Assembly (NCBI GenBank): GCA_947478845.1
Contig: CANJXC010000008.1
Coordinates: 1-64,000 of the forward strand
Direction of reading: 5' to 3'
DNA length: 64,000 bases
Origin: Spirochaetales bacterium
GTDB taxonomy: Bacteria > Spirochaetota > Spirochaetia > JABEVK01
Each line of letters opens with the position of its first letter. The stretch's first letter is position 1. The position numbers were made by a program, and so were the translations under genes. Under the pieces are notes generated by a model. The model had not been told where the DNA came from and searched no databases. It saw only the letters and a list, made by a program, of their open reading frames with translations. This document shows positions 1-64,000 of this stretch, piece by piece.

Positions 1-104
1 ACCATGCTCACGCCTTGGTACTAAAAGGTGACTCCTACCGTATGAAAGACCGGATCAGAAGCGGGGTCGTTGACTCCGAGTAGACATCAAAAAAGCGGAA
101 GTAG

Positions 105-349
105 CCCGTCGGCGAAAAGCGGAAGTTTGAAATCGGCGTTGACACTCAGCCAAAAAGACTGAAGCCGTTCTGGTAGTCAAGGTCGGCGCCAAGGAAGAAT
201 CCTTCCTGATCGACGCCAAGACCGTTGTGGCCGGCAAAGACAAGAAGGCTGTGGAGATCGCTTCGCTCAAGTCAGGCCAGAAGCTCGAGATTGTCTTCAC
301 CGAGGATGCCAAGAAGGTCATGAACGCAGTTTCTGTCAACCTTAAATAA
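105..349 (+). pseudogene. small ORF remnant without a start codon
   Basis: An open frame runs from the TAG at 102-104 to TAA at 347-349. Its last ~60 codons look like real protein: a basic start, then VVKVGAKEESFLIDAKTVV and a lysine-rich tail ending in NAVSVNLK. No ATG, GTG or TTG with a ribosome site lies upstream in frame. The only nearby ATG (43) opens a 13-codon frame that stops at 82-84. Two near-copies of AAAAGCGGAAGT (91-102 and 115-126) suggest a small duplication or frameshift broke the 5' end. A strong terminator follows directly, so this was once the 3' end of a transcription unit. I do not recognise the family. A sequencing error upstream is an alternative to true decay. Confidence 0.4.
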
Positions 350-368
350 AGTTGCCTGGTTGACGAGG

Positions 369-411
369 GCGGCTAGGCACTGGGGTCTCAAGTGCCTAGC
401 CGCTTTTTTTT
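369..411 (+). terminator. intrinsic terminator
   Basis: A perfect 13-bp stem (GCGGCTAGGCACT at 369-381 with AGTGCCTAGCCGC at 391-403), a 9-nt loop and eight T residues (404-411). It lies 20 bp after the stop of the upstream remnant ORF and before the convergent binding-protein gene. Confidence 0.95.
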
Positions 412-497
412 GCTATTGGTTGTGCGATGGACACCAGACGCGAACTGGCAAAACGCAGGTCAACCGCAACTGGACTGCCTGCGACACCAATAGCTTG

Positions 498-1802
498 TTA
501 AGGAAGCATCAATGTTTTGACGGCAACCAGAGCTTTCTGAACCGCCTTGTTCACGTCCTGTCCCGCCATGACCTCAGAAGTCATCGTCGCCAAAGGACCA
601 CCTGGAAAGGCGTCGATCTGGCCCCAAGTTGGAAGAGGCATATCTCCCATCTGAGTTCTTTCGAACTGTTGGATGAATACACTCAGCCATGGGTCGTTCT
701 TGAAAAACGAGCTCGACATCACATTTCGGTTCGAGTTCAAAAGCGATAGAGCCTTCGAAATCGCCAATTGGTTGTCATCCGAGGTGAAAAACTTCACCCA
801 AGCCTTCGAAACGGCAGGTTCTTTGGTCTGACGGAACACCACAACAGGGGCCGCGTAAGCGACGGAAGAAGGGCCAGATCCGCTCTTACTCGGAAGGACA
901 GCGGCCTTGATCTTACCTTTCAGTTGAGGCGCATTCTTGGCGATTTGAATGGCGAACTCAGCGGTAGCACCTGACAGCATCGCGGCCTTGCCGGCCATGA
1001 ACTCATTCATTGAGTCAAACGAGGGGTCAACGATGTTCTTGGGGCTAATCTTGTACTTGTAGACAAGATCTTGCATGAACTGCAGGGACTCGAGAGACTG
1101 CTTGGAATCAAAAATGGGCTTAGTCATGTCATCCGAGAAGACTTTTCCGCCTGCCTGAGCAACCACTGAGAACCAGGTCTGGTCAAAGCGCGCGTTCAAG
1201 TTTGACCACAGAAGGCCTGCTACTGAAACATTGCCTTTTGCGTCGCTTTTGGTGAGCTTCTTGCCGTAAGTGACCAGTTCGTCCCATGTTTTGGGTGGAG
1301 TCTTGATTCCTGCCGCGTCAAATAGGTCACTGTTGTAGGCCAGAACCCTGGTGTCCGCGCGCCAGGGTACTCCGTAGAAATCTGCACCAACTTTGACTTC
1401 GTGGATAAGACCAGGATAATATTTTTCCATTCCGATCTCTTTGGCCAGATCATTGATGGGCATTGGGCCAAAGGTTCCATTGCCGATTTTGACCAGAGAA
1501 GCCAGAAAGAAACATTCGGCGGTGTCGGGGGCTTCGCCACCGCCAGAACTGGCCAGCGTGTACTTGGTGAGAGCCTGACCCCAGTCGACGTAGACAACGT
1601 TGACCTTGGCGCCAGTCTTTGCTTCGAACGCGTCAGTAATCTTCTTCATGGCGGCGTCTTGGTTGGCCGGGTCGGCACCATATCGCTGCATCCAGAACGA
1701 AATTGTCTTTCCAGCAAAAGGCTTATCTTGGCCGAAGGCGGGAATCACGGTGAACAGGGCCAGAATCGTCACAAAAGTGATTGCAGTAGTAAATAGTTTC
1801 AA
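498..1802 (-). CDS. ABC sugar transporter, extracellular solute-binding protein (family 1)
   Basis: This is a 434-aa periplasmic or lipid-anchored sugar-binding protein of the CUT1 class, which delivers a carbohydrate to the two permeases encoded just upstream. The start is a TTG at 1802, six bases after AAGGAG. From it comes a clean signal peptide (LKLFTTAITFVTILALFTV, then PAFGQ as cleavage region). The mature protein shows family-1 features: ISFWMQRYG, a central GVPWRADTRVLAYN and GKAAMLSGATAEFAI. It is the last gene of a minus-strand operon, ~80 bp after the MalG-type permease. The substrate cannot be read from sequence; the isomerase and dehydrogenase neighbours suggest an unusual sugar, sugar acid or polyol. 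Confidence 0.9.
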   Translation of the reverse strand: MKLFTTAITFVTILALFTVIPAFGQDKPFAGKTISFWMQRYGADPANQDAAMKKITDAFEAKTGAKVNVVYVDWGQALTKYTLASSGGGEAPDTAECFFLASLVKIGNGTFGPMPINDLAKEIGMEKYYPGLIHEVKVGADFYGVPWRADTRVLAYNSDLFDAAGIKTPPKTWDELVTYGKKLTKSDAKGNVSVAGLLWSNLNARFDQTWFSVVAQAGGKVFSDDMTKPIFDSKQSLESLQFMQDLVYKYKISPKNIVDPSFDSMNEFMAGKAAMLSGATAEFAIQIAKNAPQLKGKIKAAVLPSKSGSGPSSVAYAAPVVVFRQTKEPAVSKAWVKFFTSDDNQLAISKALSLLNSNRNVMSSSFFKNDPWLSVFIQQFERTQMGDMPLPTWGQIDAFPGGPLATMTSEVMAGQDVNKAVQKALVAVKTLMLP

Positions 1803-1881
1803 ACTATTCTCCTTAGGTTTTCTTTGCGCACCAAACGGCACGCGGAACTTAATGTCGTCTCCTCCTTGTCTATACTTCTAG

Positions 1882-2730
1882 CTACCCCTTAACGGCGCCA
1901 GCGGTCAGTCCACTGATCAGATATCTCTGAAGAATCCCGAACAAAATGATGGCGGGAGCCGTGGAAATCACTGACGTCGCCATCATGTTGGTGACTCCAG
2001 CACTCGAGTACTGCCCGACAAAATCAAAAATACCAATCGAAACTGGTTTCAAATCATTGTTGGTAAGCATGACACTGGCCCACATAAACTCGTTCCAAGA
2101 TAGAATGAACGCGAAGATACCGGTCGCGACGAGGCCAGGTACCGAAATCGGCAACACGATCCGAAGGAATACCCCAATACGTGACAAACCGTCGATCATG
2201 CCACTTTCTTCGAGCTCGCCTGGCACGGCGGCGGTGAAATAGTTCTGCATCATCATGATGCTGAACGGGATCGCCCAGATGGCGTAAGTAAGAATCAGTC
2301 CGGCGTAGGTATTAGTCAGACCCAAGCTGTGCATTAGAAAGTAATAGGAAATGAACGGAAGCACGCTGGGAATCAACTGCGTGAACACGAACAAGGCAAT
2401 GCTGAACTTCCTAAGTCGAGTCTTGTAGCGGCTCAGGCTATAACCTGCACAGCTTGCCAAAACCAACGCCAGAATTGTCGTCATTGCTGCGACAAACAAA
2501 GAATTGCCCATGTATTTCAGTAAGGGAAGGAGATCCCAAACCTGCTGGTATGCCGAAAAGTCAAGATGGCTGGGAAGCCAGTTAGGGGGTGACAGCATCA
2601 ACTCCTCGGCTGGCTTGAGACTTGAAGAAACCATCCAGAAATAAGGAAACAAAACAAACCAGGCAACCACGGCCAGTACCGCATAATGGCGAAGTGCGCC
2701 AAAGGTCTGCTGAACCCTCTTAGGCGACAT
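1882..2730 (-). CDS. ABC sugar transporter permease, MalG type
   Basis: A 282-aa inner-membrane permease with six predicted membrane helices, starting with an N-terminal helix around AVLAVVAWFVLFPYFWMV. The cytoplasmic EAA loop that contacts the ATPase is visible near residue 190 (GMIDGLSRIGVFLRIVLP). Length and topology fit the CUT1 MalG/UgpE family. Its start overlaps the end of the MalF-type gene by 11 bp, so translation is coupled. No ATPase is encoded nearby; CUT1 systems often use one shared MsmK/UgpC-type ATPase encoded elsewhere. Confidence 0.93.
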   Translation of the reverse strand: MSPKRVQQTFGALRHYAVLAVVAWFVLFPYFWMVSSSLKPAEELMLSPPNWLPSHLDFSAYQQVWDLLPLLKYMGNSLFVAAMTTILALVLASCAGYSLSRYKTRLRKFSIALFVFTQLIPSVLPFISYYFLMHSLGLTNTYAGLILTYAIWAIPFSIMMMQNYFTAAVPGELEESGMIDGLSRIGVFLRIVLPISVPGLVATGIFAFILSWNEFMWASVMLTNNDLKPVSIGIFDFVGQYSSAGVTNMMATSVISTAPAIILFGILQRYLISGLTAGAVKG

Positions 2731-3625
2731 GCTTTACGCTCCTACGCACGTAGAAGACTGCAGGAATAAGGATTATCAACATCATGATGACGCTGAGCGC
2801 GGCTGCAGTTCCGAACCGAAAATTGTTGAAAGCCTCGTTGTAAACCTCTACCGAAAGAAGTTCTGTGGCGTGGAGCGGTCCACCGTGTGTAACTAGATAA
2901 CTTATATTGAAGTTATTGAACTGCCAGATTCCTTGCAGAAGCGCAACGGTTTCAACGACTGGTAAAATTGAAGGCCAGGTGATTCGCCAGAACTGTTGGT
3001 GCTTTGAAGCTCCATCGACGCGCGCTGCCTCATACAACTCTGGAGGGATTGTTTGAAGTCCAGCCAAGAACATCACCATCATGAAGCTAAACGTACACCA
3101 AACGTTGATGGCAACAATTGTCAGCAGCGGCACTGAAAAAATTCCTCCCAAAAGATCAAGGTTCCCCAAGAAATTGATCGGGGAATCGATCCAGTGCAGG
3201 TTCATGAGAAGTCCGTTGATTGGACTGAAGGTTTGGCTTAACAGACTTCGGAAAATGATCGCCACGACAACAGGTGGTGTCACCCATGGCACCAAAAACA
3301 GGGCCCTCAAAAAGCCTCGTCCCGGGTAAGGTCGATTGAGAAATATTGCGACGATAAGTCCAGTAGCCCCACCAACAATTAAGGAAAGTATTGTCCAGAT
3401 GATGGTATTGCCGAAGACTTGAATGAAGGCAGGATCTTGAAGCACGGTGACAAAATTGCCCCAGCCGACAAATGGACGATTGGTGTGCAAAAGCTGAAAA
3501 TCGAAAAACGAGATCCGGACCGCGTCAACAGTGGGATAGACGTGGACAAATAGGCTGGCCAGAATCGCGGGAAAGAGAAGAATGTAGCCCGTGTGCCGGT
3601 CAATCAGCTTCTTGAAGGCTTCCAT
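2720..3625 (-). CDS. ABC sugar transporter permease, MalF type
   Basis: A 301-aa inner-membrane permease with six predicted helices. The EAA loop is EAARVDGASKHQQFWRI near residue 205. Length matches short MalF/UgpA relatives without the large periplasmic P2 loop of E. coli MalF. It forms the heterodimeric channel with the MalG-type protein downstream and lies only 6 bp after the isomerase gene. Confidence 0.93.
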   Translation of the reverse strand: MEAFKKLIDRHTGYILLFPAILASLFVHVYPTVDAVRISFFDFQLLHTNRPFVGWGNFVTVLQDPAFIQVFGNTIIWTILSLIVGGATGLIVAIFLNRPYPGRGFLRALFLVPWVTPPVVVAIIFRSLLSQTFSPINGLLMNLHWIDSPINFLGNLDLLGGIFSVPLLTIVAINVWCTFSFMMVMFLAGLQTIPPELYEAARVDGASKHQQFWRITWPSILPVVETVALLQGIWQFNNFNISYLVTHGGPLHATELLSVEVYNEAFNNFRFGTAAALSVIMMLIILIPAVFYVRRSVKHVA

Positions 3626-3631
3626 GAGCGT

Positions 3632-4387
3632 TTATGCCGTCCCTCTGGGCGCCAATTTTTTGAGACCGATGCCGGGCGGTTTTTTTGGAAAATATTCCAG
3701 ACCAACGTCGCCTTTGTACCCCAGAGCTTCGATGGCTGCGAACACAGCCGGGTAGTGAATCTCTCCGTTGTCAAGTTCGTGGCGTCCGGGAGAACCCGCG
3801 GCGTGAAAGTGCCCGATCTTGTCGATGTTGGCCTGAATGCGCCTAATGAGGTCGCCTTCGGTGATTTGCTGGTGGTAGATATCGAACAAGACTTTCACGT
3901 GGGAGTTGGCGACCTGATCAATAACGGCGAATGCCTGATCGGACGACGACAAGAAGTATCCGGCGTGATCTTCTCTCAGGTTCAGGGGTTCCACGAGTAA
4001 AGTTAATCCGGCTTTCTGAACCATCGTCCCGGCCGCCTTCAATCCGGTGACCAAGCTCGCGACCTGTTCAACGCTTGGCCGTCCGGTGTCGTTGCCGACC
4101 TGGGTAGTCAATTTGTCACAACCCAGCTTCTTGGCGACCTGGATTGACTCGGCCAAACCTTCGAGATAAGAGAGCCTTTGAGAAGGATCGACCAAGCTGA
4201 CAAACTTCGTGCAAAAGGTGGAAACTCTTAAATGCGTTGCCAAAGCTTGCTTGACCAGAAGATCAAGGTCTTTATCCCACCATGTCCAGAACTCAAAACG
4301 TTCAAACCCTAGTTTGTGCAGTTCCTGAAAGGTCTGGATAAACGGAGACTTTCCATATACGGCCTCGATGCTGACTGAAAAATTCAT
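3632..4387 (-). CDS. sugar phosphate isomerase/epimerase-like TIM-barrel protein
   Basis: A 251-aa cytoplasmic protein of the AP-endonuclease-2-like TIM barrel superfamily (hydroxypyruvate isomerase / xylose isomerase-like). The family isomerises or epimerises a sugar using a divalent metal. Visible features are MNFSVSIEAVYG, FEFWTWWDKDLD (strand 2), LLVEPLN with the metal-binding Glu, VKVLFDIYHQQ with the metal Asp and His, and IGHFHAAGSPGRHEL, typical of Hyi-like enzymes. I use ATG 4387, six bases after AAGGA; an ATG 36 bp upstream has no ribosome site. It sits between the dehydrogenase and the transporter genes, so it probably acts on the imported sugar. Confidence 0.85.
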   Translation of the reverse strand: MNFSVSIEAVYGKSPFIQTFQELHKLGFERFEFWTWWDKDLDLLVKQALATHLRVSTFCTKFVSLVDPSQRLSYLEGLAESIQVAKKLGCDKLTTQVGNDTGRPSVEQVASLVTGLKAAGTMVQKAGLTLLVEPLNLREDHAGYFLSSSDQAFAVIDQVANSHVKVLFDIYHQQITEGDLIRRIQANIDKIGHFHAAGSPGRHELDNGEIHYPAVFAAIEALGYKGDVGLEYFPKKPPGIGLKKLAPRGTA

Positions 4388-4428
4388 TGTCGTCCTTCTT
4401 TTTTTGCTAGACCTAATGTCCAATCGGA

Positions 4429-5412
4429 TTAAGTCCAGTCAAAAACTATTCCCAAACTTTTTCCCCGTTCTTCGTTTGCGATTCTGTACGCTTCGGTACA
4501 TTGGGCCGCTTTGAACACGTGAGTATTGAGGTCGTCGAGAGAGAAGCGATTGGTGTGGCAGAGATCAAAAAACAACTTGAAAACTCGCGCCTCAGTCCAC
4601 TCGCTGGTGATGTGGCTGTCGTGAGCGGCGACAATCGTTAATCCATTTAAGATGACGTCAGAGGAAAGGTGTTGCTGTGCGGGAAAGCCTGTGTCGCCGA
4701 GTAGCACAATGCGGCCAAACTTAGCAACGAGGGGTAATGCTAGGGAAAAGACCTGAGCATTTCCTGTCGTGTCGATGACAATGCTGGGAAGATTCCCTCC
4801 CATTGCCGCCGAAACTAGGCTTTGATCACCGGTTATGGCCTGATTCATCACATGGGTCGCACCGCCGTTCTTTGCCAACTCAAGCCGCATCAGTTCGGTG
4901 TCAGCGACGAGGATCGGGTAAACCCCAGCGGCATTGGCCCAACGCACCGACATTTGACCAATTGGTCCGGCGCCGATAATGAGGACTCCAGACCCCAAGG
5001 AATACTGCGCGGCCTTGGCACCCATGAAGGCAATTTTCGCCAACGCAAACCACGCTGCCACCTTCGGGTCCATTTTGTCTGGAATTAATGTGCATCCTGC
5101 ATCCTTAACTAGGTGATGAGAAGCATGTCCTGCGCGAATAGCTACCCGATCACCCTTCTTCAATCCTTCGACATCAGGTCCTAGCTCCTCGATTTCGCCG
5201 ATGACGGAGTACCCGGGGTAGAAAGGGTACTCAATCCACCGATCCCAATGGGAATCCTTCTCAAACAAGCGGTTAAAAATAATATTCTCGGTGCCTGTGC
5301 TCATGAGCGAAGCCAAAGTACGAACTTTGACCTCGTGTTGTTGGGGCCTGGAAAGACCAAATTCTTCAAAAACGACGGATTGTTTCCCCAAAAAGGCAAA
5401 ACGCTTAGACAT
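4429..5412 (-). CDS. MDR-family alcohol/sugar dehydrogenase without catalytic zinc cysteine
   Basis: A 327-aa medium-chain dehydrogenase. It has the N-terminal GroES-like domain and a Rossmann fold with GAGPIG at about residues 147-152 followed by an acidic residue (ADTEL) suited to NAD. The usual catalytic zinc ligand region reads ASLMSTGTENI, with Ser in place of Cys, as in the bacteriochlorophyllide-dehydrogenase-like MDR subgroup; the structural-zinc Cys cluster is also missing. AGGAG lies 7 bp before the ATG. It is the second gene of the operon after the AraC regulator and probably oxidises a sugar or sugar alcohol; the substrate is unknown. Confidence 0.82.
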   Translation of the reverse strand: MSKRFAFLGKQSVVFEEFGLSRPQQHEVKVRTLASLMSTGTENIIFNRLFEKDSHWDRWIEYPFYPGYSVIGEIEELGPDVEGLKKGDRVAIRAGHASHHLVKDAGCTLIPDKMDPKVAAWFALAKIAFMGAKAAQYSLGSGVLIIGAGPIGQMSVRWANAAGVYPILVADTELMRLELAKNGGATHVMNQAITGDQSLVSAAMGGNLPSIVIDTTGNAQVFSLALPLVAKFGRIVLLGDTGFPAQQHLSSDVILNGLTIVAAHDSHITSEWTEARVFKLFFDLCHTNRFSLDDLNTHVFKAAQCTEAYRIANEERGKSLGIVFDWT

Positions 5413-5442
5413 GACGCACTCCTGATTCCGACCAACAAAGGT

Positions 5443-5464
5443 TGATGACTAGATGCTGTCATGA
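5443..5464. promoter_or_regulatory. possible operator in front of the sugar operon
   Basis: The gap between the AraC gene and the dehydrogenase gene holds an interrupted inverted repeat, ATGAC-N8-GTCAT. Its place suggests an operator for the neighbouring regulator, but AraC sites are usually direct repeats and the arms are short. Weak candidate. Confidence 0.2.
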
Positions 5465-5526
5465 TGGAGCCCTTATGGCATCCCGAGAATGCACACGTTG
5501 GAGAAGAAGATGGACAAAGCGGTTTA

Positions 5527-6261
5527 TCAGGATTGTTGCCGGAATTGAAGGGGGGACAGGCCGCAAGTCTTCCGAAAGGCTCGGCTGAAGTAGTACTCGT
5601 CTTCAAAACCACACTCAAATGAGATTGCTTTGACAGGCAAAGCTGTAGTCCTAAGCAGTTTTTTAGCCTCTTCCACCCTCTTAATAATGATGTATTGAAT
5701 TGGGCTCATCCCATACTCATTCTTGAACTTGTGGCGCAAGTAGTCCTTGCTGAGAAGAACTTGGTCGGATAAAAAATTCAAGTCGATTTTCTCTCTATAG
5801 TGCTTGTCGATGACTGCTCTAACCGAAGCCGCGCCTACTTCGGTGGTGGAATTACCCCGATCTTCCACTAAGTAGCGCATAATGCTGAGTCCCGCCTCTT
5901 GCGCCAATAGTTCGATGAAGGATCGGTAGCGCGGGCGGCGCGTTACCGTTTCTTCGATGATACGTTCAAACAAACGACGTAATTCAGGAGTCGCGGCAAA
6001 CACCGCGTCTCGCAGGTCATTGAGGTCGAGTCCGCTGAGTCCCATGCAATAATGATCCGATGGCGCGCGGTTGTAGCAAATGTGAAATGTATTTGGGCTG
6101 TGAACCACTACGTCTCCATCTGCAAATGGAAAAATCTCCGCACCAATCTTGACGTACCCAGATGAACCGGCCACGTAGAGTATTTCCCAGTAATCATGAC
6201 TATGCGATGTACAGGTGAAATCACTGCCAAGTTTATTGATGAAGAATGAATTAAGTTCCAT
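5527..6261 (-). CDS. AraC-family transcriptional regulator with cupin sensor
   Basis: A 244-aa regulator. The N-terminal half is a cupin-type sugar-sensing domain (HSHDYWEILYV, FADGDVVVHSPNTFH). The C-terminal ~100 residues form the double helix-turn-helix of AraC/XylS proteins: FLSDQVLLSKDYLRHKFK, then GMSPIQYIIIKRVEEAKKLL, and the signature GFEDEYYFSRAFRK. It lies 114 bp upstream of the dehydrogenase gene in the same direction, so it is the likely local activator of the sugar-uptake operon. No strong ribosome site precedes the ATG. Confidence 0.92.
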   Translation of the reverse strand: MELNSFFINKLGSDFTCTSHSHDYWEILYVAGSSGYVKIGAEIFPFADGDVVVHSPNTFHICYNRAPSDHYCMGLSGLDLNDLRDAVFAATPELRRLFERIIEETVTRRPRYRSFIELLAQEAGLSIMRYLVEDRGNSTTEVGAASVRAVIDKHYREKIDLNFLSDQVLLSKDYLRHKFKNEYGMSPIQYIIIKRVEEAKKLLRTTALPVKAISFECGFEDEYYFSRAFRKTCGLSPLQFRQQS

Positions 6262-7192
6262 GAGTCTTTAGATGCGAGGCCTGATCTTTTGCTTGACACC
6301 AATGCACGATGAGAGGTAATTAGTGATTCGCTCGGGACGCGTGCCAGAATTGCATGAGGCATTTCCTATTGGGAGAGTTAGGCTTCCCGATCCTGAGAAA
6401 GGAGCTCGGGCTGTTGAAAAGAGCATCAGGCCGAGAATCCTAGGAAAAAATAGGATATTCATCTGGCACCTTGACCCTTTGAGAGGTGATTGCAGGCGTT
6501 ATTTGCCAGTGCCGTTGGTTTGGCACGAGCACCTTCGCTGATTGCCGAGGGGGCAACGAGCCCTGCACTCCTGCCCATAATGCAGAAAACACGGGAAACC
6601 CGAATAAACAAAACCACAAATAAAGTCATTAATGAACATTACTCATTCAAATTGCCTCCATTCCTATCATAAGTTCAATTCCTGACAAAAAAGAAATAAA
6701 ATTCGATTTCTGGAGGTGAATCTTTTTTTGGTGACCTTTTCTGGATCCAACTTTTCGAAAGGCAAAAGGAGATGAAGTGATGGCATGGGTCAGATGTGGC
6801 TCATCAAGCATGAATCCGCTAGTTTCGCTCTAGATAGAAGTCAGGGTTTGCCGAGACCTGGCAGCTACAGTCCGATCAAGAATGTGACTCTGAAAAATAG
6901 AACAAGAGACTCCAGAAAAAGTTGGCGATTATAGAGAAAGCCCTGTCAGAAGCTGCTACTCTGGTGACCTTATAAAGTTCCGTTTTCTGCTCCGAGCTGA
7001 AAGGGGGAAACCCGAGTGTTAAGCCGGTTCCTTGACCTTCGGGCTGAATCAAATCTGGCGGGCCGACTAATGTCGAGGTGGATAAAACCTAGCCGAGATC
7101 CGAAGTCCGCGGCATTTTTGGTCCATACCTACAGCATCATGGATCTCTTCAACAGGGGGATGGTCGGCGCATCAACTAAGCCACCAGCGGGC
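6262..7192. other. 931-bp intergenic region with no convincing gene
   Basis: Short frames on both strands overlap each other, lack ribosome sites and resemble no family. A 6-bp hairpin (ATCCTA/TAGGAT, ~6437-6456) and a locally AT-rich stretch (about 6595-6720) are the only structures noted. Lower GC and a lack of codon structure suggest decayed or regulatory DNA. Confidence 0.5.
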
Positions 7193-8203
7193 TTAAACCT
7201 TAAAACTTGGTCGCAGCGGCAATTTCGAAGCCTGGTAAGCCGCATCAATCAGCTGCGCTTGGGTCAGAGCATCCTTGGCATCCGTTTTAAGGGCGTGACC
7301 TAGATCCACCGCATCCGCAAAGGCCATCAACTGGTAGGTATAGCTCGATAGAGAAGGCAGATGCTCAACCCTCGTAGAGCCCGACACGGTAACAATAACC
7401 CGCGGATCCCAACCCGAAACCACAAAGTTCGGCATATGAACACTGCCTTTGGTACCAGTAACCGTGAAAGGGGCTGCAAAGGCAGGCGATTCAAAATCGC
7501 CTTTGGCGAAGCCCGTCACACCATTGGGATACTGAAACTGGAGGTTCATTTTCGTATCAACCTTGCCATCTTGAGCATTAAACTCGGTTTTAGTAATACT
7601 CGGCTCACCCTTGGCAAGGAGGTGGCACAACATTCGTTGGCTATGCAGGGCGTAGCAACCCACATCCATCAACGACCCCCCTGCCAAACTGAATTGCAGC
7701 CTCAGGTCATTCGTTTGTGGCATGGGAATCAGGAGAGCCGATTCCACCTTAGTCACCTCGCCAATCTCACCGGCTTTTACGAGGGCCAGCATTCGTTGAA
7801 AAACGGGGTGGTAGTAGTAATGAAAACCTTCCATGAAGACCTTGCCCGAACTTTTTACTGCGGCCAATACCTCGTTCGCTTCTGCCGCATTGCTCGCCGA
7901 GGGCTTTTCACTGAGCACATGCTTCCCCGCTGCCAGCGCTTTCAGGTTCCAGGGTCCGTGAGCTCCGTTAAACAGTGCGTTGTACACCACATCTACCTCG
8001 GGATCATCGATGACCTCTTGGTAGGAGCCATAGGCCTTTTCTATTTGATATTGCTTTGCGAACTCGCTAGCCCGTGCTTTGTCGCGAGCACCCACTGCAA
8101 CTAGCGTATGACCCGTGGCATGAGCGGGAAAAATGACGGCGGCAGGTGCAATTTTCGCGGCACCAAGGATTCCGATTCGAAGTGGCTTTCGTGTAGTGTC
8201 CAT
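7193..8203 (-). CDS. Gfo/Idh/MocA family oxidoreductase
   Basis: A 336-aa NAD(P)-dependent oxidoreductase acting on a sugar or inositol-like substrate. The N-terminal Rossmann fold shows GILGAAKIAPAAV, and the family EKP motif is present as LSEKPSASNAAE; the catalytic Lys is thus kept. The C-terminal alpha/beta domain has GGSLMDVGCYALH, where the DxGxxxxH pattern is typical. No Shine-Dalgarno sequence precedes the ATG. Instead TAAATT (minus strand, 8215-8210) ends six bases before it, so the mRNA may be leaderless. It is monocistronic, and its relation to the upstream sugar operon is unclear. Confidence 0.9.
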   Translation of the reverse strand: MDTTRKPLRIGILGAAKIAPAAVIFPAHATGHTLVAVGARDKARASEFAKQYQIEKAYGSYQEVIDDPEVDVVYNALFNGAHGPWNLKALAAGKHVLSEKPSASNAAEANEVLAAVKSSGKVFMEGFHYYYHPVFQRMLALVKAGEIGEVTKVESALLIPMPQTNDLRLQFSLAGGSLMDVGCYALHSQRMLCHLLAKGEPSITKTEFNAQDGKVDTKMNLQFQYPNGVTGFAKGDFESPAFAAPFTVTGTKGSVHMPNFVVSGWDPRVIVTVSGSTRVEHLPSLSSYTYQLMAFADAVDLGHALKTDAKDALTQAQLIDAAYQASKLPLRPSFKV

Positions 8204-8343
8204 TCCTGTAATTTATCCTCAAATGACTTTCGGAAGCAACAGATGCGAGAACTCATGCCATCGTCATAAATGAAAGTGGTATACAGATTGCCGAAATCGA
8301 GTTAAATTCATCCAAGAATTTTTTGCCACGCTGGAGTTCCCCT

Positions 8344-9699
8344 ATGCTCGCTGCCCGAACACTGCTCTTTTTGCTAGCCTCGTTCACCGCGATTTTCCTA
8401 AGCTCCTGCGCGACGAGCTCTCACAACGCGTCATCGCCGACCTTTGAGGCTGGTTATTACCGATTGACCACTGAATGGCAGGGGGAGGGTAAATCTGTGG
8501 ATGTCGTGGAGTACGAAGACTACGACGACGGTACCTTGGCACTTGCCGACACGGGTTTAGTTTCAGGACAGGCTTGGAAAATTGAGCCTATTGCAGACAC
8601 CGGTTTCTTCCGCATAACCAACGTTTATCAGGGTCCGGCTAAATCTCTGGGGGTTGTGAAGGACGGCAAAAACAACACCGTCAAGCTTACCGACACAAAT
8701 AATGTGTTGGAACAGTATTGGAAGTTCACTCCCCTAGGAAATGGGCATTACCGGCTCACTTCAAAATGGCTGGGTGACGCGAAGTGCTTGGATGTGTTGA
8801 ATGATGGTCAAAATGACAAACTTTGGTTTACCGATTCGGCAAGTAAAACTACCGGCCAGTTTTGGGTCGTGACTCTCTTCAGTGAGACAAACACGGCCGT
8901 CGTGCTGGGCGCGCAGTCCGCTGTCGGGCTCATCGAAATGGTCGAAGTTGCTGGTGGCTCCTTCCAAATGGGTAGCGATGAGGGTGAAGCTGCAGAAAAA
9001 CCTGTTCACAAAGTCACCCTCACCGGGTTCTCGATGGGGGCCACCGAGGTGACGCAGGCCCAGTACCAAGCAGTGATGGGCACCAATCCGAGCAAAGCTA
9101 AAGGGAAAGAATTGCCTGTCGAATACGTCAGTTGGTACGATGCGGTTGCCTTTTGCAACAAGCTCAGCCTGGTCGAGGGATTAGTGCCGTTTTACACCAT
9201 AAAAGATCTAATGGTGACCACCAATGCCAAGGCCACAGGCTACCGCCTGCCTACCGAAGCCCAGTGGGAGTACGCCGCGCGTGGAGGGGCCAAGAGCAAA
9301 GGTTTCACCTACGCGGGGAGCAACGACCAGGACGCTGTCTCGTGGTGCTATTCCAACTCTGGCGACAAGAGGCTTGACGACTCAAATGATAACTTTGACA
9401 CATTCGTTTCAAACGACAATCAGTCCCACCCTGTGGCCACCAAGAAGCCAAACGAGCTTGGCCTCTACGATATGAGCGGCAATGTTGCGGAATGGTGTCA
9501 GGACGAGGATTGTGACTACCCTGCCGAGGCGGTTGTAGACCCAATCGGTACTTGCTCCGACCCGTTCATGTCGAATCGGGGCGGCAGCTATGGCACTAGT
9601 GCAGTCGAGGCGCGCATTTCGTTCCGCTCCGGCAGCATCCCGGACGGAAGGTACCGCAACCTTGGCTTCCGTGTTGTTCGCTCCCAGGTTACCAAGTGA
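8344..9699 (+). CDS. lipoprotein with ricin-type lectin and SUMF1/FGE-like domains
   Basis: A 451-aa exported protein. ATG 8344 follows CTGGAG and gives a lipoprotein signal (LLASFTAIFLSSC, lipobox LSSC). Residues ~35-180 hold three repeats ending in Q-x-W (GQAWKI, EQYWKF, GQFWVV), the hallmark of ricin-B beta-trefoil lectins. Residues ~205-450 form a formylglycine-generating-enzyme-like (SUMF1) domain: GGSFQMGSDEGEA, EVTQAQYQAVMGTNPS, GYRLPTEAQWEYAARGG, GLYDMSGNVAEW, RGGSYGTS and NLGFRVVRS. The region that carries the active-site cysteines in true FGE (after RGGS) has none, so sulfatase-maturase activity is unlikely. A cell-surface carbohydrate-binding role is inferred. Confidence 0.88.
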   Translation: MLAARTLLFLLASFTAIFLSSCATSSHNASSPTFEAGYYRLTTEWQGEGKSVDVVEYEDYDDGTLALADTGLVSGQAWKIEPIADTGFFRITNVYQGPAKSLGVVKDGKNNTVKLTDTNNVLEQYWKFTPLGNGHYRLTSKWLGDAKCLDVLNDGQNDKLWFTDSASKTTGQFWVVTLFSETNTAVVLGAQSAVGLIEMVEVAGGSFQMGSDEGEAAEKPVHKVTLTGFSMGATEVTQAQYQAVMGTNPSKAKGKELPVEYVSWYDAVAFCNKLSLVEGLVPFYTIKDLMVTTNAKATGYRLPTEAQWEYAARGGAKSKGFTYAGSNDQDAVSWCYSNSGDKRLDDSNDNFDTFVSNDNQSHPVATKKPNELGLYDMSGNVAEWCQDEDCDYPAEAVVDPIGTCSDPFMSNRGGSYGTSAVEARISFRSGSIPDGRYRNLGFRVVRSQVTK

Positions 9700-9754
9700 A
9701 AAGTCCTGGCGGACGTAAGCGTGTAACGGCCCAAGCTCTCGACTCTGATGCATC

Positions 9755-11311
9755 ATGGTGCATTTGATGAGAGTTTTGCTGGTTCTCATGTTAACTTTGA
9801 GTCTACCTGCATTTGCTTTATCCGAGAACCTGCATATTGTCTTGGATTACCGATTTGACGGTGGCTATTTTTCCAAGCATCAGGAGAGACGGATACCGCT
9901 TGAATACGCTGCGAGGCAATGGGAGAAGGTTCTCAAAACTGTCCTGCAAGTCGATGCCGGTTCGGTACTTACGTTAAGGCCTGACTATACTAAAAAGGAA
10001 CTCACCGAGATTGTTTTTAAAAAGAAGTCAGATGGTTTCGTAGTATTCATCTATGCCTATGATTTCGCGAAAGAAGTGGATGAAGAAGGAAAACTTTCAC
10101 CATCCACGGCCAAAGCGTTTGGGGGAAACTTCGGGCAAGGAACAGCAGCGGGATTGTTGCGCATTAACACGAATACACAGAAACCTTGGTACTTTGACAC
10201 GACTCCTCAGACTGCCGATGATGTGCCTGTGAATGGTGTTTACGATGTTATTACGACGGCTGTCCACGAGTTCGGTCATGTCTTGGGTTTTCTAAGGGAC
10301 CGTCTGGAGCCATTTGTCAAAACTTTTGGCGACAATGATGAGCGATTCTGCGGTTCAGCGGCGATGAGGGTCAACGACGGAGAACCGGTCCCGCTGGAGT
10401 TTGATTCTTCTCATATTCGCGGCGATTGGTGGAATAGTAAATACCTGGGGTTACCGCCGATTGACAGGTTCGTGATGCACACGAGCGATCCAGTACAGGG
10501 TTACAGGCAGACGGTCACTGCCATCGATCTGGCAATTATGGAAGATATTGGGTGGGAAGTTGATTATCAGGAACTCCCTGCTGATCCCTATTTTATCGAA
10601 CCGGATTACCGAGCGAAGAGCAAGATGGATTCTTTTGGTATTTCCGAAGAAACTTTAAATCCTTCAGGATTATGGGTATTTGACAAAAAAGAAAGCGTGG
10701 GGGCCGCGGTTATCGGTAACCCCTTGAGGTATTCGCCCCCAGTTGGTACGGCAGGCGGTTTATCCAGCCTTTTCGTGGACACGAAAATACGGGTCCCGAA
10801 AGGTGGCTGGCTTTACTGTGTGCCCGGTCTTCCGCCGCGAAGTAATAAAGAAAACGAAATCAACAGATATACGTTGGTTCTTGATGTGAACCTACCGAAG
10901 CAAGGAGTTTGGTATTCCCTATACAATACCAGCCCGATGAATGCCAATAACGGTGATTTTTTCATCAGTCCCGACGGTAATTTTGGGGCAGGCACCGGTG
11001 GCTACAGCCGTGAAAGGTTGGTCTGGGGCCAATGGGTCCGTCTCGCCATTGTGGTAAACTCGGATAAAAAAAGTCGCCGGTACTACATCAATGGAAAGTT
11101 CAGCCATGAATTGAAAGATGTGGAGCCGGACGGGCAGTTTTCTCTAGGCGCCGCAGGATCAGACTATCCATTCTTCTGTCTCTTTGCCGACGATGACGGT
11201 GAGGACGGTGAAATCTTAGCACGAAGGATTATTCTCTATGGCGTGGCACTCAATGACCGCCAGATAGACCAACTCGGTGACGCTGACAAGACAGTTTTCG
11301 GCCTGCATTGA
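9755..11311 (+). CDS. secreted metalloprotease-like protein with C-terminal LamG-type domain
   Basis: A 518-aa secreted protein with a signal peptide (MRVLLVLMLTLSLPAFA). The central HEFGHVLGFLRD resembles a metzincin zinc site HExxHxxGxxH, but Arg stands where the third His belongs, with Asp one place further. A Met-turn-like MHTSDPV and the AIMEDIGWEVDY ending also recall reprolysin/matrixin-like catalytic domains. Residues ~290-518 look like a concanavalin-A/LamG jelly roll (WVRLAIVVNSDKKSRRYYING). The start is uncertain: ATG 9755 and ATG 9767 both lack a ribosome site, and the second places the signal peptide best. It follows the lectin/SUMF1 lipoprotein by 55 bp in the same direction and may act with it on extracellular polymers. 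Confidence 0.7.
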   Translation: MVHLMRVLLVLMLTLSLPAFALSENLHIVLDYRFDGGYFSKHQERRIPLEYAARQWEKVLKTVLQVDAGSVLTLRPDYTKKELTEIVFKKKSDGFVVFIYAYDFAKEVDEEGKLSPSTAKAFGGNFGQGTAAGLLRINTNTQKPWYFDTTPQTADDVPVNGVYDVITTAVHEFGHVLGFLRDRLEPFVKTFGDNDERFCGSAAMRVNDGEPVPLEFDSSHIRGDWWNSKYLGLPPIDRFVMHTSDPVQGYRQTVTAIDLAIMEDIGWEVDYQELPADPYFIEPDYRAKSKMDSFGISEETLNPSGLWVFDKKESVGAAVIGNPLRYSPPVGTAGGLSSLFVDTKIRVPKGGWLYCVPGLPPRSNKENEINRYTLVLDVNLPKQGVWYSLYNTSPMNANNGDFFISPDGNFGAGTGGYSRERLVWGQWVRLAIVVNSDKKSRRYYINGKFSHELKDVEPDGQFSLGAAGSDYPFFCLFADDDGEDGEILARRIILYGVALNDRQIDQLGDADKTVFGLH

Positions 11312-11477
11312 GTCCTAAGTACCGCGATTTTCCTTAGATTGACCCCGTTCCAAAACGAATGCATAACCCCAACGCATAACTCAGCGTTATTAGTTGTCAA
11401 GCAAACTTATCAGACTCATTGCTCATAGTGAAGTTGAAGGACTTGCTCCGGTTTTCCGGTCGCTTGCTAAGAAGTCG

Positions 11478-11503
11478 CCCTGTAAGTTGTTACTCTTACA
11501 GGG
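11478..11503 (-). terminator. hairpin downstream of tRNA-Phe
   Basis: A perfect 9-bp stem, CCCTGTAAG (11478-11486) with CTTACAGGG (11495-11503), and an 8-nt loop, 12 bp past the tRNA 3' end. The U-tract is poor on the minus strand, so termination may be weak or the hairpin may help 3' processing. Confidence 0.55.
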
Positions 11504-11514
11504 TTTACGACAAT

Positions 11515-11587
11515 TGCCACCGACCAGAATCGAACTGGTGACACGTGGATTTTCAGTCCACTGCTCTACCAACTGAGCTACAGCGGC
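11515..11587 (-). tRNA. tRNA-Phe (anticodon GAA)
   Basis: A complete 73-nt cloverleaf on the minus strand. The acceptor arms are GCCGCTG and CGGTGGC, the D arm carries AGTTGGTA, the anticodon stem is GTGGA/TCCAC with loop CTGAAAA (GAA), and the T arm is ACCAG-TTCGATT-CTGGT. The discriminator is A, and CCA is not encoded. Confidence 0.97.
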
Positions 11588-11598
11588 TTGCACGGAAG

Positions 11599-11627
11599 TT
11601 TTTAGCATGGGTCTTAAATAAAGTCAA
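11599..11627 (-). promoter_or_regulatory. promoter of tRNA-Phe
   Basis: On the minus strand TTGACT (11627-11622), a 17-bp spacer and TAAAAA (11604-11599). The predicted start is about 5 nt before the mature tRNA 5' end. Confidence 0.7.
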
Positions 11628-11656
11628 CTCGAACCGCCTTGTGTTACCATGAGCGC

Positions 11657-12640
11657 ATGCCCTCGCAAATCAGCCACATCCTGCACGGACTCGAGGCGTC
11701 ACGGGCGCTCCCTCCGGGTTGGGAAGCACTCGCTCACACGTCGGCGTTCCGGTTGGGGTGCCAAGGGCCCGATATTTTCTACCATAATCGGCATTCCAAG
11801 CCGGGAGCCTTCCTCTACGGAACCCGTCTTCACCGGAGGGGCTGGGGCAGTTTCCTGTCGCGGTTTAGGCGCGAGGCCCTGTCTCGCGGTTGGGGCCCCG
11901 ACCACCCAGGTATGGCTCTTCTGGCGGGAATGGCGACCCATGGTTTCCTCGACCGCGGGTGCCATCCTTTTATTGTCTATTTTTCGGGTTGGAAAGTGCC
12001 GGGAGTTCCGAGTACCGACCACCTGCGCCATGCCCACATGTTTCTCGAGCGGATTCTCGACGTGGGCTTGTGGGCGCAAAAACACGGTGGGCCGCTGGCG
12101 GAGTGCTGCTGGCAAAACGACCTTCCCTCGCCCCAAGACTTTCCTGCAGACCTGTGGACCGCTTGGGCCGAGGCTCTTCACGAGGTGTTCCCACAGCTTT
12201 CAGCGCGGGCTGAGGTGGAACTCAGGCTCCACAACGCGGTGAGCGACACCAAGGGGTTCTTGGCCTTTACGTCGCCTACGGCAGAAGAACAGGGCCTCAG
12301 GGCAGCTCGCCACGGAGCGCTGCATTACTTTCACCCCATCAACCTGCCCGACTGGGATTTCCTCAACCTTGGTCGTACCCTGTGGTTAAATCCAGTGACC
12401 GGAGCCCCGAGGCACGAGAGTTATTGCGAGTTGTTTGAGGCCGCGATTGCTCCTGCCCGTCAGGCGTTGGCAGGCCTCACCGACTCTTCGGCCGACTGGG
12501 AAACTCTTTTGGGAAACGGGAGTCTGAATCTGCCGGGTGTTGAAGGCGAGAATCAAGCGCCCACCCACCAAAAGCCGTGGGACTACTCACTGTTGTTCGA
12601 CCGGGAGGCCCAAGCAAGGCTGGCTCAGGCGAGAAGCTGA
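11657..12640 (+). CDS. zinc-dependent phospholipase C-like protein
   Basis: A 327-aa cytoplasmic protein related to the zinc-dependent phospholipase C/S1-P1 nuclease fold (PF00882-like). The pattern of His and Asp expected for three metals is seen in MPSQISHILHGLE, GCQGPDIFYHNRHSKPG, MATHGFLDRGCHPFIVYFSG and TDHLRHAHMFLE. Similar proteins occur widely in bacteria with no known substrate. ATG 11657 has no ribosome site, but TACCAT (11645-11650) ends six bases before it, suggesting a leaderless mRNA. Its 3' end overlaps the convergent 79-aa gene by 16 bp. Confidence 0.75.
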   Translation: MPSQISHILHGLEASRALPPGWEALAHTSAFRLGCQGPDIFYHNRHSKPGAFLYGTRLHRRGWGSFLSRFRREALSRGWGPDHPGMALLAGMATHGFLDRGCHPFIVYFSGWKVPGVPSTDHLRHAHMFLERILDVGLWAQKHGGPLAECCWQNDLPSPQDFPADLWTAWAEALHEVFPQLSARAEVELRLHNAVSDTKGFLAFTSPTAEEQGLRAARHGALHYFHPINLPDWDFLNLGRTLWLNPVTGAPRHESYCELFEAAIAPARQALAGLTDSSADWETLLGNGSLNLPGVEGENQAPTHQKPWDYSLLFDREAQARLAQARS

Positions 12641-12864
12641 CGTAAACGTTCGGCCAAGGCGTCGCTGCTCAAAAACCGCACGGCCTTTACAACCTTACGG
12701 TCCAGGCCTGCGGCTTCCAATTGCTGGGCCACTTTTTCCACCAAAAGTACGCGCTCCGCGGTCGGCTTTGCCAGCAAACTACGCAAAATCAACGCCGCTT
12801 GGCTGTCGTTTTCGCGGGCAATTTGGGCCAAGGTCACGAAGGCGCTGTTTTCGCTTTCAAACAT
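12625..12864 (-). CDS. 79-aa protein coupled to the SelB-like gene
   Basis: A short acidic, helix-rich protein (starts MFESENSAFVTLAQIAREN). Its ATG shares a TGATG overlap with the stop of the SelB-like gene, which shows translational coupling. Heptad-like patterns (LLVEKVAQQLEAAGL) suggest a helical bundle. No signal peptide and no Cys. I do not recognise the family. Coupling makes a physical or functional link to the upstream protein likely. Confidence 0.7.
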   Translation of the reverse strand: MFESENSAFVTLAQIARENDSQAALILRSLLAKPTAERVLLVEKVAQQLEAAGLDRKVVKAVRFLSSDALAERLRQLLA

Positions 12865-14129
12865 CAGCGCCCGAACTCCTTGATCACCACCCGGTGGTCT
12901 TCCTTGCGCTCGAGCCAACCCTGCTCCTCGAGTTTGTTCAGAATCCCCAGGATGGGCTTGCGTGTGACGCCCAAGAGTTCTTTCACGTCGGCGATTTTCC
13001 ATTGCTTGCCCAAGGTTCCCGCAGCGCAGAGGACCCCGGCCAGCTGGGACCAGCCCTCGTGGCTGTACAGCCAAGGAGTCTCGGTTTGTACGGCTAGGCC
13101 CATGCGCGCAAGCTCCCCATAGGTGCGCCGAAACAGCGCATTGGGTTCGTTTTCAAAATCCAGACCGGCCGCACCTTGGGCGGCTAACTGTTCCAGGGCC
13201 TTTTTGGCGATGGGGCTGAGGTAGGTCATTGGATCGGCAGTGGGAAGGTAGAAGCCGTCCACCACCTTCAGTTCATCGCTGCTGGCCAAATGGACCATAA
13301 GAAACTCGAACACGGCTGGCGGGAGGGCCATTTTTTCCTGCAGGGCGGCTCGGGCGATACCACCGGGCTGGGCGGCGGCGTTGCGGGCTTTTTTGGAAAA
13401 CTGGGCCAAAGCCTTGTTCATGATTCTGACTTGGCCAACTCCCACCGACTCTTCGAACTCCTCGTCCTTGAGTGCTGGCGGCAGTTCCACCCAGCCATGA
13501 ACCCTCAACTGTATCGAATACAGCGCGTTTACGGTGGGAAGGCCCGGGTAGCGGAAGGTCTTCTTGACGAAGTCAGATAGGTCGCGAGGTTCCAAATCGC
13601 CGCTGGTCACCAGGGCAGCGTCAAACGGCGCTCCGGAGCTAGGTTCAATGGTGTAAACTTGGCCCGCCAAACAGGGAATCTGCTTGCGCGCGGTGAGGGC
13701 TAGCAGGAACTTCTCACCCCCGGCATCGAGCTTGTGCAGGTCCACTTCGACGGCAGCGTCGCCCAACAGACGCCCCTTGAGCACCCCCTTGGTGGCATTG
13801 AGGGTCTGGTTTTGGGCTCCCAAAGGCACCAGATAGGCCTTCCGTTCGTGGCGAACCGGCCAGGTGGCATCATAGACATGGAGACCCGACGAAAGGGCTT
13901 TTTCAGGAATACCTTTGAACTGAAGCTTGTGTTTGTCCCCTGAGTGCTTTTGGTCGCGTACATGGAAGCCTCGGCCGGTCTCGAGAACTGCCAACTGGTC
14001 GAGCGGGAACTCTCCCCCTTCCCAGGTAAAACTCACCCAGTAATTCTTGTCGTCGGCGTTCTCCAGCCAAGGCTGACCGACCAGAGTGATCAGCGGGAGG
14101 TGAAAAAGGCGAACAGGAACTTTTGCCAT
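12864..14129 (-). CDS. SelB C-terminal-like winged-helix protein without GTPase domain
   Basis: A 421-aa protein. The C-terminal ~230 residues resemble the tandem winged helices by which SelB binds the SECIS hairpin. Seen in order are IARAALQEKMALPPAVFEF, DGFYLPTADPMTYLSP, a middle wing, PWLYSHEGWSQLAGVL and finally WKIADVKELLGVTRKPIL, then NKLEEQGWLERKEDHRVV. This last piece matches the SelB fourth winged helix, where the family has GLSRKYAIPLLEYLD. The first ~190 residues may be a diverged domain II/III. There is no P-loop, GHVDHGKT or NKxD motif, so it cannot act as an elongation factor alone. A truncation artefact is unlikely because a divergent gene starts 49 bp upstream. The function is unknown; regulation through RNA or DNA binding is inferred. 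Confidence 0.6.
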   Translation of the reverse strand: MAKVPVRLFHLPLITLVGQPWLENADDKNYWVSFTWEGGEFPLDQLAVLETGRGFHVRDQKHSGDKHKLQFKGIPEKALSSGLHVYDATWPVRHERKAYLVPLGAQNQTLNATKGVLKGRLLGDAAVEVDLHKLDAGGEKFLLALTARKQIPCLAGQVYTIEPSSGAPFDAALVTSGDLEPRDLSDFVKKTFRYPGLPTVNALYSIQLRVHGWVELPPALKDEEFEESVGVGQVRIMNKALAQFSKKARNAAAQPGGIARAALQEKMALPPAVFEFLMVHLASSDELKVVDGFYLPTADPMTYLSPIAKKALEQLAAQGAAGLDFENEPNALFRRTYGELARMGLAVQTETPWLYSHEGWSQLAGVLCAAGTLGKQWKIADVKELLGVTRKPILGILNKLEEQGWLERKEDHRVVIKEFGR

Positions 14130-14177
14130 GGGGGGTGGGAACTCCTCGAACCGGAAAAAATGCGCTACAGTCGAGCC

Positions 14178-15302
14178 ATGCCCACCTTAAACGAAAACGC
14201 CGCGATTGCCAAGAAAGCCCTCTGGCCGTTCCTGGTGCTGGCTTTGGCGCTCTGCTCTCCGTTTGCCCTCACCGCGCAGTCGCCGGCCAAGAAGCCCCCG
14301 CTCCCGGTTTTGGCCGGCACCGACGCCCTAGGCCGTGTGTTTCTTTGGCAAGAGGGCGTCAAGCTGTTTGTCACCGACCCTTGGGAAACCAATGTGCTGG
14401 TTGGCGGCGAGCTCGTCAGCGCCGACAAGAGCCAGAGCTGGCACTTGCGGGGCTACACCGTCGAGGAGCCTCTGATCCGATTCTGGAACCTCACCCTCGA
14501 GCTGGGAAAGCCCGCCAAACCCGAGGAACTCGCCCCAGTGAAAAGGCGTACCTTTTTGCGCGACGATTTTGGGGTGGAGCGCCCAGACTTCGGGGCCAAA
14601 CAGGGCGATACCCTGGCGCTCCTATATGGATCTGCTTCGCCACTTCCCCGTTGGGAACTCTGGAAAAATGGGCTCAAGGTGCAAGCAAAAACCTGGGACG
14701 ACGGCCGGATTTACACCTCCGTGGCCGTAAACCCCGCCGGACAGGCGCTCTGGGCGGGCCGCAGCTCCGAGGGGGCCGCTTTCGTGGAAAGTCCCTCAGA
14801 CACGTTTTTGAGCCCGGTTCCGGGCCGCGTCTCAGCTCTCAGCTGGAATCCGCTTTCTGATCCCCCCGGCTGGGTCGCGGTGGGCTGGGGTGCCTTGGTG
14901 GGTCAACCACCGGCCTTCTTGGTTTGGCAAGGCGAGCAATGGTTGGTGGCGGCCACGAAGGGGCCACCGCTTGCCAATTCCGCCGGAGTGCTTTCCCAGA
15001 AGCTGGCCTTCACAGCCAAGGGCGAACTTTTGGCCGCAGGAATTGTGGCCGACAAGGGTGGCTTGCACTATCCGTGGATTTGGGAACCCTCTGGCGGCCG
15101 CGTGTTGGAGCTACCTTTCAACCCGACTCTTCACGCTTTTTCTGCCTCGGGAGACGCCGGGTGGTTTCTGGTGGTTCAAGATGCCGACGGTGCGTGGTCG
15201 CTAGTCAGCGAAGCGGCGAGTTCAAGGCTGGAAGGACTAGACGAAACCGACAAGGTAGTTTTTGCCGCTAGTGTCGATTCGGGCGCGCCTGCAACACAAT
15301 AA
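14178..15302 (+). CDS. secreted protein of unknown function, possible beta-propeller
   Basis: A 374-aa protein with a signal peptide (KKALWPFLVLALALCSPFA, cleavage near TAQS). The mature part is rich in Trp, Gly and Pro with repeating strands such as DALGRVFLWQEGVKLFV, WVAVGWGALVGQPPAFLVW and YPWIWEPSGGRVLELPF, which suggests a beta-propeller-like fold. I recognise no family. ATG 14178 lacks a ribosome site, and TACAGT (14166-14171) ends six bases before it. It is divergent from the SelB-like gene and its 3' end overlaps the rlmG-like gene by 35 bp. Confidence 0.7.
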   Translation: MPTLNENAAIAKKALWPFLVLALALCSPFALTAQSPAKKPPLPVLAGTDALGRVFLWQEGVKLFVTDPWETNVLVGGELVSADKSQSWHLRGYTVEEPLIRFWNLTLELGKPAKPEELAPVKRRTFLRDDFGVERPDFGAKQGDTLALLYGSASPLPRWELWKNGLKVQAKTWDDGRIYTSVAVNPAGQALWAGRSSEGAAFVESPSDTFLSPVPGRVSALSWNPLSDPPGWVAVGWGALVGQPPAFLVWQGEQWLVAATKGPPLANSAGVLSQKLAFTAKGELLAAGIVADKGGLHYPWIWEPSGGRVLELPFNPTLHAFSASGDAGWFLVVQDADGAWSLVSEAASSRLEGLDETDKVVFAASVDSGAPATQ

Positions 15303-16416
15303 ACTTCGGCGAAAGGGCCGCGGTACGAACCTCCGTGAACCGCTGAGCCAGAGCTTTGTGATGGCCTAAATGCTTGTTTGCAACGACCCATAGTTCGCCG
15401 TTGGGCCTCAGCACCCGCTTGGCATCGTCGAACATACCATAAGCTACCTCGAGGGTCTTGGCGTTCTGGAAGTGAAACGGCGGGTTGCAAAGAATGAGGT
15501 CGACAGAGTTTTTGTCAAAGTCCTCGAGTCCGTCTCCGGTGAGAAACTTCGCCCGGTGGCCCAACCCATTGGCGCGAAAACTCTCCCGAGCGGACGCCGT
15601 GGCCATGAAACTTTCATCAACGCAGAAGATTTCGGCCTCAGAAGACCTTTGACTGGCCACCAATCCCAAAAGGCCGTTGCCGCACCCCAAATCCACGATA
15701 GTCCGGTGGTCTAGCGTCAACTTGGGAAAGTTCTGCAGCAGAAGTCGGGTGCCTTCGTCGAGGCCCTCCCGCGAAAACACCCCGGCATGGTTGACCAATT
15801 TGAGCTTCAGCTCTGGAAGCTCGAAGGTTGTCGGATAGGGATTGGGTTGCAAGGGCCTGAACTCCACCGTAGCAAGAATAAGGCGCGCTTTCGATTCGGC
15901 CAGGCTGGAAGTCGTCGTGCCGAGCCAACGTTCGAACAGTTCCAGGGTGCTGGTATGGATATCTTTCGACATAGCCGCGGCCGCCACCACGGCGCCAACG
16001 GGAACAAACTGGCGAACTTGCCACAACTGGTGCTCCAGCAACGCGAGCGACCTAGGTAGGCGCAGCAACACGATCGGTGGCAGGGAGTTCTCCTGCAATA
16101 CCGGAATCGTGAGGCTGTCGAGCAATTGCACAGGTTGATTGTCTAGCCGGTTGGCTTCAAGATTGATGAGCGTGCAGCGTTGGCTGAGGGAAGAATCAGA
16201 AATCTGGATAACCCCGCAGCCCTGACTGCGCAAAACCGCGGTGAGAGCCCCGAAGGCGTCGTTGAACACCACATGCGGTGCCCCCGCTGGCCCGGTTGCA
16301 ACAGCGTGCGTGGCCAGCAGGGCATCGGCCGCGTTCCAAGCCTGCAAGGAAGTATCCTTGTCGTAGGGTTCACGCCCCAGCTCGAAGGCGCCCCAAGGGC
16401 TGTTCCACGTTTTCAT
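15268..16416 (-). CDS. rlmG: RlmG/RsmC-type rRNA guanine-N2 methyltransferase
   Basis: A 382-aa SAM-dependent methyltransferase. The N-terminal half carries LQAWNAADALL, close to the PLQAWDAADE element of RlmG, which methylates G1835 of 23S rRNA. The C-terminal catalytic domain has the SAM motif VDLGCGNGLLGLVA, acidic FCVDES and the catalytic NPPFHF (LILCNPPFHF) of N2-guanine methyltransferases. Length and the two-domain order (degenerate, then catalytic) fit RlmG. The start has no Shine-Dalgarno; TAGGAT lies six bases upstream with TTGGCA 18 bp further up. RsmC is the alternative name. Confidence 0.82.
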   Translation of the reverse strand: MKTWNSPWGAFELGREPYDKDTSLQAWNAADALLATHAVATGPAGAPHVVFNDAFGALTAVLRSQGCGVIQISDSSLSQRCTLINLEANRLDNQPVQLLDSLTIPVLQENSLPPIVLLRLPRSLALLEHQLWQVRQFVPVGAVVAAAAMSKDIHTSTLELFERWLGTTTSSLAESKARLILATVEFRPLQPNPYPTTFELPELKLKLVNHAGVFSREGLDEGTRLLLQNFPKLTLDHRTIVDLGCGNGLLGLVASQRSSEAEIFCVDESFMATASARESFRANGLGHRAKFLTGDGLEDFDKNSVDLILCNPPFHFQNAKTLEVAYGMFDDAKRVLRPNGELWVVANKHLGHHKALAQRFTEVRTAALSPKFIVLQARPNRH

Positions 16417-16422
16417 GGCGCC

Positions 16423-16452
16423 ATCCTAACTCCCATCGATACGAATTGCCAA
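16423..16452 (-). promoter_or_regulatory. promoter of the rlmG-like gene (leaderless)
   Basis: Minus strand: TTGGCA (16452-16447), an 18-bp spacer and TAGGAT (16428-16423). The predicted +1 is the A of the ATG at 16416. The -35 box overlaps that of the divergent M48 protease promoter. Confidence 0.55.
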
Positions 16453-16475
16453 CAACCTTGCCTTAGGCGTACTTT
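16446..16475 (+). promoter_or_regulatory. promoter of the M48 protease gene (leaderless)
   Basis: TTGCCA (16446-16451), an 18-bp spacer and TACTTT (16470-16475). The predicted +1 coincides with ATG 16482, which has no ribosome site. Confidence 0.5.
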
Positions 16476-16481
16476 ACAAGC

Positions 16482-17465
16482 ATGAGTCATACTCGAGTTC
16501 GACTAGAATCCATTGCCCCACGTGCGTGGGAGCACCCCGCCGACAAAGCCGCTTCTTCTGTTTTAAGGGGTATTCCCGGCCTGCCGGAGTTTCTGAGGCA
16601 GGTGGGCAGCCTCACCTCCGACCGCTCCCTGCGCCTGTTGTGGCTTGGGTCCTCCCTGCGGGCCACGCCCCTCCAATTCCCGCACCTCCATGCAGCACTT
16701 TTGGAAGCCTGCCGCGTGCTCGACGTCAACCCCGTTCCCGAGGTGTTTGTGGCACCGGGCTTGGGCCTGAACGCGATGGCAGTGGGTTTTGAAAAGCCGT
16801 TTTTGGTCGTCAGCGCCGGCCTGCTGAAAGAACTCAGCGAGGACGAACTTCTGGCGGTTCTTGGCCATGAACTGGCCCACATCAAGGCCGGCCACATGGT
16901 GTACCGCACCGTTCTTTGGTTGCTGACCAACCTTTCGCTCTCCTTGGCTCAAGCAGCAGAATGGGTACAGTTACCGTTGGTAGCGGCGCTGAAGGATTGG
17001 GAACGCAAAAGCGAACTTTCTTGCGACAGGGCGGGTGCTCTGGTGTGCCAGAATCCTGCAGCGGCCCGCCGGGCCCTCATCCGAATTTCTTACCCCGGGC
17101 ACAGCGACCACATCGATGAGGCCGAGGTGCTCAAACAGGCTGCCGACTACGACACGTCCCCCGATGTTCTCGACAGCCTCTATAAGTTCATGAACGTGGC
17201 GCAACTAAGCCACCCTCTGCTGGTGCCCCGCGTGGCCGAGCTCGAGCGCTGGTGCCGCGAAAGCACCTACGCCACCATTCTGGCGGGAAACTACCCAAGG
17301 CTGGATGGCTCAGATGACCCTTCCGCTTCGGTTGCGCAGGACGCCCAAGAGGCCTACAACGACTGGAAGACCACCCTGAACTCTTCGGCCGACGCGGGTA
17401 GCCAGTTGCTTGGCAAGGCCGTCACCGAGGCAGAGAGACTGCTCGGCGGAATGCTAGGCAAGTAG
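16482..17465 (+). CDS. M48-family (HtpX-like) zinc metalloprotease
   Basis: A 327-aa peptidase. The zinc site is HELAHIKAGH (about residues 128-137), and the third ligand is probably the Glu of WERKSELSCDRAG, the usual M48 arrangement. A moderately hydrophobic stretch (TVLWLLTNLSLSLAQAA) may be membrane-associated, but there is no N-terminal membrane anchor as in HtpX. The family degrades misfolded or membrane proteins; the substrate here is unknown. A methyltransferase gene begins 6 bp downstream, so the two form an operon. Confidence 0.87.
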   Translation: MSHTRVRLESIAPRAWEHPADKAASSVLRGIPGLPEFLRQVGSLTSDRSLRLLWLGSSLRATPLQFPHLHAALLEACRVLDVNPVPEVFVAPGLGLNAMAVGFEKPFLVVSAGLLKELSEDELLAVLGHELAHIKAGHMVYRTVLWLLTNLSLSLAQAAEWVQLPLVAALKDWERKSELSCDRAGALVCQNPAAARRALIRISYPGHSDHIDEAEVLKQAADYDTSPDVLDSLYKFMNVAQLSHPLLVPRVAELERWCRESTYATILAGNYPRLDGSDDPSASVAQDAQEAYNDWKTTLNSSADAGSQLLGKAVTEAERLLGGMLGK

Positions 17466-17470
17466 GCCCC

Positions 17471-18661
17471 GTGTTTCCCCAGCACGCCGTTACCCGTACC
17501 GTGAGCCTGAAGTTTGCCGGGCAAGAGTTGCGTTTTCACCTGAGCCACGCCTTGTTTTCGTCCAACCGCATCGACGATGGCACCGTGCTCCTGCTCAAAA
17601 CCCTCGCCCAGCAGAAGGCTGTCCCCGCCACGGGAGCCGCCCTCGACGCGGGCTGCGGAGCTGGTCCGCTCGCCGTAGCTCTCGCCCTTCACCAGAGCGG
17701 TCTCGCGGTCACTGCGACCGACCGGCTGGCCTTGGCGGTGGCCTTCACCAGCGAAAATGCCCGCCTCAACGGCGCCAAACTCACGGCGGTAACGGCTCTC
17801 CTGCTCGGTGGCGAGGTGCCCGCCGGGGGCTGGAACCTCATTGTCAGCAACCTTCCGGCCAAGGCAGGGGAACCAGTCCTGCACGATTTTTTTCCTAGGG
17901 CTCTTTCCCAGTTGGCGCCAGGTGGGCGGGTTGCGGTGGTCGTTGTCAGTTCGCTGGTTGCCGCGGCGAGGCTGGCCTTAGACGAGTGCGGTGCTGTCCT
18001 GCTCTACCACGAGGAAACAGCGGCCTACCAAGTGTTTCACTTTGGTGCCGGACACAAGGCTCCGGCGTCCCTGCCTGACCTGTTTCCTGCGGTTTACCTG
18101 CGTGGCTGGATGGAGTTCTCCGTAGGCAAACAAGATTTGCGTCAGAAGACCTTTTTTGGTCTTCCCAATTTTGATGCGCTGGACTATCGCTGGCAGGTCA
18201 GCGAAAAGTTCCTGGTGGCCATTCCAAGAAAGGTGGCAGCCCTCCTAGTTTGGGAGCCGGGGCAGGGCCAGATGGCGGCCTTTTTGGCCTCGGGCCTATC
18301 GTCCGGAGCCACTTTGCACCTGGCAGGCAATGATCTGTTGGCTCTTTTGGCTTCCCGGTCTGCTGCCGCGGCCTCGGGCACGCAGGTCACGGCGTTGCAT
18401 TGTGTTGACGGTCTTCGAGAACTGCCGGCGCGAATTGGCGAAGTACAGGGAGCAGTTATTCAGGTCCATTCGCACCCGGAGGTGCCTTGGGTCGATGAAG
18501 TTTGTCACGCTCTTTTGGACCTTCTGCCTCCAGGAGCCCCTGTGCTGCTCAATGGTACCTCAACCGACCTTTCTCGCTTCCTGGAAAAGCACAAAGGCCT
18601 GCGCAAAGTGCAAGATCAGAAGTATCGGGGCTGGAGGAGCGCTTTGTTGGTTCGAAGCTAA
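17471..18661 (+). CDS. tandem-domain RsmC/RlmG-like methyltransferase, reversed domain order
   Basis: A 396-aa protein starting with GTG 17471. Residues 1-190 form an MTS-type SAM methyltransferase: FHLSHALFSSNRIDDGT, LDAGCGAGPLAVAL and, where NPPF is expected, SNLPAKAG. Residues ~200-396 form a second Rossmann-like fold that lacks the SAM glycine motif (LLVWEPGQGQMAAFLASGL). In RsmC/RlmG the degenerate domain comes first and the catalytic domain second; here the order appears reversed. The changed NPPF motif puts guanine-N2 methylation in doubt. It is co-transcribed with the M48 protease. Confidence 0.72.
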   Translation: MFPQHAVTRTVSLKFAGQELRFHLSHALFSSNRIDDGTVLLLKTLAQQKAVPATGAALDAGCGAGPLAVALALHQSGLAVTATDRLALAVAFTSENARLNGAKLTAVTALLLGGEVPAGGWNLIVSNLPAKAGEPVLHDFFPRALSQLAPGGRVAVVVVSSLVAAARLALDECGAVLLYHEETAAYQVFHFGAGHKAPASLPDLFPAVYLRGWMEFSVGKQDLRQKTFFGLPNFDALDYRWQVSEKFLVAIPRKVAALLVWEPGQGQMAAFLASGLSSGATLHLAGNDLLALLASRSAAAASGTQVTALHCVDGLRELPARIGEVQGAVIQVHSHPEVPWVDEVCHALLDLLPPGAPVLLNGTSTDLSRFLEKHKGLRKVQDQKYRGWRSALLVRS

Positions 18662-18671
18662 CCCGGTGTCC

Positions 18672-18701
18672 TTGTCATTTTATCATCGAGCGTGTCATAA
18701 T
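18672..18701 (+). promoter_or_regulatory. promoter of the Rrf2-type regulator gene (leaderless)
   Basis: TTGTCA (18672-18677), an 18-bp spacer and CATAAT (18696-18701). The predicted +1 is the A of ATG 18708, and no ribosome site is present. Confidence 0.55.
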
Positions 18702-18707
18702 TGTTTC

Positions 18708-19163
18708 ATGCGTATCACCACCAAGGGGCGTTACGCCCTTAAGGCCATGCTTTACCTAGCGAGTCATTCGCAAGGTGCTCCTATCTCGGTCAAGGAAATC
18801 TCCCTCAAAGAGAAGATTAGCCCTGAGTTTCTCGAGCAGTTGTTCTTCAAGCTCAAAAAATCGGGCATCATCGGTTCGGTACGGGGCCCGGGCGGAGGGT
18901 TCACTCTCGAAAAGTCCCGTAGCGAGATCTCGGTTAAAAATGTTTTTGATGCCGTCGGTGAAGGGCTCGACCTTTCTCCTTGCACCTCGTGCAGCGAAGA
19001 CAGCCCCGTCTGCGCCGAACAAGACGATTGCCTGTCTTTTGAGGTTTGGCAAGCTGCTGCGGAAAAAATTCAGGCCTATTTCTCCGGCCTCACCCTGCAG
19101 GCCATCCTAGACGGTAAGTCCCGGCAGTTCTGGGAACCTACCACCTCTCCTGCCACTGCCTAG
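18708..19163 (+). CDS. Rrf2-family transcriptional regulator, IscR-like
   Basis: A 151-aa winged-helix regulator. The N terminus MRITTKGRYALKAMLYLA and the wing IGSVRGPGGGFTLEK are typical of Rrf2/IscR/CymR. Cysteines in PCTSCSEDSPVCAEQDDC lie where IscR binds a [2Fe-2S] cluster, with an extra Cys, so an Fe-S or redox sensor is likely. No isc or suf genes are adjacent, although a DUF59 (SufT-like) gene ends the window. The upstream methyltransferase ends 47 bp before. Confidence 0.9.
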   Translation: MRITTKGRYALKAMLYLASHSQGAPISVKEISLKEKISPEFLEQLFFKLKKSGIIGSVRGPGGGFTLEKSRSEISVKNVFDAVGEGLDLSPCTSCSEDSPVCAEQDDCLSFEVWQAAAEKIQAYFSGLTLQAILDGKSRQFWEPTTSPATA

Positions 19164-19169
19164 TCTGGT

Positions 19170-20375
19170 TTACTTTTCTTGGTGGCCCCGGTCTTTACCC
19201 AGGAGGCTCGCCTTGGTTATACCCGGTTGCCCGGGGTTCCTTTTCATCCGTTCCACGATCACCTTTTCGATTTTTGACTGTTTACCTAGCGTGGCGGTCA
19301 GGGCGTCGTCAAAAAGTCCTTCCTGCCGGGTTTTTTCCGAAGGTCGCACTTCATTGAGGCCAACTCCGATGAGCCGAACCGTGCGCCCTGGCTTCCAACG
19401 GCTGTGGAACAAGGATTCTGCCAAACGGTACAGCTGGCCCGAAGTCGCTACCGGCTGTTCCAGGGTCACCTGTGCGGTCACAGTGGTAAAATCGCTCCAG
19501 CGCAGTTTGAGGTGCGGTGTGCGGCTAGCTAAGCCCTCGGACGTGGTGCGGAAGGCGACTTCCTGACAAAGTCCCTGCAGGGTCGAAAGCAGGATCTCAT
19601 GGTCGGCAGTGTCTTCCTCGAAGGTGGTCTCCGCTGAAATGGAGTGGCTGCGAGCCTCTCGGAATGGATTGTAGTCAACCTCGCCGCGGCAGGCCTTCCA
19701 CACGAAAGCTCCACCACCGGGACCGAGCAAGAGTTCCAGAGCCTCCCGGCTCAGTGCACGAAGGGCCGCCACCGTGGTGAAGCCGTTTTCCTCCAACCTT
19801 TGGCGCGTCTTGCCGCCGGCTCCATGGAGCTTCTTCAACGGAAGGGCATCGAGAAAAGAAAGTTCGCCACCTTCTGGAACCAGGCAAAGCCCGTCAGGCT
19901 TGCCGAAATCGGAAGCGATTTTTGCCAGGTACCAGCTGCTGGCCACACCAACCGATACTTTAAGTCCGGTCTGAGTCCGGATCTGCTGCTTGATCTGCTT
20001 CGCCTGCAGTTCGGGGGGACCTGCCAGGTTTTCCATTCCCGACATGTCCAGGTAAGCTTCGTCCACGCTCATTTGGCAGAAGCGTGGGGTCAGTTGACGC
20101 AACAGTTCCATCACCTGCCTCGAGAGCTCCTGATAACGCCGCATCCGCGGAGCGACAAAGATGCCGTTCGGACAAAGCTCGTAGGCCTTCGAAATTGGAA
20201 GTGCCGAACGGACACCAAAAGCCCGCGCCTCGTAGGAACAGGTGGAAACCACTCCCCTATGGCCTGGCAAGGCGCCGACAATGACGGGATGACCTGCCCA
20301 TTCGGGATGATCGAGCTGCTCGACCGAGGCGAAAAAGGCATCGAGGTCGAGGTGAAAGATTACAGCTCTGATCAC
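19170..20375 (-). CDS. dinB: DNA polymerase IV (Y-family)
   Basis: A 401-aa error-prone polymerase for translesion synthesis. Motifs are HLDLDAFFASVEQ (catalytic Asp), STCSYEARAFGVRSALP, QMSVDEAYLDMSG (catalytic Asp-Glu), then helix-hairpin-helix GAGGKTRQRLEENGF and the little-finger domain. Start GTG 20375 overlaps the stop of the upstream membrane-protein gene in a GTGA. The C terminus has a short Lys/Arg-rich tail, with no clear QxxLxLF clamp motif except EGLFDD. Confidence 0.95.
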   Translation of the reverse strand: MIRAVIFHLDLDAFFASVEQLDHPEWAGHPVIVGALPGHRGVVSTCSYEARAFGVRSALPISKAYELCPNGIFVAPRMRRYQELSRQVMELLRQLTPRFCQMSVDEAYLDMSGMENLAGPPELQAKQIKQQIRTQTGLKVSVGVASSWYLAKIASDFGKPDGLCLVPEGGELSFLDALPLKKLHGAGGKTRQRLEENGFTTVAALRALSREALELLLGPGGGAFVWKACRGEVDYNPFREARSHSISAETTFEEDTADHEILLSTLQGLCQEVAFRTTSEGLASRTPHLKLRWSDFTTVTAQVTLEQPVATSGQLYRLAESLFHSRWKPGRTVRLIGVGLNEVRPSEKTRQEGLFDDALTATLGKQSKIEKVIVERMKRNPGQPGITKASLLGKDRGHQEK

Positions 20376-22555
20376 GGCTTTAAGTCTCTCACATCGTGGA
20401 CCTGAATCACCTTGGTCGTATTGAACCAACGCCCTAAGTACCATTCCCGCTGGGGAGTCCCTTGAAAGACAGCCTTCACCCCCAGTTGGGCCCGGATTTT
20501 TGCCCCAAGGGTGAGTTTGAGAGCAAAAGTCGCCGGAGGCGTGCGTCCGACCAGAATCGTCACTTTGGTCCCTGTGGCATCGATGGTGTAGGGAAAATTA
20601 GCGTCGTAGAGTACCAGATTTTGATTCCCCACTAGAGTGAGGGCCACCGATTCAGGTTTCGCAAAACCCTGAAACTGGATGGTCCATACCAAACGATCAA
20701 GGAACCCTGCTCGGCTCACCGTCGTTGTCCACACACTATTGAGGAAAGGAAGCGTACTCGTCGAGGCGGAAGGAAGGGGAAAGGGTGCAATATCTTCCAC
20801 CGACCGGGTGTTCAGGGCCAAATCCAGAGACTCCAAGCGGGTGAGGGGAGCTGCTGAATCAGCAAATGGGTCTGACCGCAGGAGAAGCAGCGAAAGCCCC
20901 ACCCAGGTCGCGATCGAGATTCCCAGACTAAAGCGCGAGCGATGCTTTTCGTTGCGATCCTGTCGCTGATGCCGGGTAAAGTGATAGGAGTTGACCAAGA
21001 GCAAGAAAGGAAAAAGAACAGCGGCCAGCAACAGGTTTCCCGCGAACGTCGAAACCAGGGCAATTCGGATCAGTTCGGGGTCCGGAGCCAGCCAGAAGAT
21101 TTCCAAAAAAGACTTCACAAACCAAACGGGGGCCAAGAGGAATATCAGGAGCTTTAAGGGGCGCCAAGGAACTGCGTGAAACAATCCTGCAAAGATAAGG
21201 GCCCAAAGAAAATAGAACGAGAAGCTGAGTTCAAGCGCGGCAGAGCCGATAACGCTGAGAGCTAACACTAGCACCGCCGCAAAACTGTAAAAGTCTGGTG
21301 AACGCGAAAGTGGCAAGCGGCGGAACTGTAGGAACACCGCAAAATACAATCCAATGGCGACACTGACCTTGAGAAGAAGCACCACCAACGGACTGTACTT
21401 CCAAAACTCGGGAAAATCCCGCTCTTGCACCAGAAACGTACTCCAAAGGGTGCCCGCGTAGAGAAAGAGAAAAAGGAAAGAAAAGAGCACCGGAAACTGC
21501 CAGAGGCCCCGCAAAAGCCCGTTCAGATCTGCCCGTAGCGTTCTCGAAAAAAGGAGAAACGCCATGAGGAGCACACCAAGTGACAACAGTAGTCCCAGCA
21601 GATAAGTTTGCTGCGACAGGAAGAACTTCAGGTTGCCCAGATGGAAATACAGGTAGTGTTTATCCCAGTAGCCAGGGATGCCGCCCTTTAGCCCCGCCAG
21701 AGCTATATCGATGGCAGCAGGCAGGTCGTGTACTTCCCGGGCCAGGGCTTTGTCGGTGCGGGTTACCGACGAGGTGAGTAAAAGAGCGGGAATCCCCCGG
21801 TCAAACCAAGGTTGGAGCAAGTTCCGCCGTTCTGGGAGATCAAAACGGAAGATTTGGGGCTGTGTTCCCTGAATCTCGGGAAGAAAACCTCGTGACTCCA
21901 GCGCTTCCAGCAGAATCTGACTGAGCCATATCGGCGAGGGGAAAGTACCCGAACCGGTGGTGAGGTCCACGGGGTGGTCTGTGTTATCAAGGTCGAGCAC
22001 AAGAGCGGCGGCCGGCGTTTGCGGGGAAAAATCCCTGAGGAACGGGAGGGTTCCTCGGGCAGCCAGTGCCCCGGCACCCCGTTGAGCTCCGGTAAAAAAG
22101 AATGTCAGCGACACCTGAGGTGTTGTCGAAAGGGCTCTTTCTGCCCAGATTTCGGCCCAAGCTACCCCCGCGTTGTTGCTGCGCCCACTTTCAGAATCGG
22201 TGGGCACCACGATGACCAGCTCTCCGGGTTGCTTGCCAGGGGTGCGGAACCAGAGCGAACGGGAAAAACTGTGGAAATCCTGAAGTTGCTGAAAGTCTGT
22301 GATGTGCAGCGTGGTCTTGGGTGCAAAGCGCCTTTCAAGGTCGGCAAACAGTTGCGCCTCCGCGTTGCTGCCTTCGGTCCGTTCGGTGAGCGACTGTACC
22401 CTCTGGTACGACGCTGCAAAATCGCCCCCGCCGAGATCCAACGCAGTGACCTCCGACGCAGGGGCCTCCGACGGCCCCGCGAGCGCCAGTAGGGCCACCA
22501 ACGTCAAAAACACGGGAGTTCCAGGAAGGCGATTCACAGGCTCAAAATAAGACAT
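20372..22555 (-). CDS. polytopic membrane protein with degenerate M28-peptidase-like domain
   Basis: A 727-aa protein from ATG 22555. A signal anchor (GTPVFLTLVALLALAG) is followed by an exported domain of ~280 residues, about eight membrane helices (~300-530) and a C-terminal beta-rich extracytoplasmic region. The exported domain follows the M28 aminopeptidase layout: ELVIVVPTDSESGRSNNAGVA where the family has a zinc motif like GANDNASG, FFFTGAQRGAG for GAEE-GLLGS, and AALVLDLDN. The metal residues are mostly lost, so it is probably a binding protein or a different enzyme. It overlaps dinB by 4 bp and diverges from the nitroreductase gene. Confidence 0.65.
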   Translation of the reverse strand: MSYFEPVNRLPGTPVFLTLVALLALAGPSEAPASEVTALDLGGGDFAASYQRVQSLTERTEGSNAEAQLFADLERRFAPKTTLHITDFQQLQDFHSFSRSLWFRTPGKQPGELVIVVPTDSESGRSNNAGVAWAEIWAERALSTTPQVSLTFFFTGAQRGAGALAARGTLPFLRDFSPQTPAAALVLDLDNTDHPVDLTTGSGTFPSPIWLSQILLEALESRGFLPEIQGTQPQIFRFDLPERRNLLQPWFDRGIPALLLTSSVTRTDKALAREVHDLPAAIDIALAGLKGGIPGYWDKHYLYFHLGNLKFFLSQQTYLLGLLLSLGVLLMAFLLFSRTLRADLNGLLRGLWQFPVLFSFLFLFLYAGTLWSTFLVQERDFPEFWKYSPLVVLLLKVSVAIGLYFAVFLQFRRLPLSRSPDFYSFAAVLVLALSVIGSAALELSFSFYFLWALIFAGLFHAVPWRPLKLLIFLLAPVWFVKSFLEIFWLAPDPELIRIALVSTFAGNLLLAAVLFPFLLLVNSYHFTRHQRQDRNEKHRSRFSLGISIATWVGLSLLLLRSDPFADSAAPLTRLESLDLALNTRSVEDIAPFPLPSASTSTLPFLNSVWTTTVSRAGFLDRLVWTIQFQGFAKPESVALTLVGNQNLVLYDANFPYTIDATGTKVTILVGRTPPATFALKLTLGAKIRAQLGVKAVFQGTPQREWYLGRWFNTTKVIQVHDVRDLKP

Positions 22556-22557
22556 CT

Positions 22558-22585
22558 TTGACACTTGCACAAGTTCGTGTATACT
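22558..22585 (+). promoter_or_regulatory. promoter of the nitroreductase operon with palindromic spacer
   Basis: TTGACA (22558-22563), a 16-bp spacer and TATACT (22580-22585). The spacer holds the inverted repeat ACTTG-CA-CAAGT (22563-22574), an attractive repressor site. The -35 box lies 3 bp from the start codon of the divergent membrane-protein gene, so a bound repressor could affect both genes. Confidence 0.75.
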
Positions 22586-22603
22586 CGCTCCAAGGACGCT
22601 GCA

Positions 22604-23116
22604 ATGGACCTTCTTCCCGAAATCCTCAACCGCTACAGTGTTTATAAGTTCCGGGAGGAGCCCGTGCCGTCTGACGCTCTGGAGCGGATTCTGGAAGCTG
22701 GACGCCTCGCTCCATCGGCCAAGAACCGGCAACCATGGCGTTTCGTAGTGGTTCGTGATCCCCTTTTGCGCCAAAAAATGCAGGAAGCTGCCTACAACGA
22801 ACCGGGGGTGGGTCAGGCTTCGGCACTCATCGCCGTGTGCAGCACCAATATCGATTACCGCATGCCCAATGGCCAACTCAGCTATCCTATTGATTTGTCG
22901 ATGTGCGCCGCTTTTATGACCCTTCAGGCCGTAAGAGAAGGGCTCGGCACGTGTATAAACGCCACTTTCAATGAAGACGAAGTCCGCGATTTGCTGACCG
23001 TACCGTATTCGATGCGGGTCGTCCTGCTCCTTGTGGTTGGCTTTCCGGCCGAGACACCCACCGTAGAGCACAACCGTTTGCCTCTGGCACGGTTAGTTTC
23101 GCACGAGCACTGGTAA
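22604..23116 (+). CDS. nitroreductase-family flavoprotein
   Basis: A 170-aa FMN-dependent oxidoreductase. The FMN-binding N terminus is seen in RYSVYKFREEPVP and APSAKNRQPWRFVVV, and the second part has GLGTCINATFNEDEV and VVLLLVVGFPAE. The length fits the short nitroreductase subgroup. ATG 22604 is 7 bp after AAGGA. The next gene starts 8 bp downstream. The substrate is unknown; it is probably a quinone or nitro compound. Confidence 0.93.
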   Translation: MDLLPEILNRYSVYKFREEPVPSDALERILEAGRLAPSAKNRQPWRFVVVRDPLLRQKMQEAAYNEPGVGQASALIAVCSTNIDYRMPNGQLSYPIDLSMCAAFMTLQAVREGLGTCINATFNEDEVRDLLTVPYSMRVVLLLVVGFPAETPTVEHNRLPLARLVSHEHW

Positions 23117-23124
23117 GTAAGCTG

Positions 23125-24312
23125 ATGGCAGAGGAAAAACGCAAGAAAGTTCTAGAGCTCCCTATGAAGATAGTCTTCAACGAGACGGGAATCAGTTTTT
23201 TCCTGAAAGGAAACAAGAAGCTGACCAAGTTCAAGACGGTTGATGAGGTGGATCAGTACGGAATCTACTTCGACACCTTCTCCCCTGCCTCGGTGCAGAA
23301 AATGTTGCTTGTGAATTATGTCGCCGTCCTCGAAACCAGTCGCCCTGAGTACATGACCAAACGCCAAGATGTGATTGACCTGTCGAAGTTGATCACCTAT
23401 GGCATGCTTTACCGCAAGTTTGACGAGATCATCTTCGGTAAGCTTTTGGACTCTGCAGTGGTTAGAAGCTGGAACCTGGCCCACTCTGACAGCCCCATAG
23501 ACCGTAATACCCCGGTGGGGGAAGCGCAACTCGCAGCGTCCTTGGAGGTCAACAAGCCCTTCGTTACCGCCATAAAACAGGGAATCATCGCCTCGATCGT
23601 TAAGTCGGTACAGCTCAACGATACTCTTTTGCCCGAAGAAAAGAACCTGCAGATTTTTCTTGCCGACAAGTTTCTCACCACCTTGCGTCCGTTTGTGTGG
23701 TCTGTTTTTGTCAAGTTCCGAGAGAACAAGGAACTGTCTTCTTTTCTTGCCGAGGTGGAGTCGACTCTCAAGGACTTCATGGTAAAAAGCAAGATTTCGG
23801 ACTTCCTTTCGATGATGAGCATAGAGCTAGCCATCATGGCGGAGAACACCAATCTGCAAAACTTTGCCAAGGTTCGCTACAAGGGCACCCTCGAACCCGT
23901 GCTGATCAATCAAGACACCGAAATGCGAAAAATGATCGTAGAAGAGATGCGCTTGCGCAATCAGAACGTCTTTCTCAGCTGGAGGGTTGGCGGCGAGTCG
24001 TCAAAGACTCAAATTGGTCGGGAACGTCTGCAGATCAAGATTTTTAGCAAGGATTCTGCAACGCTCGAGAATAAGAAACCTGCGCTAAAGCCCGGTGAAG
24101 AGGCCAAAACTCCCGAGACCATTAAGCGCAGTCTCGTCGACTTCTACAAGGATGCCTCTGGCGAAGGCGCTGGCAACAACGCCGAACTCGGACTGTACTA
24201 TTTCAGCTACCTCACCGAAGAATGTAGCAAGGTTGGCGTCGAGTTTGATGGTACTATCACCCAACTCCGCGACAGTACCCTTAACGTTATTACGCTGACT
24301 CTGTTGTTTTAA
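23125..24312 (+). CDS. conserved-looking cytoplasmic protein of unknown function
   Basis: A 395-aa soluble, charged protein with no signal peptide or membrane helix. It starts MAEEKRKKVLELPMKIVF. The middle is helical (LSSFLAEVESTLKDFMV, FLSMMSIELAIMAENTNLQ), followed by a Lys/Pro-rich linker (KKPALKPGEEAKTPETIK) and a C-terminal segment ending TLNVITLTLLF. I recognise no motif or family. It follows the nitroreductase gene by 8 bp and is likely co-transcribed with it. Confidence 0.75.
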   Translation: MAEEKRKKVLELPMKIVFNETGISFFLKGNKKLTKFKTVDEVDQYGIYFDTFSPASVQKMLLVNYVAVLETSRPEYMTKRQDVIDLSKLITYGMLYRKFDEIIFGKLLDSAVVRSWNLAHSDSPIDRNTPVGEAQLAASLEVNKPFVTAIKQGIIASIVKSVQLNDTLLPEEKNLQIFLADKFLTTLRPFVWSVFVKFRENKELSSFLAEVESTLKDFMVKSKISDFLSMMSIELAIMAENTNLQNFAKVRYKGTLEPVLINQDTEMRKMIVEEMRLRNQNVFLSWRVGGESSKTQIGRERLQIKIFSKDSATLENKKPALKPGEEAKTPETIKRSLVDFYKDASGEGAGNNAELGLYYFSYLTEECSKVGVEFDGTITQLRDSTLNVITLTLLF

Positions 24313-24337
24313 GCAGCGGTAAGCCTTTCAAATCCCA

Positions 24338-24367
24338 TGGACGCACACTGTTCCGGTAAGCTATCCT
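24338..24367 (+). promoter_or_regulatory. possible leaderless promoter of xth
   Basis: TGGACG (24338-24343), an 18-bp spacer and TATCCT (24362-24367). The predicted +1 is the A of ATG 24374. The same TGGACG-N18 arrangement precedes the quinone-reductase-like gene at 63.6 kb. Confidence 0.4.
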
Positions 24368-24373
24368 CAGGTC

Positions 24374-25171
24374 ATGAAAATCACTTCCTGGAACGTCAAC
24401 GGCATCCGTTCTGTGCTCAAAAAAGATGCTTTGTTGCCCTTCCTCACTGAGAACAATCCTGATGTTTTTTGCGTGCAAGAGACCAAGGCCCAGGCCGGCG
24501 AGGCTGACGTGAACGCCCCTGGCTACACCGAGTACTGGTACTCCGCGGTCAAGAAGGGCTATTCCGGCACCGCCGTGCTCAGCAAGACCACACCGGTTTC
24601 TGTGCGCAACGGAATCCCCGACGAGATTCAGAAGCGGTTTTCCATGGGTCCTGACGCCTACGGCGACCCGAATACCGAAGGACGGGTGCTTGTTGTCGAA
24701 TACCCGCAAGTGTTTGTCGTAACTGTCTATACCCCGAATGCCAAAGAAGACCTCAGCCGGGTTCCTTTGCGACAAAAACAGTGGGATCCTGCCTTTCTGG
24801 CCTACTGCAAGCACTTGGAGAAGACCAAACCTGTGGTGTTCTGTGGCGATTTTAACGTGGCCCATACCGAAGACGACCTCGCCAACCCCAAAGGCAACAA
24901 AGGCAAACACGGCTTCACTGACGAGGAGCGCGCAGGTTTTCAGGCCATGGTCGACGCAGGGTTTATAGACACCTTTCGCCTATTCACGCGGGGTAACGGC
25001 CATTACACGTGGTGGAGCAACTTCGGCAACGCCCGAGCCAAAAACTCAGGGTGGAGGATCGACTACGTTATGGTTTCTGCCAGCCTCAAAGACAAAGTCA
25101 AGGCTGCCGAGATCCATCCCTTGGTCATGGGCAGCGACCACTGCCCGGTGAGCGTCACGCTCGAACTGTAG
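24374..25171 (+). CDS. xth: exodeoxyribonuclease III
   Basis: A 265-aa AP endonuclease / 3'-5' exonuclease of base-excision repair. All EEP-family motifs are present: MKITSWNVNGIRSVL, CVQETKAQ (metal Glu), GDFNVAH, WWSNFGNAR, WRIDYVMVS and GSDHCPV (catalytic His). The ATG at 24374 has no strong ribosome site; TATCCT (24362-24367) ends six bases before it. It converges on tatD. Confidence 0.95.
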   Translation: MKITSWNVNGIRSVLKKDALLPFLTENNPDVFCVQETKAQAGEADVNAPGYTEYWYSAVKKGYSGTAVLSKTTPVSVRNGIPDEIQKRFSMGPDAYGDPNTEGRVLVVEYPQVFVVTVYTPNAKEDLSRVPLRQKQWDPAFLAYCKHLEKTKPVVFCGDFNVAHTEDDLANPKGNKGKHGFTDEERAGFQAMVDAGFIDTFRLFTRGNGHYTWWSNFGNARAKNSGWRIDYVMVSASLKDKVKAAEIHPLVMGSDHCPVSVTLEL

Positions 25172-25188
25172 TTGTCCGTTCCCCTAGA

Positions 25189-25968
25189 CTAGATTTTTCC
25201 GGTGAGTCCGAACACGGAGAGCGAGTTTTCCCACACCTGGTCGGCCACCTTTTCGGGGTCTTCGTTGCGTAATTCGGCTATGTGGTAGAGCGTACTTGGA
25301 AGGTAACTCGGTTTATTGCGCTTGCCGCGGTGTTCACTGGGAATCAGAAAAGGACTTTCGCTCTCGATGAGCATGCGGTCGAGAGGCATTTCGATGGCCG
25401 TCTCCTGAATGCTGCGGGCGTTGCGGTAGGTCACGTTTCCAGCAAAACTGATGTACACGTTAAGGTCGAGGGCCTTGTGCGCAAACGCGACGTCTTCGCT
25501 GTAGCAGTGCAGGATAGCGCCACGGCTCGGCAGCTTGTCGCGCAATATGGATAGTACGTCCTCGCCGGCACCCCGGTTGTGAACCACAACCGGTAGGTTG
25601 AGCCTGCCGGCTAGTTCGAGTTGGCGCAGGAAGAGGTCAATCTGGCTCTTTTTGTCTCCGTATTTCTTTTCGTAGTCGAGACCCGTCTCACCTATTGCCA
25701 CGACCCTGTCGAGCAAGGCTCCTTGCATGACTTTTTGCTCCCAGTCGCGTCCCGGATGGGAAACTTCCGAGGGTGAAACACCAATGGCGTAGTAAATGTT
25801 CGAAGCGGTCTTCAGGTTCTCATGGACTACAAAGAAGTCCTGTATGTTGTTTGTAATGCTGAGAATCCCAAGCACATTCTCCCGCTTTGCCTCTTGGGCC
25901 AACAACAACTGCTCGATGTGATCATCGTGAATGAGGCTCATGTGAGAATGTGTATCAAACAGTTTCAT
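25189..25968 (-). CDS. TatD-family metal-dependent DNase
   Basis: A 259-aa TIM-barrel hydrolase. Metal ligands appear in order: FDTHSHMS (HxH), AIGETGLDY (Glu), VVVHNRGAG (His), AILHCYSEDV (His) and the C-terminal ESESPFL, which replaces the usual ETDxPYL. The last change (Asp to Ser at the general-base position) is unusual and may reduce activity. GGAG lies 6 bp before the ATG. The family is linked to 3'-5' DNase activity and DNA fragmentation or repair. Confidence 0.85.
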   Translation of the reverse strand: MKLFDTHSHMSLIHDDHIEQLLLAQEAKRENVLGILSITNNIQDFFVVHENLKTASNIYYAIGVSPSEVSHPGRDWEQKVMQGALLDRVVAIGETGLDYEKKYGDKKSQIDLFLRQLELAGRLNLPVVVHNRGAGEDVLSILRDKLPSRGAILHCYSEDVAFAHKALDLNVYISFAGNVTYRNARSIQETAIEMPLDRMLIESESPFLIPSEHRGKRNKPSYLPSTLYHIAELRNEDPEKVADQVWENSLSVFGLTGKI

Positions 25969-26066
25969 GGAACACTCCAGCGAGGCGCGAAAGGCATGTC
26001 AGGGATAAAGAGACCGGGATCTTCTGCCGAAATTTACAACAGTTGAGCCTCTTGGTCAACCTTGAA

Positions 26067-26095
26067 TTGACAACCGGGTATTTTGCAGGTAATCT
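26067..26095 (+). promoter_or_regulatory. promoter of the M23 - bactofilin - YaaR operon
   Basis: A consensus TTGACA (26067-26072), a 17-bp spacer and TAATCT (26090-26095). The leader to TTG 26133 would be about 30 nt and holds a GGAGGG ribosome site. Confidence 0.8.
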
Positions 26096-26132
26096 GCAAA
26101 CCATTATCCGAGCGTTCTGGAGGGAATCGGGC

Positions 26133-27170
26133 TTGTCACCTGTCAGGCAGTACAAACAGCTCGAGGCCCAAGTGGCCCGCAGTGTCCAGAAAGGTTACCG
26201 TGGCCTGTTTCAGCGCCTCGTGGCGTTCTGGAAACGGGTGTGGACCGTGGGCCGCCAAAACTTCACAATCATGCTGATTCCGCATTCGGAAAAGCGCATC
26301 GTGAACTTCAAAATCTCCGTGTTTGCCTTCGGTTTTCTGGTGTTGCTTGGCGGCTCGGTCTTGGGTGCGTTGCTTTGGTACTCAGCAAGCTATACGGGCC
26401 TCAACCGCCTGTTGGCCCAGAAGACCGACACCTTGGAATCCTCTCAGGCCAACATCGACCGCGTTCGAGAGGAAGTGGCACAACTTCGGACCGTGGCCAA
26501 ACAATTTGAATCTTCACTGAACTCCACCCTGGGTGTGGTGGGTGTTCCAACCCGCAAAGCAACCGCAGACACGCAGGTCCGGGGCGATCTGGCTTCACTA
26601 CTCAGCCTGCAGGAAGTGGATCAGGGAGCCGTGCGTGAAATCGGCGAGTTGAAAAATCTCCGTTCCTACCTGGCCGATTCCACTGAACCGCTGGCTCAGG
26701 TGAGCAACGCCCTTTCGGCACAAAAGTCGTTGCTGGTGGACATTCCTACGCTTTGGCCCTTGGCCAACGTGCGGGGCTGGATCACGACCCCTTTTGGCCC
26801 CTCGGTTCACCCGTTTACTGGCCAATGGTACCTGCACAAGGGCATCGATATCGCCCAGCAGCAGGGCACGCCGGTCGTGGCTACCGCCAACGGCAAAGTC
26901 CTCAAAACCGACTTCGAAGCCTTGGGATTCGGCAACTACATTGACATCAAGCACAACTACGGGTTCTCGACCCGTTACGGGCACCTTTCGCGAATCTATG
27001 TGTCCAAGGGTCAAGACATTGTTCGTGGACAGGTGATTGGAGCTCTTGGCTCAACTGGCTTGTCGACCGGACCTCACCTGCATTACGAGGTGCGCATCGG
27101 TACCCAAGTGGTCGACCCCACCAAATACTTAAGTTTCTCCAGCGATCTTTTCGACCAAAAGGACCCTTGA
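26133..27170 (+). CDS. M23-family peptidoglycan peptidase, membrane anchored
   Basis: A 345-aa bitopic envelope protein. The start is TTG 26133, eight bases after GGAGGG and behind a good promoter; longer readings upstream lack a ribosome site. Order: a cytoplasmic basic stretch, one membrane helix (FGFLVLLGGSVLGALLWY), a coiled coil (LESSQANIDRVREEVAQLR) and a C-terminal LytM domain with HKGIDIAQQQGTPVVATANG and GPHLHYEVRIG. The zinc ligands of the family (HxxxD and HxH) are kept, so it is probably an active endopeptidase. It overlaps the bactofilin gene by 1 bp. M23/bactofilin pairs shape the cell in other bacteria. Confidence 0.92.
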   Translation: MSPVRQYKQLEAQVARSVQKGYRGLFQRLVAFWKRVWTVGRQNFTIMLIPHSEKRIVNFKISVFAFGFLVLLGGSVLGALLWYSASYTGLNRLLAQKTDTLESSQANIDRVREEVAQLRTVAKQFESSLNSTLGVVGVPTRKATADTQVRGDLASLLSLQEVDQGAVREIGELKNLRSYLADSTEPLAQVSNALSAQKSLLVDIPTLWPLANVRGWITTPFGPSVHPFTGQWYLHKGIDIAQQQGTPVVATANGKVLKTDFEALGFGNYIDIKHNYGFSTRYGHLSRIYVSKGQDIVRGQVIGALGSTGLSTGPHLHYEVRIGTQVVDPTKYLSFSSDLFDQKDP

Positions 27171-27628
27171 TGCGATCTCCTGACGGCGATCCCACCGTAT
27201 TCATCAACAGCATCATCGGTGAGAACTCCACGTTCAAAGGTGAGATGTCGGTAACCGGATTTTTTCGGATCGACGGCGATTTTCAGGGCTCTGCTCATAC
27301 TGAGGGACGAATCATGATTGGGCGCCATGGCCGCGTAAAAGGGCACCTCACGGCTCGCGACATTGTGGTGGGTGGCATCATCAAGGGCAACCTTTCCGCT
27401 ACCGAGAAAATTACTTTGCTTTCCACTGCGCTAGTGATCGGCAACGTCTATGCTCCGCGCATCGCTATGGAGGCGGGCGTTTTGCTCGATGGTTCGTGTT
27501 GTGCCACACCCCGCATCCGCGAAACCGGTGAGCATCCGCTGCTGGCGGAAAAGGCTTACACCCTAAAAATCGACACCGCAGCCCGCGTCCATACTCCTAC
27601 CGATCTGGTGGGCTCCAGCCGTGGATAG
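27170..27628 (+). CDS. bactofilin
   Basis: A 152-aa bactofilin, a polymer-forming beta-helical cytoskeletal protein. The core has the regular six-residue repeats: GEMSVTGFFRIDGDFQG, HTEGRIMIGRHGRVKGHL, DIVVGGIIKGNL, then ERIT-like KITLLSTALVIGNV. The start ATG shares a TGATG with the stop of the M23 gene. A C-terminal tail of ~40 residues (with Cys-Cys) lies outside the core. It probably scaffolds the M23 hydrolase at the membrane. Confidence 0.93.
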   Translation: MRSPDGDPTVFINSIIGENSTFKGEMSVTGFFRIDGDFQGSAHTEGRIMIGRHGRVKGHLTARDIVVGGIIKGNLSATEKITLLSTALVIGNVYAPRIAMEAGVLLDGSCCATPRIRETGEHPLLAEKAYTLKIDTAARVHTPTDLVGSSRG

Positions 27629-28121
27629 AGTAGGGGCACCGTTTCCCGGCGGCCCCCCCCTTCCTTCCCGAGACGAAGCCCGCAAGCCCAGAAAAGCCGA
27701 ATCCAAGCCCAACACAGGGTTTCTGGGTCTGCTGAGGAATCGTGACGAATCGGCCCCTTCGATCGGCACTGCTGGTGCCGGTGGCGTCGCTCCCAGTGAG
27801 GCCGAGCTGGAAACCCTTCTCGACAGCGTCCACCTCGCCGGGCAGGAGCTAGCGCGCTATCCGAGCCCGGAGAACGTCCTTGCCTACAAGAAGTCGGTAG
27901 GGCGCTTCATTCAGCTCATCGTGGCGAGTTCGTTGGAGTTGACCGAAGTGGAAGGCCGTATGCGAAAGGACATGAAGAAGCCTAAATACGCCCTGCTACA
28001 AGTCATCAACGATAAACTCGACAAGCTTGGAGCCTACGTTCTTTCCAACCAGAAAGACCACTTGGAAATTCTGAGTAAGGTGGATGAGCTTAACGGCCTT
28101 CTCGTCGACCTCCGCCACTAA
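27621..28121 (+). CDS. YaaR-like protein (DUF327)
   Basis: A 166-aa cytoplasmic protein. A disordered Pro/Arg-rich N terminus of ~55 residues is followed by a helical DUF327-like domain: YKKSVGRFIQLIVASSLEL, a linker, LLQVINDKLDKLGAYVL and HLEILSKVDELNGLLVDL. GTG 27621 overlaps the bactofilin stop by 8 bp. The family function is unknown; the position suggests a role in the same envelope module. Confidence 0.75.
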   Translation: MDRVGAPFPGGPPLPSRDEARKPRKAESKPNTGFLGLLRNRDESAPSIGTAGAGGVAPSEAELETLLDSVHLAGQELARYPSPENVLAYKKSVGRFIQLIVASSLELTEVEGRMRKDMKKPKYALLQVINDKLDKLGAYVLSNQKDHLEILSKVDELNGLLVDLRH

Positions 28122-28124
28122 GCA

Positions 28125-28373
28125 CCCCTTGATCTCGCGGTTTTGGCGTCGCCTCCGCCTTGCTTCCGTACTCGCGTACATAGAGTACGCTCCGTGCGTC
28201 GCATCGTTGTCGGCTTAGCCAAAACCGCGATATCAAGGGGCGGGCTGATGGGCCTCGGTGGGGTTGCGTCGCCTCCGCCTTGCTTCCGTACTCGCGTACA
28301 TAGAGTACGCTCCGTGCGTCGCATCGTTGTCGGCTTAGCCAAAACCGCGATATCAAGGGGCGGGCTGATGGGC
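28125..28373. repeat. 120-bp tandem duplication of a palindromic intergenic element
   Basis: Bases 28146-28253 recur exactly at 28266-28373 (108 identical bases, period 120). Arm A (28125-28147, starts CCCCTTGATC) is an inverted copy of arm B (28218-28240), 22 of 23 positions, and of arm C (28338-28360). Each unit also holds a small hairpin, CGTACTC/GAGTACG (28167-28173 with 28183-28189 in unit 1). The element fills the gap between the convergent yaaR and ABC exporter genes. There is no U-tract, so it is not a simple terminator. Confidence 0.95.
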
Positions 28374-28375
28374 TT

Positions 28376-30142
28376 TTAGTCGCTGGAGGACTCAAACTGC
28401 AACTTATACACGTCTGCGTAGAGCCCGCCTTGAGCTAGCAGTTCTTCGTGGGTACCCGACTGGGCTATGATTCCCCGGTCGAGGACAAGGATGCGGTCGG
28501 CTTTGCGTATCGTCGACAAACGGTGCGCAATCACAAGGCTGGTTCTGTCCTTGAGAAGCACCTGGAGAGCCTGCTGTATCATCCCCTCGGTTTCAGTGTC
28601 GATGTTGGCGGTAGCTTCGTCGAGGATGAGCACCTTCGGGTCTTGGGCCAACACGCGTGCGAACGAAACCAATTGCCGCTGGCCAGAGGATAAGTTGGTG
28701 GCCCCCTCGTTCAGCAAGGTGTCGTAGCCGAGGGGAAGAGCCTGTATGAATCCGTGGGCCTGCACCTGGCGGCACACTTCCTCGATACGACCTCTCGGTA
28801 GACCACGACCTAGATCAATGTTGTCGAACACTGTTCCAGAAAACAGGAACACATCCTGCAGCACACTTTGAATCCCGCCCCGGAGCGAGGACAGCTGGTA
28901 ATCCCGCAAATCATTACCGCCAAAAAGAATGGCGCCGGAATCGATATCCCACAGGCGGGTTAGGAGGCTGGTGATGGTGGTTTTTCCGGCACCAGTGGTA
29001 CCCACGAGGGCCACTGTTTGCCCTTCGAGAACTTTGAAGGTGAGTCCCTGGAGAACCGGCTCTTCCGGAAGGTAACGGAACCTGACCTCGCGAAACTCGA
29101 TGTTGGCATGGGGAGCCTCGCCGAGGGCCAAATGCCCGCGATCGGGAACCATGACTTCGGTCTCAAGAAAGTGAAACACCCGCTCCGCTCCTGCCATTGC
29201 CGACTGCAGGGCCGTGAAGTTTTCAGCAAGGCTGGCGACCGGGTTGTAGAACCGGCTTACCAGCGTGATGAAGGCAATCAGGACACCCACTGTGAGGGTC
29301 CCCGATGAATCAGGATGCAGGAACAACTGGGTGCCAAACCAAACCAGAAAGCCCAGTGACACCGCCCATAGGACGTCGATCAGTGGCCTGAATACGGCGT
29401 TGATGGTCCTTTCGGCCAGGTTGGCCGCCAAAAGTTCAGTATTCTCTTGCGAAAAGGTGGCGCGGGCCGCCTTTTGCCGCCCAAACAGCTGAACCACTCC
29501 AATTCCCTGAAGGTGCTCAGACAGAAAGGCATTGACCCGGCTCACTTGCGCCCGAACCCTCCGGTTGGCTTTGCGGTTCCAACTTCCAAACAGCAACACC
29601 AGCACGAACACCGGCGGGAGAGTCACCACAGTCCAAAAGGCCAGCAGTGGATGGAGGACAAACAAAGCCACGACAACGCCGCCCATCATCACAAAGTCCT
29701 TGAGCAGCGAGGTGAACAGCGTGTTGAAGAACTCGCTGAGAGTTGAGACATCGCTCGTGACCGCCGAAACCAGCCTGCCCTGCGGGTGAGACAACAGCCA
29801 AGCCGAACTCTGGCGCTGAAAACGGGCCATGAGGCTGGTGCGGAGGTCGAGCATCACGCTCTGGGAAATTTTGGAAAGCATATAGACTTGGTAAAATGAC
29901 GTCATCATGGTGACCACGATGCTGGCCAGAATGCCGGCACTGACAAGCGTCAGGTGCGCTAAATCGTGCGCCAGCAGACCTTTGTCGATACCGTTCTGCA
30001 ACAGCAACGGTACGGCCAACTCCGAGAGGGCACCCATCCCCAGAGCGACTACAGATGTGACGACCTGCCATCGGTAGGGTTTGAGGGTCCCCATCAATCT
30101 CGAGAGAATCTTGAGGTCGAGCCCGCGGATTTCTTCGCTCAT
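28376..30142 (-). CDS. ABC exporter half-transporter, canonical ATP-site subunit
   Basis: A 588-aa half-transporter with six membrane helices and a C-terminal ATPase. Walker A is GTTGAGKTT, the signature is LSSGQRQL and Walker B is VLILDEATANID with the catalytic Glu. The signature deviates from LSGGQ. It pairs with the upstream partner, whose Walker B has Asp instead of Glu, giving one canonical and one degenerate site as in TM287/288-type heterodimers. It overlaps the partner by 4 bp (ATGA). Likely an exporter of lipids or drugs (MdlB/YheH-like). Confidence 0.93.
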   Translation of the reverse strand: MSEEIRGLDLKILSRLMGTLKPYRWQVVTSVVALGMGALSELAVPLLLQNGIDKGLLAHDLAHLTLVSAGILASIVVTMMTSFYQVYMLSKISQSVMLDLRTSLMARFQRQSSAWLLSHPQGRLVSAVTSDVSTLSEFFNTLFTSLLKDFVMMGGVVVALFVLHPLLAFWTVVTLPPVFVLVLLFGSWNRKANRRVRAQVSRVNAFLSEHLQGIGVVQLFGRQKAARATFSQENTELLAANLAERTINAVFRPLIDVLWAVSLGFLVWFGTQLFLHPDSSGTLTVGVLIAFITLVSRFYNPVASLAENFTALQSAMAGAERVFHFLETEVMVPDRGHLALGEAPHANIEFREVRFRYLPEEPVLQGLTFKVLEGQTVALVGTTGAGKTTITSLLTRLWDIDSGAILFGGNDLRDYQLSSLRGGIQSVLQDVFLFSGTVFDNIDLGRGLPRGRIEEVCRQVQAHGFIQALPLGYDTLLNEGATNLSSGQRQLVSFARVLAQDPKVLILDEATANIDTETEGMIQQALQVLLKDRTSLVIAHRLSTIRKADRILVLDRGIIAQSGTHEELLAQGGLYADVYKLQFESSSD

Positions 30143-31884
30143 GGCGAGCCCCCTACAACGAACTCGACATGCTGGAGGCGGGCAGTTTCTGCATAAAAGC
30201 CCTCCCGGGCCATGAGCTCGGCGTGTGTCCCAAAGTCGACGATGCGGCCCTTATCGAGAACCAGCACCACGTCACAATGCCGCAGGGTAGCCACCCGGTG
30301 CGAAATTAGCAGGTTGGTTTTCCCTAACCGTGTCGCTTTTAGGTGGTCGATGATCTTTTCTTCGGTATCGAGGTCGACAGCGGAGAGTGCATCGTCGAGC
30401 AAGAGGATGGGGGCATCGACATTGAGGGCCCGCGAGAGTGAGAGCCGCTGTTTCTGTCCCCCTGAAAGGGTGATGCCCCTTTCTCCCACCTCTGTCTCCC
30501 AGCCTTGGCTGAGGGCTTCGATGTCCCGGCTGATGGTCGAAAGCTCGGCGAGAACCCTTAGCCGATCGTCGGGAGTCTCGGGACGCGCAAAGGCGATGTT
30601 GTTGCGGATAGTATCGGAAAACAAAAAGGTCGACTGAGGAACCACGCTGAAACACGACCTAAGGTCGTCCAGCCTGTAGTTGCGGATGTCTTGGCCTCCA
30701 AGGAACACCGTGCCTGCGGGCGGGTCGAAGGTGCGCGGGAGGAGGGCTGCCAGGGTTGTCTTGCCGCTGCCCACCCTGCCCAGCACGCCTACAAACTGGC
30801 CCTGCGGAATCCTAAAGTTCAAGTTGCTCAGCACGGTGGGGCCTTCGGAACTATAGGCAAAGCTCAGGTTGCGGAACTCAAGATCAAAGTTCTTGGGCCG
30901 GGGCAAGTCCCCTTCGGCTACGATGGTCGGTTTGGTGTCGAGTACTTCGCGCAGGCGTAACAGGCTCGCAGCACCCCTCTGAAGCCAGTTGACCACCATA
31001 CCCGCGCCCATAAGGGGCCAGATGAGCATGCCCAGATAGGAAAGGTAGGCGGTGAAGTCTCCCGGGCTGAGTTTCCCGCTCATTACATCTTGTCCACCCC
31101 AGTACAGGAGAAACAACGCCGATAAGCCCGACAAGGCGGAGATGATGGGAAAAAAGAAGCCCCAGAGCTTTACTAGCTCCATGTTGGCATCCAAGTAGGC
31201 CTCGTTGGCCCGGCGAAAGCGGGCATCGACGGAAGCTTCCTGAACGAACGCTTTGACCACGCGGCTGCCTGCCAGGTTTTCCTGAGCAAAGGTGCTCAGT
31301 GAGGAGTACTCTTCCTGAACTTTCTTGAAAAGCACGCCCACTTTTCCACCAAACACGACGATGAGTACCGTGATCACCGGCAGAGGCGAGACGATAATAA
31401 GCCCGAGTAGCGGGTCTTGAATGAGAAGAAACACTAAAATCGCGCCTGAGATGGTCACCGCATCCGTGAGCGCCACCAGTACCATACCGATAGCCATGCG
31501 CACCGCTTCAATATCGTTGGTGGCGCGTGCCATAAGGTCACCGATACGTTGGCCGGCAAACCAAGAGGCCGGCATCGACAACAGATGGTCAACCAGGTCC
31601 TGACGCAACTCTTTTTCAATGCGGCGTGCGGCTCCGATGATAAACACACGCCAACCGACGCGTCCGAGCGCAATGACCAGAGCCGTGGCCGCCATTCCTA
31701 CCATAAGGCTGCTGATCTGGGTTACCTCCGGGTGCCCTGACGCAATGGCGTTGACGGCCTGCTTGAGCCACTGAGGAAACTGAATTTGTCCTGCATTGGT
31801 CAGCAAGAGGCAAGCAAGTCCGGCAAAATACCACCAAGCGTAGCGCCGGAGGTAGGGAAGGAGGGAGGCAAAGGTTTTCAGCAC
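30139..31884 (-). CDS. ABC exporter half-transporter, degenerate ATP-site subunit
   Basis: A 581-aa half-transporter (MdlA/YheI-like), first gene of the pair. Walker A is GRVGSGKTT, the signature LSGGQKQR is canonical and Walker B reads ILLLDDALSAVD, where Asp replaces the catalytic Glu. The start is GTG 31884; TATATT (31898-31893, minus) ends eight bases upstream and no ribosome site is seen, so the mRNA may be nearly leaderless. Confidence 0.92.
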   Translation of the reverse strand: MLKTFASLLPYLRRYAWWYFAGLACLLLTNAGQIQFPQWLKQAVNAIASGHPEVTQISSLMVGMAATALVIALGRVGWRVFIIGAARRIEKELRQDLVDHLLSMPASWFAGQRIGDLMARATNDIEAVRMAIGMVLVALTDAVTISGAILVFLLIQDPLLGLIIVSPLPVITVLIVVFGGKVGVLFKKVQEEYSSLSTFAQENLAGSRVVKAFVQEASVDARFRRANEAYLDANMELVKLWGFFFPIISALSGLSALFLLYWGGQDVMSGKLSPGDFTAYLSYLGMLIWPLMGAGMVVNWLQRGAASLLRLREVLDTKPTIVAEGDLPRPKNFDLEFRNLSFAYSSEGPTVLSNLNFRIPQGQFVGVLGRVGSGKTTLAALLPRTFDPPAGTVFLGGQDIRNYRLDDLRSCFSVVPQSTFLFSDTIRNNIAFARPETPDDRLRVLAELSTISRDIEALSQGWETEVGERGITLSGGQKQRLSLSRALNVDAPILLLDDALSAVDLDTEEKIIDHLKATRLGKTNLLISHRVATLRHCDVVLVLDKGRIVDFGTHAELMAREGFYAETARLQHVEFVVGGSP

Positions 31885-31930
31885 TGCCCCTCAATATACG
31901 GAATTTTGGGCGTCCTCTCCAGTGCTTCAC

Positions 31931-31960
31931 TTGACAGGTCGTGGGGGAGTTTGCTAGTTT
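31931..31960 (+). promoter_or_regulatory. promoter of the rpsT - HU cluster
   Basis: TTGACA (31931-31936), an 18-bp spacer and TAGTTT (31955-31960). The leader is about 36 nt and contains GAGGTG six bases before the TTG start of rpsT. Confidence 0.65.
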
Positions 31961-32003
31961 CCTTTTCTGTTGTAAAACAATAACTTAACGAGAGGTGAGC
32001 CCC

Positions 32004-32270
32004 TTGGCCAATTCCAGATCTGCCAAAAAACGTATACGCCAGAATCTGACCCGCCGCCTGGCGAACAAGTCCTACAAAAGTATGGTTCGCACTACGGTGA
32101 AGACCTTTGAAGCTACATTGGCCGAGTCCGATAAGGTTACTGCCGGCGAAAGGTTCGTCAAAGTCCAGAAGGCCTTGGCCACTGCCGCCCGCAAGGGCCA
32201 CGTCCATAAGAATACTGCTGCCCGCAAATTGTCCCGCCTAGCAAAACGCTTGGCAAATGTTTCTGTCTGA
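32004..32270 (+). CDS. rpsT: 30S ribosomal protein S20
   Basis: An 88-aa basic helical protein that binds 16S rRNA. It reads LANSRSAKKRIRQNLTRRL from a TTG start at 32004, six bases after GAGGTG. E. coli rpsT also uses UUG, where the weak start supports autogenous control, so the same may hold here. A GTG nine bases upstream overlaps the ribosome site and is rejected as the start. Confidence 0.95.
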   Translation: MANSRSAKKRIRQNLTRRLANKSYKSMVRTTVKTFEATLAESDKVTAGERFVKVQKALATAARKGHVHKNTAARKLSRLAKRLANVSV

Positions 32271-32299
32271 ACCAACAATCTTTTCCTTGAGGAGCTCTT

Positions 32300-32602
32300 G
32301 TGTCCACTCCCAAGCTGACCAAGGCCGAGATCATCGAGGCCATTTTTGAAAAAACCCAAGTGAATCGAAAAATCATTCACGGGGTCATAGACCAGTTTTT
32401 TGACGAGGTCAAAGACGCACTGACGGAGGACCGTGTGGTTGAACTCCGTGGCTTTGGAACCTTCGAAATTCGCACCCGCAAGGGCCGCGAGAAAGCGAGA
32501 AACCCAAAGACAGGTGAGGTGGTTCCTGTGCAGAATCATGGGGTCACTGTCTTCCGGCCCGGTAAGGACCTGAAGAAGAAGACCTGGGAACTGCGAGAGT
32601 AG
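32300..32602 (+). CDS. HU/IHF-family DNA-binding protein
   Basis: A 100-aa nucleoid protein. It has the helical dimerisation part (LTKAEIIEAIFEKTQVNRK), the DNA-bending arm (RKGREKARNPKTGEVVPV) with the intercalating Pro, and the C-terminal GKDLKKK. GTG 32300 is six bases after GAGGAG. The place between rpsT and lnt resembles the Treponema arrangement as I recall it. Confidence 0.95.
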   Translation: MSTPKLTKAEIIEAIFEKTQVNRKIIHGVIDQFFDEVKDALTEDRVVELRGFGTFEIRTRKGREKARNPKTGEVVPVQNHGVTVFRPGKDLKKKTWELRE

Positions 32603-32605
32603 TCT

Positions 32606-34168
32606 GTGCGGACGCTCATTGCGTCCGGGCTTGACCTCCTAACCCTGGTCCTGGGGGCCTTAGCCCTTACCTTGGCCCTTCCCAATGAGCTGTTTCCTGA
32701 GGGTTTAGGGTTCTTGGGCTGGATTGCCTTGTTTCCTGTATTCCATTTTACACGTCGACACCGCTGGCTTGGTTGCCTGGTGGGAGCTCTGGTGTTCGGG
32801 TTCACCCTGTTTCTGGTGTCCACCTTCTGGCTCACCAGTTTTCACCCCTTGGCCTTTCCCATTGTTATTTTGATTGTCCTTCCCCAATTTGTCGCAGTTT
32901 TTTTGGTTTCCGGCCTCCTCTGGCGCTGGATTCCACGGGCCTGGTGGTCCCAAGCTGCGCTTTGGGCCCTCTTTGAATGGGGTCGTACCTTGGGCCCTTG
33001 GGCCTTTCCCTACGGCGCCCTGTCTACAACCCAAGCTTTTTTTCCGCTAGCCATCCAGAGTGTAGACCTGTTTGGTACCACCGGACTCACCTTCCTGATG
33101 GCCGTGCCCGCGGCCCTCATGGCGTCGTGGTTAGGCGCACTCGTGACGGTTGGGGAACTCGTGCTGGCAGCGTTACTGCTGGCTGCCAACTTCACCTACG
33201 GCTGGTGGATGCTCTCTCGCCCCGAAGAGGGCGCCAAAGTGACCGTTGCGCTCGTGCAGAATGTCCGCGACCCCTGGGTAGGAGGTGTGCAAGCCTACGG
33301 GGAGGCCCTTAACGTCCTGATAGACCTTTCTCGCCGCGGGCTTACCCAAAGCCCTGACTTGGTTGTTTGGCCGGAGACGGCATTTGTTCCGGCCATCGAG
33401 TGGCATACTCGCTACCGCACTGACCCCGCTTCCTGGCAGTTGGTCAAAACCCTAGAAACCTTCCTCAAAACGACCAAGGTGGCTTTTGTGATTGGGAACG
33501 ATCACGGCGTTCTGGCCCCGGACGGCGTCACTCGTGTGGACTACAACGCTGTGCGGGTTTGGGACCAGGGTTGGACTGGTACCTACCTGAAAACGAAGTT
33601 GGTGCCCTTTACCGAAGGCTTTCCCTGGCGTGACCAGTTACCCCAGGTGGCGAAGTTCCTGGAGGATAACGGCTCCCATTTCTGGGAAGCCGGCAAGGCG
33701 GTGACGGTAATCAAGGCCGGAGGCATTGTGTTAGGCACTCCCATCTGCTATGAAGACGCCTTTTCTGAGGTCAGCCGAACCATGGTTCTGCAAGGGGCCC
33801 GACTTCTGGTGAACTTAACCAACGATTCCTGGAGTCTGGGAACGGCCTCGAAAAACCAGCATTTAGCCGCAGCAGTCTTTCGCACCCTGGAGACTCGAAC
33901 CCCCCTAGTGCGCGCCGGAAATGATGGCCGCACGGTTGCTGTGGACTCCCGTGGACAGATCATCGCTTCCCTGCCTATTGGAGTAAGAGAAGTGCTTGTT
34001 CATAGCGTTGTCCTATCTTCGGGTTCTCCCCCCCTTTACGCCCTCTGGGGCGACTGGGAAATCATTTTATTGGTCCTCCTGCTCATTTTGCAGGTCTTTA
34101 GTTCCTTCGAGGCGGTTCGCCGGCCAAAGCCCGAACCTAATGCGATTGACAAGGGGGACAACCTATAG
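32606..34168 (+). CDS. lnt: apolipoprotein N-acyltransferase, copy 1
   Basis: A 520-aa inner-membrane enzyme that adds the third acyl chain to lipoproteins. Multiple N-terminal membrane helices precede a nitrilase-fold domain. The catalytic triad is visible: Glu in VVWPETAF, Lys in YLKTKLVPF and Cys in GTPICYEDAF. TNDSW and the C-terminal membrane helix are also present. GTG 32606 follows the HU stop by 3 bp. A second copy lies at 38.6-40.2 kb. Confidence 0.95.
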   Translation: MRTLIASGLDLLTLVLGALALTLALPNELFPEGLGFLGWIALFPVFHFTRRHRWLGCLVGALVFGFTLFLVSTFWLTSFHPLAFPIVILIVLPQFVAVFLVSGLLWRWIPRAWWSQAALWALFEWGRTLGPWAFPYGALSTTQAFFPLAIQSVDLFGTTGLTFLMAVPAALMASWLGALVTVGELVLAALLLAANFTYGWWMLSRPEEGAKVTVALVQNVRDPWVGGVQAYGEALNVLIDLSRRGLTQSPDLVVWPETAFVPAIEWHTRYRTDPASWQLVKTLETFLKTTKVAFVIGNDHGVLAPDGVTRVDYNAVRVWDQGWTGTYLKTKLVPFTEGFPWRDQLPQVAKFLEDNGSHFWEAGKAVTVIKAGGIVLGTPICYEDAFSEVSRTMVLQGARLLVNLTNDSWSLGTASKNQHLAAAVFRTLETRTPLVRAGNDGRTVAVDSRGQIIASLPIGVREVLVHSVVLSSGSPPLYALWGDWEIILLVLLLILQVFSSFEAVRRPKPEPNAIDKGDNL

Positions 34169-34193
34169 GAAGATCAGCCTGAGGGGAAAAAAC

Positions 34194-34910
34194 GTGTCAC
34201 TGAAAGGCAAAATCCTGATCGTCGATGATGAGCCAGTTAACCTCGATTTCTTCGACGTAATGCTTTCCCGACTCGGTTTTGAGGTCGTCATGGCTGAAGA
34301 CGGCGAAGAAGCCCTAGAAATGATTCAGCAAGACAAACCCGATCTGATTATTCTTGACAACATTATGCCCAAAATGACGGGTTGGGAACTCACCAAAATC
34401 TTAAAGAAAAGTAAGGCCTATGAGCATTATAGAGACATCCCCATTGTCATGTTTTCTGCCATGGATGCCGTCAAGGACAAAATAGAAGGTTTCGAGCTCG
34501 GCATCGAGGACTACATCACCAAGCCGTTCAATTTCTCTGAGGTGCTTGCACGCATCCGCGCGGTTCTGCGAAACAAGGAATTGACCCATCAGGTGGTCAA
34601 TCGAGAAAGACGCCTAGCCCTTATCGAAAGTCTCAACCAGTCGCTTTTGTATTTTACCGACCACCTTAAAAGGCCTATGGATGAGATGATCACCACGGCG
34701 AAGGCCCTCGACCTAGGCAGCAAACCTGGCATCGCGGCCTTCCAGCAGATGGTAGTCAAGGAAGGCGAGGAAGTGCTGGCCGCTCTGGAGGGCCTACGTG
34801 ACGAGATTCAGGATCTGCAGTCCGAAGGGGCCCGGCTAAAGCAGTCGGAAGTAACTCTGCAGGATCTTGAAGAGAAGTTCCAAAAACATTTCCACAGTTC
34901 TGCGACCTGA
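34194..34910 (+). CDS. response regulator with C-terminal coiled coil
   Basis: A 238-aa protein. Residues 1-125 are a receiver domain: ILIVDDEPVNLDFFDVML, the phosphorylated Asp in LIILDNIMPKMTGWEL, then IVMFSA and ITKPFNF. The other ~110 residues are helical and coiled-coil-prone (EEVLAALEGLRDEIQDLQ) with no known output domain. GTG 34194 lies six bases after AGGGGA. It comes 25 bp after lnt and just before the TPR and bactofilin genes, so a localisation or scaffolding output is more likely than transcription. No histidine kinase is nearby. Confidence 0.88.
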   Translation: MSLKGKILIVDDEPVNLDFFDVMLSRLGFEVVMAEDGEEALEMIQQDKPDLIILDNIMPKMTGWELTKILKKSKAYEHYRDIPIVMFSAMDAVKDKIEGFELGIEDYITKPFNFSEVLARIRAVLRNKELTHQVVNRERRLALIESLNQSLLYFTDHLKRPMDEMITTAKALDLGSKPGIAAFQQMVVKEGEEVLAALEGLRDEIQDLQSEGARLKQSEVTLQDLEEKFQKHFHSSAT

Positions 34911-34925
34911 AGGCAAGGAGCGAGC

Positions 34926-35147
34926 ATGATCAGCGCCGAAAAACAGGAAGTCCTCAAACTGTTCGCTGCCGGACGGAAATGCTACAAACTCATGCAGTTT
35001 CCAGAGGGCCTCAGGTTTTTCGAACGCGCGCTGGCGATTGACCCTCTCGATGGTCCCTCCAAGGAATATGCCAAACGTTGCCGAGATCTGATTGAGAACC
35101 CTCCGCCGGAAGACTGGGATGGCGTGTTTACGATGACCCACAAATGA
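34926..35147 (+). CDS. 73-aa single-TPR protein with cyclase-type C-terminal motif
   Basis: A small TPR-like helical hairpin (CYKLMQFPEGLRFFERALAI) followed by PPPEDWDGVFTMTHK. The same arrangement, a last TPR and then P-P-x-x-W-D-G-V-x-x-M-T, is known to me from the C termini of class III adenylate cyclases with TPR tails. Here it stands alone without a cyclase domain. The TGA overlaps the ATG of the bactofilin gene (ATGA). Probably a small adaptor. Confidence 0.75.
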   Translation: MISAEKQEVLKLFAAGRKCYKLMQFPEGLRFFERALAIDPLDGPSKEYAKRCRDLIENPPPEDWDGVFTMTHK

Positions 35148-35557
35148 ATCCCAACCCATCTGCTCCCAGTGTGCAGGATTTCAAAACCATACTCGGACCT
35201 GAAACCGTCTTCCGAGGTGTGTTGCGCTTTGGAGAATCCTTGAAAATCCTCGGGCGTTGTGAAGGACGAATTGAGTCCCAGGGAACCTTGGTTGTCGGTA
35301 AGGGTGCCGAGATCGTGGCTGAAATAAAAGTGGGAGCGATTATCGTCGCAGGATCTGTCAAGGGCAACATCGAGGCGACGAATCAGACCGAAATGTTGTC
35401 AACCGGCAAAGTTTTCGGTAATGTCCGCACTTCAGAGTTGAAAATGGAAGACGGAGTGGTGTTTGAGGGCAGAGTGGAAATGCTCAAGAACTCGGATTCC
35501 TTAGATATTTTCTCAGCAACTGCCACGCAACTGAAGCAGTCGCTGGAGACTCTCTGA
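35144..35557 (+). CDS. bactofilin, second copy
   Basis: A 137-aa bactofilin: FRGVLRFGESLKILGRCEG, GTLVVGKGAEIVAEIKVG, IIVAGSVKGNIEAT and KVFGNVRTSELKMEDGVVF. The start overlaps the TPR gene by 4 bp. It lacks a neighbouring hydrolase, unlike the copy at 27.2 kb, so it may scaffold the response regulator and TPR proteins. Confidence 0.92.
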   Translation: MNPNPSAPSVQDFKTILGPETVFRGVLRFGESLKILGRCEGRIESQGTLVVGKGAEIVAEIKVGAIIVAGSVKGNIEATNQTEMLSTGKVFGNVRTSELKMEDGVVFEGRVEMLKNSDSLDIFSATATQLKQSLETL

Positions 35558-35576
35558 TTGCTGGCGAGCTCGTGGC

Positions 35577-35605
35577 TTGACAGTCCGAGCGAACCGCCTG
35601 ATAAT
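35577..35605 (+). promoter_or_regulatory. promoter of rho
   Basis: TTGACA (35577-35582), a 17-bp spacer and GATAAT (35600-35605). It begins 20 bp after the bactofilin stop and gives a leader of about 84 nt. Such a leader could allow Rho autoregulation. Confidence 0.75.
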
Positions 35606-35695
35606 ACGAACATCATCTTTTCTGTGGCTCTACCAGCCGCGTCCCCCCATCCACCCTTAAGACTATCCTTGACAACTACCATTCCTGGAGGTGCC

Positions 35696-37405
35696 ATGAG
35701 CACACAAGAAGGTGAAACCTTCGATCTTTCCCCCGAAGCTCCCGACACAACTATTGCTGCGAAGCGGCCAAGACGCAAAATTCGTGTCGAACTCGTGAAA
35801 GACGGCGATGACCCATCGGTGCCGTCAACTGTTGCCGACCAAAGTCCTTCGGTTTCCAGCGAGCCGGTACCGACTACTGGCCAGGAACCGCCTCGCGACC
35901 ACGAAGGGAAACAGAACTTCCGCAACAGAAACAACGGTAATAGCGGCAATAACACCCAAGGACGCGAAAGAGACCGTGAACGCCGACCCGGCAATAACCG
36001 AGAGGGAAGAGAGTTTCGTGGTGATCGCCAAGACCGACAGGCTCGAGGCGACCGAGACCGCCCGGAGCGTAGCGACCGTCTCGATCCGCGAACCCGGGAC
36101 CGCTTAGCCCAGATGAAGCCGGAGACCTATAACTTCGACGAGTCCAATAAGGTTGTCATTAACGACCTGACTGCCATGGTGATGATTGATCTGCGTGAGA
36201 AGGCCCTCTCGTACGGAATGTCGCACGAAGACCTCAACATCATGAAGAAGCAGGACATCATCTTCCAGGTGCTGAAGTCGCATTCTGACCAACGTGGTGT
36301 CGTTTACTCCTACGGCGCACTGGAAATTCTGCCCGATGGCTATGGTTTTCTCCGTTCACCTCAGAACTCCTACCTTGCGGGGACCGACGACGTGTACATT
36401 AGCCCCAGTCAGATTCGGCTTTTCAACTTGAAAACCGGTGACACGGTTTATGGACAAATCAGGCCTCCCAAGGACGGCGAGCGTTTTTTCGCCATGCTCA
36501 AGGTCGATTCTGTTAACTACGATGACCCTTCCGTGGCCCAGACCCGCATTCCCTTTGACAACCTGACGCCGCTGTACCCCGACACTCGCCTCAATATGGA
36601 GACCGTCGGCGGTGACGTCTCTACACGTTTGATCAATTTGTTTTGCCCCATCGGTAAGGGAAGCCGCGGTCTGATTGTTTCGCCACCCCGCACAGGCAAG
36701 ACGGTGCTCATGCAAAAGATCGCCAACGCGATAACAGAGAACCATCCTGAAGTTTTCCTCATCGTCTTGTTGATTGACGAACGCCCCGAAGAAGTCACCG
36801 ACATGCAGCGAACGGTCAAGGGTGAAGTCATCGCCTCTACCTTTGATGAGCAGGCAAACCGTCACGTTCAGGTAGCCGAAATGGTGATGGAAAAGGCCCG
36901 CAGGCTGGTCGAGCACAAAAAAGACGTCGTGATCTTGCTCGATTCCATTACCCGTTTGGCGCGGGCTTACAACCAGACGGTGCCAACCAGTGGCAAGATT
37001 CTCTCTGGCGGTGTCGATTCCAACGCCCTGCACAAGCCTAAGCGCTTCTTCGGTGCGGCGCGCAACATAGAGGGTGGCGGTAGTCTGACTATAGTTGCTA
37101 CGGCGCTCGTCGATACCGGAAGCCGAATGGATGAGGTTATTTTTGAAGAGTTCAAGGGCACAGGCAACATGGAAATCCATCTCGACCGCAAACTTTCCGA
37201 CCGCCGGCTCTTTCCAGCGATCAGCATCAAGAAGTCTGGTACACGCAAGGAAGAACTCCTGCTCATGGAAGAAGAAATGAATAAGCTTTGGGTGTTGCGC
37301 AAGGTGCTCAACCCCATGGAAGACATGGAGATTTCGGAGCTTCTCATCGACAAAATGCGCAAGACCAAGACCAACGATGCCTTCTTGAAGTCGATGAATG
37401 GCTAG
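35696..37405 (+). CDS. rho: transcription termination factor Rho
   Basis: A 569-aa hexameric RNA helicase that ends transcription. ATG 35696 follows GGAGGTG. Residues ~75-140 are an inserted disordered stretch rich in Arg, Asn, Asp and Gly ([12 protein letters not shown], then many RDR/GDR units). The RNA-binding domain follows ([20 protein letters not shown]), then the ATPase: Walker [11 protein letters not shown], Walker [17 protein letters not shown] and the R-loop region [18 protein letters not shown]. It is ~150 residues longer than E. coli Rho because of the N-terminal insertion. Confidence 0.97.
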
Positions 37406-37428
37406 GGCGGAGTCCTAGCCATTCATCG
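37392..37428. terminator. bidirectional hairpin overlapping the rho stop codon
   Basis: A perfect 15-bp stem, CGATGAATGGCTAGG (37392-37406) with CCTAGCCATTCATCG (37414-37428), loop GCGGAGT. It contains the last codons and stop of rho. No U-tract follows. A second hairpin, TCCAACC/GGTTGGA (37432-37448), lies just after it. It probably stabilises the 3' ends of the convergent transcripts. Confidence 0.7.
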
Positions 37429-37473
37429 GGATCCAACCTCAGGTTGGACCAAGAATAGGCTAGGGCGGAGTCC
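37400..37473. repeat. 16-bp direct repeat between convergent genes
   Basis: GGCTAGGGCGGAGTCC occurs at 37400-37415 and again at 37458-37473. The first copy is part of the rho 3' hairpin, so part of the rho 3' end was copied into the spacer, or the reverse. Confidence 0.85.
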
Positions 37474-37501
37474 CCGACGTTGTTCAGGGAATATTTTTGC
37501 G

Positions 37502-38650
37502 TCAGTTGAGCTTCTTGAGTTCCGACGCAGCCCAACCGGCATACTTGCTTCGGGCGGGTTCGAGGGAGATCTGTTGCCACCAGCTGCGGGCTTCCGCCAA
37601 TTGTCCAGATTCCCAGGCGTTTCTTCCTAAAAACCAGCAAGCAGCGCTGCGGGCGTAAAAATCTTTCGCGTTGGCTACAGCTTTCCAGGCGGAGTTGGCC
37701 TCCGAAAAACGGCCTGCCGCTTCCCAAGCCCAAGCCTCATTGAGCGCGAGAGCGGCTTTCTCCTCGGGGGTCTTTGCCAGTTGGCGGCGGCGAAGATCGA
37801 GGTAAATTTCGAGGGCTCGGTCGTAGTTGCCGTATTGGCTCAAGTTCCGCGCCAAATCCAAACGAACGGTAAAGACCTCGCCAAATCGTTCCGCATATTT
37901 CTGTTTGACCACTAGGTTGGGAAACCCCGGTTCCACTTTCAGAAGGTCTTGGTAGCCTGTGTCGGTATCACGCAGTTGATCACTAACCAGCCATGCGGCC
38001 AACTTGCTTCCGGTGATCGGGGGTCCCGGCATAGCTAGGAAGGCGCGAACCTGCGCTTTCCAACTCGGGTCGTTGGTCCTCCACAAATCCAAAGAGCGGT
38101 AGAGCTGGGCAGTCCTCAGGTCGCGAGACTTGGTCAGGAGGGTCACCATTTCACCCCAGTTCTGGGCTAAACCGGCCAGATAAGCCACCCGGTTCAGCAA
38201 GGCCTCTTTCGTGGGATTCGCCAAGATGGCTTGCCTCCCTGCTTCCAGAGCTAACTTGAAGTTTCCGCAATCCTGATACAGGCCACAAAGGTCTTCCCAA
38301 ACCGAAGAGTTTGGATCCTGGGCTGGAACTTGTTTCCAGAAGGCTTCCGCTGATTGCACCCCTGGCAAGGAGACTACTGCGGTGGCTTGGGCCCTCGAAT
38401 CCACGGTCGGATGGTAAATGGTTTCTTCATAGCGGTACACCACACCGTCATACAATGCCGCGGTTCCCAGTACGATGAGGGCCTCAGAGTTTGTCGGGTC
38501 TTTGAGGTGAACAGCCTGAGCGAGGACTTTGGCCTCTGAGGTTTTGCCCTGTCCCAAGAGGGAAATGGCATCGGCAGGGAAGGTAGATTGTGCGCTCCCT
38601 GGAAGCGTGAAAAACCAGGCCAGAGCTAAGGCAAGTATTCTTAGTTTCAC
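37502..38650 (-). CDS. secreted TPR-like protein
   Basis: A 382-aa exported protein. GTG 38650, seven bases after GGAGGG and in a GTGA overlap with the lnt2 stop, gives a signal peptide (LRILALALAWFFTLPGSAQ). The mature part is Trp- and Ala-rich with TPR-like helical pairs: AISLLGQGKTSEAKVLAQA, VWEDLCGLYQDCGNFKLAL, YDRALEIYLDLRRRQLA and GQLAEARSWWQQI. Probably an envelope scaffold or assembly factor; the partner is unknown. Confidence 0.8.
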   Translation of the reverse strand: MKLRILALALAWFFTLPGSAQSTFPADAISLLGQGKTSEAKVLAQAVHLKDPTNSEALIVLGTAALYDGVVYRYEETIYHPTVDSRAQATAVVSLPGVQSAEAFWKQVPAQDPNSSVWEDLCGLYQDCGNFKLALEAGRQAILANPTKEALLNRVAYLAGLAQNWGEMVTLLTKSRDLRTAQLYRSLDLWRTNDPSWKAQVRAFLAMPGPPITGSKLAAWLVSDQLRDTDTGYQDLLKVEPGFPNLVVKQKYAERFGEVFTVRLDLARNLSQYGNYDRALEIYLDLRRRQLAKTPEEKAALALNEAWAWEAAGRFSEANSAWKAVANAKDFYARSAACWFLGRNAWESGQLAEARSWWQQISLEPARSKYAGWAASELKKLN

Positions 38651-40206
38651 CACCGGGCCCTCCGAAGCTCCCAAACCAGGACCAAGAATAACAAAATTGC
38701 GAAGAATGCTACAGGCCAGTCGCCCCACTGGTTGTAGAACGTAAGCGGGCGTTGCTCGGGTAGGGAAAGACGAACATTGAGGTGGCCGGGCTGAAAGGAA
38801 GGTAGGGGCCCGGCGAGGACGATTCCATCCGATCCGATGATGCAGGTGACCCCAGTATTGGTCGAACGTACTAGTGGAACCCGGTTCTCCACCGTCCTGA
38901 ACACTGAGGCCACATAGTGCTGGTTCTGGCTGGAGTCTCGGTGCGACCAAGAGTCATTCGTAAGGTTGATCAGCACTTCGGCACCCTTGGCCACCATGGC
39001 CCGGTTAACCCACGGAAAGGCGTCTTCAAAGCAGATTGGCGTCGAAAAACGCACCGTGCTTTTGCCAACCGGAACCTGAAAAACGGTGAGTTGTCTTCCG
39101 AGTTCCCAACTCCCCGCTAGTCCTACCGTGTGAATAAAGAAACTTTGCACCGCTGGAACTTCCCAATAGGGGATGTACTCCGCAAACGGTACCTGCTGAA
39201 CTTTTCCGTAATAGTCGATAATCTGCGCCTGAGGATTCATGAGCACTGTCGCATTGACACCACCACCCCGGATTTTTTTTTCGGGGTCATAGTCTTGGAA
39301 GTAAGGGTTGCCGAACAACCAGTAAGGTTTATTGGCGCGAATGACCTTGAACAAAGGACTCTTGGCCGGGTTTCGCTCGTAATAGGGCCGCCACTCCTGA
39401 AGTGGATACCTCAGTGCGGTTTCACTCCATACCACGAGATCCGGCGAGCCGGTCTTTAGTCCCTCGAGACTTTCCTTTACCGAAGCCTGAAGTGGCACCA
39501 AGTCGTCACCTGAGCGCCAAGGATCACTATTCTGCTGAACCAGCAAAAGGTTCAACTGTTTGGTACCTACTTGTGGATGGCCCAAACTCCACAATCCATA
39601 GCTGGCCGTCATGGAAACAAGGACCACCAAGAAAAGTCCGCCTTGTACGGTGGCCCGAGGGTGAGCGTCCACGAGCTCAGAAAACCACGCATTGAGGGAG
39701 ATCACCATAAAAGTGAGAAATCCGATGCCGGTCAGGTCGAGGACCTGAAGGAACACCGGCCACTGGTGCAACGGGTAGGCCGCCAAGCCCCAAGGAAACC
39801 CGAGGAACCCGTTGGACTTCAGAAACTCAAAGACCGCCCACAGAGCACCGACAGCAAACGGGCGTGCATCGTGCCTGAGCCGCAGAAACGTACGCAGCGC
39901 AGGCCCGAGCAAGGCACCATAACCCGCCAGTCCCAAAGCGGGTCCGGCAATGGTCCAAACGGCATAGTCTTGAAAGAAGGCCAGCCAGTAATCCTGCATC
40001 AGGGTCGTCAGCAAGCCAAAGAGGGCGCCCATACCGGCAGCCATGCGGTTGGATGTGCTGTTGCGCAGTGCCCAGAACAGCGGAACCCAACCTATCAGCG
40101 TCAGCCAAGAGTGGCCCAGCAAAAATAAGTCGTTGGGTTGGGCGAGCGAAACCACCACGGAAGAAAGGCCTACCGCTGCGAGCAAAACAACTGGCATAGA
40201 ACGCAT
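38647..40206 (-). CDS. lnt: apolipoprotein N-acyltransferase, copy 2
   Basis: A 519-aa inner-membrane acyltransferase, diverged from copy 1. The catalytic residues are kept: Glu in VVWSETALRYP, Lys in YYGKVQQVPFAEY and Cys in STPICFEDAF. Eight or so membrane helices and TNDSW are present. The ATG at 40206 lies inside a perfect TATAAT (40210-40205, minus); if that is the -10 box, translation starts at the second ATG (40197) on a leaderless mRNA. It heads a two-gene unit with the secreted TPR protein. Confidence 0.93.
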   Translation of the reverse strand: MRSMPVVLLAAVGLSSVVVSLAQPNDLFLLGHSWLTLIGWVPLFWALRNSTSNRMAAGMGALFGLLTTLMQDYWLAFFQDYAVWTIAGPALGLAGYGALLGPALRTFLRLRHDARPFAVGALWAVFEFLKSNGFLGFPWGLAAYPLHQWPVFLQVLDLTGIGFLTFMVISLNAWFSELVDAHPRATVQGGLFLVVLVSMTASYGLWSLGHPQVGTKQLNLLLVQQNSDPWRSGDDLVPLQASVKESLEGLKTGSPDLVVWSETALRYPLQEWRPYYERNPAKSPLFKVIRANKPYWLFGNPYFQDYDPEKKIRGGGVNATVLMNPQAQIIDYYGKVQQVPFAEYIPYWEVPAVQSFFIHTVGLAGSWELGRQLTVFQVPVGKSTVRFSTPICFEDAFPWVNRAMVAKGAEVLINLTNDSWSHRDSSQNQHYVASVFRTVENRVPLVRSTNTGVTCIIGSDGIVLAGPLPSFQPGHLNVRLSLPEQRPLTFYNQWGDWPVAFFAILLFLVLVWELRRARW

Positions 40207-40221
40207 TATAGGAAAAAAAAG

Positions 40222-40250
40222 TTGAATAATCTAGCTTTTGCCTTTACACT
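40222..40250 (+). promoter_or_regulatory. promoter of the GHMP kinase - surE operon
   Basis: TTGAAT (40222-40227), a 17-bp spacer and TACACT (40245-40250). The predicted start is only ~10 nt before TTG 40267; AAAGGA (40256-40261) is the ribosome site. Confidence 0.65.
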
Positions 40251-40266
40251 GGCTCAAAGGAAATCC

Positions 40267-41463
40267 TTGTTGAACCAGAAGCTCGATGCTTGCCAAGACG
40301 TGCATTTTAAGGAGTATGGCGCGGCTGCGACCGTGCTGGCGTCTGCGCCTGGCAAGGCCAGTCTTCTAGGAGATCATACCGAGTTTGCCAAAGGTTTGGT
40401 CCTTTCAGTAGCGATTTCCCTGCGCCTTTTTGTGGCGATTTCCCCGCGGCCAGACTCCCTAGTCCGTTTTTTCTCGAGAGAATACAACGAGCGAAAGAAA
40501 ACCTCGGTTGCCAACCTGAAGTTCCGTAAAGAGGACCGGTGGGCCAACTACCCCAAGGGTGTGCTTGCTGGCTTTGCCCAGCTCGGTATCCACATCGAGG
40601 GGCTGGATTTCACCATCTTTAGCGATATTCCGCAGGGAATCGGACTCGGGTCGTCTCAAGCTCTTTGTCTGGCTTCTGCTTTTGCCTTCAACGAGTTTTT
40701 CCAAACCGGACTCAGTGTACCCCAGCTCATCCAGCTTGCTCAGAAAGCTGAGACCATCTACCTCGGCCACGGCGAACACCTTTTACCCACCGCAGCTACT
40801 TCCTACGTCCAGGCCTTCGGTCAGGAAGACCACCTTTTTTTTCTCGACACCCGAACCCTCGAGTGGCAACAGATCGCTTTCTCCCCAGAAGCCGGAGGGT
40901 TGACTTTGATCAATTCCAGGGTTCCTCCGAGTTCCTTTGATTTGTCATCCGGCAGAGCCAGAGCCCAGTGTGAGGCGTGCTTGAAGCTCCTTTCAGCCGG
41001 AAGGTCTGGACGTTCCCTCAGGGACTTCAGCAAGACGGATCTGAGTGACCGCGTGGGCACTCTGCCCGAGTCAGCCCGGCGGCGAAGCCTTCACGTCATT
41101 GACGAAATGGCAAGAGCACAAGAGGCCCTTGAAGCCTTCCGGGAAAGTGACTACCCCACGGTGGGACGGTTGATGAACCGGTCACATGATAGTTTGAGAG
41201 ACCTGTACGAAGTTTCGTGCCCCGAGATCGATTGGCTGGTCAAACGCCTCCAGGAAGCCGACTTGGTGACCGGAGCGCGCATGACAGGTGAGGAATCGGG
41301 AGGTTGTGTCATCGCTCTGGCACGGCCGGAGGCTTGGAAGCCATTTAAGCACCAGGCAGAAGAATACGAGCGGATCTTCGGGTTTAAGGTAGAACTTCTC
41401 CCGGTGCGACCTTCTGCGGGGGCCCAGATTCACCAGCTTGTCCAAATGCACCGCGAAGGCTAA
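40267..41463 (+). CDS. GHMP-family sugar kinase, galactokinase-like
   Basis: A 398-aa kinase. The galactokinase signature region reads PGKASLLGDHTEFAKG, where classic enzymes have GRxNLIGEHTDY, so N-to-S and D-to-E/Y-to-F changes are present. The ATP-binding motif IPQGIGLGSSQALCLAS and motif 3 ARMTGEESGGCVIAL (for GAGFGGC) are recognisable but altered. Length and domain order fit GalK. The changes at the sugar site mean that galactose is not assured as substrate. The start is TTG 40267 (or 40270), after AAAGGA. surE follows 24 bp downstream. Confidence 0.8.
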   Translation: MLNQKLDACQDVHFKEYGAAATVLASAPGKASLLGDHTEFAKGLVLSVAISLRLFVAISPRPDSLVRFFSREYNERKKTSVANLKFRKEDRWANYPKGVLAGFAQLGIHIEGLDFTIFSDIPQGIGLGSSQALCLASAFAFNEFFQTGLSVPQLIQLAQKAETIYLGHGEHLLPTAATSYVQAFGQEDHLFFLDTRTLEWQQIAFSPEAGGLTLINSRVPPSSFDLSSGRARAQCEACLKLLSAGRSGRSLRDFSKTDLSDRVGTLPESARRRSLHVIDEMARAQEALEAFRESDYPTVGRLMNRSHDSLRDLYEVSCPEIDWLVKRLQEADLVTGARMTGEESGGCVIALARPEAWKPFKHQAEEYERIFGFKVELLPVRPSAGAQIHQLVQMHREG

Positions 41464-41487
41464 GATGAAGCCCGGGGAGGGGGCCAT

Positions 41488-42210
41488 TTGCGTATCCTTT
41501 TGACCAATGACGACGGCATTGACGCCGCCGGCCTGGCGGCTCTCGAGTCCGCATTGAGTCCGACCCACGAAGTGTGGGTTTGTGCGCCCGACTCCGAACG
41601 ATCTGGCACCAGCCATGCTGTCCACCTGCAGGGGCCCCTGCGTGTCCACAAAGAAGGGCCCCGCCGGTTCGCTTGTTCGGGCACACCCGCTGACTGTGTC
41701 TTTGTTGCTCTGCGGGGAGATTTCATCCCAAGTATCGACGTGGTGCTCTCTGGCATCAACCATGGTCCAAACTTGGGGACCGACACAGTGTATTCGGGAA
41801 CTTGCGCCGCGGCGAGGCAGGCTGCTTTGGCCGGCCGCAAGGCCTTGGCTGTATCGCTCAACTATCCGCGTCCTTTCGCGTTCGAACCCGGAGCGGCTTG
41901 GGTTGCCTCCCGTTGGGAGGCGCTGGTAGCCGCCTGCGCTCCGGGCCATTTTGTCAATATCAATCTCCCCGCGGCTCCCGTGTACCCCCTCATCGCAGTT
42001 GGTGCCAAACTTTCGGTGCGGCGCTACTTTGACAAGGTAGTCCCCTTTACCGATCCCCAAGGGGAGCTCTATTGCTTTGTCGACGGCTTACTCCTTGATG
42101 ACGAGATTCCGCAAGACAGCGACTGGGGCGTGGTGCTTCGGGGCCAAGTGGCCCTGTCTTTGCTGCCGGCACAGCCGGTTGCAGCCCTCTGGTCCGGTGG
42201 GGCCTTATGA
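41488..42210 (+). CDS. surE: 5'-nucleotidase SurE
   Basis: A 240-aa metal-dependent phosphatase of nucleoside monophosphates. The metal site is ILLTNDDGIDAAGLAAL, and SGINHGPNLGTDTVYSGT is the family signature. TTG 41488 is preceded by a G-rich ribosome site (GGAGGGGG). It overlaps the TPR gene by 4 bp (ATGA). Confidence 0.95.
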   Translation: MRILLTNDDGIDAAGLAALESALSPTHEVWVCAPDSERSGTSHAVHLQGPLRVHKEGPRRFACSGTPADCVFVALRGDFIPSIDVVLSGINHGPNLGTDTVYSGTCAAARQAALAGRKALAVSLNYPRPFAFEPGAAWVASRWEALVAACAPGHFVNINLPAAPVYPLIAVGAKLSVRRYFDKVVPFTDPQGELYCFVDGLLLDDEIPQDSDWGVVLRGQVALSLLPAQPVAALWSGGAL

Positions 42211-42884
42211 AACCTAGCCTCGACGAAGGGGTTCGGCTTTTTGGCCAGGGACAGTACGGTCAGGCTCTGTTCTTTCTGGAGGAACTCGACCCGCTTGATG
42301 TGCCCGACGCGGCCTACTACCAAGCTTTGTCGTACTCCCGTCTCGGCCGCACCGACCAAGCATTGTCGGCTCTGGAGCTGTTGATCTCTCAAGGAACAAA
42401 CTTTCTCAAGCTTCTCCAGGTCAAAATGATCCGGGGCTTCCTCCTGACCACCGAGCGTCGCTACCCGGAGGCAGAATCGGCCCTCCGCGATATGCTTGAA
42501 GAAGGGGTGGAGTCGGTACAGGTTTTTTCAAACTACGGCTATGTCCTTTGGGCCTTGGGCCGGGGGAAAGAAGGAATCGCGTGGCTCAACAGGGCACTTG
42601 CCCTTGATCCGGAGAACGCCAACGCCCTGAACTCGATGGGTTACATCCTGGCAGAAGAGGGTGTGCTCCTCGAAAAAGCCCTCGCGTATTGTCGGAAGGC
42701 CTTGTCCATCCAAAAAGACTTTCCTCCCTACTTGGATTCTTTGGGCTGGGTTTATTACCGCATGGGTCAGCTCAAGATGGCGGCCCTCTACCTGCAAAAG
42801 GCTTCTGATGCGCAACCAGAAAACGTCGACTACCGTGTGCATCTGGCGGAAGTGGAGCGGGCGCTAGGGGTTAAACTCAAATGA
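42207..42884 (+). CDS. TPR-repeat protein
   Basis: A 225-aa protein of about six tetratricopeptide repeats, for example AYYQALSYSRLGRTDQALSA, GYVLWALGRGKEGIAWLNRA and LDSLGWVYYRMGQLKMAALY. No signal peptide. It overlaps surE and the next gene by ATGA, so all are coupled. It is probably a protein-interaction scaffold. Confidence 0.88.
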   Translation: MKPSLDEGVRLFGQGQYGQALFFLEELDPLDVPDAAYYQALSYSRLGRTDQALSALELLISQGTNFLKLLQVKMIRGFLLTTERRYPEAESALRDMLEEGVESVQVFSNYGYVLWALGRGKEGIAWLNRALALDPENANALNSMGYILAEEGVLLEKALAYCRKALSIQKDFPPYLDSLGWVYYRMGQLKMAALYLQKASDAQPENVDYRVHLAEVERALGVKLK

Positions 42885-44899
42885 AACTTGGACTACTGAG
42901 CTTGCTCTTGCTTGTACCGCTGGGAATGGCCGCACAAACCAAGAACCTTGATTACGATCAGGTGAGATCCGACGAAGCGGTGCGCGAGGGTGTGGTTGCC
43001 TTTCACAATGGTCAGTATTCGCGCGCCCTTTTGGCGTTCGAGAAAGCCTTGGTGGCCAAACCTGAATCGGTAGTCGCGCGTACTTGGCTCGGGGAGGCCC
43101 TTTATTCATCAGGTTTGGTCGAGCAGGCTCTCAACGAGTGGAACCACGTGTTGCGCAGTGGTGTCAAGAACGACATCCTGACCTCCTGGGTCGAAGTGCT
43201 TTCCGCACGCCGCTCGCTCGACAGAGAGACACAGACTCCTGAACGCTACATTCCCCTTTATGAGCTTTCGGGTAAAGCAAAAGACGCCCAGGGACGCACG
43301 CTGTTCCTGCGGCCCAGTGCTATACGTACCCTTCCCGACGGAGGCTACCTAGTGGCAGGATTTGGAAGCGGCAACGTGGTCCAGATGGATTCGGGTGGCA
43401 ACCTAGTCAAGCGGTTTACTGTTGGGGTTGCAGGCCTTCGGGCTCCCTTTGACATCCTGACCTGGGGTGATCATTACTATGTCAGCGAGTTTCTCACCGA
43501 CCAGATCAGTATTCTCGACAAAACCGGCCTTCGCACCAAAACATTCGGGAGCAAGGGTCGTGCCGAGGGCAAGTTTCTCGGCCCGCAATTTCTGGCCTCC
43601 GATGGAGCTTCCCTTTTTGTAAGCGACTGGGGCAATTCTCGTGTGCAGAAGTTCGACAGTGAGGGGAACTTTCTCCTGAGTTTCGGTCTGCCGGTGGTCG
43701 GCTTTGACGGACTCAAGAATCCGACGGGACTGGCGGCCAGCGAAAGTACGATTTATGTTGCCGACAAAGCTTGGAAGGCGGTGCTGGCTTTCGACATGAA
43801 CGGGAACTGGCTGGCTACCTACGCCAAGGGCAGACTGACCGCACCAGAGAGCCTTCAACTCCTTCACGATGGCCGGCTTCTGGTGAGCGATCATTCAAAA
43901 ATCTGGTTCTTGGACCCCGCCACCGATACCTTGTCGCCGTTCGATCCGGAATGGAACCAAGGACTACTGGTGACTTCTGCGGCTATTGATGCCAACAATA
44001 ACCTGGTGATTTCTGACTTCGACGACAACAAGATCAGGGTTCTTGCCGAGGGCCAAACCATCTACAGCGGTATGGTGGTGCGAATCCAGCGCCTGGGGAC
44101 CGAAAACTATCCCGATGTGCGGGTCGATTTTACCGTCGAAGACCGATGGGGCCGACCGGTGACGGGTCTCAAGGCCACGAACTTCGTGCTTTCCGAAAGT
44201 GGGAAAAAGCTTGTGGCTCCCACTCTCAGTTTTCAAGGCTACCGCAGCCAAGAGACCGAGGCCGCGCTCGTGATCGACCGAGACCCCTCCATGGCCCGCG
44301 AGGAAGCTGGAATCCGTGAGGCAACCGGGTATTTTACACAAGCGTGGAGCGACCGAGGGGGCATCTGGTTGTACTCAGCCGGCACCAACCCACTGCCACA
44401 GAACCAGAGGTTGTCCGGGATCAGTGAAAACCAAAATGCGGCGGTGAATCCAGCCACACTGACTCAGTCGGGACAATTTGATCTTGCCGTCCGTCAGGCA
44501 GCCTCGTCGATGATCCCTTCGCTCAAGAGGCGCACGGTGGTTTACATCACGGGTGGCACGGTTCCCCGCGCCGGTTTTTCCCGCTACAACCTGACAGAGA
44601 CGGCGGCCTTTCTGCGCAACAATGGCATACAGTTCGACGTGGTTTCGGTCAACGATGCCCCGCTGGCTCAGGAACTCCAGTACTTAATGGACACAACCGG
44701 GGGCAAAGCGTGGTCGGTTAAGAAAGACCTCAGGCCCTTCGAAGGCGCCCTAGTCAACCGGGTTTCGGGGCTGTACAGCCTCACCTACAAGTCGATTACA
44801 CCATCTGAAGCAGGAACCCGTAGTATTCCCGTGACTCTCGAAGTGCAGAATTTTAAGCAGAGTGGCCGCGACGAGTTGAACTACTACGCCCCCCAGTAG
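42881..44899 (+). CDS. secreted TPR - NHL-repeat - vWA-like protein
   Basis: A 672-aa exported protein with a signal peptide (MKLGLLSLLLLVPLGMAAQ). Order: a short TPR (AFHNGQYSRALLAFEKALVA), six NHL-type beta-propeller repeats at ~130-400 (FVSDWGNSRVQKFDSEGNF, IYVADKAWKAVLAFDMNGN), then a von Willebrand A-like domain. Its metal site reads VIDRDPSMA; the usual DxSxS has become DxDxS, so metal binding is uncertain. It is the last gene of the operon and stops 5 bp before the convergent gene. Probably an extracellular adhesion or sensing protein. Confidence 0.83.
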   Translation: MKLGLLSLLLLVPLGMAAQTKNLDYDQVRSDEAVREGVVAFHNGQYSRALLAFEKALVAKPESVVARTWLGEALYSSGLVEQALNEWNHVLRSGVKNDILTSWVEVLSARRSLDRETQTPERYIPLYELSGKAKDAQGRTLFLRPSAIRTLPDGGYLVAGFGSGNVVQMDSGGNLVKRFTVGVAGLRAPFDILTWGDHYYVSEFLTDQISILDKTGLRTKTFGSKGRAEGKFLGPQFLASDGASLFVSDWGNSRVQKFDSEGNFLLSFGLPVVGFDGLKNPTGLAASESTIYVADKAWKAVLAFDMNGNWLATYAKGRLTAPESLQLLHDGRLLVSDHSKIWFLDPATDTLSPFDPEWNQGLLVTSAAIDANNNLVISDFDDNKIRVLAEGQTIYSGMVVRIQRLGTENYPDVRVDFTVEDRWGRPVTGLKATNFVLSESGKKLVAPTLSFQGYRSQETEAALVIDRDPSMAREEAGIREATGYFTQAWSDRGGIWLYSAGTNPLPQNQRLSGISENQNAAVNPATLTQSGQFDLAVRQAASSMIPSLKRRTVVYITGGTVPRAGFSRYNLTETAAFLRNNGIQFDVVSVNDAPLAQELQYLMDTTGGKAWSVKKDLRPFEGALVNRVSGLYSLTYKSITPSEAGTRSIPVTLEVQNFKQSGRDELNYYAPQ

Positions 44900-44904
44900 G
44901 TACT

Positions 44905-45729
44905 CTACTGCCCGGAAATCGAGGCCAGCTTCCAGGTGTCGCCGGAGCGGACAAAGGTGAAGGTCTGCTCGGGTTTCCAGAAGGTGAAAAGATCGGCCAA
45001 TTCCGCAGGAGCCTCGGGCTGTGCCTGCACCTGCAACTTCAAAGAGCCGGCTTCGGTGCCAGCGCTCAGCTTCACGGAGGACGTGACATACAGCTCTTCG
45101 GGGGAGGCCAAATCCAGCGGGTGGTCGGCAAAGAACGCTTCGATAGCTGGAGCAAGGTCAGCGGTAGCCAGTCCGTTGGCAGGCTGAGCGACCTCTGGCT
45201 GAAGGTCAGCGGCCGAAGGGTCGGCGAGCGGCATAGCTGCTGCCGTCTCATTGGGAATGATCAGAGTGTCGGCAAGCACGGATCGGATGGTTTCGGCGTT
45301 GGAAGACAAAAACCCGCGCAGAAGCTTGTTCCAAGCGAGTTTGACAATTTTCTCCCCCTGCATGTTCTGTTCCCTCACCACATTGGCATCGGGAATGGTG
45401 GGCTGAGTTTGAGGAGCCTCGGATGCAGCCGCAGAGGTGTTTGAATCCTGAGTTTCGCCGTTGACCGTGGGAGCCTGCACGGTTACAAAAACCGGAGTCA
45501 CTCCGGCTACGTAAGCAGGGAAGAGCTTGAGAGCTTGGGCCTTGAACTCGTCACCCCGTTCCTTTTGGCCCAAATCGGTGAACTTCTGGCCAGCCAGCCA
45601 ATAGGCGTCAGCCATCTCAAACCGGCGCTGGGCATAGAGTTGGTCGATGACGGTCTGTGCCGGCAAGGAGGCCGACGCAACGACCAAGAGAATTACCACC
45701 GCAACAAGGGATCCACGGGTTAGGTTCAC
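44905..45729 (-). CDS. secreted protein with C-terminal NTF2/SnoaL-like region
   Basis: A 274-aa exported protein. GTG 45729, five bases after AAAGGAG, gives a signal peptide (GSLVAVVILLVVASASLPAQ). A helical, TPR-like start (YAQRRFEMADAYWLAGQKF) is followed by a Thr/Ser/Pro-rich linker and a C-terminal beta region ending FTFVRSGDTWKLASISGQ, which resembles NTF2-like folds. No catalytic motif is seen. Confidence 0.65.
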   Translation of the reverse strand: MNLTRGSLVAVVILLVVASASLPAQTVIDQLYAQRRFEMADAYWLAGQKFTDLGQKERGDEFKAQALKLFPAYVAGVTPVFVTVQAPTVNGETQDSNTSAAASEAPQTQPTIPDANVVREQNMQGEKIVKLAWNKLLRGFLSSNAETIRSVLADTLIIPNETAAAMPLADPSAADLQPEVAQPANGLATADLAPAIEAFFADHPLDLASPEELYVTSSVKLSAGTEAGSLKLQVQAQPEAPAELADLFTFWKPEQTFTFVRSGDTWKLASISGQ

Positions 45730-45748
45730 AGGAACTCCTTTCAGTGTT

Positions 45749-45777
45749 AGTATACCCCCAACATCTTCCCGCGACAA
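45749..45777 (-). promoter_or_regulatory. promoter of the 45.7-kb minus-strand gene
   Basis: Minus strand: TTGTCG (45777-45772), a 17-bp spacer and TATACT (45754-45749), about 20 bp before the GTG start and its AAAGGAG site. Confidence 0.6.
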
Positions 45778-45781
45778 TGCC

Positions 45782-46597
45782 ATGAAATCCTACCGCCACA
45801 GTGCCCAAGAACGATACACAAACCTAGCCCTTTCGCTCCTCTTTGTCGGAGTTTCAGTGTCCCTCGCGGTGTTTTCAGGAAGCTTTTGGATTCCACTGGG
45901 GCTATTAGGCATGGTGGGCACAGCCCTGGTGAGTTTGGTGTTTGCGAACCGTTTTTTCGACTCGCACGAGCTTGTCCAATGGGATCCCGAAGGCCCGGCT
46001 CTCATCTGCAGTGTACGGGGGCAAGTCAGGCGCGTGGAGCTCGCCAACGTGAGTTCCGTCCGGGTCGTCCCCTGTGCTTTGAAGACAACGCTGGTCGTCG
46101 AAACGTCGAAACTCGTTCTCAGTCACAAACTCATTTGCTTTGAAGATTTGCTCGAACAGGTGCGTCAGGCGCGTCCCGACTTGTTTCCTGCTCCTGGCGA
46201 CACCCTCAGGCTGCGATCGACACTCGTGGGAATCGTGTCTCTGCTTCTGTTTTCGGCTGGGACGGCCCTCACCGGGACGCTTCTCGATGGATGGTTACCT
46301 TGGCTGGGACCTCTATTTTACACGGTTGCCCTCGTACCCCTAGTCCGCATCGTGTTCTTTTATCCCCTCGAATATCGCATCTGTCGAGGTAAAGTGATCG
46401 TCCGTTACCCTGGCCGATGCAAAACCCTGACCACAGGTAAGCTCAAGAAAGTCCACCAGGAAACCTATGCCTCCGCCGGTTCGGTGTTCTTTGTGCTGAG
46501 GTTAGAGTTTGTGGGTCATCACGTTGTGCTCGATGAAGGCTACCTCCGCGATTCGCTTCGCCCGAGAGCCGATTGGTTGGGCGTCGCTCTGAATTGA
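45782..46597 (+). CDS. membrane protein with PH-like domain
   Basis: A 271-aa protein with two pairs of membrane helices: LALSLLFVGVSVSLAVFSG with FWIPLGLLGMVGTALVSLVF, and STLVGIVSLLLFSAGTALTG with WLGPLFYTVALVPLVRIVF. The beta-rich segments between them (GPALICSVRGQVRRVELANV; IVRYPGRCKTLTTGKLKKV) look like bacterial PH domains. ATG 45782 lacks a ribosome site. The function is unknown. Confidence 0.65.
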   Translation: MKSYRHSAQERYTNLALSLLFVGVSVSLAVFSGSFWIPLGLLGMVGTALVSLVFANRFFDSHELVQWDPEGPALICSVRGQVRRVELANVSSVRVVPCALKTTLVVETSKLVLSHKLICFEDLLEQVRQARPDLFPAPGDTLRLRSTLVGIVSLLLFSAGTALTGTLLDGWLPWLGPLFYTVALVPLVRIVFFYPLEYRICRGKVIVRYPGRCKTLTTGKLKKVHQETYASAGSVFFVLRLEFVGHHVVLDEGYLRDSLRPRADWLGVALN

Positions 46598-46622
46598 CTT
46601 TTGACCCCCGGTTGGCCATATT
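46594..46622 (+). promoter_or_regulatory. promoter of clpS (leaderless)
   Basis: TTGACT (46594-46599), a 17-bp spacer and CATATT (46617-46622). The predicted +1 is the A of ATG 46629, with no ribosome site. Confidence 0.6.
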
Positions 46623-46628
46623 GATCGC

Positions 46629-46940
46629 ATGGCAAACCAGGCCTCTGACGACACAGGACTGCTGGAAAAAACAAAGGACAAAGTAGCCGAACCTCCGAGG
46701 TACTCCTGCGTTATTTACAACGACAACTTTACCACCAGGGAGTTCGTAGTTTATGTGCTCGTCAAAATCTTTCTGTTGCAGGAGAAGGACGCCATGAAGA
46801 AAATGATGGATGTTCATCGCAACGGGAAGGGGCGGGTGGGCAATTATAGCTACGACATTGCCAGCACGAAAGCCAACCAAACCGTCAAGCTCGCCCAAGA
46901 CAACGATTATCCGCTCAAATGCACCGTGGAGCCCCTATGA
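46629..46940 (+). CDS. clpS: ATP-dependent Clp protease adaptor ClpS
   Basis: A 103-aa N-degron recognin that delivers proteins with bulky N-terminal residues to ClpAP. The core is VIYNDNFTTREFVVYVL, where the Asn-Asp pair lines the binding pocket, then DAMKKMMDVHRNGKGRVG. The ~20-residue N-terminal extension that enters the ClpA channel is present. The stop overlaps clpA by 4 bp (ATGA). Confidence 0.95.
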   Translation: MANQASDDTGLLEKTKDKVAEPPRYSCVIYNDNFTTREFVVYVLVKIFLLQEKDAMKKMMDVHRNGKGRVGNYSYDIASTKANQTVKLAQDNDYPLKCTVEPL

Positions 46941-49207
46941 AAATTTCCCATGAATTGCAAGCTGTGTTCAATCTAGCCTTCGAGGAGGCCAAGTCGAGGC
47001 GCAGTGAATACCTAACCCCGGAGCATCTGTTGCTGTGCAGCCTTCAGTTTGATTCCCAGGTGAAACTCATCGAGGCCTGCGGGGGTGAAGTCAAGGTCAT
47101 CCGCGATCTTCTCGATGCCTACCTCTCCAAGGAAACTCCCGCAGCGAAAGAAGGGGATCCGACACAATCGCTGGGTTTCCAAACGGTTGTCGAGCGGGCC
47201 ATCATGCACACGGTGTCGGCACAAAAAGACGACGTGGAAACCGGCGATGTGCTGGTGAGCATCCTAGACGAAAAGGATAGCTATGCAGCGTATGCCTTGC
47301 GAACCGCAGGAATCGACCGCTTGGGGTTGACCCGTTACCTGAGCCATGGTGAGGAAGATGAAATTGAGGAATTGCTGGCCCGCGAGGAGAAGTCCGGGGA
47401 GCCGGGCGAGGACGACGAAGCCTCTGCCAAGGGCGAGAGCAAGAAGAAAAAAACCTTCCTCGAGCAGTTCACAACCAACCTCACCGATTTAGCACGAAAA
47501 GGGGAGCTCGAGCCACTCATTGGTCGGGCAGATATTCTGGAAAGAACGATTCAGGTGCTCTGCCGCCGTTTGAAAAACAACCCCATCCATGTGGGTGAGC
47601 CGGGTGTAGGAAAAACGGCAATTACCGAGGGGTTGGCACAGCGCATTGTCGCCGAGCAAGTTCCTCCCGCGCTGCGCGGTTACAGCGTATACAGTCTCGA
47701 CATGGGCAATCTCATTGCCGGAACGCGCTACCGCGGCGACTTCGAGGAGCGCCTGAAGAAGGTGATCAGCGAACTGCAGGCCCTTCCCAAGGTCATCTTG
47801 TTTATTGACGAGATTCATACCATCGTGGGGGCTGGTGCCGTTTCAGGGGGCTCCATGGACGCGAGCAACCTCCTCAAACCGGCACTTTCCTCGGGCAAGC
47901 TCAAGTGCATCGGTTCCACAACCTTTGACGAATACCGCAAGTATTTTGATAAGGACCGCGCCCTCAGCCGCCGCTTTCAAAAAATCGACGTTCTGGAGCC
48001 GACAACCGACGAGGCCTACCTAATTCTGCAGGGGCTCAAGCCCAAGTACGAGGAGTTCCACAAGGTCACCTACAGCGATGAAGCCTTGAAGAGCGCGGTC
48101 GATCTTAGTCACCAGTTCATCACAGAACGCCATCTGCCCGACAAAGCCATCGACGTCATTGACGAAGCTGGGGCCTGGGTGGCCAACTTCCTCTACCCCG
48201 AGCGTGATTCCGAAATGGGCAAGCCAGTTACACCTATCGAGATCGAGAAAGTGCTGGCAAGAATTGCCCGCATTCCTGAAAAGACGGTAACAACCAACGA
48301 GAAAGACAAGCTCGGGGGACTAGCCGAGCGGTTGCGCACAGTCATTTTTGGTCAGGACGAGGCTGTGGCCGAAGTTACTGCCGCTATTAAACGCTCAAGA
48401 GCCGGGTTCAAGAAACCCGGTAAACCGGTGGCAAGTTTTCTGTTTGTCGGCCCCACTGGAGTGGGAAAGACTGAATTGGCACGTAGCCTGGCCAACGAGC
48501 TCGGACTCACCGTTCACCGTTTTGACATGAGCGAGTACCAAGAGAAGCACACCGTCAGTCGGTTAATCGGTTCGCCTCCCGGCTACGTGGGCTACGACGA
48601 GGGTGGTCAACTTACCGACGCCATCCGCAAAACTCCCCATTCGGTGGTACTGCTCGATGAGATTGAAAAGGCCCACCCCGACATCTTCAATATCCTTTTG
48701 CAAATCATGGATTACGCAACACTCACCGACAATCAAGGTCGCAAGGCCGACTTCCGCAATGTGATTCTGATCATGACCAGCAATGCCGGGGCCCGCGAGG
48801 TTGGCAAGAGCATGATTGGCTTCGAAAGCAAGGTGGTTCCGGGCACCGAAGTGTTGCGGGCTGTGGAAAAGGCGTTCTCGCCTGAGTTCCGCAACCGCCT
48901 CGACAAGGTGGTCGTTTTCCACCGCTTGGCCCAGAATATCATTGAAAACATTGTCAGCAAGGAGATTGATGAGTTCCGCAAGTTGTTGGAAGACAAGAAG
49001 ATCAGTGTGGAAGTCACCCCTGCTGCTCTCACCTGGCTGGCTGAAAAAGGGTATTCTGAGGAATATGGTGCACGTAACATCGCCCGGACTATCGAAGAGC
49101 ACGTAAAAGCCTGGTTTGTCGACTCGGTGCTTTTTGGCGAGCTGGAGAACGGAGGCAAGGCTGTCCTCGAGGTTGAGGCCGATGAGCTCAAGGTAAAGGT
49201 TGGCTGA
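46937..49207 (+). CDS. clpA: ATP-dependent Clp protease ATP-binding subunit ClpA
   Basis: A 756-aa AAA+ unfoldase. Order: N-domain ([20 protein letters not shown]) that docks ClpS, D1 with Walker [11 protein letters not shown] and Walker [12 protein letters not shown], and D2 with Walker [11 protein letters not shown] and sensor/Walker [14 protein letters not shown]. There is no long middle domain, so it is ClpA, not ClpB/ClpC. clpP is not in the window. It lies between clpS and aat, overlapping both. Confidence 0.96.
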
Positions 49208-49934
49208 AGAGTTCCCCCGGCTTGAATGGGACCAGGAGTTCGTTTTTCCTGACCCTGCGACCGCCGATGAAGAGGGCTTGGTGGGAGCCGGTGGCAATTT
49301 GTCGCCGGGAATGTTGCTATCCGCCTACCGGCAAGGTCTTTTTCCTTGGTTTACCCGACGTGGCCATCCCTATTGGTTCAGCCCCGACCCCCGGTTTGTG
49401 CTTGAACCCGAGCACCTGCACCTGAGCGAAAGCCTTCGCAAGATTCTTAAAAAAAAGGTCTTCCGGGTGAGCTTTGACAACGCCTTTGAGCACGTGATGC
49501 AAGGCTGCTCCTCCACTGCTCGACGTGGGCAGGGTGGAACTTGGATTTCCAAGGATTATTTCTCGGCCTATGGCGAACTGCACCAGTTGGGATTTGCCCA
49601 TAGCGTCGAGGTGTGGGCCGGTTCATCCGCGACAGAACCGTCGGGTGAAACGCTTGTGGGCGGTCTTTATGGAGTTCATTTAGGAAAGGTCTTCTGCGGG
49701 GAAAGCATGTTTTCGCGGGTCGCCAACGCCTCGAAAGTGGGTTTTGCCACGCTCATCCCTTGGCTAGCGCGCGAGTTTGGCGTTCGGCTTGTCGACTGTC
49801 AGCAAAAGACCGACTACCTAGGCAGCTTCGGTGCTCATGAAGTTCCGCGCGAAAACTTTTTGAGACAGCTCAAAACTCTGGTCGAAGTACCAGGCCCACG
49901 TGCCAAGTGGAGCGCACCAACAATACTGGACTAG
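49200..49934 (+). CDS. aat: leucyl/phenylalanyl-tRNA--protein transferase
   Basis: A 244-aa enzyme that adds Leu or Phe from tRNA to proteins with N-terminal Arg or Lys, which makes them ClpS substrates. Family motifs are GLVGAGGNLSPGMLLSAYRQ, GLFPWF, WFSPDPRFVL, TWISKDYFSAYGELHQLGFA and GKVFCGESMFS. TTG 49200 overlaps clpA by 8 bp. It completes the clpS-clpA-aat operon. Confidence 0.95.
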   Translation: MAEEFPRLEWDQEFVFPDPATADEEGLVGAGGNLSPGMLLSAYRQGLFPWFTRRGHPYWFSPDPRFVLEPEHLHLSESLRKILKKKVFRVSFDNAFEHVMQGCSSTARRGQGGTWISKDYFSAYGELHQLGFAHSVEVWAGSSATEPSGETLVGGLYGVHLGKVFCGESMFSRVANASKVGFATLIPWLAREFGVRLVDCQQKTDYLGSFGAHEVPRENFLRQLKTLVEVPGPRAKWSAPTILD

Positions 49935-50131
49935 GACACGAACGAGGACAGGACGCAGTCGGGTCACGCCGCAACAGGCGCGCTATCGTTGAGCCCGGCC
50001 CGCCGTAGCGAGGACGTGAGACGGCAAGAGCTGCCCGGAAGTGAGTACCGGAGCGTGGCCGTAGCCACGTGAGGACACGAACGAGGACAGGGCGCAGCCG
50101 GGTCACGCCGCAACAGGCGCGCCGGGCTCAA
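49933..50131. repeat. paired 51-bp direct repeat with inverted outer arms
   Basis: AGGACACGAACGAGGACAGG begins two copies, 49933-49983 and 50072-50122, 49 of 51 bases identical (period 139). TTGAGCCCGGC (49989-49999) is inverted at 50121-50131. The element fills the gap between convergent aat and motB. It may fold into a large hairpin in either transcript. Confidence 0.9.
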
Positions 50132-50132
50132 C

Positions 50133-50891
50133 CTACATCTGAGACTTGTCCCACAACAAGAGTACGTCTACACGACGATTGAAGGCCTGACCCTCGGGGG
50201 TGCTGTTTGTCGCAACGGGGCGGGTGCTGCCATAGCCTGCCACCCCAGATTTTGCCTCTGGGTAACCATAACTCAGAAAAAGATTGAGAACGCTCAAGGC
50301 CCTTTCGGTGCTTAATTGCCACTCTTTGGCAAACTTGTCGCCCTCGAGCACCGTGCCGTCCGTGTGCCCTTCCACTCGAATGGCATTAGGCAACGATTTG
50401 ATGCCATCAGCAACTTTCCCTAGGAAGGGCACGGCCTCGGGATGAACCTCCGGGCTCCCTGGTTCAAAGAAGGTGTCGCTGAAGAGGGTGATTTTGATGC
50501 CTTCTTGCACTTCGGTGACCTTGTACTGGTTTTGGGGCATGATGTTTTTCATGCGGTATTCGAGCTGAGTCATCAGTGCGTTGCGTTTTTCCCGCAGGGT
50601 TGTTGAAGGGTCGGTTTGCTGGCGACCTTGCAACATCTCGCCTGAAGTGCCCACCGAGTTGCTGGCTTCAAACACGAAGCCCATATTGGCACCCTGAAAT
50701 ACCGTCTGAAAGGTCTGGGCGAGGTCTTCGAACTTCTTCGGGTCGCGGGGACTCAGCGCGTACAAAACGATGAAGAACAACATGAGCAAAGTGATCATGT
50801 CGGCATAGGTCAGAAGCCAGCGTTCTGCATTTTCGTGTTCTTCGTCTCCGCCCTTTTTTTTCTTGGAGCCAGGTGATTTTTGGGCTGCCAT
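50133..50891 (-). CDS. motB: flagellar motor protein MotB
   Basis: A 252-aa stator protein. A Lys-rich N terminus (KKKKGGDEEHENAERW) is followed by a membrane helix with the essential proton-accepting Asp in LLTYADMITLLMLFFIVLYA, a plug/linker, and a C-terminal OmpA-like peptidoglycan-binding domain (IRVEGHTDGTV, STERALSVLNLFL, FNRRVDVLLLW). motA lies directly upstream with no spacer. Confidence 0.95.
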   Translation of the reverse strand: MAAQKSPGSKKKKGGDEEHENAERWLLTYADMITLLMLFFIVLYALSPRDPKKFEDLAQTFQTVFQGANMGFVFEASNSVGTSGEMLQGRQQTDPSTTLREKRNALMTQLEYRMKNIMPQNQYKVTEVQEGIKITLFSDTFFEPGSPEVHPEAVPFLGKVADGIKSLPNAIRVEGHTDGTVLEGDKFAKEWQLSTERALSVLNLFLSYGYPEAKSGVAGYGSTRPVATNSTPEGQAFNRRVDVLLLWDKSQM

Positions 50892-51695
50892 TTATTCTTC
50901 TGCTCCACCCTTGTCCAGGAGTTTCCGCTCTTCCTCTTCGAGATAACAAAGCATTTTTTCCTTAACAAGCATGGGGCTCTCGCCTTTATGAATGGCAAAG
51001 ACTCCCGTAAGGATCATCTCCATGCGGAGTTTTTCGACTTTGAGCTTACCCTTGAGCTTATTGGCCACAGGCAGGGCGAACACGTTGGCTATACCGATTC
51101 CGTAGAGTGTGGCGATAAAGGCCGCCGCGATCGAGTGGCCGAGGTGTTCGATGTCACCGGCCAAGTTACCGAGAACCAGAACCAGACCGGTAACCGTACC
51201 GATGATTCCCATCGTGGGCGCGAAACCGCCCATCTGGCCGAAGATTTCAGCCTCTTCTTTTTTCACATGTTCATAAACTGCGATGTCGGTTTCGAGGAGT
51301 TTTTCGATTTCCTCAGGGTCAACGCCGTCGACCACCATGCGGATGCCCTTGCGAAACAAGGGGTCTTCGATGTCGTCCACCATGTCGTCAAGCGACAAAA
51401 GGCCTTCTTTGCGCGCCTTGTCTGACAAATCGACGATGGTCCCTGCCAGATCAGCGCTCGGAGCATTGGGCGCTTGCATAGCCGCTCCAACGCCGGCAGG
51501 AATCGACATGTAGCCCTTGATACCGAAGGAGACCAGCAAGGTTCCTGAAGTTCCCGCCGCGATGATGATTAAGGCTGAGATACCGATCAGCGAAGCCGGA
51601 TTTCCGCCTTCGAGGATGTAGCCCACCAAGATTCCGCCCAGACCGGTCACGAACCCGATGACCAGCGATATGTCCATGCCTTTTCCCGATTTCAT
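50892..51695 (-). CDS. motA: flagellar motor protein MotA
   Basis: A 267-aa stator channel subunit. Four membrane helices are seen (MDISLVIGFVTGLGGILVG; LIGISALIIIAAGTSGTLLV; GGFAPTMGIIGTVTGLVLV; GHSIAAAFIATLYGIGIANV) with the family Pro in PTMG and Ala-Thr-x-Tyr-Gly. ATG 51695 is listed, but ATG 51677 (MDISLV) has a better ribosome site (GGGAAAAGG) and matches the usual start of the family. Confidence 0.94.
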   Translation of the reverse strand: MKSGKGMDISLVIGFVTGLGGILVGYILEGGNPASLIGISALIIIAAGTSGTLLVSFGIKGYMSIPAGVGAAMQAPNAPSADLAGTIVDLSDKARKEGLLSLDDMVDDIEDPLFRKGIRMVVDGVDPEEIEKLLETDIAVYEHVKKEEAEIFGQMGGFAPTMGIIGTVTGLVLVLGNLAGDIEHLGHSIAAAFIATLYGIGIANVFALPVANKLKGKLKVEKLRMEMILTGVFAIHKGESPMLVKEKMLCYLEEEERKLLDKGGAEE

Positions 51696-51733
51696 ATTGA
51701 AGTTATCGACCGAAAAAAGCTGGACTTGACCGC

Positions 51734-52276
51734 TTATTGGGGTGAGGACGACTGTGTATAGAAGATGACCTGGGAACGGCCATATTCGCGGTGGTCGTAG
51801 CGGCGGTAGGGGCCCAGTATTTCGGGGAAAGACTCTTCCCCAGGGTAATGCAACAGAAGAGAGCCCCGAGCGGACAAGAGATCGCGTTCGCCAATCAGTT
51901 GCAACACCTCGAGCTTACCGGCCATCGGGAAGGGCGGATCAAGGTAGATGACGTCCCACTTCCGGTCGGCTCGTTTGAGAAAGACCTTCACGTCGGCCAT
52001 GTGGAGTTCGATGGGGGCATCGGCTATCAGCAGGTTTTTCAGCATCACCGCCTTTTTGCCAAAGTCCTTTTCCACGAGGTCGATGGGCGACGCCCCGCGG
52101 CTGGCGGCCTCGAGACCCATGAGCCCCGAACCAGCAAACAGATCGAGGAAACTCAGCCCCTCAAGGGGGCCAAGAATAGAGAACAAACTGGTGCGCATCC
52201 TATCCATCGCGGGACGAATGACTCCGGGAGGACACTGGACGATTCGGCCTCGGTACCTGCCGCCTGTGATGCGCAT
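51734..52276 (-). CDS. rsmD: 16S rRNA m2G966 methyltransferase RsmD
   Basis: A 180-aa SAM methyltransferase that modifies the 30S subunit. Motifs: MRITGGRYRGR, RPAMDRMRTSLFSIL, FLDLFAGSGLMGLEAASRGA, VEKD and the catalytic DVIYLDPPFPM. No ribosome site; TATACT (52290-52285, minus) with CTGACA 17 bp further up ends eight bases before the ATG, so the mRNA is probably leaderless. Confidence 0.94.
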   Translation of the reverse strand: MRITGGRYRGRIVQCPPGVIRPAMDRMRTSLFSILGPLEGLSFLDLFAGSGLMGLEAASRGASPIDLVEKDFGKKAVMLKNLLIADAPIELHMADVKVFLKRADRKWDVIYLDPPFPMAGKLEVLQLIGERDLLSARGSLLLHYPGEESFPEILGPYRRYDHREYGRSQVIFYTQSSSPQ

Positions 52277-52284
52277 GAAACCAA

Positions 52285-52313
52285 AGTATAGCTGGCGATG
52301 AAAGCTTTGTCAG
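52285..52313 (-). promoter_or_regulatory. promoter of rsmD (near-leaderless)
   Basis: Minus strand: CTGACA (52313-52308), a 17-bp spacer and TATACT (52290-52285). The start codon lies 8 bases after the -10 box. Confidence 0.6.
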
Positions 52314-52375
52314 GTTTCGAATGGTTGCCCGGTAGGAGACCGTCCGGCTATGGTAAGGTCTTGTGGAGAGGTTCC

Positions 52376-54121
52376 ATGTTCCGAAAATACCTGCCGTTGT
52401 ACATCGCCGCGCTCCTGGCCGCCGCCGCGGGGACAGTTTTGGCCTCGCTACCGTCACTGTTACTTCGTTCTCTATTAGACAGCGGTTTGGGGGGAGCTCC
52501 TTGGGACTTGCCCGGACCCCTGGGCTGGGTTGGGAGCATTCCCTGGGCCATCGGATGCATGCTTGCCTTCAGTGTGGCTGCCGCAGGACTAAACTTTCTG
52601 TCGGGCTACGGCACGCAGCGGGTATCTGAAGATGCGGCACGTGATCTTCGCAACCAATTGTACTCCCACCTTCACCTTCTAACTTGGGATGAACTGCAGA
52701 AGGCCCCCACCGGCGATTGGGTGCAGCGGTGTACCTCCGATGTCGACACCCTGAAAAGGTTGGTTGGCCTCCAGTTCCCCGAAGTGGTGAACAGCCTGCT
52801 GCAGGCACTCTGGATTTTGCCGCTTTTGTTCACGGTCGAACCAAGGTTGGCTTGGTTCACTGTTCCGCTCCTGCCCGTTGTGCTGGGCTTCAGTTACTTT
52901 TTTTTCCTGAAAGTGGAACAGGCCTTCAAGCAGAGTGACGAGTCTGAGGGCCGGCTTTCAGGAATACTCCAGGAAAATGTAACCGGGGTTCGGGTTGTCA
53001 AAGCGTTTGCCCGTCAGGATTTCGAGCGGCTGAAGTTTGCCAGGGAAAACGACCACTACCGCAGGGTGACCCGCAAACTGATCAACTTTTTTGCCCTTTA
53101 TTGGGCTTTAGTGCATCTGTTGTCGTTTGGACAACTTGGCCTCGTGTTGGGCGCGGGCATCATGGCCGTCCAGGCCGGCCAAGTGACTACAGGTACAGTG
53201 GTGATGTTCATGACCCTCACAGGTATGCTGGTGTGGCCCATAAGGCAGTTGGGCCGGGTACTTACCGATCTAGGCAAGGCTAAAGTTTCTTGGTCCCGCA
53301 TTCAAGAGATTCTCTCCAAACCCATCGAAGATCTCGGGGAGCGCGACAGCGAACCGCGGTTATGGTCCGGCCGTCTGGAGTTCCGCGGTGTCACCGTAAA
53401 AAAAGATGAGCGTACGGTTTTGGAAGCGTTGAGTTTCGTCATCGAAGCGGGAACCACCGCTGCCCTTTTGGGCCCAACAGGCAGCGGCAAGTCGACTTTG
53501 GTACAATTGCTCGCGGGCCTGACCGACTACGAAGGGGAAATTTTACTCGACGGGCATGAACTCCGGTCCCTTTCGAAACGAGAACTGAGGGCTCAAGTGG
53601 GACTGGTGCTTCAGGAACCATGGCTTTTTGCCAAAACAATCGGAGATAACATCGGCTTGGCTCATGAGCACCCGCGCGCCGAGGAAATTTCGGGTGCCGC
53701 CGCACTGGCCCGCTTTCATGAGGGCATCTCTCGGTTTCCAGAGGGCTACAATACCCTTCTTGGAGAAAGAGGGGTAACCTTGTCGGGAGGACAACGCCAG
53801 CGCACGGCCATTGCCCAAATGCTTTTAAGGCCCCGCCCCGTGCTGGTCTTCGACGACTCACTTTCGGCTGTCGACAACCACACGGATGCTCAAATCAGGG
53901 ATTCCCTCAGGAACAGGCAAGATCCAAGTTTAGCCAAAGGAACGGTGATTCTGATTTCGCACCGCCTGTCGACGTTGGCGCAGGCCGATGTGATTCTGGT
54001 GCTTGAGCATGGGCGTCTGGTGCAAAAAGGTACCCATGCTGAACTCGCAGCCCAACCCGGATTGTACCGGCGAATGGCTGAACTTCAGAATGCCCTGCAA
54101 AAGGAATGGTTATCGCCATGA
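52376..54121 (+). CDS. ABC exporter half-transporter, degenerate ATP-site subunit
   Basis: A 581-aa half-transporter. ATG 52376 lies after GGAGAGG. Six membrane helices precede an ATPase with Walker A GPTGSGKST, signature LSGGQRQR and Walker B VLVFDDSLSAVD, where Asp replaces the catalytic Glu. It overlaps its partner by 4 bp. The Glu-to-Asp change marks it as the non-hydrolysing half of a heterodimer. Confidence 0.93.
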   Translation: MFRKYLPLYIAALLAAAAGTVLASLPSLLLRSLLDSGLGGAPWDLPGPLGWVGSIPWAIGCMLAFSVAAAGLNFLSGYGTQRVSEDAARDLRNQLYSHLHLLTWDELQKAPTGDWVQRCTSDVDTLKRLVGLQFPEVVNSLLQALWILPLLFTVEPRLAWFTVPLLPVVLGFSYFFFLKVEQAFKQSDESEGRLSGILQENVTGVRVVKAFARQDFERLKFARENDHYRRVTRKLINFFALYWALVHLLSFGQLGLVLGAGIMAVQAGQVTTGTVVMFMTLTGMLVWPIRQLGRVLTDLGKAKVSWSRIQEILSKPIEDLGERDSEPRLWSGRLEFRGVTVKKDERTVLEALSFVIEAGTTAALLGPTGSGKSTLVQLLAGLTDYEGEILLDGHELRSLSKRELRAQVGLVLQEPWLFAKTIGDNIGLAHEHPRAEEISGAAALARFHEGISRFPEGYNTLLGERGVTLSGGQRQRTAIAQMLLRPRPVLVFDDSLSAVDNHTDAQIRDSLRNRQDPSLAKGTVILISHRLSTLAQADVILVLEHGRLVQKGTHAELAAQPGLYRRMAELQNALQKEWLSP

Positions 54122-55920
54122 GCAATTGGGAGGACGAAGCGTTTCAAACGCGTTGGAACTGGGGTCTTTGGAAAGGCTTGCTCAGCTTCGCCAAGCCGTA
54201 TTCGACGTTGCTGACGTTTCTGGGCCTGATCATGGTTGCCGTCGCGTCGGTTGACACCTTGTTTCCCTACCTGACCAAGGTGGCCGTGGATACCTTTATG
54301 GTACCAAAAACCCTCCAGGGAATCGAAGGGTTCCTAGGCCTCTATATTGCCACAATGTCGCTTCAGTGCGTTCTGATGTGGCTGCTCATCTACGTGGCGG
54401 GTATCATCGAGCAGGGTCTCATCCACGACCTGCGCCGGGCAGGGTTTGAAAGGTTGATGGACCTCTCGTTCAGCTATTACGACCGGACACCAGGCGGGTG
54501 GATTCTCGCGCGTCTGACCAGCGACGCCACCCGCCTCGGCCAGGTAATTTCCTGGGGACTGGTGGATATGGTATGGGGCTTCGCCATGATGGTGGCGATT
54601 ACTGTGGTGCTCTTTGTCCTCAACCCCGTGCTAGCGGCCATCACGTTGGCGGTTCTCCCTCCCTTGGCCTGGGCAAGCGTTGTGTTTCAAAAGACCCTGC
54701 TCAAATGGTACCGGGAAGTGAAAAAGCTCAGCTCGGAAGTCTCGGCTTCGTTTTCGGAAGGTATCCAAGGCGCACGCAGCAGTAAAGTCCTTTCGCGGGA
54801 AGACGGAAACCGGCAGGAGTTTGGCGTGCAAGCCACGCGCTTGCGAGACGCTAGCGTCCGGTCCGCTTGGTTTGGGGCTCTTTATTTGCCTGTCGTGCTC
54901 ACGCTGGCTAGCCTAGGTACGGCACTTGCCCTCACCTTTGGCGCACCCATGGTCCTGTCTGGAGCCTTAAGTCTAGGGACCCTCGTCGCGTTTGCCTCTT
55001 ACACTGTCCAGCTTTTTGAACCGATCCGAGAATTAGCTCGTGTACTCGGTGAGCTGCAGCAAGCTCAGACTTCTGCCGAGCGGTTGCTGGCACTGGTCAG
55101 CGCCGAACCAGAAATTCGCGATCGGCCCGGGCTGGAGGTTGCGAAGGAACCCCCACTGATTGGGCGGGTTGAGTTTCGCGATGTTGGGTTTTCGTACGTC
55201 GCTGACCAGCCAATTTTGGAGCATTTTGATCTGATGGTGGAGCCGGGTCAGAGCATCGCGTTCGTTGGCGAAACGGGGAGCGGGAAGAGCACTATCATCA
55301 ACCTGTTGTGCCGCTTCTATGAACCGACCAGCGGAAGCATTCTCATCGACGGCACCGATACCCGTGACCGTACCCAGCATTGGCTACACTCAAGGTTGGG
55401 GTACGTCTTGCAAACACCACAGCTGTTTCGGGGATCTGTGCGCGACAACATCCGCTATGGTTTGCTCGAGGCCACCGATGAGCAGGTGGAGAGAGCAGCC
55501 CGCCAAGTTTCGGCTGAGGGATTCATCCTCGAGCTGGAAAAGGGCTTCGATACCGATGTGGGGGAGGGGGGAAGCCGCTTGTCGACGGGCCAGAAGCAGC
55601 TGGTCAGCCTGGCCCGGGCGGTGTTGGCGGACCCGGCATTGTTCCTGCTCGACGAGGCAACGAGCTCGGTTGATACCGAAACAGAACGCCTGATTCAAGA
55701 CGCCGTCGATGAGTTGTTGAAAGGGCGCACCAGCTTTCTCATCGCCCACCGATTGTCTACAGTCCGCCGGGCCGATCGGATTCTGCTGCTGGAGGCTGGG
55801 CGTATTCTCGAAGACGGCAATCACTCGCAGCTGATGGCAAGGCGGGGACGATACTTCGAGCTTTACACCGAGCAGTTCCTCGACGAGCGTGAGAAGCAGC
55901 TCCTCGACTCGGAACTTTAG
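54118..55920 (+). CDS. ABC exporter half-transporter, canonical ATP-site subunit
   Basis: A 600-aa half-transporter. Walker A is GETGSGKST, the signature is LSTGQKQL (Thr for Gly) and Walker B is LFLLDEATSSVD with the catalytic Glu. The partner upstream has Asp here. Together they form a second TM287/288-type exporter, with the same logic as the pair at 28.4-31.9 kb. The 3' end overlaps the convergent xdh-like gene by 4 bp. Confidence 0.93.
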   Translation: MSNWEDEAFQTRWNWGLWKGLLSFAKPYSTLLTFLGLIMVAVASVDTLFPYLTKVAVDTFMVPKTLQGIEGFLGLYIATMSLQCVLMWLLIYVAGIIEQGLIHDLRRAGFERLMDLSFSYYDRTPGGWILARLTSDATRLGQVISWGLVDMVWGFAMMVAITVVLFVLNPVLAAITLAVLPPLAWASVVFQKTLLKWYREVKKLSSEVSASFSEGIQGARSSKVLSREDGNRQEFGVQATRLRDASVRSAWFGALYLPVVLTLASLGTALALTFGAPMVLSGALSLGTLVAFASYTVQLFEPIRELARVLGELQQAQTSAERLLALVSAEPEIRDRPGLEVAKEPPLIGRVEFRDVGFSYVADQPILEHFDLMVEPGQSIAFVGETGSGKSTIINLLCRFYEPTSGSILIDGTDTRDRTQHWLHSRLGYVLQTPQLFRGSVRDNIRYGLLEATDEQVERAARQVSAEGFILELEKGFDTDVGEGGSRLSTGQKQLVSLARAVLADPALFLLDEATSSVDTETERLIQDAVDELLKGRTSFLIAHRLSTVRRADRILLLEAGRILEDGNHSQLMARRGRYFELYTEQFLDEREKQLLDSEL

Positions 55921-56774
55921 TCGTCATCAAGGCGAGTGAGCACCCAGCGGCTGAGGTGGAGGATGCGCTCTGTTTGAAACACGCTTGGGAGAATCGGCAG
56001 TTCGGCAAGGAAGTCCGCAAGCCGCGCGAGCGAAGCGTCCCTCTCCTGCCGAGGTAGAGGAAGCCTGCGTCCCGTGAGCTCGGCCTCAAGCTCCCTCGAG
56101 CGAAGCAAACCCAGTTGAGGAAGGGAAAAAACCAGGCGGAAACGAGAGAGCAAGCCGTCCTTAGGCGAAGCCAGACACACCATGGAAAGCTTTTCTTCCC
56201 AAGAAGTCCGGTAACTCCCGATTTTTTGATAGAAGTGCAGGCCTGGTTGTTCCAGAGGTAGGCGGATCTTGGTGAGAAGCTCTCCGGCTGCCAAGCTGAG
56301 CCGGCCTTGCTCGGCGAGGTCTTGAAACGAAACCCAACGGGACGAACGTTGGCCACGCAGTTCAAGCTGGGCCCCTAGAAGCAGAAGCACAGGAAACAGA
56401 TCGCCAAAGGTTCCTTTTTGGCAAAGATTGCCGCCCACAGTTGCCAGATTCCGCAGGCCAGAGGTACCAATCGTGCGAATCGCTTCCTTGAGCACAACAG
56501 GAATCTGCGTGTCGGGGAGCGAGAGCAACGCCGAAAGCGGTGCTGTGGCTCCCACGTCCAGACTACGATCGCCCGAAGTGATGCGCTTTAGGTCATCGAG
56601 AAGGTGCAAGGTCACAGCCACCGGGGCCTCGGCTGCGCGGCTGGTCCCTCCAGCAATCAACTGGCTCCCGGGATTAGCTAGCAGGAAAGCCAAAGTTTCA
56701 CTGAGGGTACGTGGTCCGTACAGGAGTGGCTGGGCAATCTCAATGGTGTCCACGGGGAACCTCTCTGCCCACAA
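55917..56774 (-). CDS. xanthine-dehydrogenase-like FAD-binding subunit
   Basis: A 285-aa molybdopterin-dehydrogenase FAD subunit (XdhB/CoxM type). The FAD-binding pattern is AGGTS (here LIAGGTSRA) and TIGTSGLRNLATVGGNLCQKG, where the family has IGxxQIRNxGTIGGN. GTG 56753 after GAGAGG may be the true start; it shortens the overlap with the Fe-S subunit gene. Last gene of the NusG-led operon. Confidence 0.87.
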   Translation of the reverse strand: MWAERFPVDTIEIAQPLLYGPRTLSETLAFLLANPGSQLIAGGTSRAAEAPVAVTLHLLDDLKRITSGDRSLDVGATAPLSALLSLPDTQIPVVLKEAIRTIGTSGLRNLATVGGNLCQKGTFGDLFPVLLLLGAQLELRGQRSSRWVSFQDLAEQGRLSLAAGELLTKIRLPLEQPGLHFYQKIGSYRTSWEEKLSMVCLASPKDGLLSRFRLVFSLPQLGLLRSRELEAELTGRRLPLPRQERDASLARLADFLAELPILPSVFQTERILHLSRWVLTRLDDD

Positions 56775-57240
56775 CTGGCCAAGGACGCGACGCTAGCCAG
56801 CGACGAGCTCCCCGTTCCAAAACCGGCTTGCTGCCACAGCGGCAGGGAATCTCGCCGATGGCCAACCGGCATTCCTCGGCGTCAGCCTGAGGAAACTGCT
56901 CCAAGAAGGAGAACAGGTGGAAGATCTGCACCTCCGTGCATTCGGTACAGTGGACAAGACCCTCCTCCTCGAGAAGAGCCCGGAACTGCCGGTACTCCTC
57001 GGTATTTTGGAAGCCCTCGGGGGAAACGACTTCCTGCTCTCTCACTTGGAAGAATGGGATCAGACAGCTCGGTACCTCTTTGCCGTCCAGTAAGATATGA
57101 CAGCGGCCACAGTCACCCTGTTCACAACACACCCGTTCAGGAAACAGGCCCGCCCGCTGCTGAAGCACCGCAAACAGCGAGTCGCGTGGCCCTCCCGAGA
57201 GGGCAAGGTCGTCGCCGTTTAGAATCAGTTGGACCTTCAT
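56740..57240 (-). CDS. xanthine-dehydrogenase-like 2Fe-2S subunit
   Basis: A 166-aa electron-transfer subunit (XdhC/CoxS type). The plant-ferredoxin-like cluster is VCCEQGDCGRCHILLDGKEV then SC. The second cluster uses HCTECTEVQI (for CGFCTPG) and PCRCG. The GFC-PG part is altered, although the two Cys-x2-Cys / Cys-x-Cys pairs remain. It overlaps the large subunit by 4 bp (ATGA). Confidence 0.9.
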   Translation of the reverse strand: MKVQLILNGDDLALSGGPRDSLFAVLQQRAGLFPERVCCEQGDCGRCHILLDGKEVPSCLIPFFQVREQEVVSPEGFQNTEEYRQFRALLEEEGLVHCTECTEVQIFHLFSFLEQFPQADAEECRLAIGEIPCRCGSKPVLERGARRWLASRPWPVVGREVPRGHH

Positions 57241-59330
57241 AGATCGCCCACCGGTTCCCTCAGCGCTTCATCGAGCATCTTTCGCGAGACCGGAATCGAA
57301 GGCAACGAAGAGCCAAGCGCCTGCCTAATGGCGTTAAACAGCGCCGGAGCCATGGCATGGGCACCCAAGTTCCCCAGACCGCGAGGCCGTAGTTCTTTGG
57401 AGCCTTCCAGAAAAAGGATGGCCAGAGGCGGTAGTTCGCGCGGTCCGGGCAGCCGGTAGCGGTGGTAACCGCTGTCGTGGCCCGAGACATCGAAATGGAA
57501 GACTTCGGTCAGCGCCCAACCAACGGCCATCTGTGCCCCTTCAACCAAGGCATTGCGGGCTGCGGCTTCGTCAACCCGGGGTCCGGCATCCACCACTAAA
57601 GTCAGCCTGACAATCTCGACCTCGGCTCGGTGAGGTATTACCTGCACTTCTGCAACCGCCGAGCACCAGGAAAAGGAAAGAAACGGCTGGCCCGTGAATG
57701 CCTCGGAATCCCAAGGGGGAGTCTTACTCCGGCGGAAAACCGACTTGACAGTCACCGGAAGGGCCTGTTTCAGCCGCTTTTGAGCCAGAGCTTCACAGGT
57801 TTGGACGATGAGCCTGGGGACCATTTCGAAGGCCCGGGAGGCGAGGGAAGGTCCACCGGTGGGGTGCTCACCGGTAAAAACGGGGCAGATGCGAACCGAA
57901 GTCTGAGGAATCTGAAGTGTGGCAGCAGCCTGGGCCTTCCACAGCTCGCTCTGCCTCTCGTTGGGGGAAACCAGGGGAATGTAGAGCGACAGTTGTCCGT
58001 CTTCATCGAGCCGACCCTCTAAGTGAACGGGGTTACCACCGGCCAAAAGTCCATTGCCCTGAAAAGCGGAAGCGACACCAATCCCCTTCAGGGGAAGTGC
58101 TTCAGAAGCCAGATTTTTCCGGTTTGCCGACAGAAGACCATAGGCAGCATATTTGCGGGAGAAGTCCGTCGCCTTTGAGGTCTCCGCAAGCAACCAGTGA
58201 AGAGGATTCTCGGTTTTTGGCACCAGGCCGGTAAACCAAGGTTGTCCAACAACCACCGCGTTTTGTTGGCGCCAGCGTACTGGGTCGATGTCCAATTCCC
58301 GGCAGATGTCGTCCACATGACTTTCCAGCGCAAAAAGTCCCAAGCCCTCGCCTTGGGTGCCCACAGGTCCGCGAGGTGGCGTTGGCGAGGTTTGAACCCG
58401 ACCTTGAACCTCAAAATGGGGCAGATGATAAGGAGTCAGAAGGCCCACAAGGGCTCGGTCGAGGATTTCCTCTGCCATTACCGGCCAAGCACCCGTCTGC
58501 AGCTCTAGCTGGGCGCTGAGCGACAACAAACGGCCATCGGAGGCCACAAGCGATTTCAAGAAGGTCTTGCATTCTGGCTTCTTGGGAGAAACATGAAAGT
58601 CCTCCTGCCTGGTAAGTCGCAACACGACCGGTTTTCCGCAGGCCTGAGACAACAACGCTGCATATACCGCATACAGCGAAGGAAACCACACCTGATTTCC
58701 AGTCACCCCTGCGGTGGTGGTTGCCAGCACTTGAACTTTGGCCGGGTCTAAGTCGAGAGCACGAGCTACGCTACTCACCACGTGCGCTGGCCATTGCGAC
58801 CTGACTTTAACGGCTACCGTACCTTGGGTCACGTGGGCTAAAACCTCAAGAGCGTCGAATCTCCCGTGATCTTGTGCTCCCGACGAAAAGGAGCTTTCCA
58901 CAACCCTGAACCCGGAACCCTCAGAGTTTTCGGGAACGACACCTCGGCTCAGGAATCGAGTGATCCCGGCAGCGGGCTCGTTTTGCTCGGGAACCACAAC
59001 GAATCGCACCTGGGAAGCAAAAGCTCTGACAACCGCTTCCGCCTCACCCACAACCAGAAACAGCGGTTCGCCGATGTAATGAACCGTGTTGTGAGAAAGA
59101 AGAGGGAATCGCACCTTGTTCACTTGGAAGCTTTCGTTTCCAGGAATGTCATCGGGGCCATACAAGCGCATGCCTTCGGGGAGTGGCGGGTGAACCATTC
59201 CAATCACTCGGCCCCTTGGAACCTGCGACCGCAGACACACCCCGTGCCAGCATTCGGCGGACGGAGGCGAAAACAGACGGTGATCCGGGTCAAAAAGTGG
59301 ATCCCGGAACCCTTTCTTTTTGCGGGCCAT
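57237..59330 (-). CDS. xanthine-dehydrogenase-like molybdopterin subunit, altered active site
   Basis: A 697-aa large subunit of the xanthine oxidase family. It shows HYIGEPLFLVVGE (substrate channel), PAHVVSSVARALDLDPAKV and VVLRLTRQEDFHVSPKKPE. Two hallmark motifs are changed. The GGGFGGK loop reads TAGVTGNQVWFPS, and the catalytic Glu motif (family KGVGEPP) reads RGLGNLGAH, with Asn for Glu. Hydroxylation by the usual mechanism is therefore doubtful, or the protein belongs to a divergent subgroup. It shares a TAATG with the DegT gene stop. Confidence 0.85.
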   Translation of the reverse strand: MARKKKGFRDPLFDPDHRLFSPPSAECWHGVCLRSQVPRGRVIGMVHPPLPEGMRLYGPDDIPGNESFQVNKVRFPLLSHNTVHYIGEPLFLVVGEAEAVVRAFASQVRFVVVPEQNEPAAGITRFLSRGVVPENSEGSGFRVVESSFSSGAQDHGRFDALEVLAHVTQGTVAVKVRSQWPAHVVSSVARALDLDPAKVQVLATTTAGVTGNQVWFPSLYAVYAALLSQACGKPVVLRLTRQEDFHVSPKKPECKTFLKSLVASDGRLLSLSAQLELQTGAWPVMAEEILDRALVGLLTPYHLPHFEVQGRVQTSPTPPRGPVGTQGEGLGLFALESHVDDICRELDIDPVRWRQQNAVVVGQPWFTGLVPKTENPLHWLLAETSKATDFSRKYAAYGLLSANRKNLASEALPLKGIGVASAFQGNGLLAGGNPVHLEGRLDEDGQLSLYIPLVSPNERQSELWKAQAAATLQIPQTSVRICPVFTGEHPTGGPSLASRAFEMVPRLIVQTCEALAQKRLKQALPVTVKSVFRRSKTPPWDSEAFTGQPFLSFSWCSAVAEVQVIPHRAEVEIVRLTLVVDAGPRVDEAAARNALVEGAQMAVGWALTEVFHFDVSGHDSGYHRYRLPGPRELPPLAILFLEGSKELRPRGLGNLGAHAMAPALFNAIRQALGSSLPSIPVSRKMLDEALREPVGDL

Positions 59331-60499
59331 TAGGGCCTACCGATGGCTTTGAGAAATACCTGGCAAACCCGCTCCACCTGGGCCATGGTAAGCGCTGGGT
59401 AGAGGGGCAACGAGAGCGTGCGAGCAAAACGGGCTTCCGCTTCAGGGAAGTCTTTGCCCTGCAGAGAGTAGGTGGACTTCCAGTAGGGCATACGATGCAG
59501 TGGAATGTAGTGGACCGAAATCCCAATGCCTGCCTCGGTGAGGGTTCTCACCACCTCATCGCGGGCAACCTCCAGGGGAAGAAGCACCGAAAACACATGC
59601 CAGGCGTGGTCCTCCCTCCAGGGAGGGAGGACCACGCCCTCGGTTCTGTGGAGGAGACTAAAGTAGGCCTTAACAAGGCTCTGACGTTGTTTCCAGAAGC
59701 CGTCGGCTTTCTTGAGCTGTTCTCGTCCGATGGCGCTGGCGATATCGGTAAGGTTGTACTTGTAGCCGGGGGCAACCACCGCGTACTCCCAGCTCGCCTT
59801 GGTGCTCGTAAAGCGCTCAAAGGCATCGCGGTCTATTCCATGGAGGCGCATTACCTTCATGCGGGCTGCCCACTCCCGGTTGCGGGTAACAATCATCCCG
59901 CCTTCTCCGGTGGTCATATTCTTGTTGGCGTAAAATGAGTAGACACCGATGTCTCCCAAGGTGCCGTACAGGCCTTGGTCGCACCGGGTAGGAAAAACGT
60001 GGGCCGCATCTTCCACAATGTAAAAGCCATGTCGCGCTTGCAAGGCCGCCAGTCGGGGCCAATCCACCGGTTCGCCGGCCAGATGCACCGGCAATACCAC
60101 CTTCACTTTCTGTTTGGCCAACAGACGCTCCAGATGATCAAGGTCGAGGTTTGGACTGTTTGGAAGGCAATCTACGAAGACCAGATCGGCTCCTAGGTAG
60201 CGCACCACTTCGCCAGTGGAGGTAAAAGTGTAAGTGGGAACCGCACAAACATCTCCCGGACCTACACCCAAGGCTTCGAGGGCCAGATGCAGGCCTGCAG
60301 TCGCGCTGTTCACCGCCAAAGCGATGGGCACCTCACAGTAGGCGGCAAACTCGGCCTCAAAGGCCGAGGTAACCTTGCCGGTGGTGAGCCAGCCCGAGCG
60401 AAGAACCTCGAGCACGGCCTGCTCTTCTTCCACACCCAACACCGGCCGGCTGAACGGGATAGGGTCAAACTTGGTTTTCAGTTCAGTATTCGGGTTCAT
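59330..60499 (-). CDS. DegT/DnrJ/EryC1-family PLP sugar aminotransferase
   Basis: A 389-aa aminotransferase for a nucleotide-linked keto-sugar. PLP is bound by the Lys in YSFYANKNMTTGEGGM. Other motifs are AVNSATAGLHLALEALGV, PTYTFTSTGEV, VEDAAH and the substrate-binding HRMPYW. ATG 60499 follows GGAGGAG. It overlaps the dehydratase gene by 17 bp and probably aminates its 4-keto product. It contains a 36-bp palindrome (59603-59638). Confidence 0.93.
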   Translation of the reverse strand: MNPNTELKTKFDPIPFSRPVLGVEEEQAVLEVLRSGWLTTGKVTSAFEAEFAAYCEVPIALAVNSATAGLHLALEALGVGPGDVCAVPTYTFTSTGEVVRYLGADLVFVDCLPNSPNLDLDHLERLLAKQKVKVVLPVHLAGEPVDWPRLAALQARHGFYIVEDAAHVFPTRCDQGLYGTLGDIGVYSFYANKNMTTGEGGMIVTRNREWAARMKVMRLHGIDRDAFERFTSTKASWEYAVVAPGYKYNLTDIASAIGREQLKKADGFWKQRQSLVKAYFSLLHRTEGVVLPPWREDHAWHVFSVLLPLEVARDEVVRTLTEAGIGISVHYIPLHRMPYWKSTYSLQGKDFPEAEARFARTLSLPLYPALTMAQVERVCQVFLKAIGRP

Positions 60500-61958
60500 G
60501 ACTCTCCTCCAGCGTGGGGCACCAAGCGCGTAGAACCGTGCGAAGGTGCTGCCGGTTCCGATACAGCGAAGGCTGGTCGGGGTCGTAAAAGCAGACGGGC
60601 TCAAGCAAACGGAAGAAAGGCCGCAGATCGCGAGAAACCGCAGGACGAACCAGCCGGTTCAGCCGCGCGTAGGCCGTAGGCACGGGCTCTTCGTCCTGGG
60701 CATACAGGTGCTCCTCCAAACGCTCGCCAGGGCGCAAACCAATGTATTGAAACGCAATATCTTCGTTGGGTCTTTTGCCGTAGAAGCGCATGATCTGTGT
60801 CGCCAATTCCTCGATGACAATGGGCTCACCCATGTCGAGCAGATACAGGTTTCCTCCGGCTCCAACCCCGCCGGCCTGAAGCACGAGGCTCGAGGCCTCG
60901 GGAATGGTCATGAAATAGCGAGTAGCCCGCTTGTCGGTGATGGTCACCGGCCCACCCGAGAGGATCTGCTCGCGGAACAGAGGAATGATGCTACCACGGG
61001 AGCCGAGCACGTTGCCGAAGCGCACCACCATATAATGGCTCCCCTCGGCCGCCCGACCGCTGGCCTCCAAGACCATGTCTTCACAGATTTTTTTGGAAAC
61101 TCCGTAAACCGAATTGGGCTCAACGGCTTTGTCGGTGCTAACAAGCACAAATCGTTTGGTGCCCGCTTTCAAAGCAGCTTCTACGAGGTGCCGGGTGCCG
61201 AAAATGTTGTTGCTCACGGCTTCCACGGGGTTGAGTTCCATCAGAGGTACGTGCTTGTGGGCAGCGGCGTGAAAAATCACATCAACGTGCATTCGCTGCA
61301 TCAAAAACAACAGGTGCCCTTCGTCTTTGAGATCGCCTATCACCGGTACAATGGTGGCTTTTTCACCTACCCCACCCGACTGAAGGGTGCGTAATTCCTT
61401 GTCGATTTGATAGATGCTGTTTTCACCGTGACCATAGAGGTAGAGCCTTTCGGCGCCGCCGGAGAGCAGTTGACGGGCCAGTTCGCTCCCGATGCTTCCG
61501 CCGGCACCGGTGATCAGCACGCGTTTGCCGTGGAGGTAGCTCAAGCTCTGGCGCAACGAGATCTGTACCGGGTTGCGCCCGAGGAGGTCTTGCGGGTCGA
61601 TTTCGCGCGTGAGCACCAGATGGGGCTCGCCGTCGACAATCTGGCTGATGGCAGGAAGAATTTGGATTTTTGGAACCCCGGCCTCCACGAGCATCTGCCA
61701 AATCGAACGCAACTGGTTCTTGGTCGCGCTCGGGATGGCTATGAAGGCCTCGTCGAGACTACCGGCCAGAGTTTTTACCTGAGAGATTGGGCCCAAGACG
61801 GGCAACCCTTCCAACTCCTGACCCTGCTTGGTGGCATCATCGTCGAGAAAACCAATCAGTTGTCGGTCGGGCATCCGAGCTTGAATTTCCCGCGCAAGGG
61901 CTTTGCCCGCAAAACCGGCACCCAAGATGAGGGTGCGTCGTACGGCTGGAAAGCTCAT
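60483..61958 (-). CDS. UDP-sugar 4,6-dehydratase (CapD/PglF-like), soluble
   Basis: A 491-aa nucleotide-sugar dehydratase. An N-terminal Rossmann domain (LGAGFAGKALAREI, CoA-binding-like) precedes the catalytic SDR: ITGAGGSIGSELARQL, FHAAAHKHVPLME and STDKAVEPNSVYGVSKK. It has Tyr in YGVSK, where PglF/CapD relatives often have Met. The four membrane helices of typical CapD/PglF are absent, so the protein is soluble. It overlaps the NusG paralogue by 4 bp. Confidence 0.92.
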   Translation of the reverse strand: MSFPAVRRTLILGAGFAGKALAREIQARMPDRQLIGFLDDDATKQGQELEGLPVLGPISQVKTLAGSLDEAFIAIPSATKNQLRSIWQMLVEAGVPKIQILPAISQIVDGEPHLVLTREIDPQDLLGRNPVQISLRQSLSYLHGKRVLITGAGGSIGSELARQLLSGGAERLYLYGHGENSIYQIDKELRTLQSGGVGEKATIVPVIGDLKDEGHLLFLMQRMHVDVIFHAAAHKHVPLMELNPVEAVSNNIFGTRHLVEAALKAGTKRFVLVSTDKAVEPNSVYGVSKKICEDMVLEASGRAAEGSHYMVVRFGNVLGSRGSIIPLFREQILSGGPVTITDKRATRYFMTIPEASSLVLQAGGVGAGGNLYLLDMGEPIVIEELATQIMRFYGKRPNEDIAFQYIGLRPGERLEEHLYAQDEEPVPTAYARLNRLVRPAVSRDLRPFFRLLEPVCFYDPDQPSLYRNRQHLRTVLRAWCPTLEESHEPEY

Positions 61959-62497
61959 GATACCACCTTGGGAAGGGCCATAGGAAGTTTCTCCAGCAGC
62001 TCGAAGGCCAGAGTGATGGTGAACTCACCTTGGTCGAAGTCAAGGCGGATTTTCGCCCGCCGTTTTCGTTTGTCCACGTGGATTATTTGACCCTCGAGAC
62101 CCTCCATGGGTCCTGTGTGCACGCGGATGCGCTGGTTGTCGTCAAACCAAACCTGGCTCACCGGAACCACCTCTCCGAAACGCAGAAAATGCGACAGGAG
62201 CTTCAGGTCGGGGCCGAGAATCTCGCTCACTTCGTTCTGGTTTTTCAGGAACGAGGCAAACCCCGGAATATTCTTGAGTCGGAGGTAGAGTTCACCCTCG
62301 AGAGGTTGCTGCAACCGAAGGAATACATACCCGGGAAACAGGGGGACTTCGACTTCCTTGCGCTTGCCCTTGCGAAGGTGAAACATTTTCCGGCGGGGAA
62401 ATAGCACCTGAACGGTGGCGTCCTCGAGCTGTTTGTTGGTTTGGTCAAGAAAAATCTGCTCTCGGCGCGGGGCAACCCGGATCACGTAGTAATTCAC
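61955..62497 (-). CDS. NusG paralogue (RfaH/LoaP/UpxY-like antiterminator)
   Basis: A 180-aa specialised elongation factor. The NGN domain shows YYVIRVAPRREQIFL and PLFPGYVFLRL, and the KOW domain shows IRVHTGPMEGLEGQI and KRKRRAKIRLDF. It heads the operon for a dehydratase and aminotransferase, as RfaH-type factors do for long glycan operons, so it probably lets RNA polymerase read the 6.6-kb unit. GTG 62497 has no ribosome site; TAAAAT (62509-62504, minus) ends six bases before it. Confidence 0.87.
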   Translation of the reverse strand: MNYYVIRVAPRREQIFLDQTNKQLEDATVQVLFPRRKMFHLRKGKRKEVEVPLFPGYVFLRLQQPLEGELYLRLKNIPGFASFLKNQNEVSEILGPDLKLLSHFLRFGEVVPVSQVWFDDNQRIRVHTGPMEGLEGQIIHVDKRKRRAKIRLDFDQGEFTITLAFELLEKLPMALPKVVS

Positions 62498-62550
62498 TTC
62501 GCAATTTTAGCATAACCGGTGTTCTGCCGAAAAGGGAAACGGAGGCCAAG

Positions 62551-63018
62551 ATGAAAAGACTTGCCACATGGGGATCCTTATTGCTGATGGCGGCCGCGCT
62601 GAACGCCGAGACCGTGCTCATCTGCCACGCCCAAAGCCTGCCGTTGTCCTTGCAAGCCGGGTTCAAAAGCCAAGTGGCGCAGACACTTGTGGAAATGGTC
62701 TTCGACTCTCTCTACGACAACGGTGATATCGCTTTTGACACCACCATGCAGGAGCAGGTAGACGACCCGACTGCCCAATGGCTCTCTGGGCTGTTGCGCA
62801 ACTATGGTGCCGACAAAGTGGTCTATATCCGGGTGTATTGGAAGGCCAGTCCCACCAAGGAAGTGGTGCTCGACCACGTCAACTACGCGGTGGTGGGGCC
62901 CACGGGCAAAATGCTTAAGGCTGGTTCGCTCACCGCTCCTCTGGTGGCCGCCTCCTCGAGTGAAGCTAAAGATTCCCGTGCGCTGGGAACACAGTTGGTG
63001 AAAGGGTTAACGCTGTAG
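62551..63018 (+). CDS. small secreted protein of unknown function
   Basis: A 155-aa exported protein. ATG 62551 follows GGAGG. Signal peptide: LATWGSLLLMAAALNA. The mature part is helical then beta-rich: VAQTLVEMVFDSLYDNGDI, GADKVVYIRVYW and VLDHVNYAVVGPTGKML. Divergent from the NusG-led operon by 53 bp. I recognise no family, although the layout recalls small curli-assembly or NlpE-like periplasmic proteins of no known function. Confidence 0.7.
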   Translation: MKRLATWGSLLLMAAALNAETVLICHAQSLPLSLQAGFKSQVAQTLVEMVFDSLYDNGDIAFDTTMQEQVDDPTAQWLSGLLRNYGADKVVYIRVYWKASPTKEVVLDHVNYAVVGPTGKMLKAGSLTAPLVAASSSEAKDSRALGTQLVKGLTL

Positions 63019-63032
63019 ACTGCCTGGCCGGC

Positions 63033-63608
63033 CTACAATGCCGCTAATTTTGCCCCCACGCTGCCAATCCAGGCGTGGCGGGCCTCGTAACTCGACTGAT
63101 AAGTACCAAAAAACGTGTGCAGGCCCGGGTTGGTGATGCCACAGTAAGCCAGCACATTGGTACGCCAGATCTCTTGCGGGGGGTAGGTTCCTTCGGGCGC
63201 GGGGTAGTCGGTGGTGGTGAACACTGCCGCCTTGCGTCCTTCGAGAAGGGCCCGCTTCTGATTGTTCAAAAACTCGTAGCCGTCAAACTCGTAGGCTACT
63301 CCTGGGCGGAACACACGGTCGATGAAGCCCTTGAGCAGAGCCGGAGGGCCTCCCCACCAATCGGGGTGCACAAACACGAAAAACTGGCTCTTTTTCACCA
63401 GTTCCATGAGCTCCAGGGTCTTCGGGTCAAAACTAAACTTGCGGGGAATCTCGTTGTAGGGAAGTACGGGATCGAAGCCGCTTCGGTAAAGGTCGACAAG
63501 AGCCACCTCATAGGTGGAACTGAGGGCTTTCACGGCGGCCTCGGCAACGGCCTGGTTGAAGCCGCTGGTATTGGGGTGGCACAGAACGACAAGAGCGTGG
63601 GGCAACAT
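63033..63608 (-). CDS. NAD(P)H-dependent oxidoreductase, flavodoxin-like (KefF/MdaB type)
   Basis: A 191-aa quinone-reductase-like flavoprotein. ALVVLCHPNTSGFNQAV is the FMN/FAD phosphate-binding start, and FVHPDWWGGPPALLKGFIDR with FRPGVAYEFDG is the family signature. ATG 63608 is chosen because TATTTT (63620-63615, minus) ends six bases before it, implying a leaderless mRNA; an ATG 63 bp upstream gives a non-family extension. Confidence 0.88.
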   Translation of the reverse strand: MLPHALVVLCHPNTSGFNQAVAEAAVKALSSTYEVALVDLYRSGFDPVLPYNEIPRKFSFDPKTLELMELVKKSQFFVFVHPDWWGGPPALLKGFIDRVFRPGVAYEFDGYEFLNNQKRALLEGRKAAVFTTTDYPAPEGTYPPQEIWRTNVLAYCGITNPGLHTFFGTYQSSYEARHAWIGSVGAKLAAL

Positions 63609-63614
63609 GGGCGC

Positions 63615-63644
63615 AAAATACCACGCTCCACCCCGGGTCGTCCA
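63615..63644 (-). promoter_or_regulatory. possible leaderless promoter of the KefF-like gene
   Basis: Minus strand: TGGACG (63644-63639), an 18-bp spacer and TATTTT (63620-63615). The same -35 and spacing occur before xth. The predicted +1 is the A of the ATG. Confidence 0.4.
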
Positions 63645-63735
63645 GTCAGGTTCTGACTTGAATAAACCCACAAAAAAGCCTAAGTTGACCCAGAGACGCT
63701 GATTATGAGTATTATTGTCAGCAATAGGAGAATCG

Positions 63736-64000
63736 ATGCCAACTGTTGAGGCTGTTTACGCCGCTGTGGGAGAAGTTCTCGACCCCGATCTGGGCCTTCC
63801 CATTCTCGATCTGGGCCTGATCTACAAAGTGGATGTGTTGGATGACAGGGTGCAAATCGACTTTACCCTCACCAGTCCTGCCTGCCCCGTGGGGGATCTG
63901 TTGGTCGAAGACCTCCAAGAAACCGTCAAGGCCCGCACAGGTGCCCAGCAGGTCACCGCGACCATAGTCTGGGATCCGCCGTGGAACCAATCCATGATGT
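63736..64000 (+). CDS. DUF59/MIP18 family protein (SufT/PaaD-like), partial
   Basis: The first 88 codons of a gene that runs off the window. DPDLGLPILDLGLIYKV and LTSPACPVGDLLVEDLQ are the DUF59 signature, including the conserved Cys in SPACP. The family acts in Fe-S cluster delivery (SufT, MIP18) or phenylacetate oxidation (PaaD). AGGAG precedes ATG 63736. A weak promoter (TTGACC 63685-63690, TATTAT 63710-63715) lies upstream. Confidence 0.88.
   Translation, partial: MPTVEAVYAAVGEVLDPDLGLPILDLGLIYKVDVLDDRVQIDFTLTSPACPVGDLLVEDLQETVKARTGAQQVTATIVWDPPWNQSMM

Follow-up and report, generated by a model that had tools for sequence, protein, structure and literature searches.

A structure-conserved palindromic DNA element and its tandem copy between two convergent genes of a Spirochaetales bacterium

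The palindrome and its tandem copy

We analysed a window of 64,000 nucleotides from a Spirochaetales bacterium (positions 1 to 64,000, forward strand, of contig CANJXC010000008.1, assembly GCA_947478845.1). Within this window, a DUF327 protein gene and an ABC transporter gene converge on an imperfect palindrome and a tandem copy of it, which together occupy nearly the entire gap between the two genes. The features discussed here are the following.

27621..28121, plus strand: DUF327 protein gene, flanking; its stop ends 3 nt ahead of the element
28125..28240, plus strand: full-length element (copy 1), 116-nt imperfect palindrome
28125..28147, plus strand: left arm, 23 nt, single occurrence
28146..28253, plus strand: direct repeat unit 1, 108 nt
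28168..28194, plus strand: apical core, a GTAC stem flanked by the loop sides CTCG and CTCCG
28218..28240, plus strand: right arm of copy 1, pairing with the left arm 28125..28147 at 22/23 positions
28254..28265, plus strand: linker between the repeat units, 12 nt
28266..28373, plus strand: direct repeat unit 2 (copy 2), the identical 108 nt without a left arm
28338..28360, plus strand: right arm of copy 2, which pairs equally (22/23) with the left arm 28125..28147
28376..30142, minus strand: ABC transporter gene, flanking; its stop begins 2 nt past the repeat
49988..50132, minus strand: second member of the same family of elements in the window

The two repeat units are 100% identical at a spacing of 120 nt, and each consists of the last 95 nt of the palindrome and 13 nt of its right flank. 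An exact 108-bp repeat with a 12-bp linker between convergent genes had already been described in the initial annotation, and we confirm it. The annotation had further assigned to each unit a 23-nt arm able to pair with the left edge; the right arm of each unit indeed pairs with the left arm at 22/23 positions, but the locus holds one complete palindrome and one copy without its left arm rather than two equal armed units. Tandem Repeats Finder gives this repeat a score of 456, as compared with 53 for the sole other array in the window.

Folded as single-stranded DNA, the palindrome reaches −34.1 kcal/mol versus −16.6 kcal/mol for shuffled sequences (z −6.8, with 0 of 200 shuffles as stable). 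The opposite strand gives a z of −7.5, and an RNA fold of the palindrome with a few flanking bases a z of −6.9. Copy 2, which has no left arm, folds no better than its shuffles (z +1.3).

A family recognised by its structure

Is the palindrome confined to this site? A DNA similarity search of the same genome, the BLASTN-type check that had been proposed for it, returned just two weak relatives besides the window copies. On its face this suggested a private duplication, a reading that was overturned by the family recovered with a structure model; the check was useful in that it supplied the two relatives, and came close to dismissing the family wrongly. The stems of the two relatives differ from those of the window copies yet stay paired, and short loop sequences are common to all of them. 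Sequence search nearly misses the family because what it conserves is the pairing and the loops, not the letters of the stems.

We aligned nine copies (alignment A2), four from the genome itself, one from the congener G001 and four from the congener G002. Their consensus structure contains 30 pairs, 18 of which show changes on both sides. The covariance model R1 was built from this alignment, and matches were counted at E ≤ 1 with up to 150 candidates scored per genome. R1 found 21 matches in the own genome, 17 of them absent from the training set, 13 in G001, 90 in G002, 25 in a genome of a sister genus (G006) and 2 in another genus of the taxonomic family (G005); two other members of that family, G003 and G004, gave 0 matches each at E ≤ 1. 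The 90 matches of G002 include many weak ones and some that represent a strong copy read in reverse, and 19 reach E ≤ 1e-6 among the matches listed. In the window, copy 1, itself a training sequence of R1, scores 79.9 bits, and copy 2 scores 61.7 bits.

The 21 matches of the own genome lie at up to 13 loci, four of them near contig ends; C12 and C14, both at contig ends and carrying a near-same copy, may be one locus. One further locus falls within the window at 49988–50132 (52.8 bits with R1, a non-training sequence), flanked by genes for a leucyl/phenylalanyl-tRNA protein transferase and a MotB-like protein that converge on it. In this copy the apical GTAC stem is swapped for a compensated GTGGC/GCCAC stem.

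With a second model, R2, built from 44 copies, we scanned 296 genomes of the phylum, scoring up to 12 candidates per genome under strict filters. Three genomes matched at E ≤ 1e-5, namely the own genome, G006 and the distant G073, the last with one copy. The exact core pattern was present in the own genome alone among these 296, and it is therefore not the signature of the family.

The initial annotation had noted that the repeat unit reads partly open in both directions. This carries no weight, as the 31 open frames counted in 13 copies compare with an average of 32 in shuffled sequences. Two open frames of the element have no Pfam match, for three the best NCBIfam value is no better than E 0.82, and ten open frames overlapping copies of the own genome have no Pfam match above the cut-off. 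A coding palindrome was discarded as a candidate on these two grounds, open frames as in shuffles and overlapping frames without Pfam support.

The pairing of the stems is maintained throughout the family. In the 21 copies of the own genome, 87.2% of the cells are paired, changes on both sides occur in 27 of the 30 pairs, and the covariation score is 0.545 versus 0.166 for shuffles and at most 0.123 for slid controls; 29 matches from relatives are 91.2% paired with a covariation of 0.681 versus 0.190, all read with the proviso that fitting to the model biases alignments A3–A6 in favour of its structure. Further pair types showed no excess in the alignment of the 29 relatives, where 53 of 500 shuffles reach the observed value. 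By eye, the conserved letters are found in the internal loops. The loop at the tip has CTCA or CTCG on one side and CTCCG on the other, the lower loop has a CTTCGCC-like side opposite a CTTGCC-like side, and the outer loop is of one of two types, either CTACTGCGG / CCTCGCTACG or GATCTCG / CGATCT. The window copy has at its tip the loop side CTCG, which is CTCA in most other copies, and its outer loop is closer, by eye, to the GATCTCG / CGATCT type.

Paired changes of this kind could be produced by quasi-palindrome correction, a process in which one arm templates the other during replication, and the element would then be an unselected, passive relic. Such correction would account for paired changes with few wobble intermediates as well as for outer arms that are unrelated yet complementary. 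It should, however, erase the internal loops, and loop sequences are common to the copies and to distant genomes. As an explanation in its own right we consider it possible but rather unlikely, and it may act together with the mobile hairpin that we propose below.

Is the folded form DNA or RNA? The distinction rests on 25 well-paired positions, which were chosen for at least 75% Watson-Crick pairing. Of their 1068 cells, 15 are G-T and 32 are A-C; when all 30 pairs are counted, 55 of 1279 cells are G-T, 32 of these at one outer pair. In 38 tRNAs of the studied loci, as drawn by ARAGORN, G-T occupies 70 of 825 cells, and of these figures the G-T share alone is comparable, as ARAGORN draws no other mismatches in tRNAs. 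G-T, a wobble that RNA tolerates, is thus rare in the elements. This rarity favours folded DNA as the constrained form, by itself or combined with arm-to-arm correction in replication. A-C exceeds G-T in the chosen set, and therefore the signal may instead be that of an RNA read from the other strand.

A structured RNA, that is, a transcribed palindrome serving as an mRNA 3' stabiliser or a small RNA whose selection keeps the stems paired, would fit the strong covariation, the conserved internal loops, the very stable RNA fold and the position of the own copies at gene 3' ends. We nevertheless hold it to be improbable, given that G-T at the well-paired positions falls below its share in tRNAs, that presence is patchy and that near-identical copies occur in bursts. 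Moreover, Rfam had no match at the window elements or at 13 other loci, its hits elsewhere being only tRNAs and one ar9 sRNA.

Insertion, mobility and tandem duplication

The same DUF327–ABC transporter gene pair stands tail to tail in both congeners and in G005, with homologues that are 62–70% (ABC transporter) and 52–62% (DUF327) identical. There, the spacer between the aligned gene ends measures 0–23 nt. With a near-empty orthologous site in three relatives, the palindrome is most simply an addition in the lineage of the window.

The position between gene ends also raises the question of whether the element is a bidirectional transcription terminator for the convergent pair. Nine loci of the own genome have readable, Pfam-matched genes on both sides, and six of these are convergent and none divergent, in line with such a role; each own copy with both flanks readable has the 3' end of one or two genes beside it. 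The remaining three loci, however, are codirectional, no terminator-like site (stem followed by a T tract) is present at 27900–28600, and the relatives manage with almost no spacer and without such a hairpin at the site. The convergent bias also fits insertions that are tolerated solely where no promoter is hit, and a terminator appears to us quite improbable.

Evidence on how the element may move comes from the sister genus. G006 carries a burst of near-identical copies with units of 140–142 nt, whose two ends, GAGCCTNTTTCAAAA (or a slight variant of it) and the complement, form 15-bp inverted repeats. Identical 4-bp flanks border 11 of 19 copies, with three of the four bases agreeing in four further copies, two in two and none in two. 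This count covers 19 of 23 rows; left out were a chance pair in L150, a second pairing of the left end of L152, the 117-nt L184, and L189, which has no upstream flank. As a control, the flanks of different G006 copies agree over 4 bp in 1 of 342 pairings. Such flank duplications are the mark of a transposase making a staggered cut. With their inverted ends and 4-bp duplications, and with no Y1 gene found in that genome, the G006 copies are, as read from their sequence, products of MITE-like transposition.

In the own genus and G005, 16 of 39 copies have clear palindrome ends (the rest lie in arrays, are cut by contig ends or are poorly bounded), and a 4-bp duplication was seen at none of the 16. 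These copies would then be older, or moved by other means, and the mechanism of transposition is thus borrowed from the sister genus. The outer arms of the own genus differ between copies, an unexpected trait in ends bound by a transposase and one that speaks against the explanation that we prefer. In G001, the copies L106 and L118 combine an identical 14-nt upstream flank with unrelated outer arms, perhaps through arm replacement or a common target. A parent insertion sequence with matching ends was not found when the ends were searched in six genomes. Ten places inspected in G006, an assembly of about 530 contigs in which a parent element could escape notice, showed no matching-end pair around a transposase, and none of ten open frames scanned there is a transposase.

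A REP- or MITE-like element had been suggested at the outset. The MITE half of this suggestion is supported by a dispersed intergenic family, near-empty sites, and inverted ends and 4-bp duplications in G006. The REP half finds no support; the elements measure about 110–148 nt as against 20–40 nt. The proposal to look for a REP-associated transposase likewise led away from such an enzyme. Genes for Y1 (RAYT-type) transposases do occur in element-bearing genomes, two in the own genome, one in G001 and two in G002, as a REP/REPIN family moved by RAYT would have it. However, none was found in G006 with its 25 matches, in G005 with 2 (an assembly 76% complete) or in G073 with 1, and no family member lies near the two own Y1 genes (L011 and L012, IS200-like), whose surroundings showed no such hairpin in a fold scan. 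Fixed 4-bp target duplications are unsuited to Y1 enzymes, and it is such duplications that G006 displays. Together with the wrong element size, this makes mobilisation by RAYT very improbable.

The initial annotation had also read the exact identity of the two units as a recent duplication or active gene conversion. A recent duplication is plausible; tandem copies turn out to be a habit of the family rather than a peculiarity of this site. Arrays occur at 6 of the 13 own loci, the window's included, and the window duplication is therefore typical of the family. In five arrays, again including that of the window, neighbours are 94–100% alike over 72–246 nt, and in one array 71% over 77 nt. One own array comprises four model matches in steps of 123 nt; in it, as in the window, the later copies lack the outer part of the left arm (by eye). 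A PD-(D/E)XK (Rpn-type) transposase-like gene, L139:2072-3070, directly adjoins this four-copy array. Tandem arrays are found in G002 as well. That the tandem copy is an assembly artefact, as its exact identity over 108 nt and the four own loci near contig ends might suggest, is highly improbable, since G002 and five further own loci also have arrays, whose neighbours are imperfectly identical, and since the 12-nt linker differs from the left arm.

We have thus observed a family with covarying stems, conserved loops, a near-empty site, a tandem habit and, in the sister genus, inverted ends and 4-bp duplications. It is likely, in our judgement, that the feature is a non-autonomous, MITE-like mobile hairpin of a structure-defined family, which was inserted and then tandemly duplicated. 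One copy would have inserted between the DUF327 and ABC transporter genes after the species split from its congeners. The tandem duplication would have followed, probably when the hairpin caused slippage or template switching, with loss of the left arm from the new copy, and the other arrays may have arisen by slippage too. The element forms a ladder of short stems with conserved asymmetric internal loops between them. Since the stems drift and yet stay paired, it would act as folded single-stranded or cruciform DNA, read via its loops and probably recognised or maintained in this form. Cutting and joining of its ends would be carried out in trans by a host-cell transposase, whose staggered cut would leave the 4-bp duplications in the sister genus.

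Possible distant relatives and known palindromic repeats

With a degenerate core pattern, 34 stretches were retrieved from GTDB genomes, chiefly those of Agrobacterium vitis, Mesorhizobium and Rickettsia endosymbionts, and also from metagenome-assembled genomes (MAGs) of Nitrospirales, Clostridiales, Bacillota and others. Most of them, though not all, sit in the middle of a long palindrome. R2, whose training contains none of these distant genomes, matched at E ≤ 0.001 in 12 of 12 such genomes (Rhizobiales, Rickettsia, Nitrospirales and Clostridiales), with 3 to 88 matches per genome, a rate that is biased because the genomes were chosen by the core. Five Rhizobiales genomes gave 8–33 matches each, and two Rickettsia endosymbiont genomes 88 and 37. 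Alignment A6 comprises 36 matches; one is from G073, a member of the own phylum, and a part of them come from places fetched by the core pattern. Its stem covariation across phyla is 0.595 versus 0.134, and the exact TCRCGTAC core is missing from 6 of its matches, including that of G073. Outer loops distant from the core are shared as well, GGCGTYG / CCTAGCC being present both in the own genome (L003) and in a Bacillota MAG obtained from sheep rectum. A copy of Agrobacterium vitis (L241:1643-1790) carries a second hairpin in its apical loop, a nested insertion. Eleven IMG/VR contigs (L084–L094) carry Rhizobiales-like copies, and phage-like DNA may be a vehicle.

Several Rickettsia copies lie within genes. 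In one genome, read-through open frames span 6 of 15 readable copies (5 of the 20 stretches had no readable core and were left unscored), and two of the six (L269 and L276) lie in frame in the glyS gene of the endosymbiont, each at its own position. With the RPE1 model (TIGR01045, cut-off 30), Rickettsia copies score 21.4, 19.6 and 16.0 bits, all below the cut-off, and five other Rickettsia translations have no match to it. The copies ending in GACCTCTTGCATAAC or a close variant (L261–L265, L276–L278) have TA at both ends. By eye, this holds for 8 of the 9 copies that belong to one Rickettsia kind, whereas G006 has 4-bp duplications. Because TA is its own complement, it is perhaps part of the ends rather than a target duplication.

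Whether the Rickettsia RPEs, the Rhizobiales palindromes and the repeats of Nitrospirales, Clostridiales and the present lineage make up one trans-phylum superfamily of folded DNA is, to us, evenly balanced. Such a superfamily would be defined by the conserved ladder of asymmetric loops, with stems kept paired as DNA and with ends exchanged in such a way that different host transposases move them. We are equally divided on whether the ends would come in types according to host, with 4-bp duplications in one and TA-flanked ends in another (the TA possibly belonging to the end itself). Core sequence words retrieved no paper in full-text literature, and searches on RPE, RIME, stem-loop families and cross-phylum palindromes, mostly at the level of titles and beginnings of abstracts, turned up none that joins these elements. 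A BLAST-style search is nearly blind to the family, and a structure model joins elements of distant bacteria. The Rickettsia palindromes thereby gain likely relatives outside Rickettsia, and the spread of a non-coding hairpin between phyla, the reader of its loops and the question of whether DNA is the folded form that counts become testable.

How does the element compare with known systems? RPEs are given as 105–146 bp in length, with long stem-loops, in one paper (PMC2229807), and two describe them as known for in-frame presence inside genes (PMC10969869, PMC2229807). The 116-nt window palindrome, dispersed with 21 matches in its genome, resembles them; it differs in that the own loci show no in-frame gene insertion, with ten overlapping frames free of Pfam matches above the cut-off, and in that the window translations have no RPE1 (TIGR01045) match. 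The Rickettsia palindromes are described as Rickettsia-specific in PMC2229807, and the references of the same paper name such repeats in Wolbachia.

The Rhizobiales palindromic repeats have the same core and apical loops as the family and differ in their outer arms and loops, many copies there having CTGC / TCG(C). They would correspond to the elements named RIME.

Like MITEs, the family is short and non-coding and has inverted ends (22/23 between the window arms, 15 bp in G006). The 4-bp duplications, in which G006 resembles MITEs, are seen in 11 of 19 copies there and in 0 of 16 of the own genus and G005. In contrast to MITEs, its whole body is palindromic with conserved loops, its ends vary in the own genus, and it has no parent insertion sequence that we could find.

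With REPs and REPINs it has in common that they are intergenic palindromes, but it is several times longer than their 20–40 bp, and Y1 genes do not track the elements. GTAG and CGTC repeats are counted with the REPs (PMC3733652). The letters CGTC do occur inside the window element, but not as the tag of a 20–40-bp hairpin.

A further parallel, by analogy only, is offered by the attC sites of integrons. These are folded DNA whose structure is conserved and whose sequence is variable, as the present family would be.
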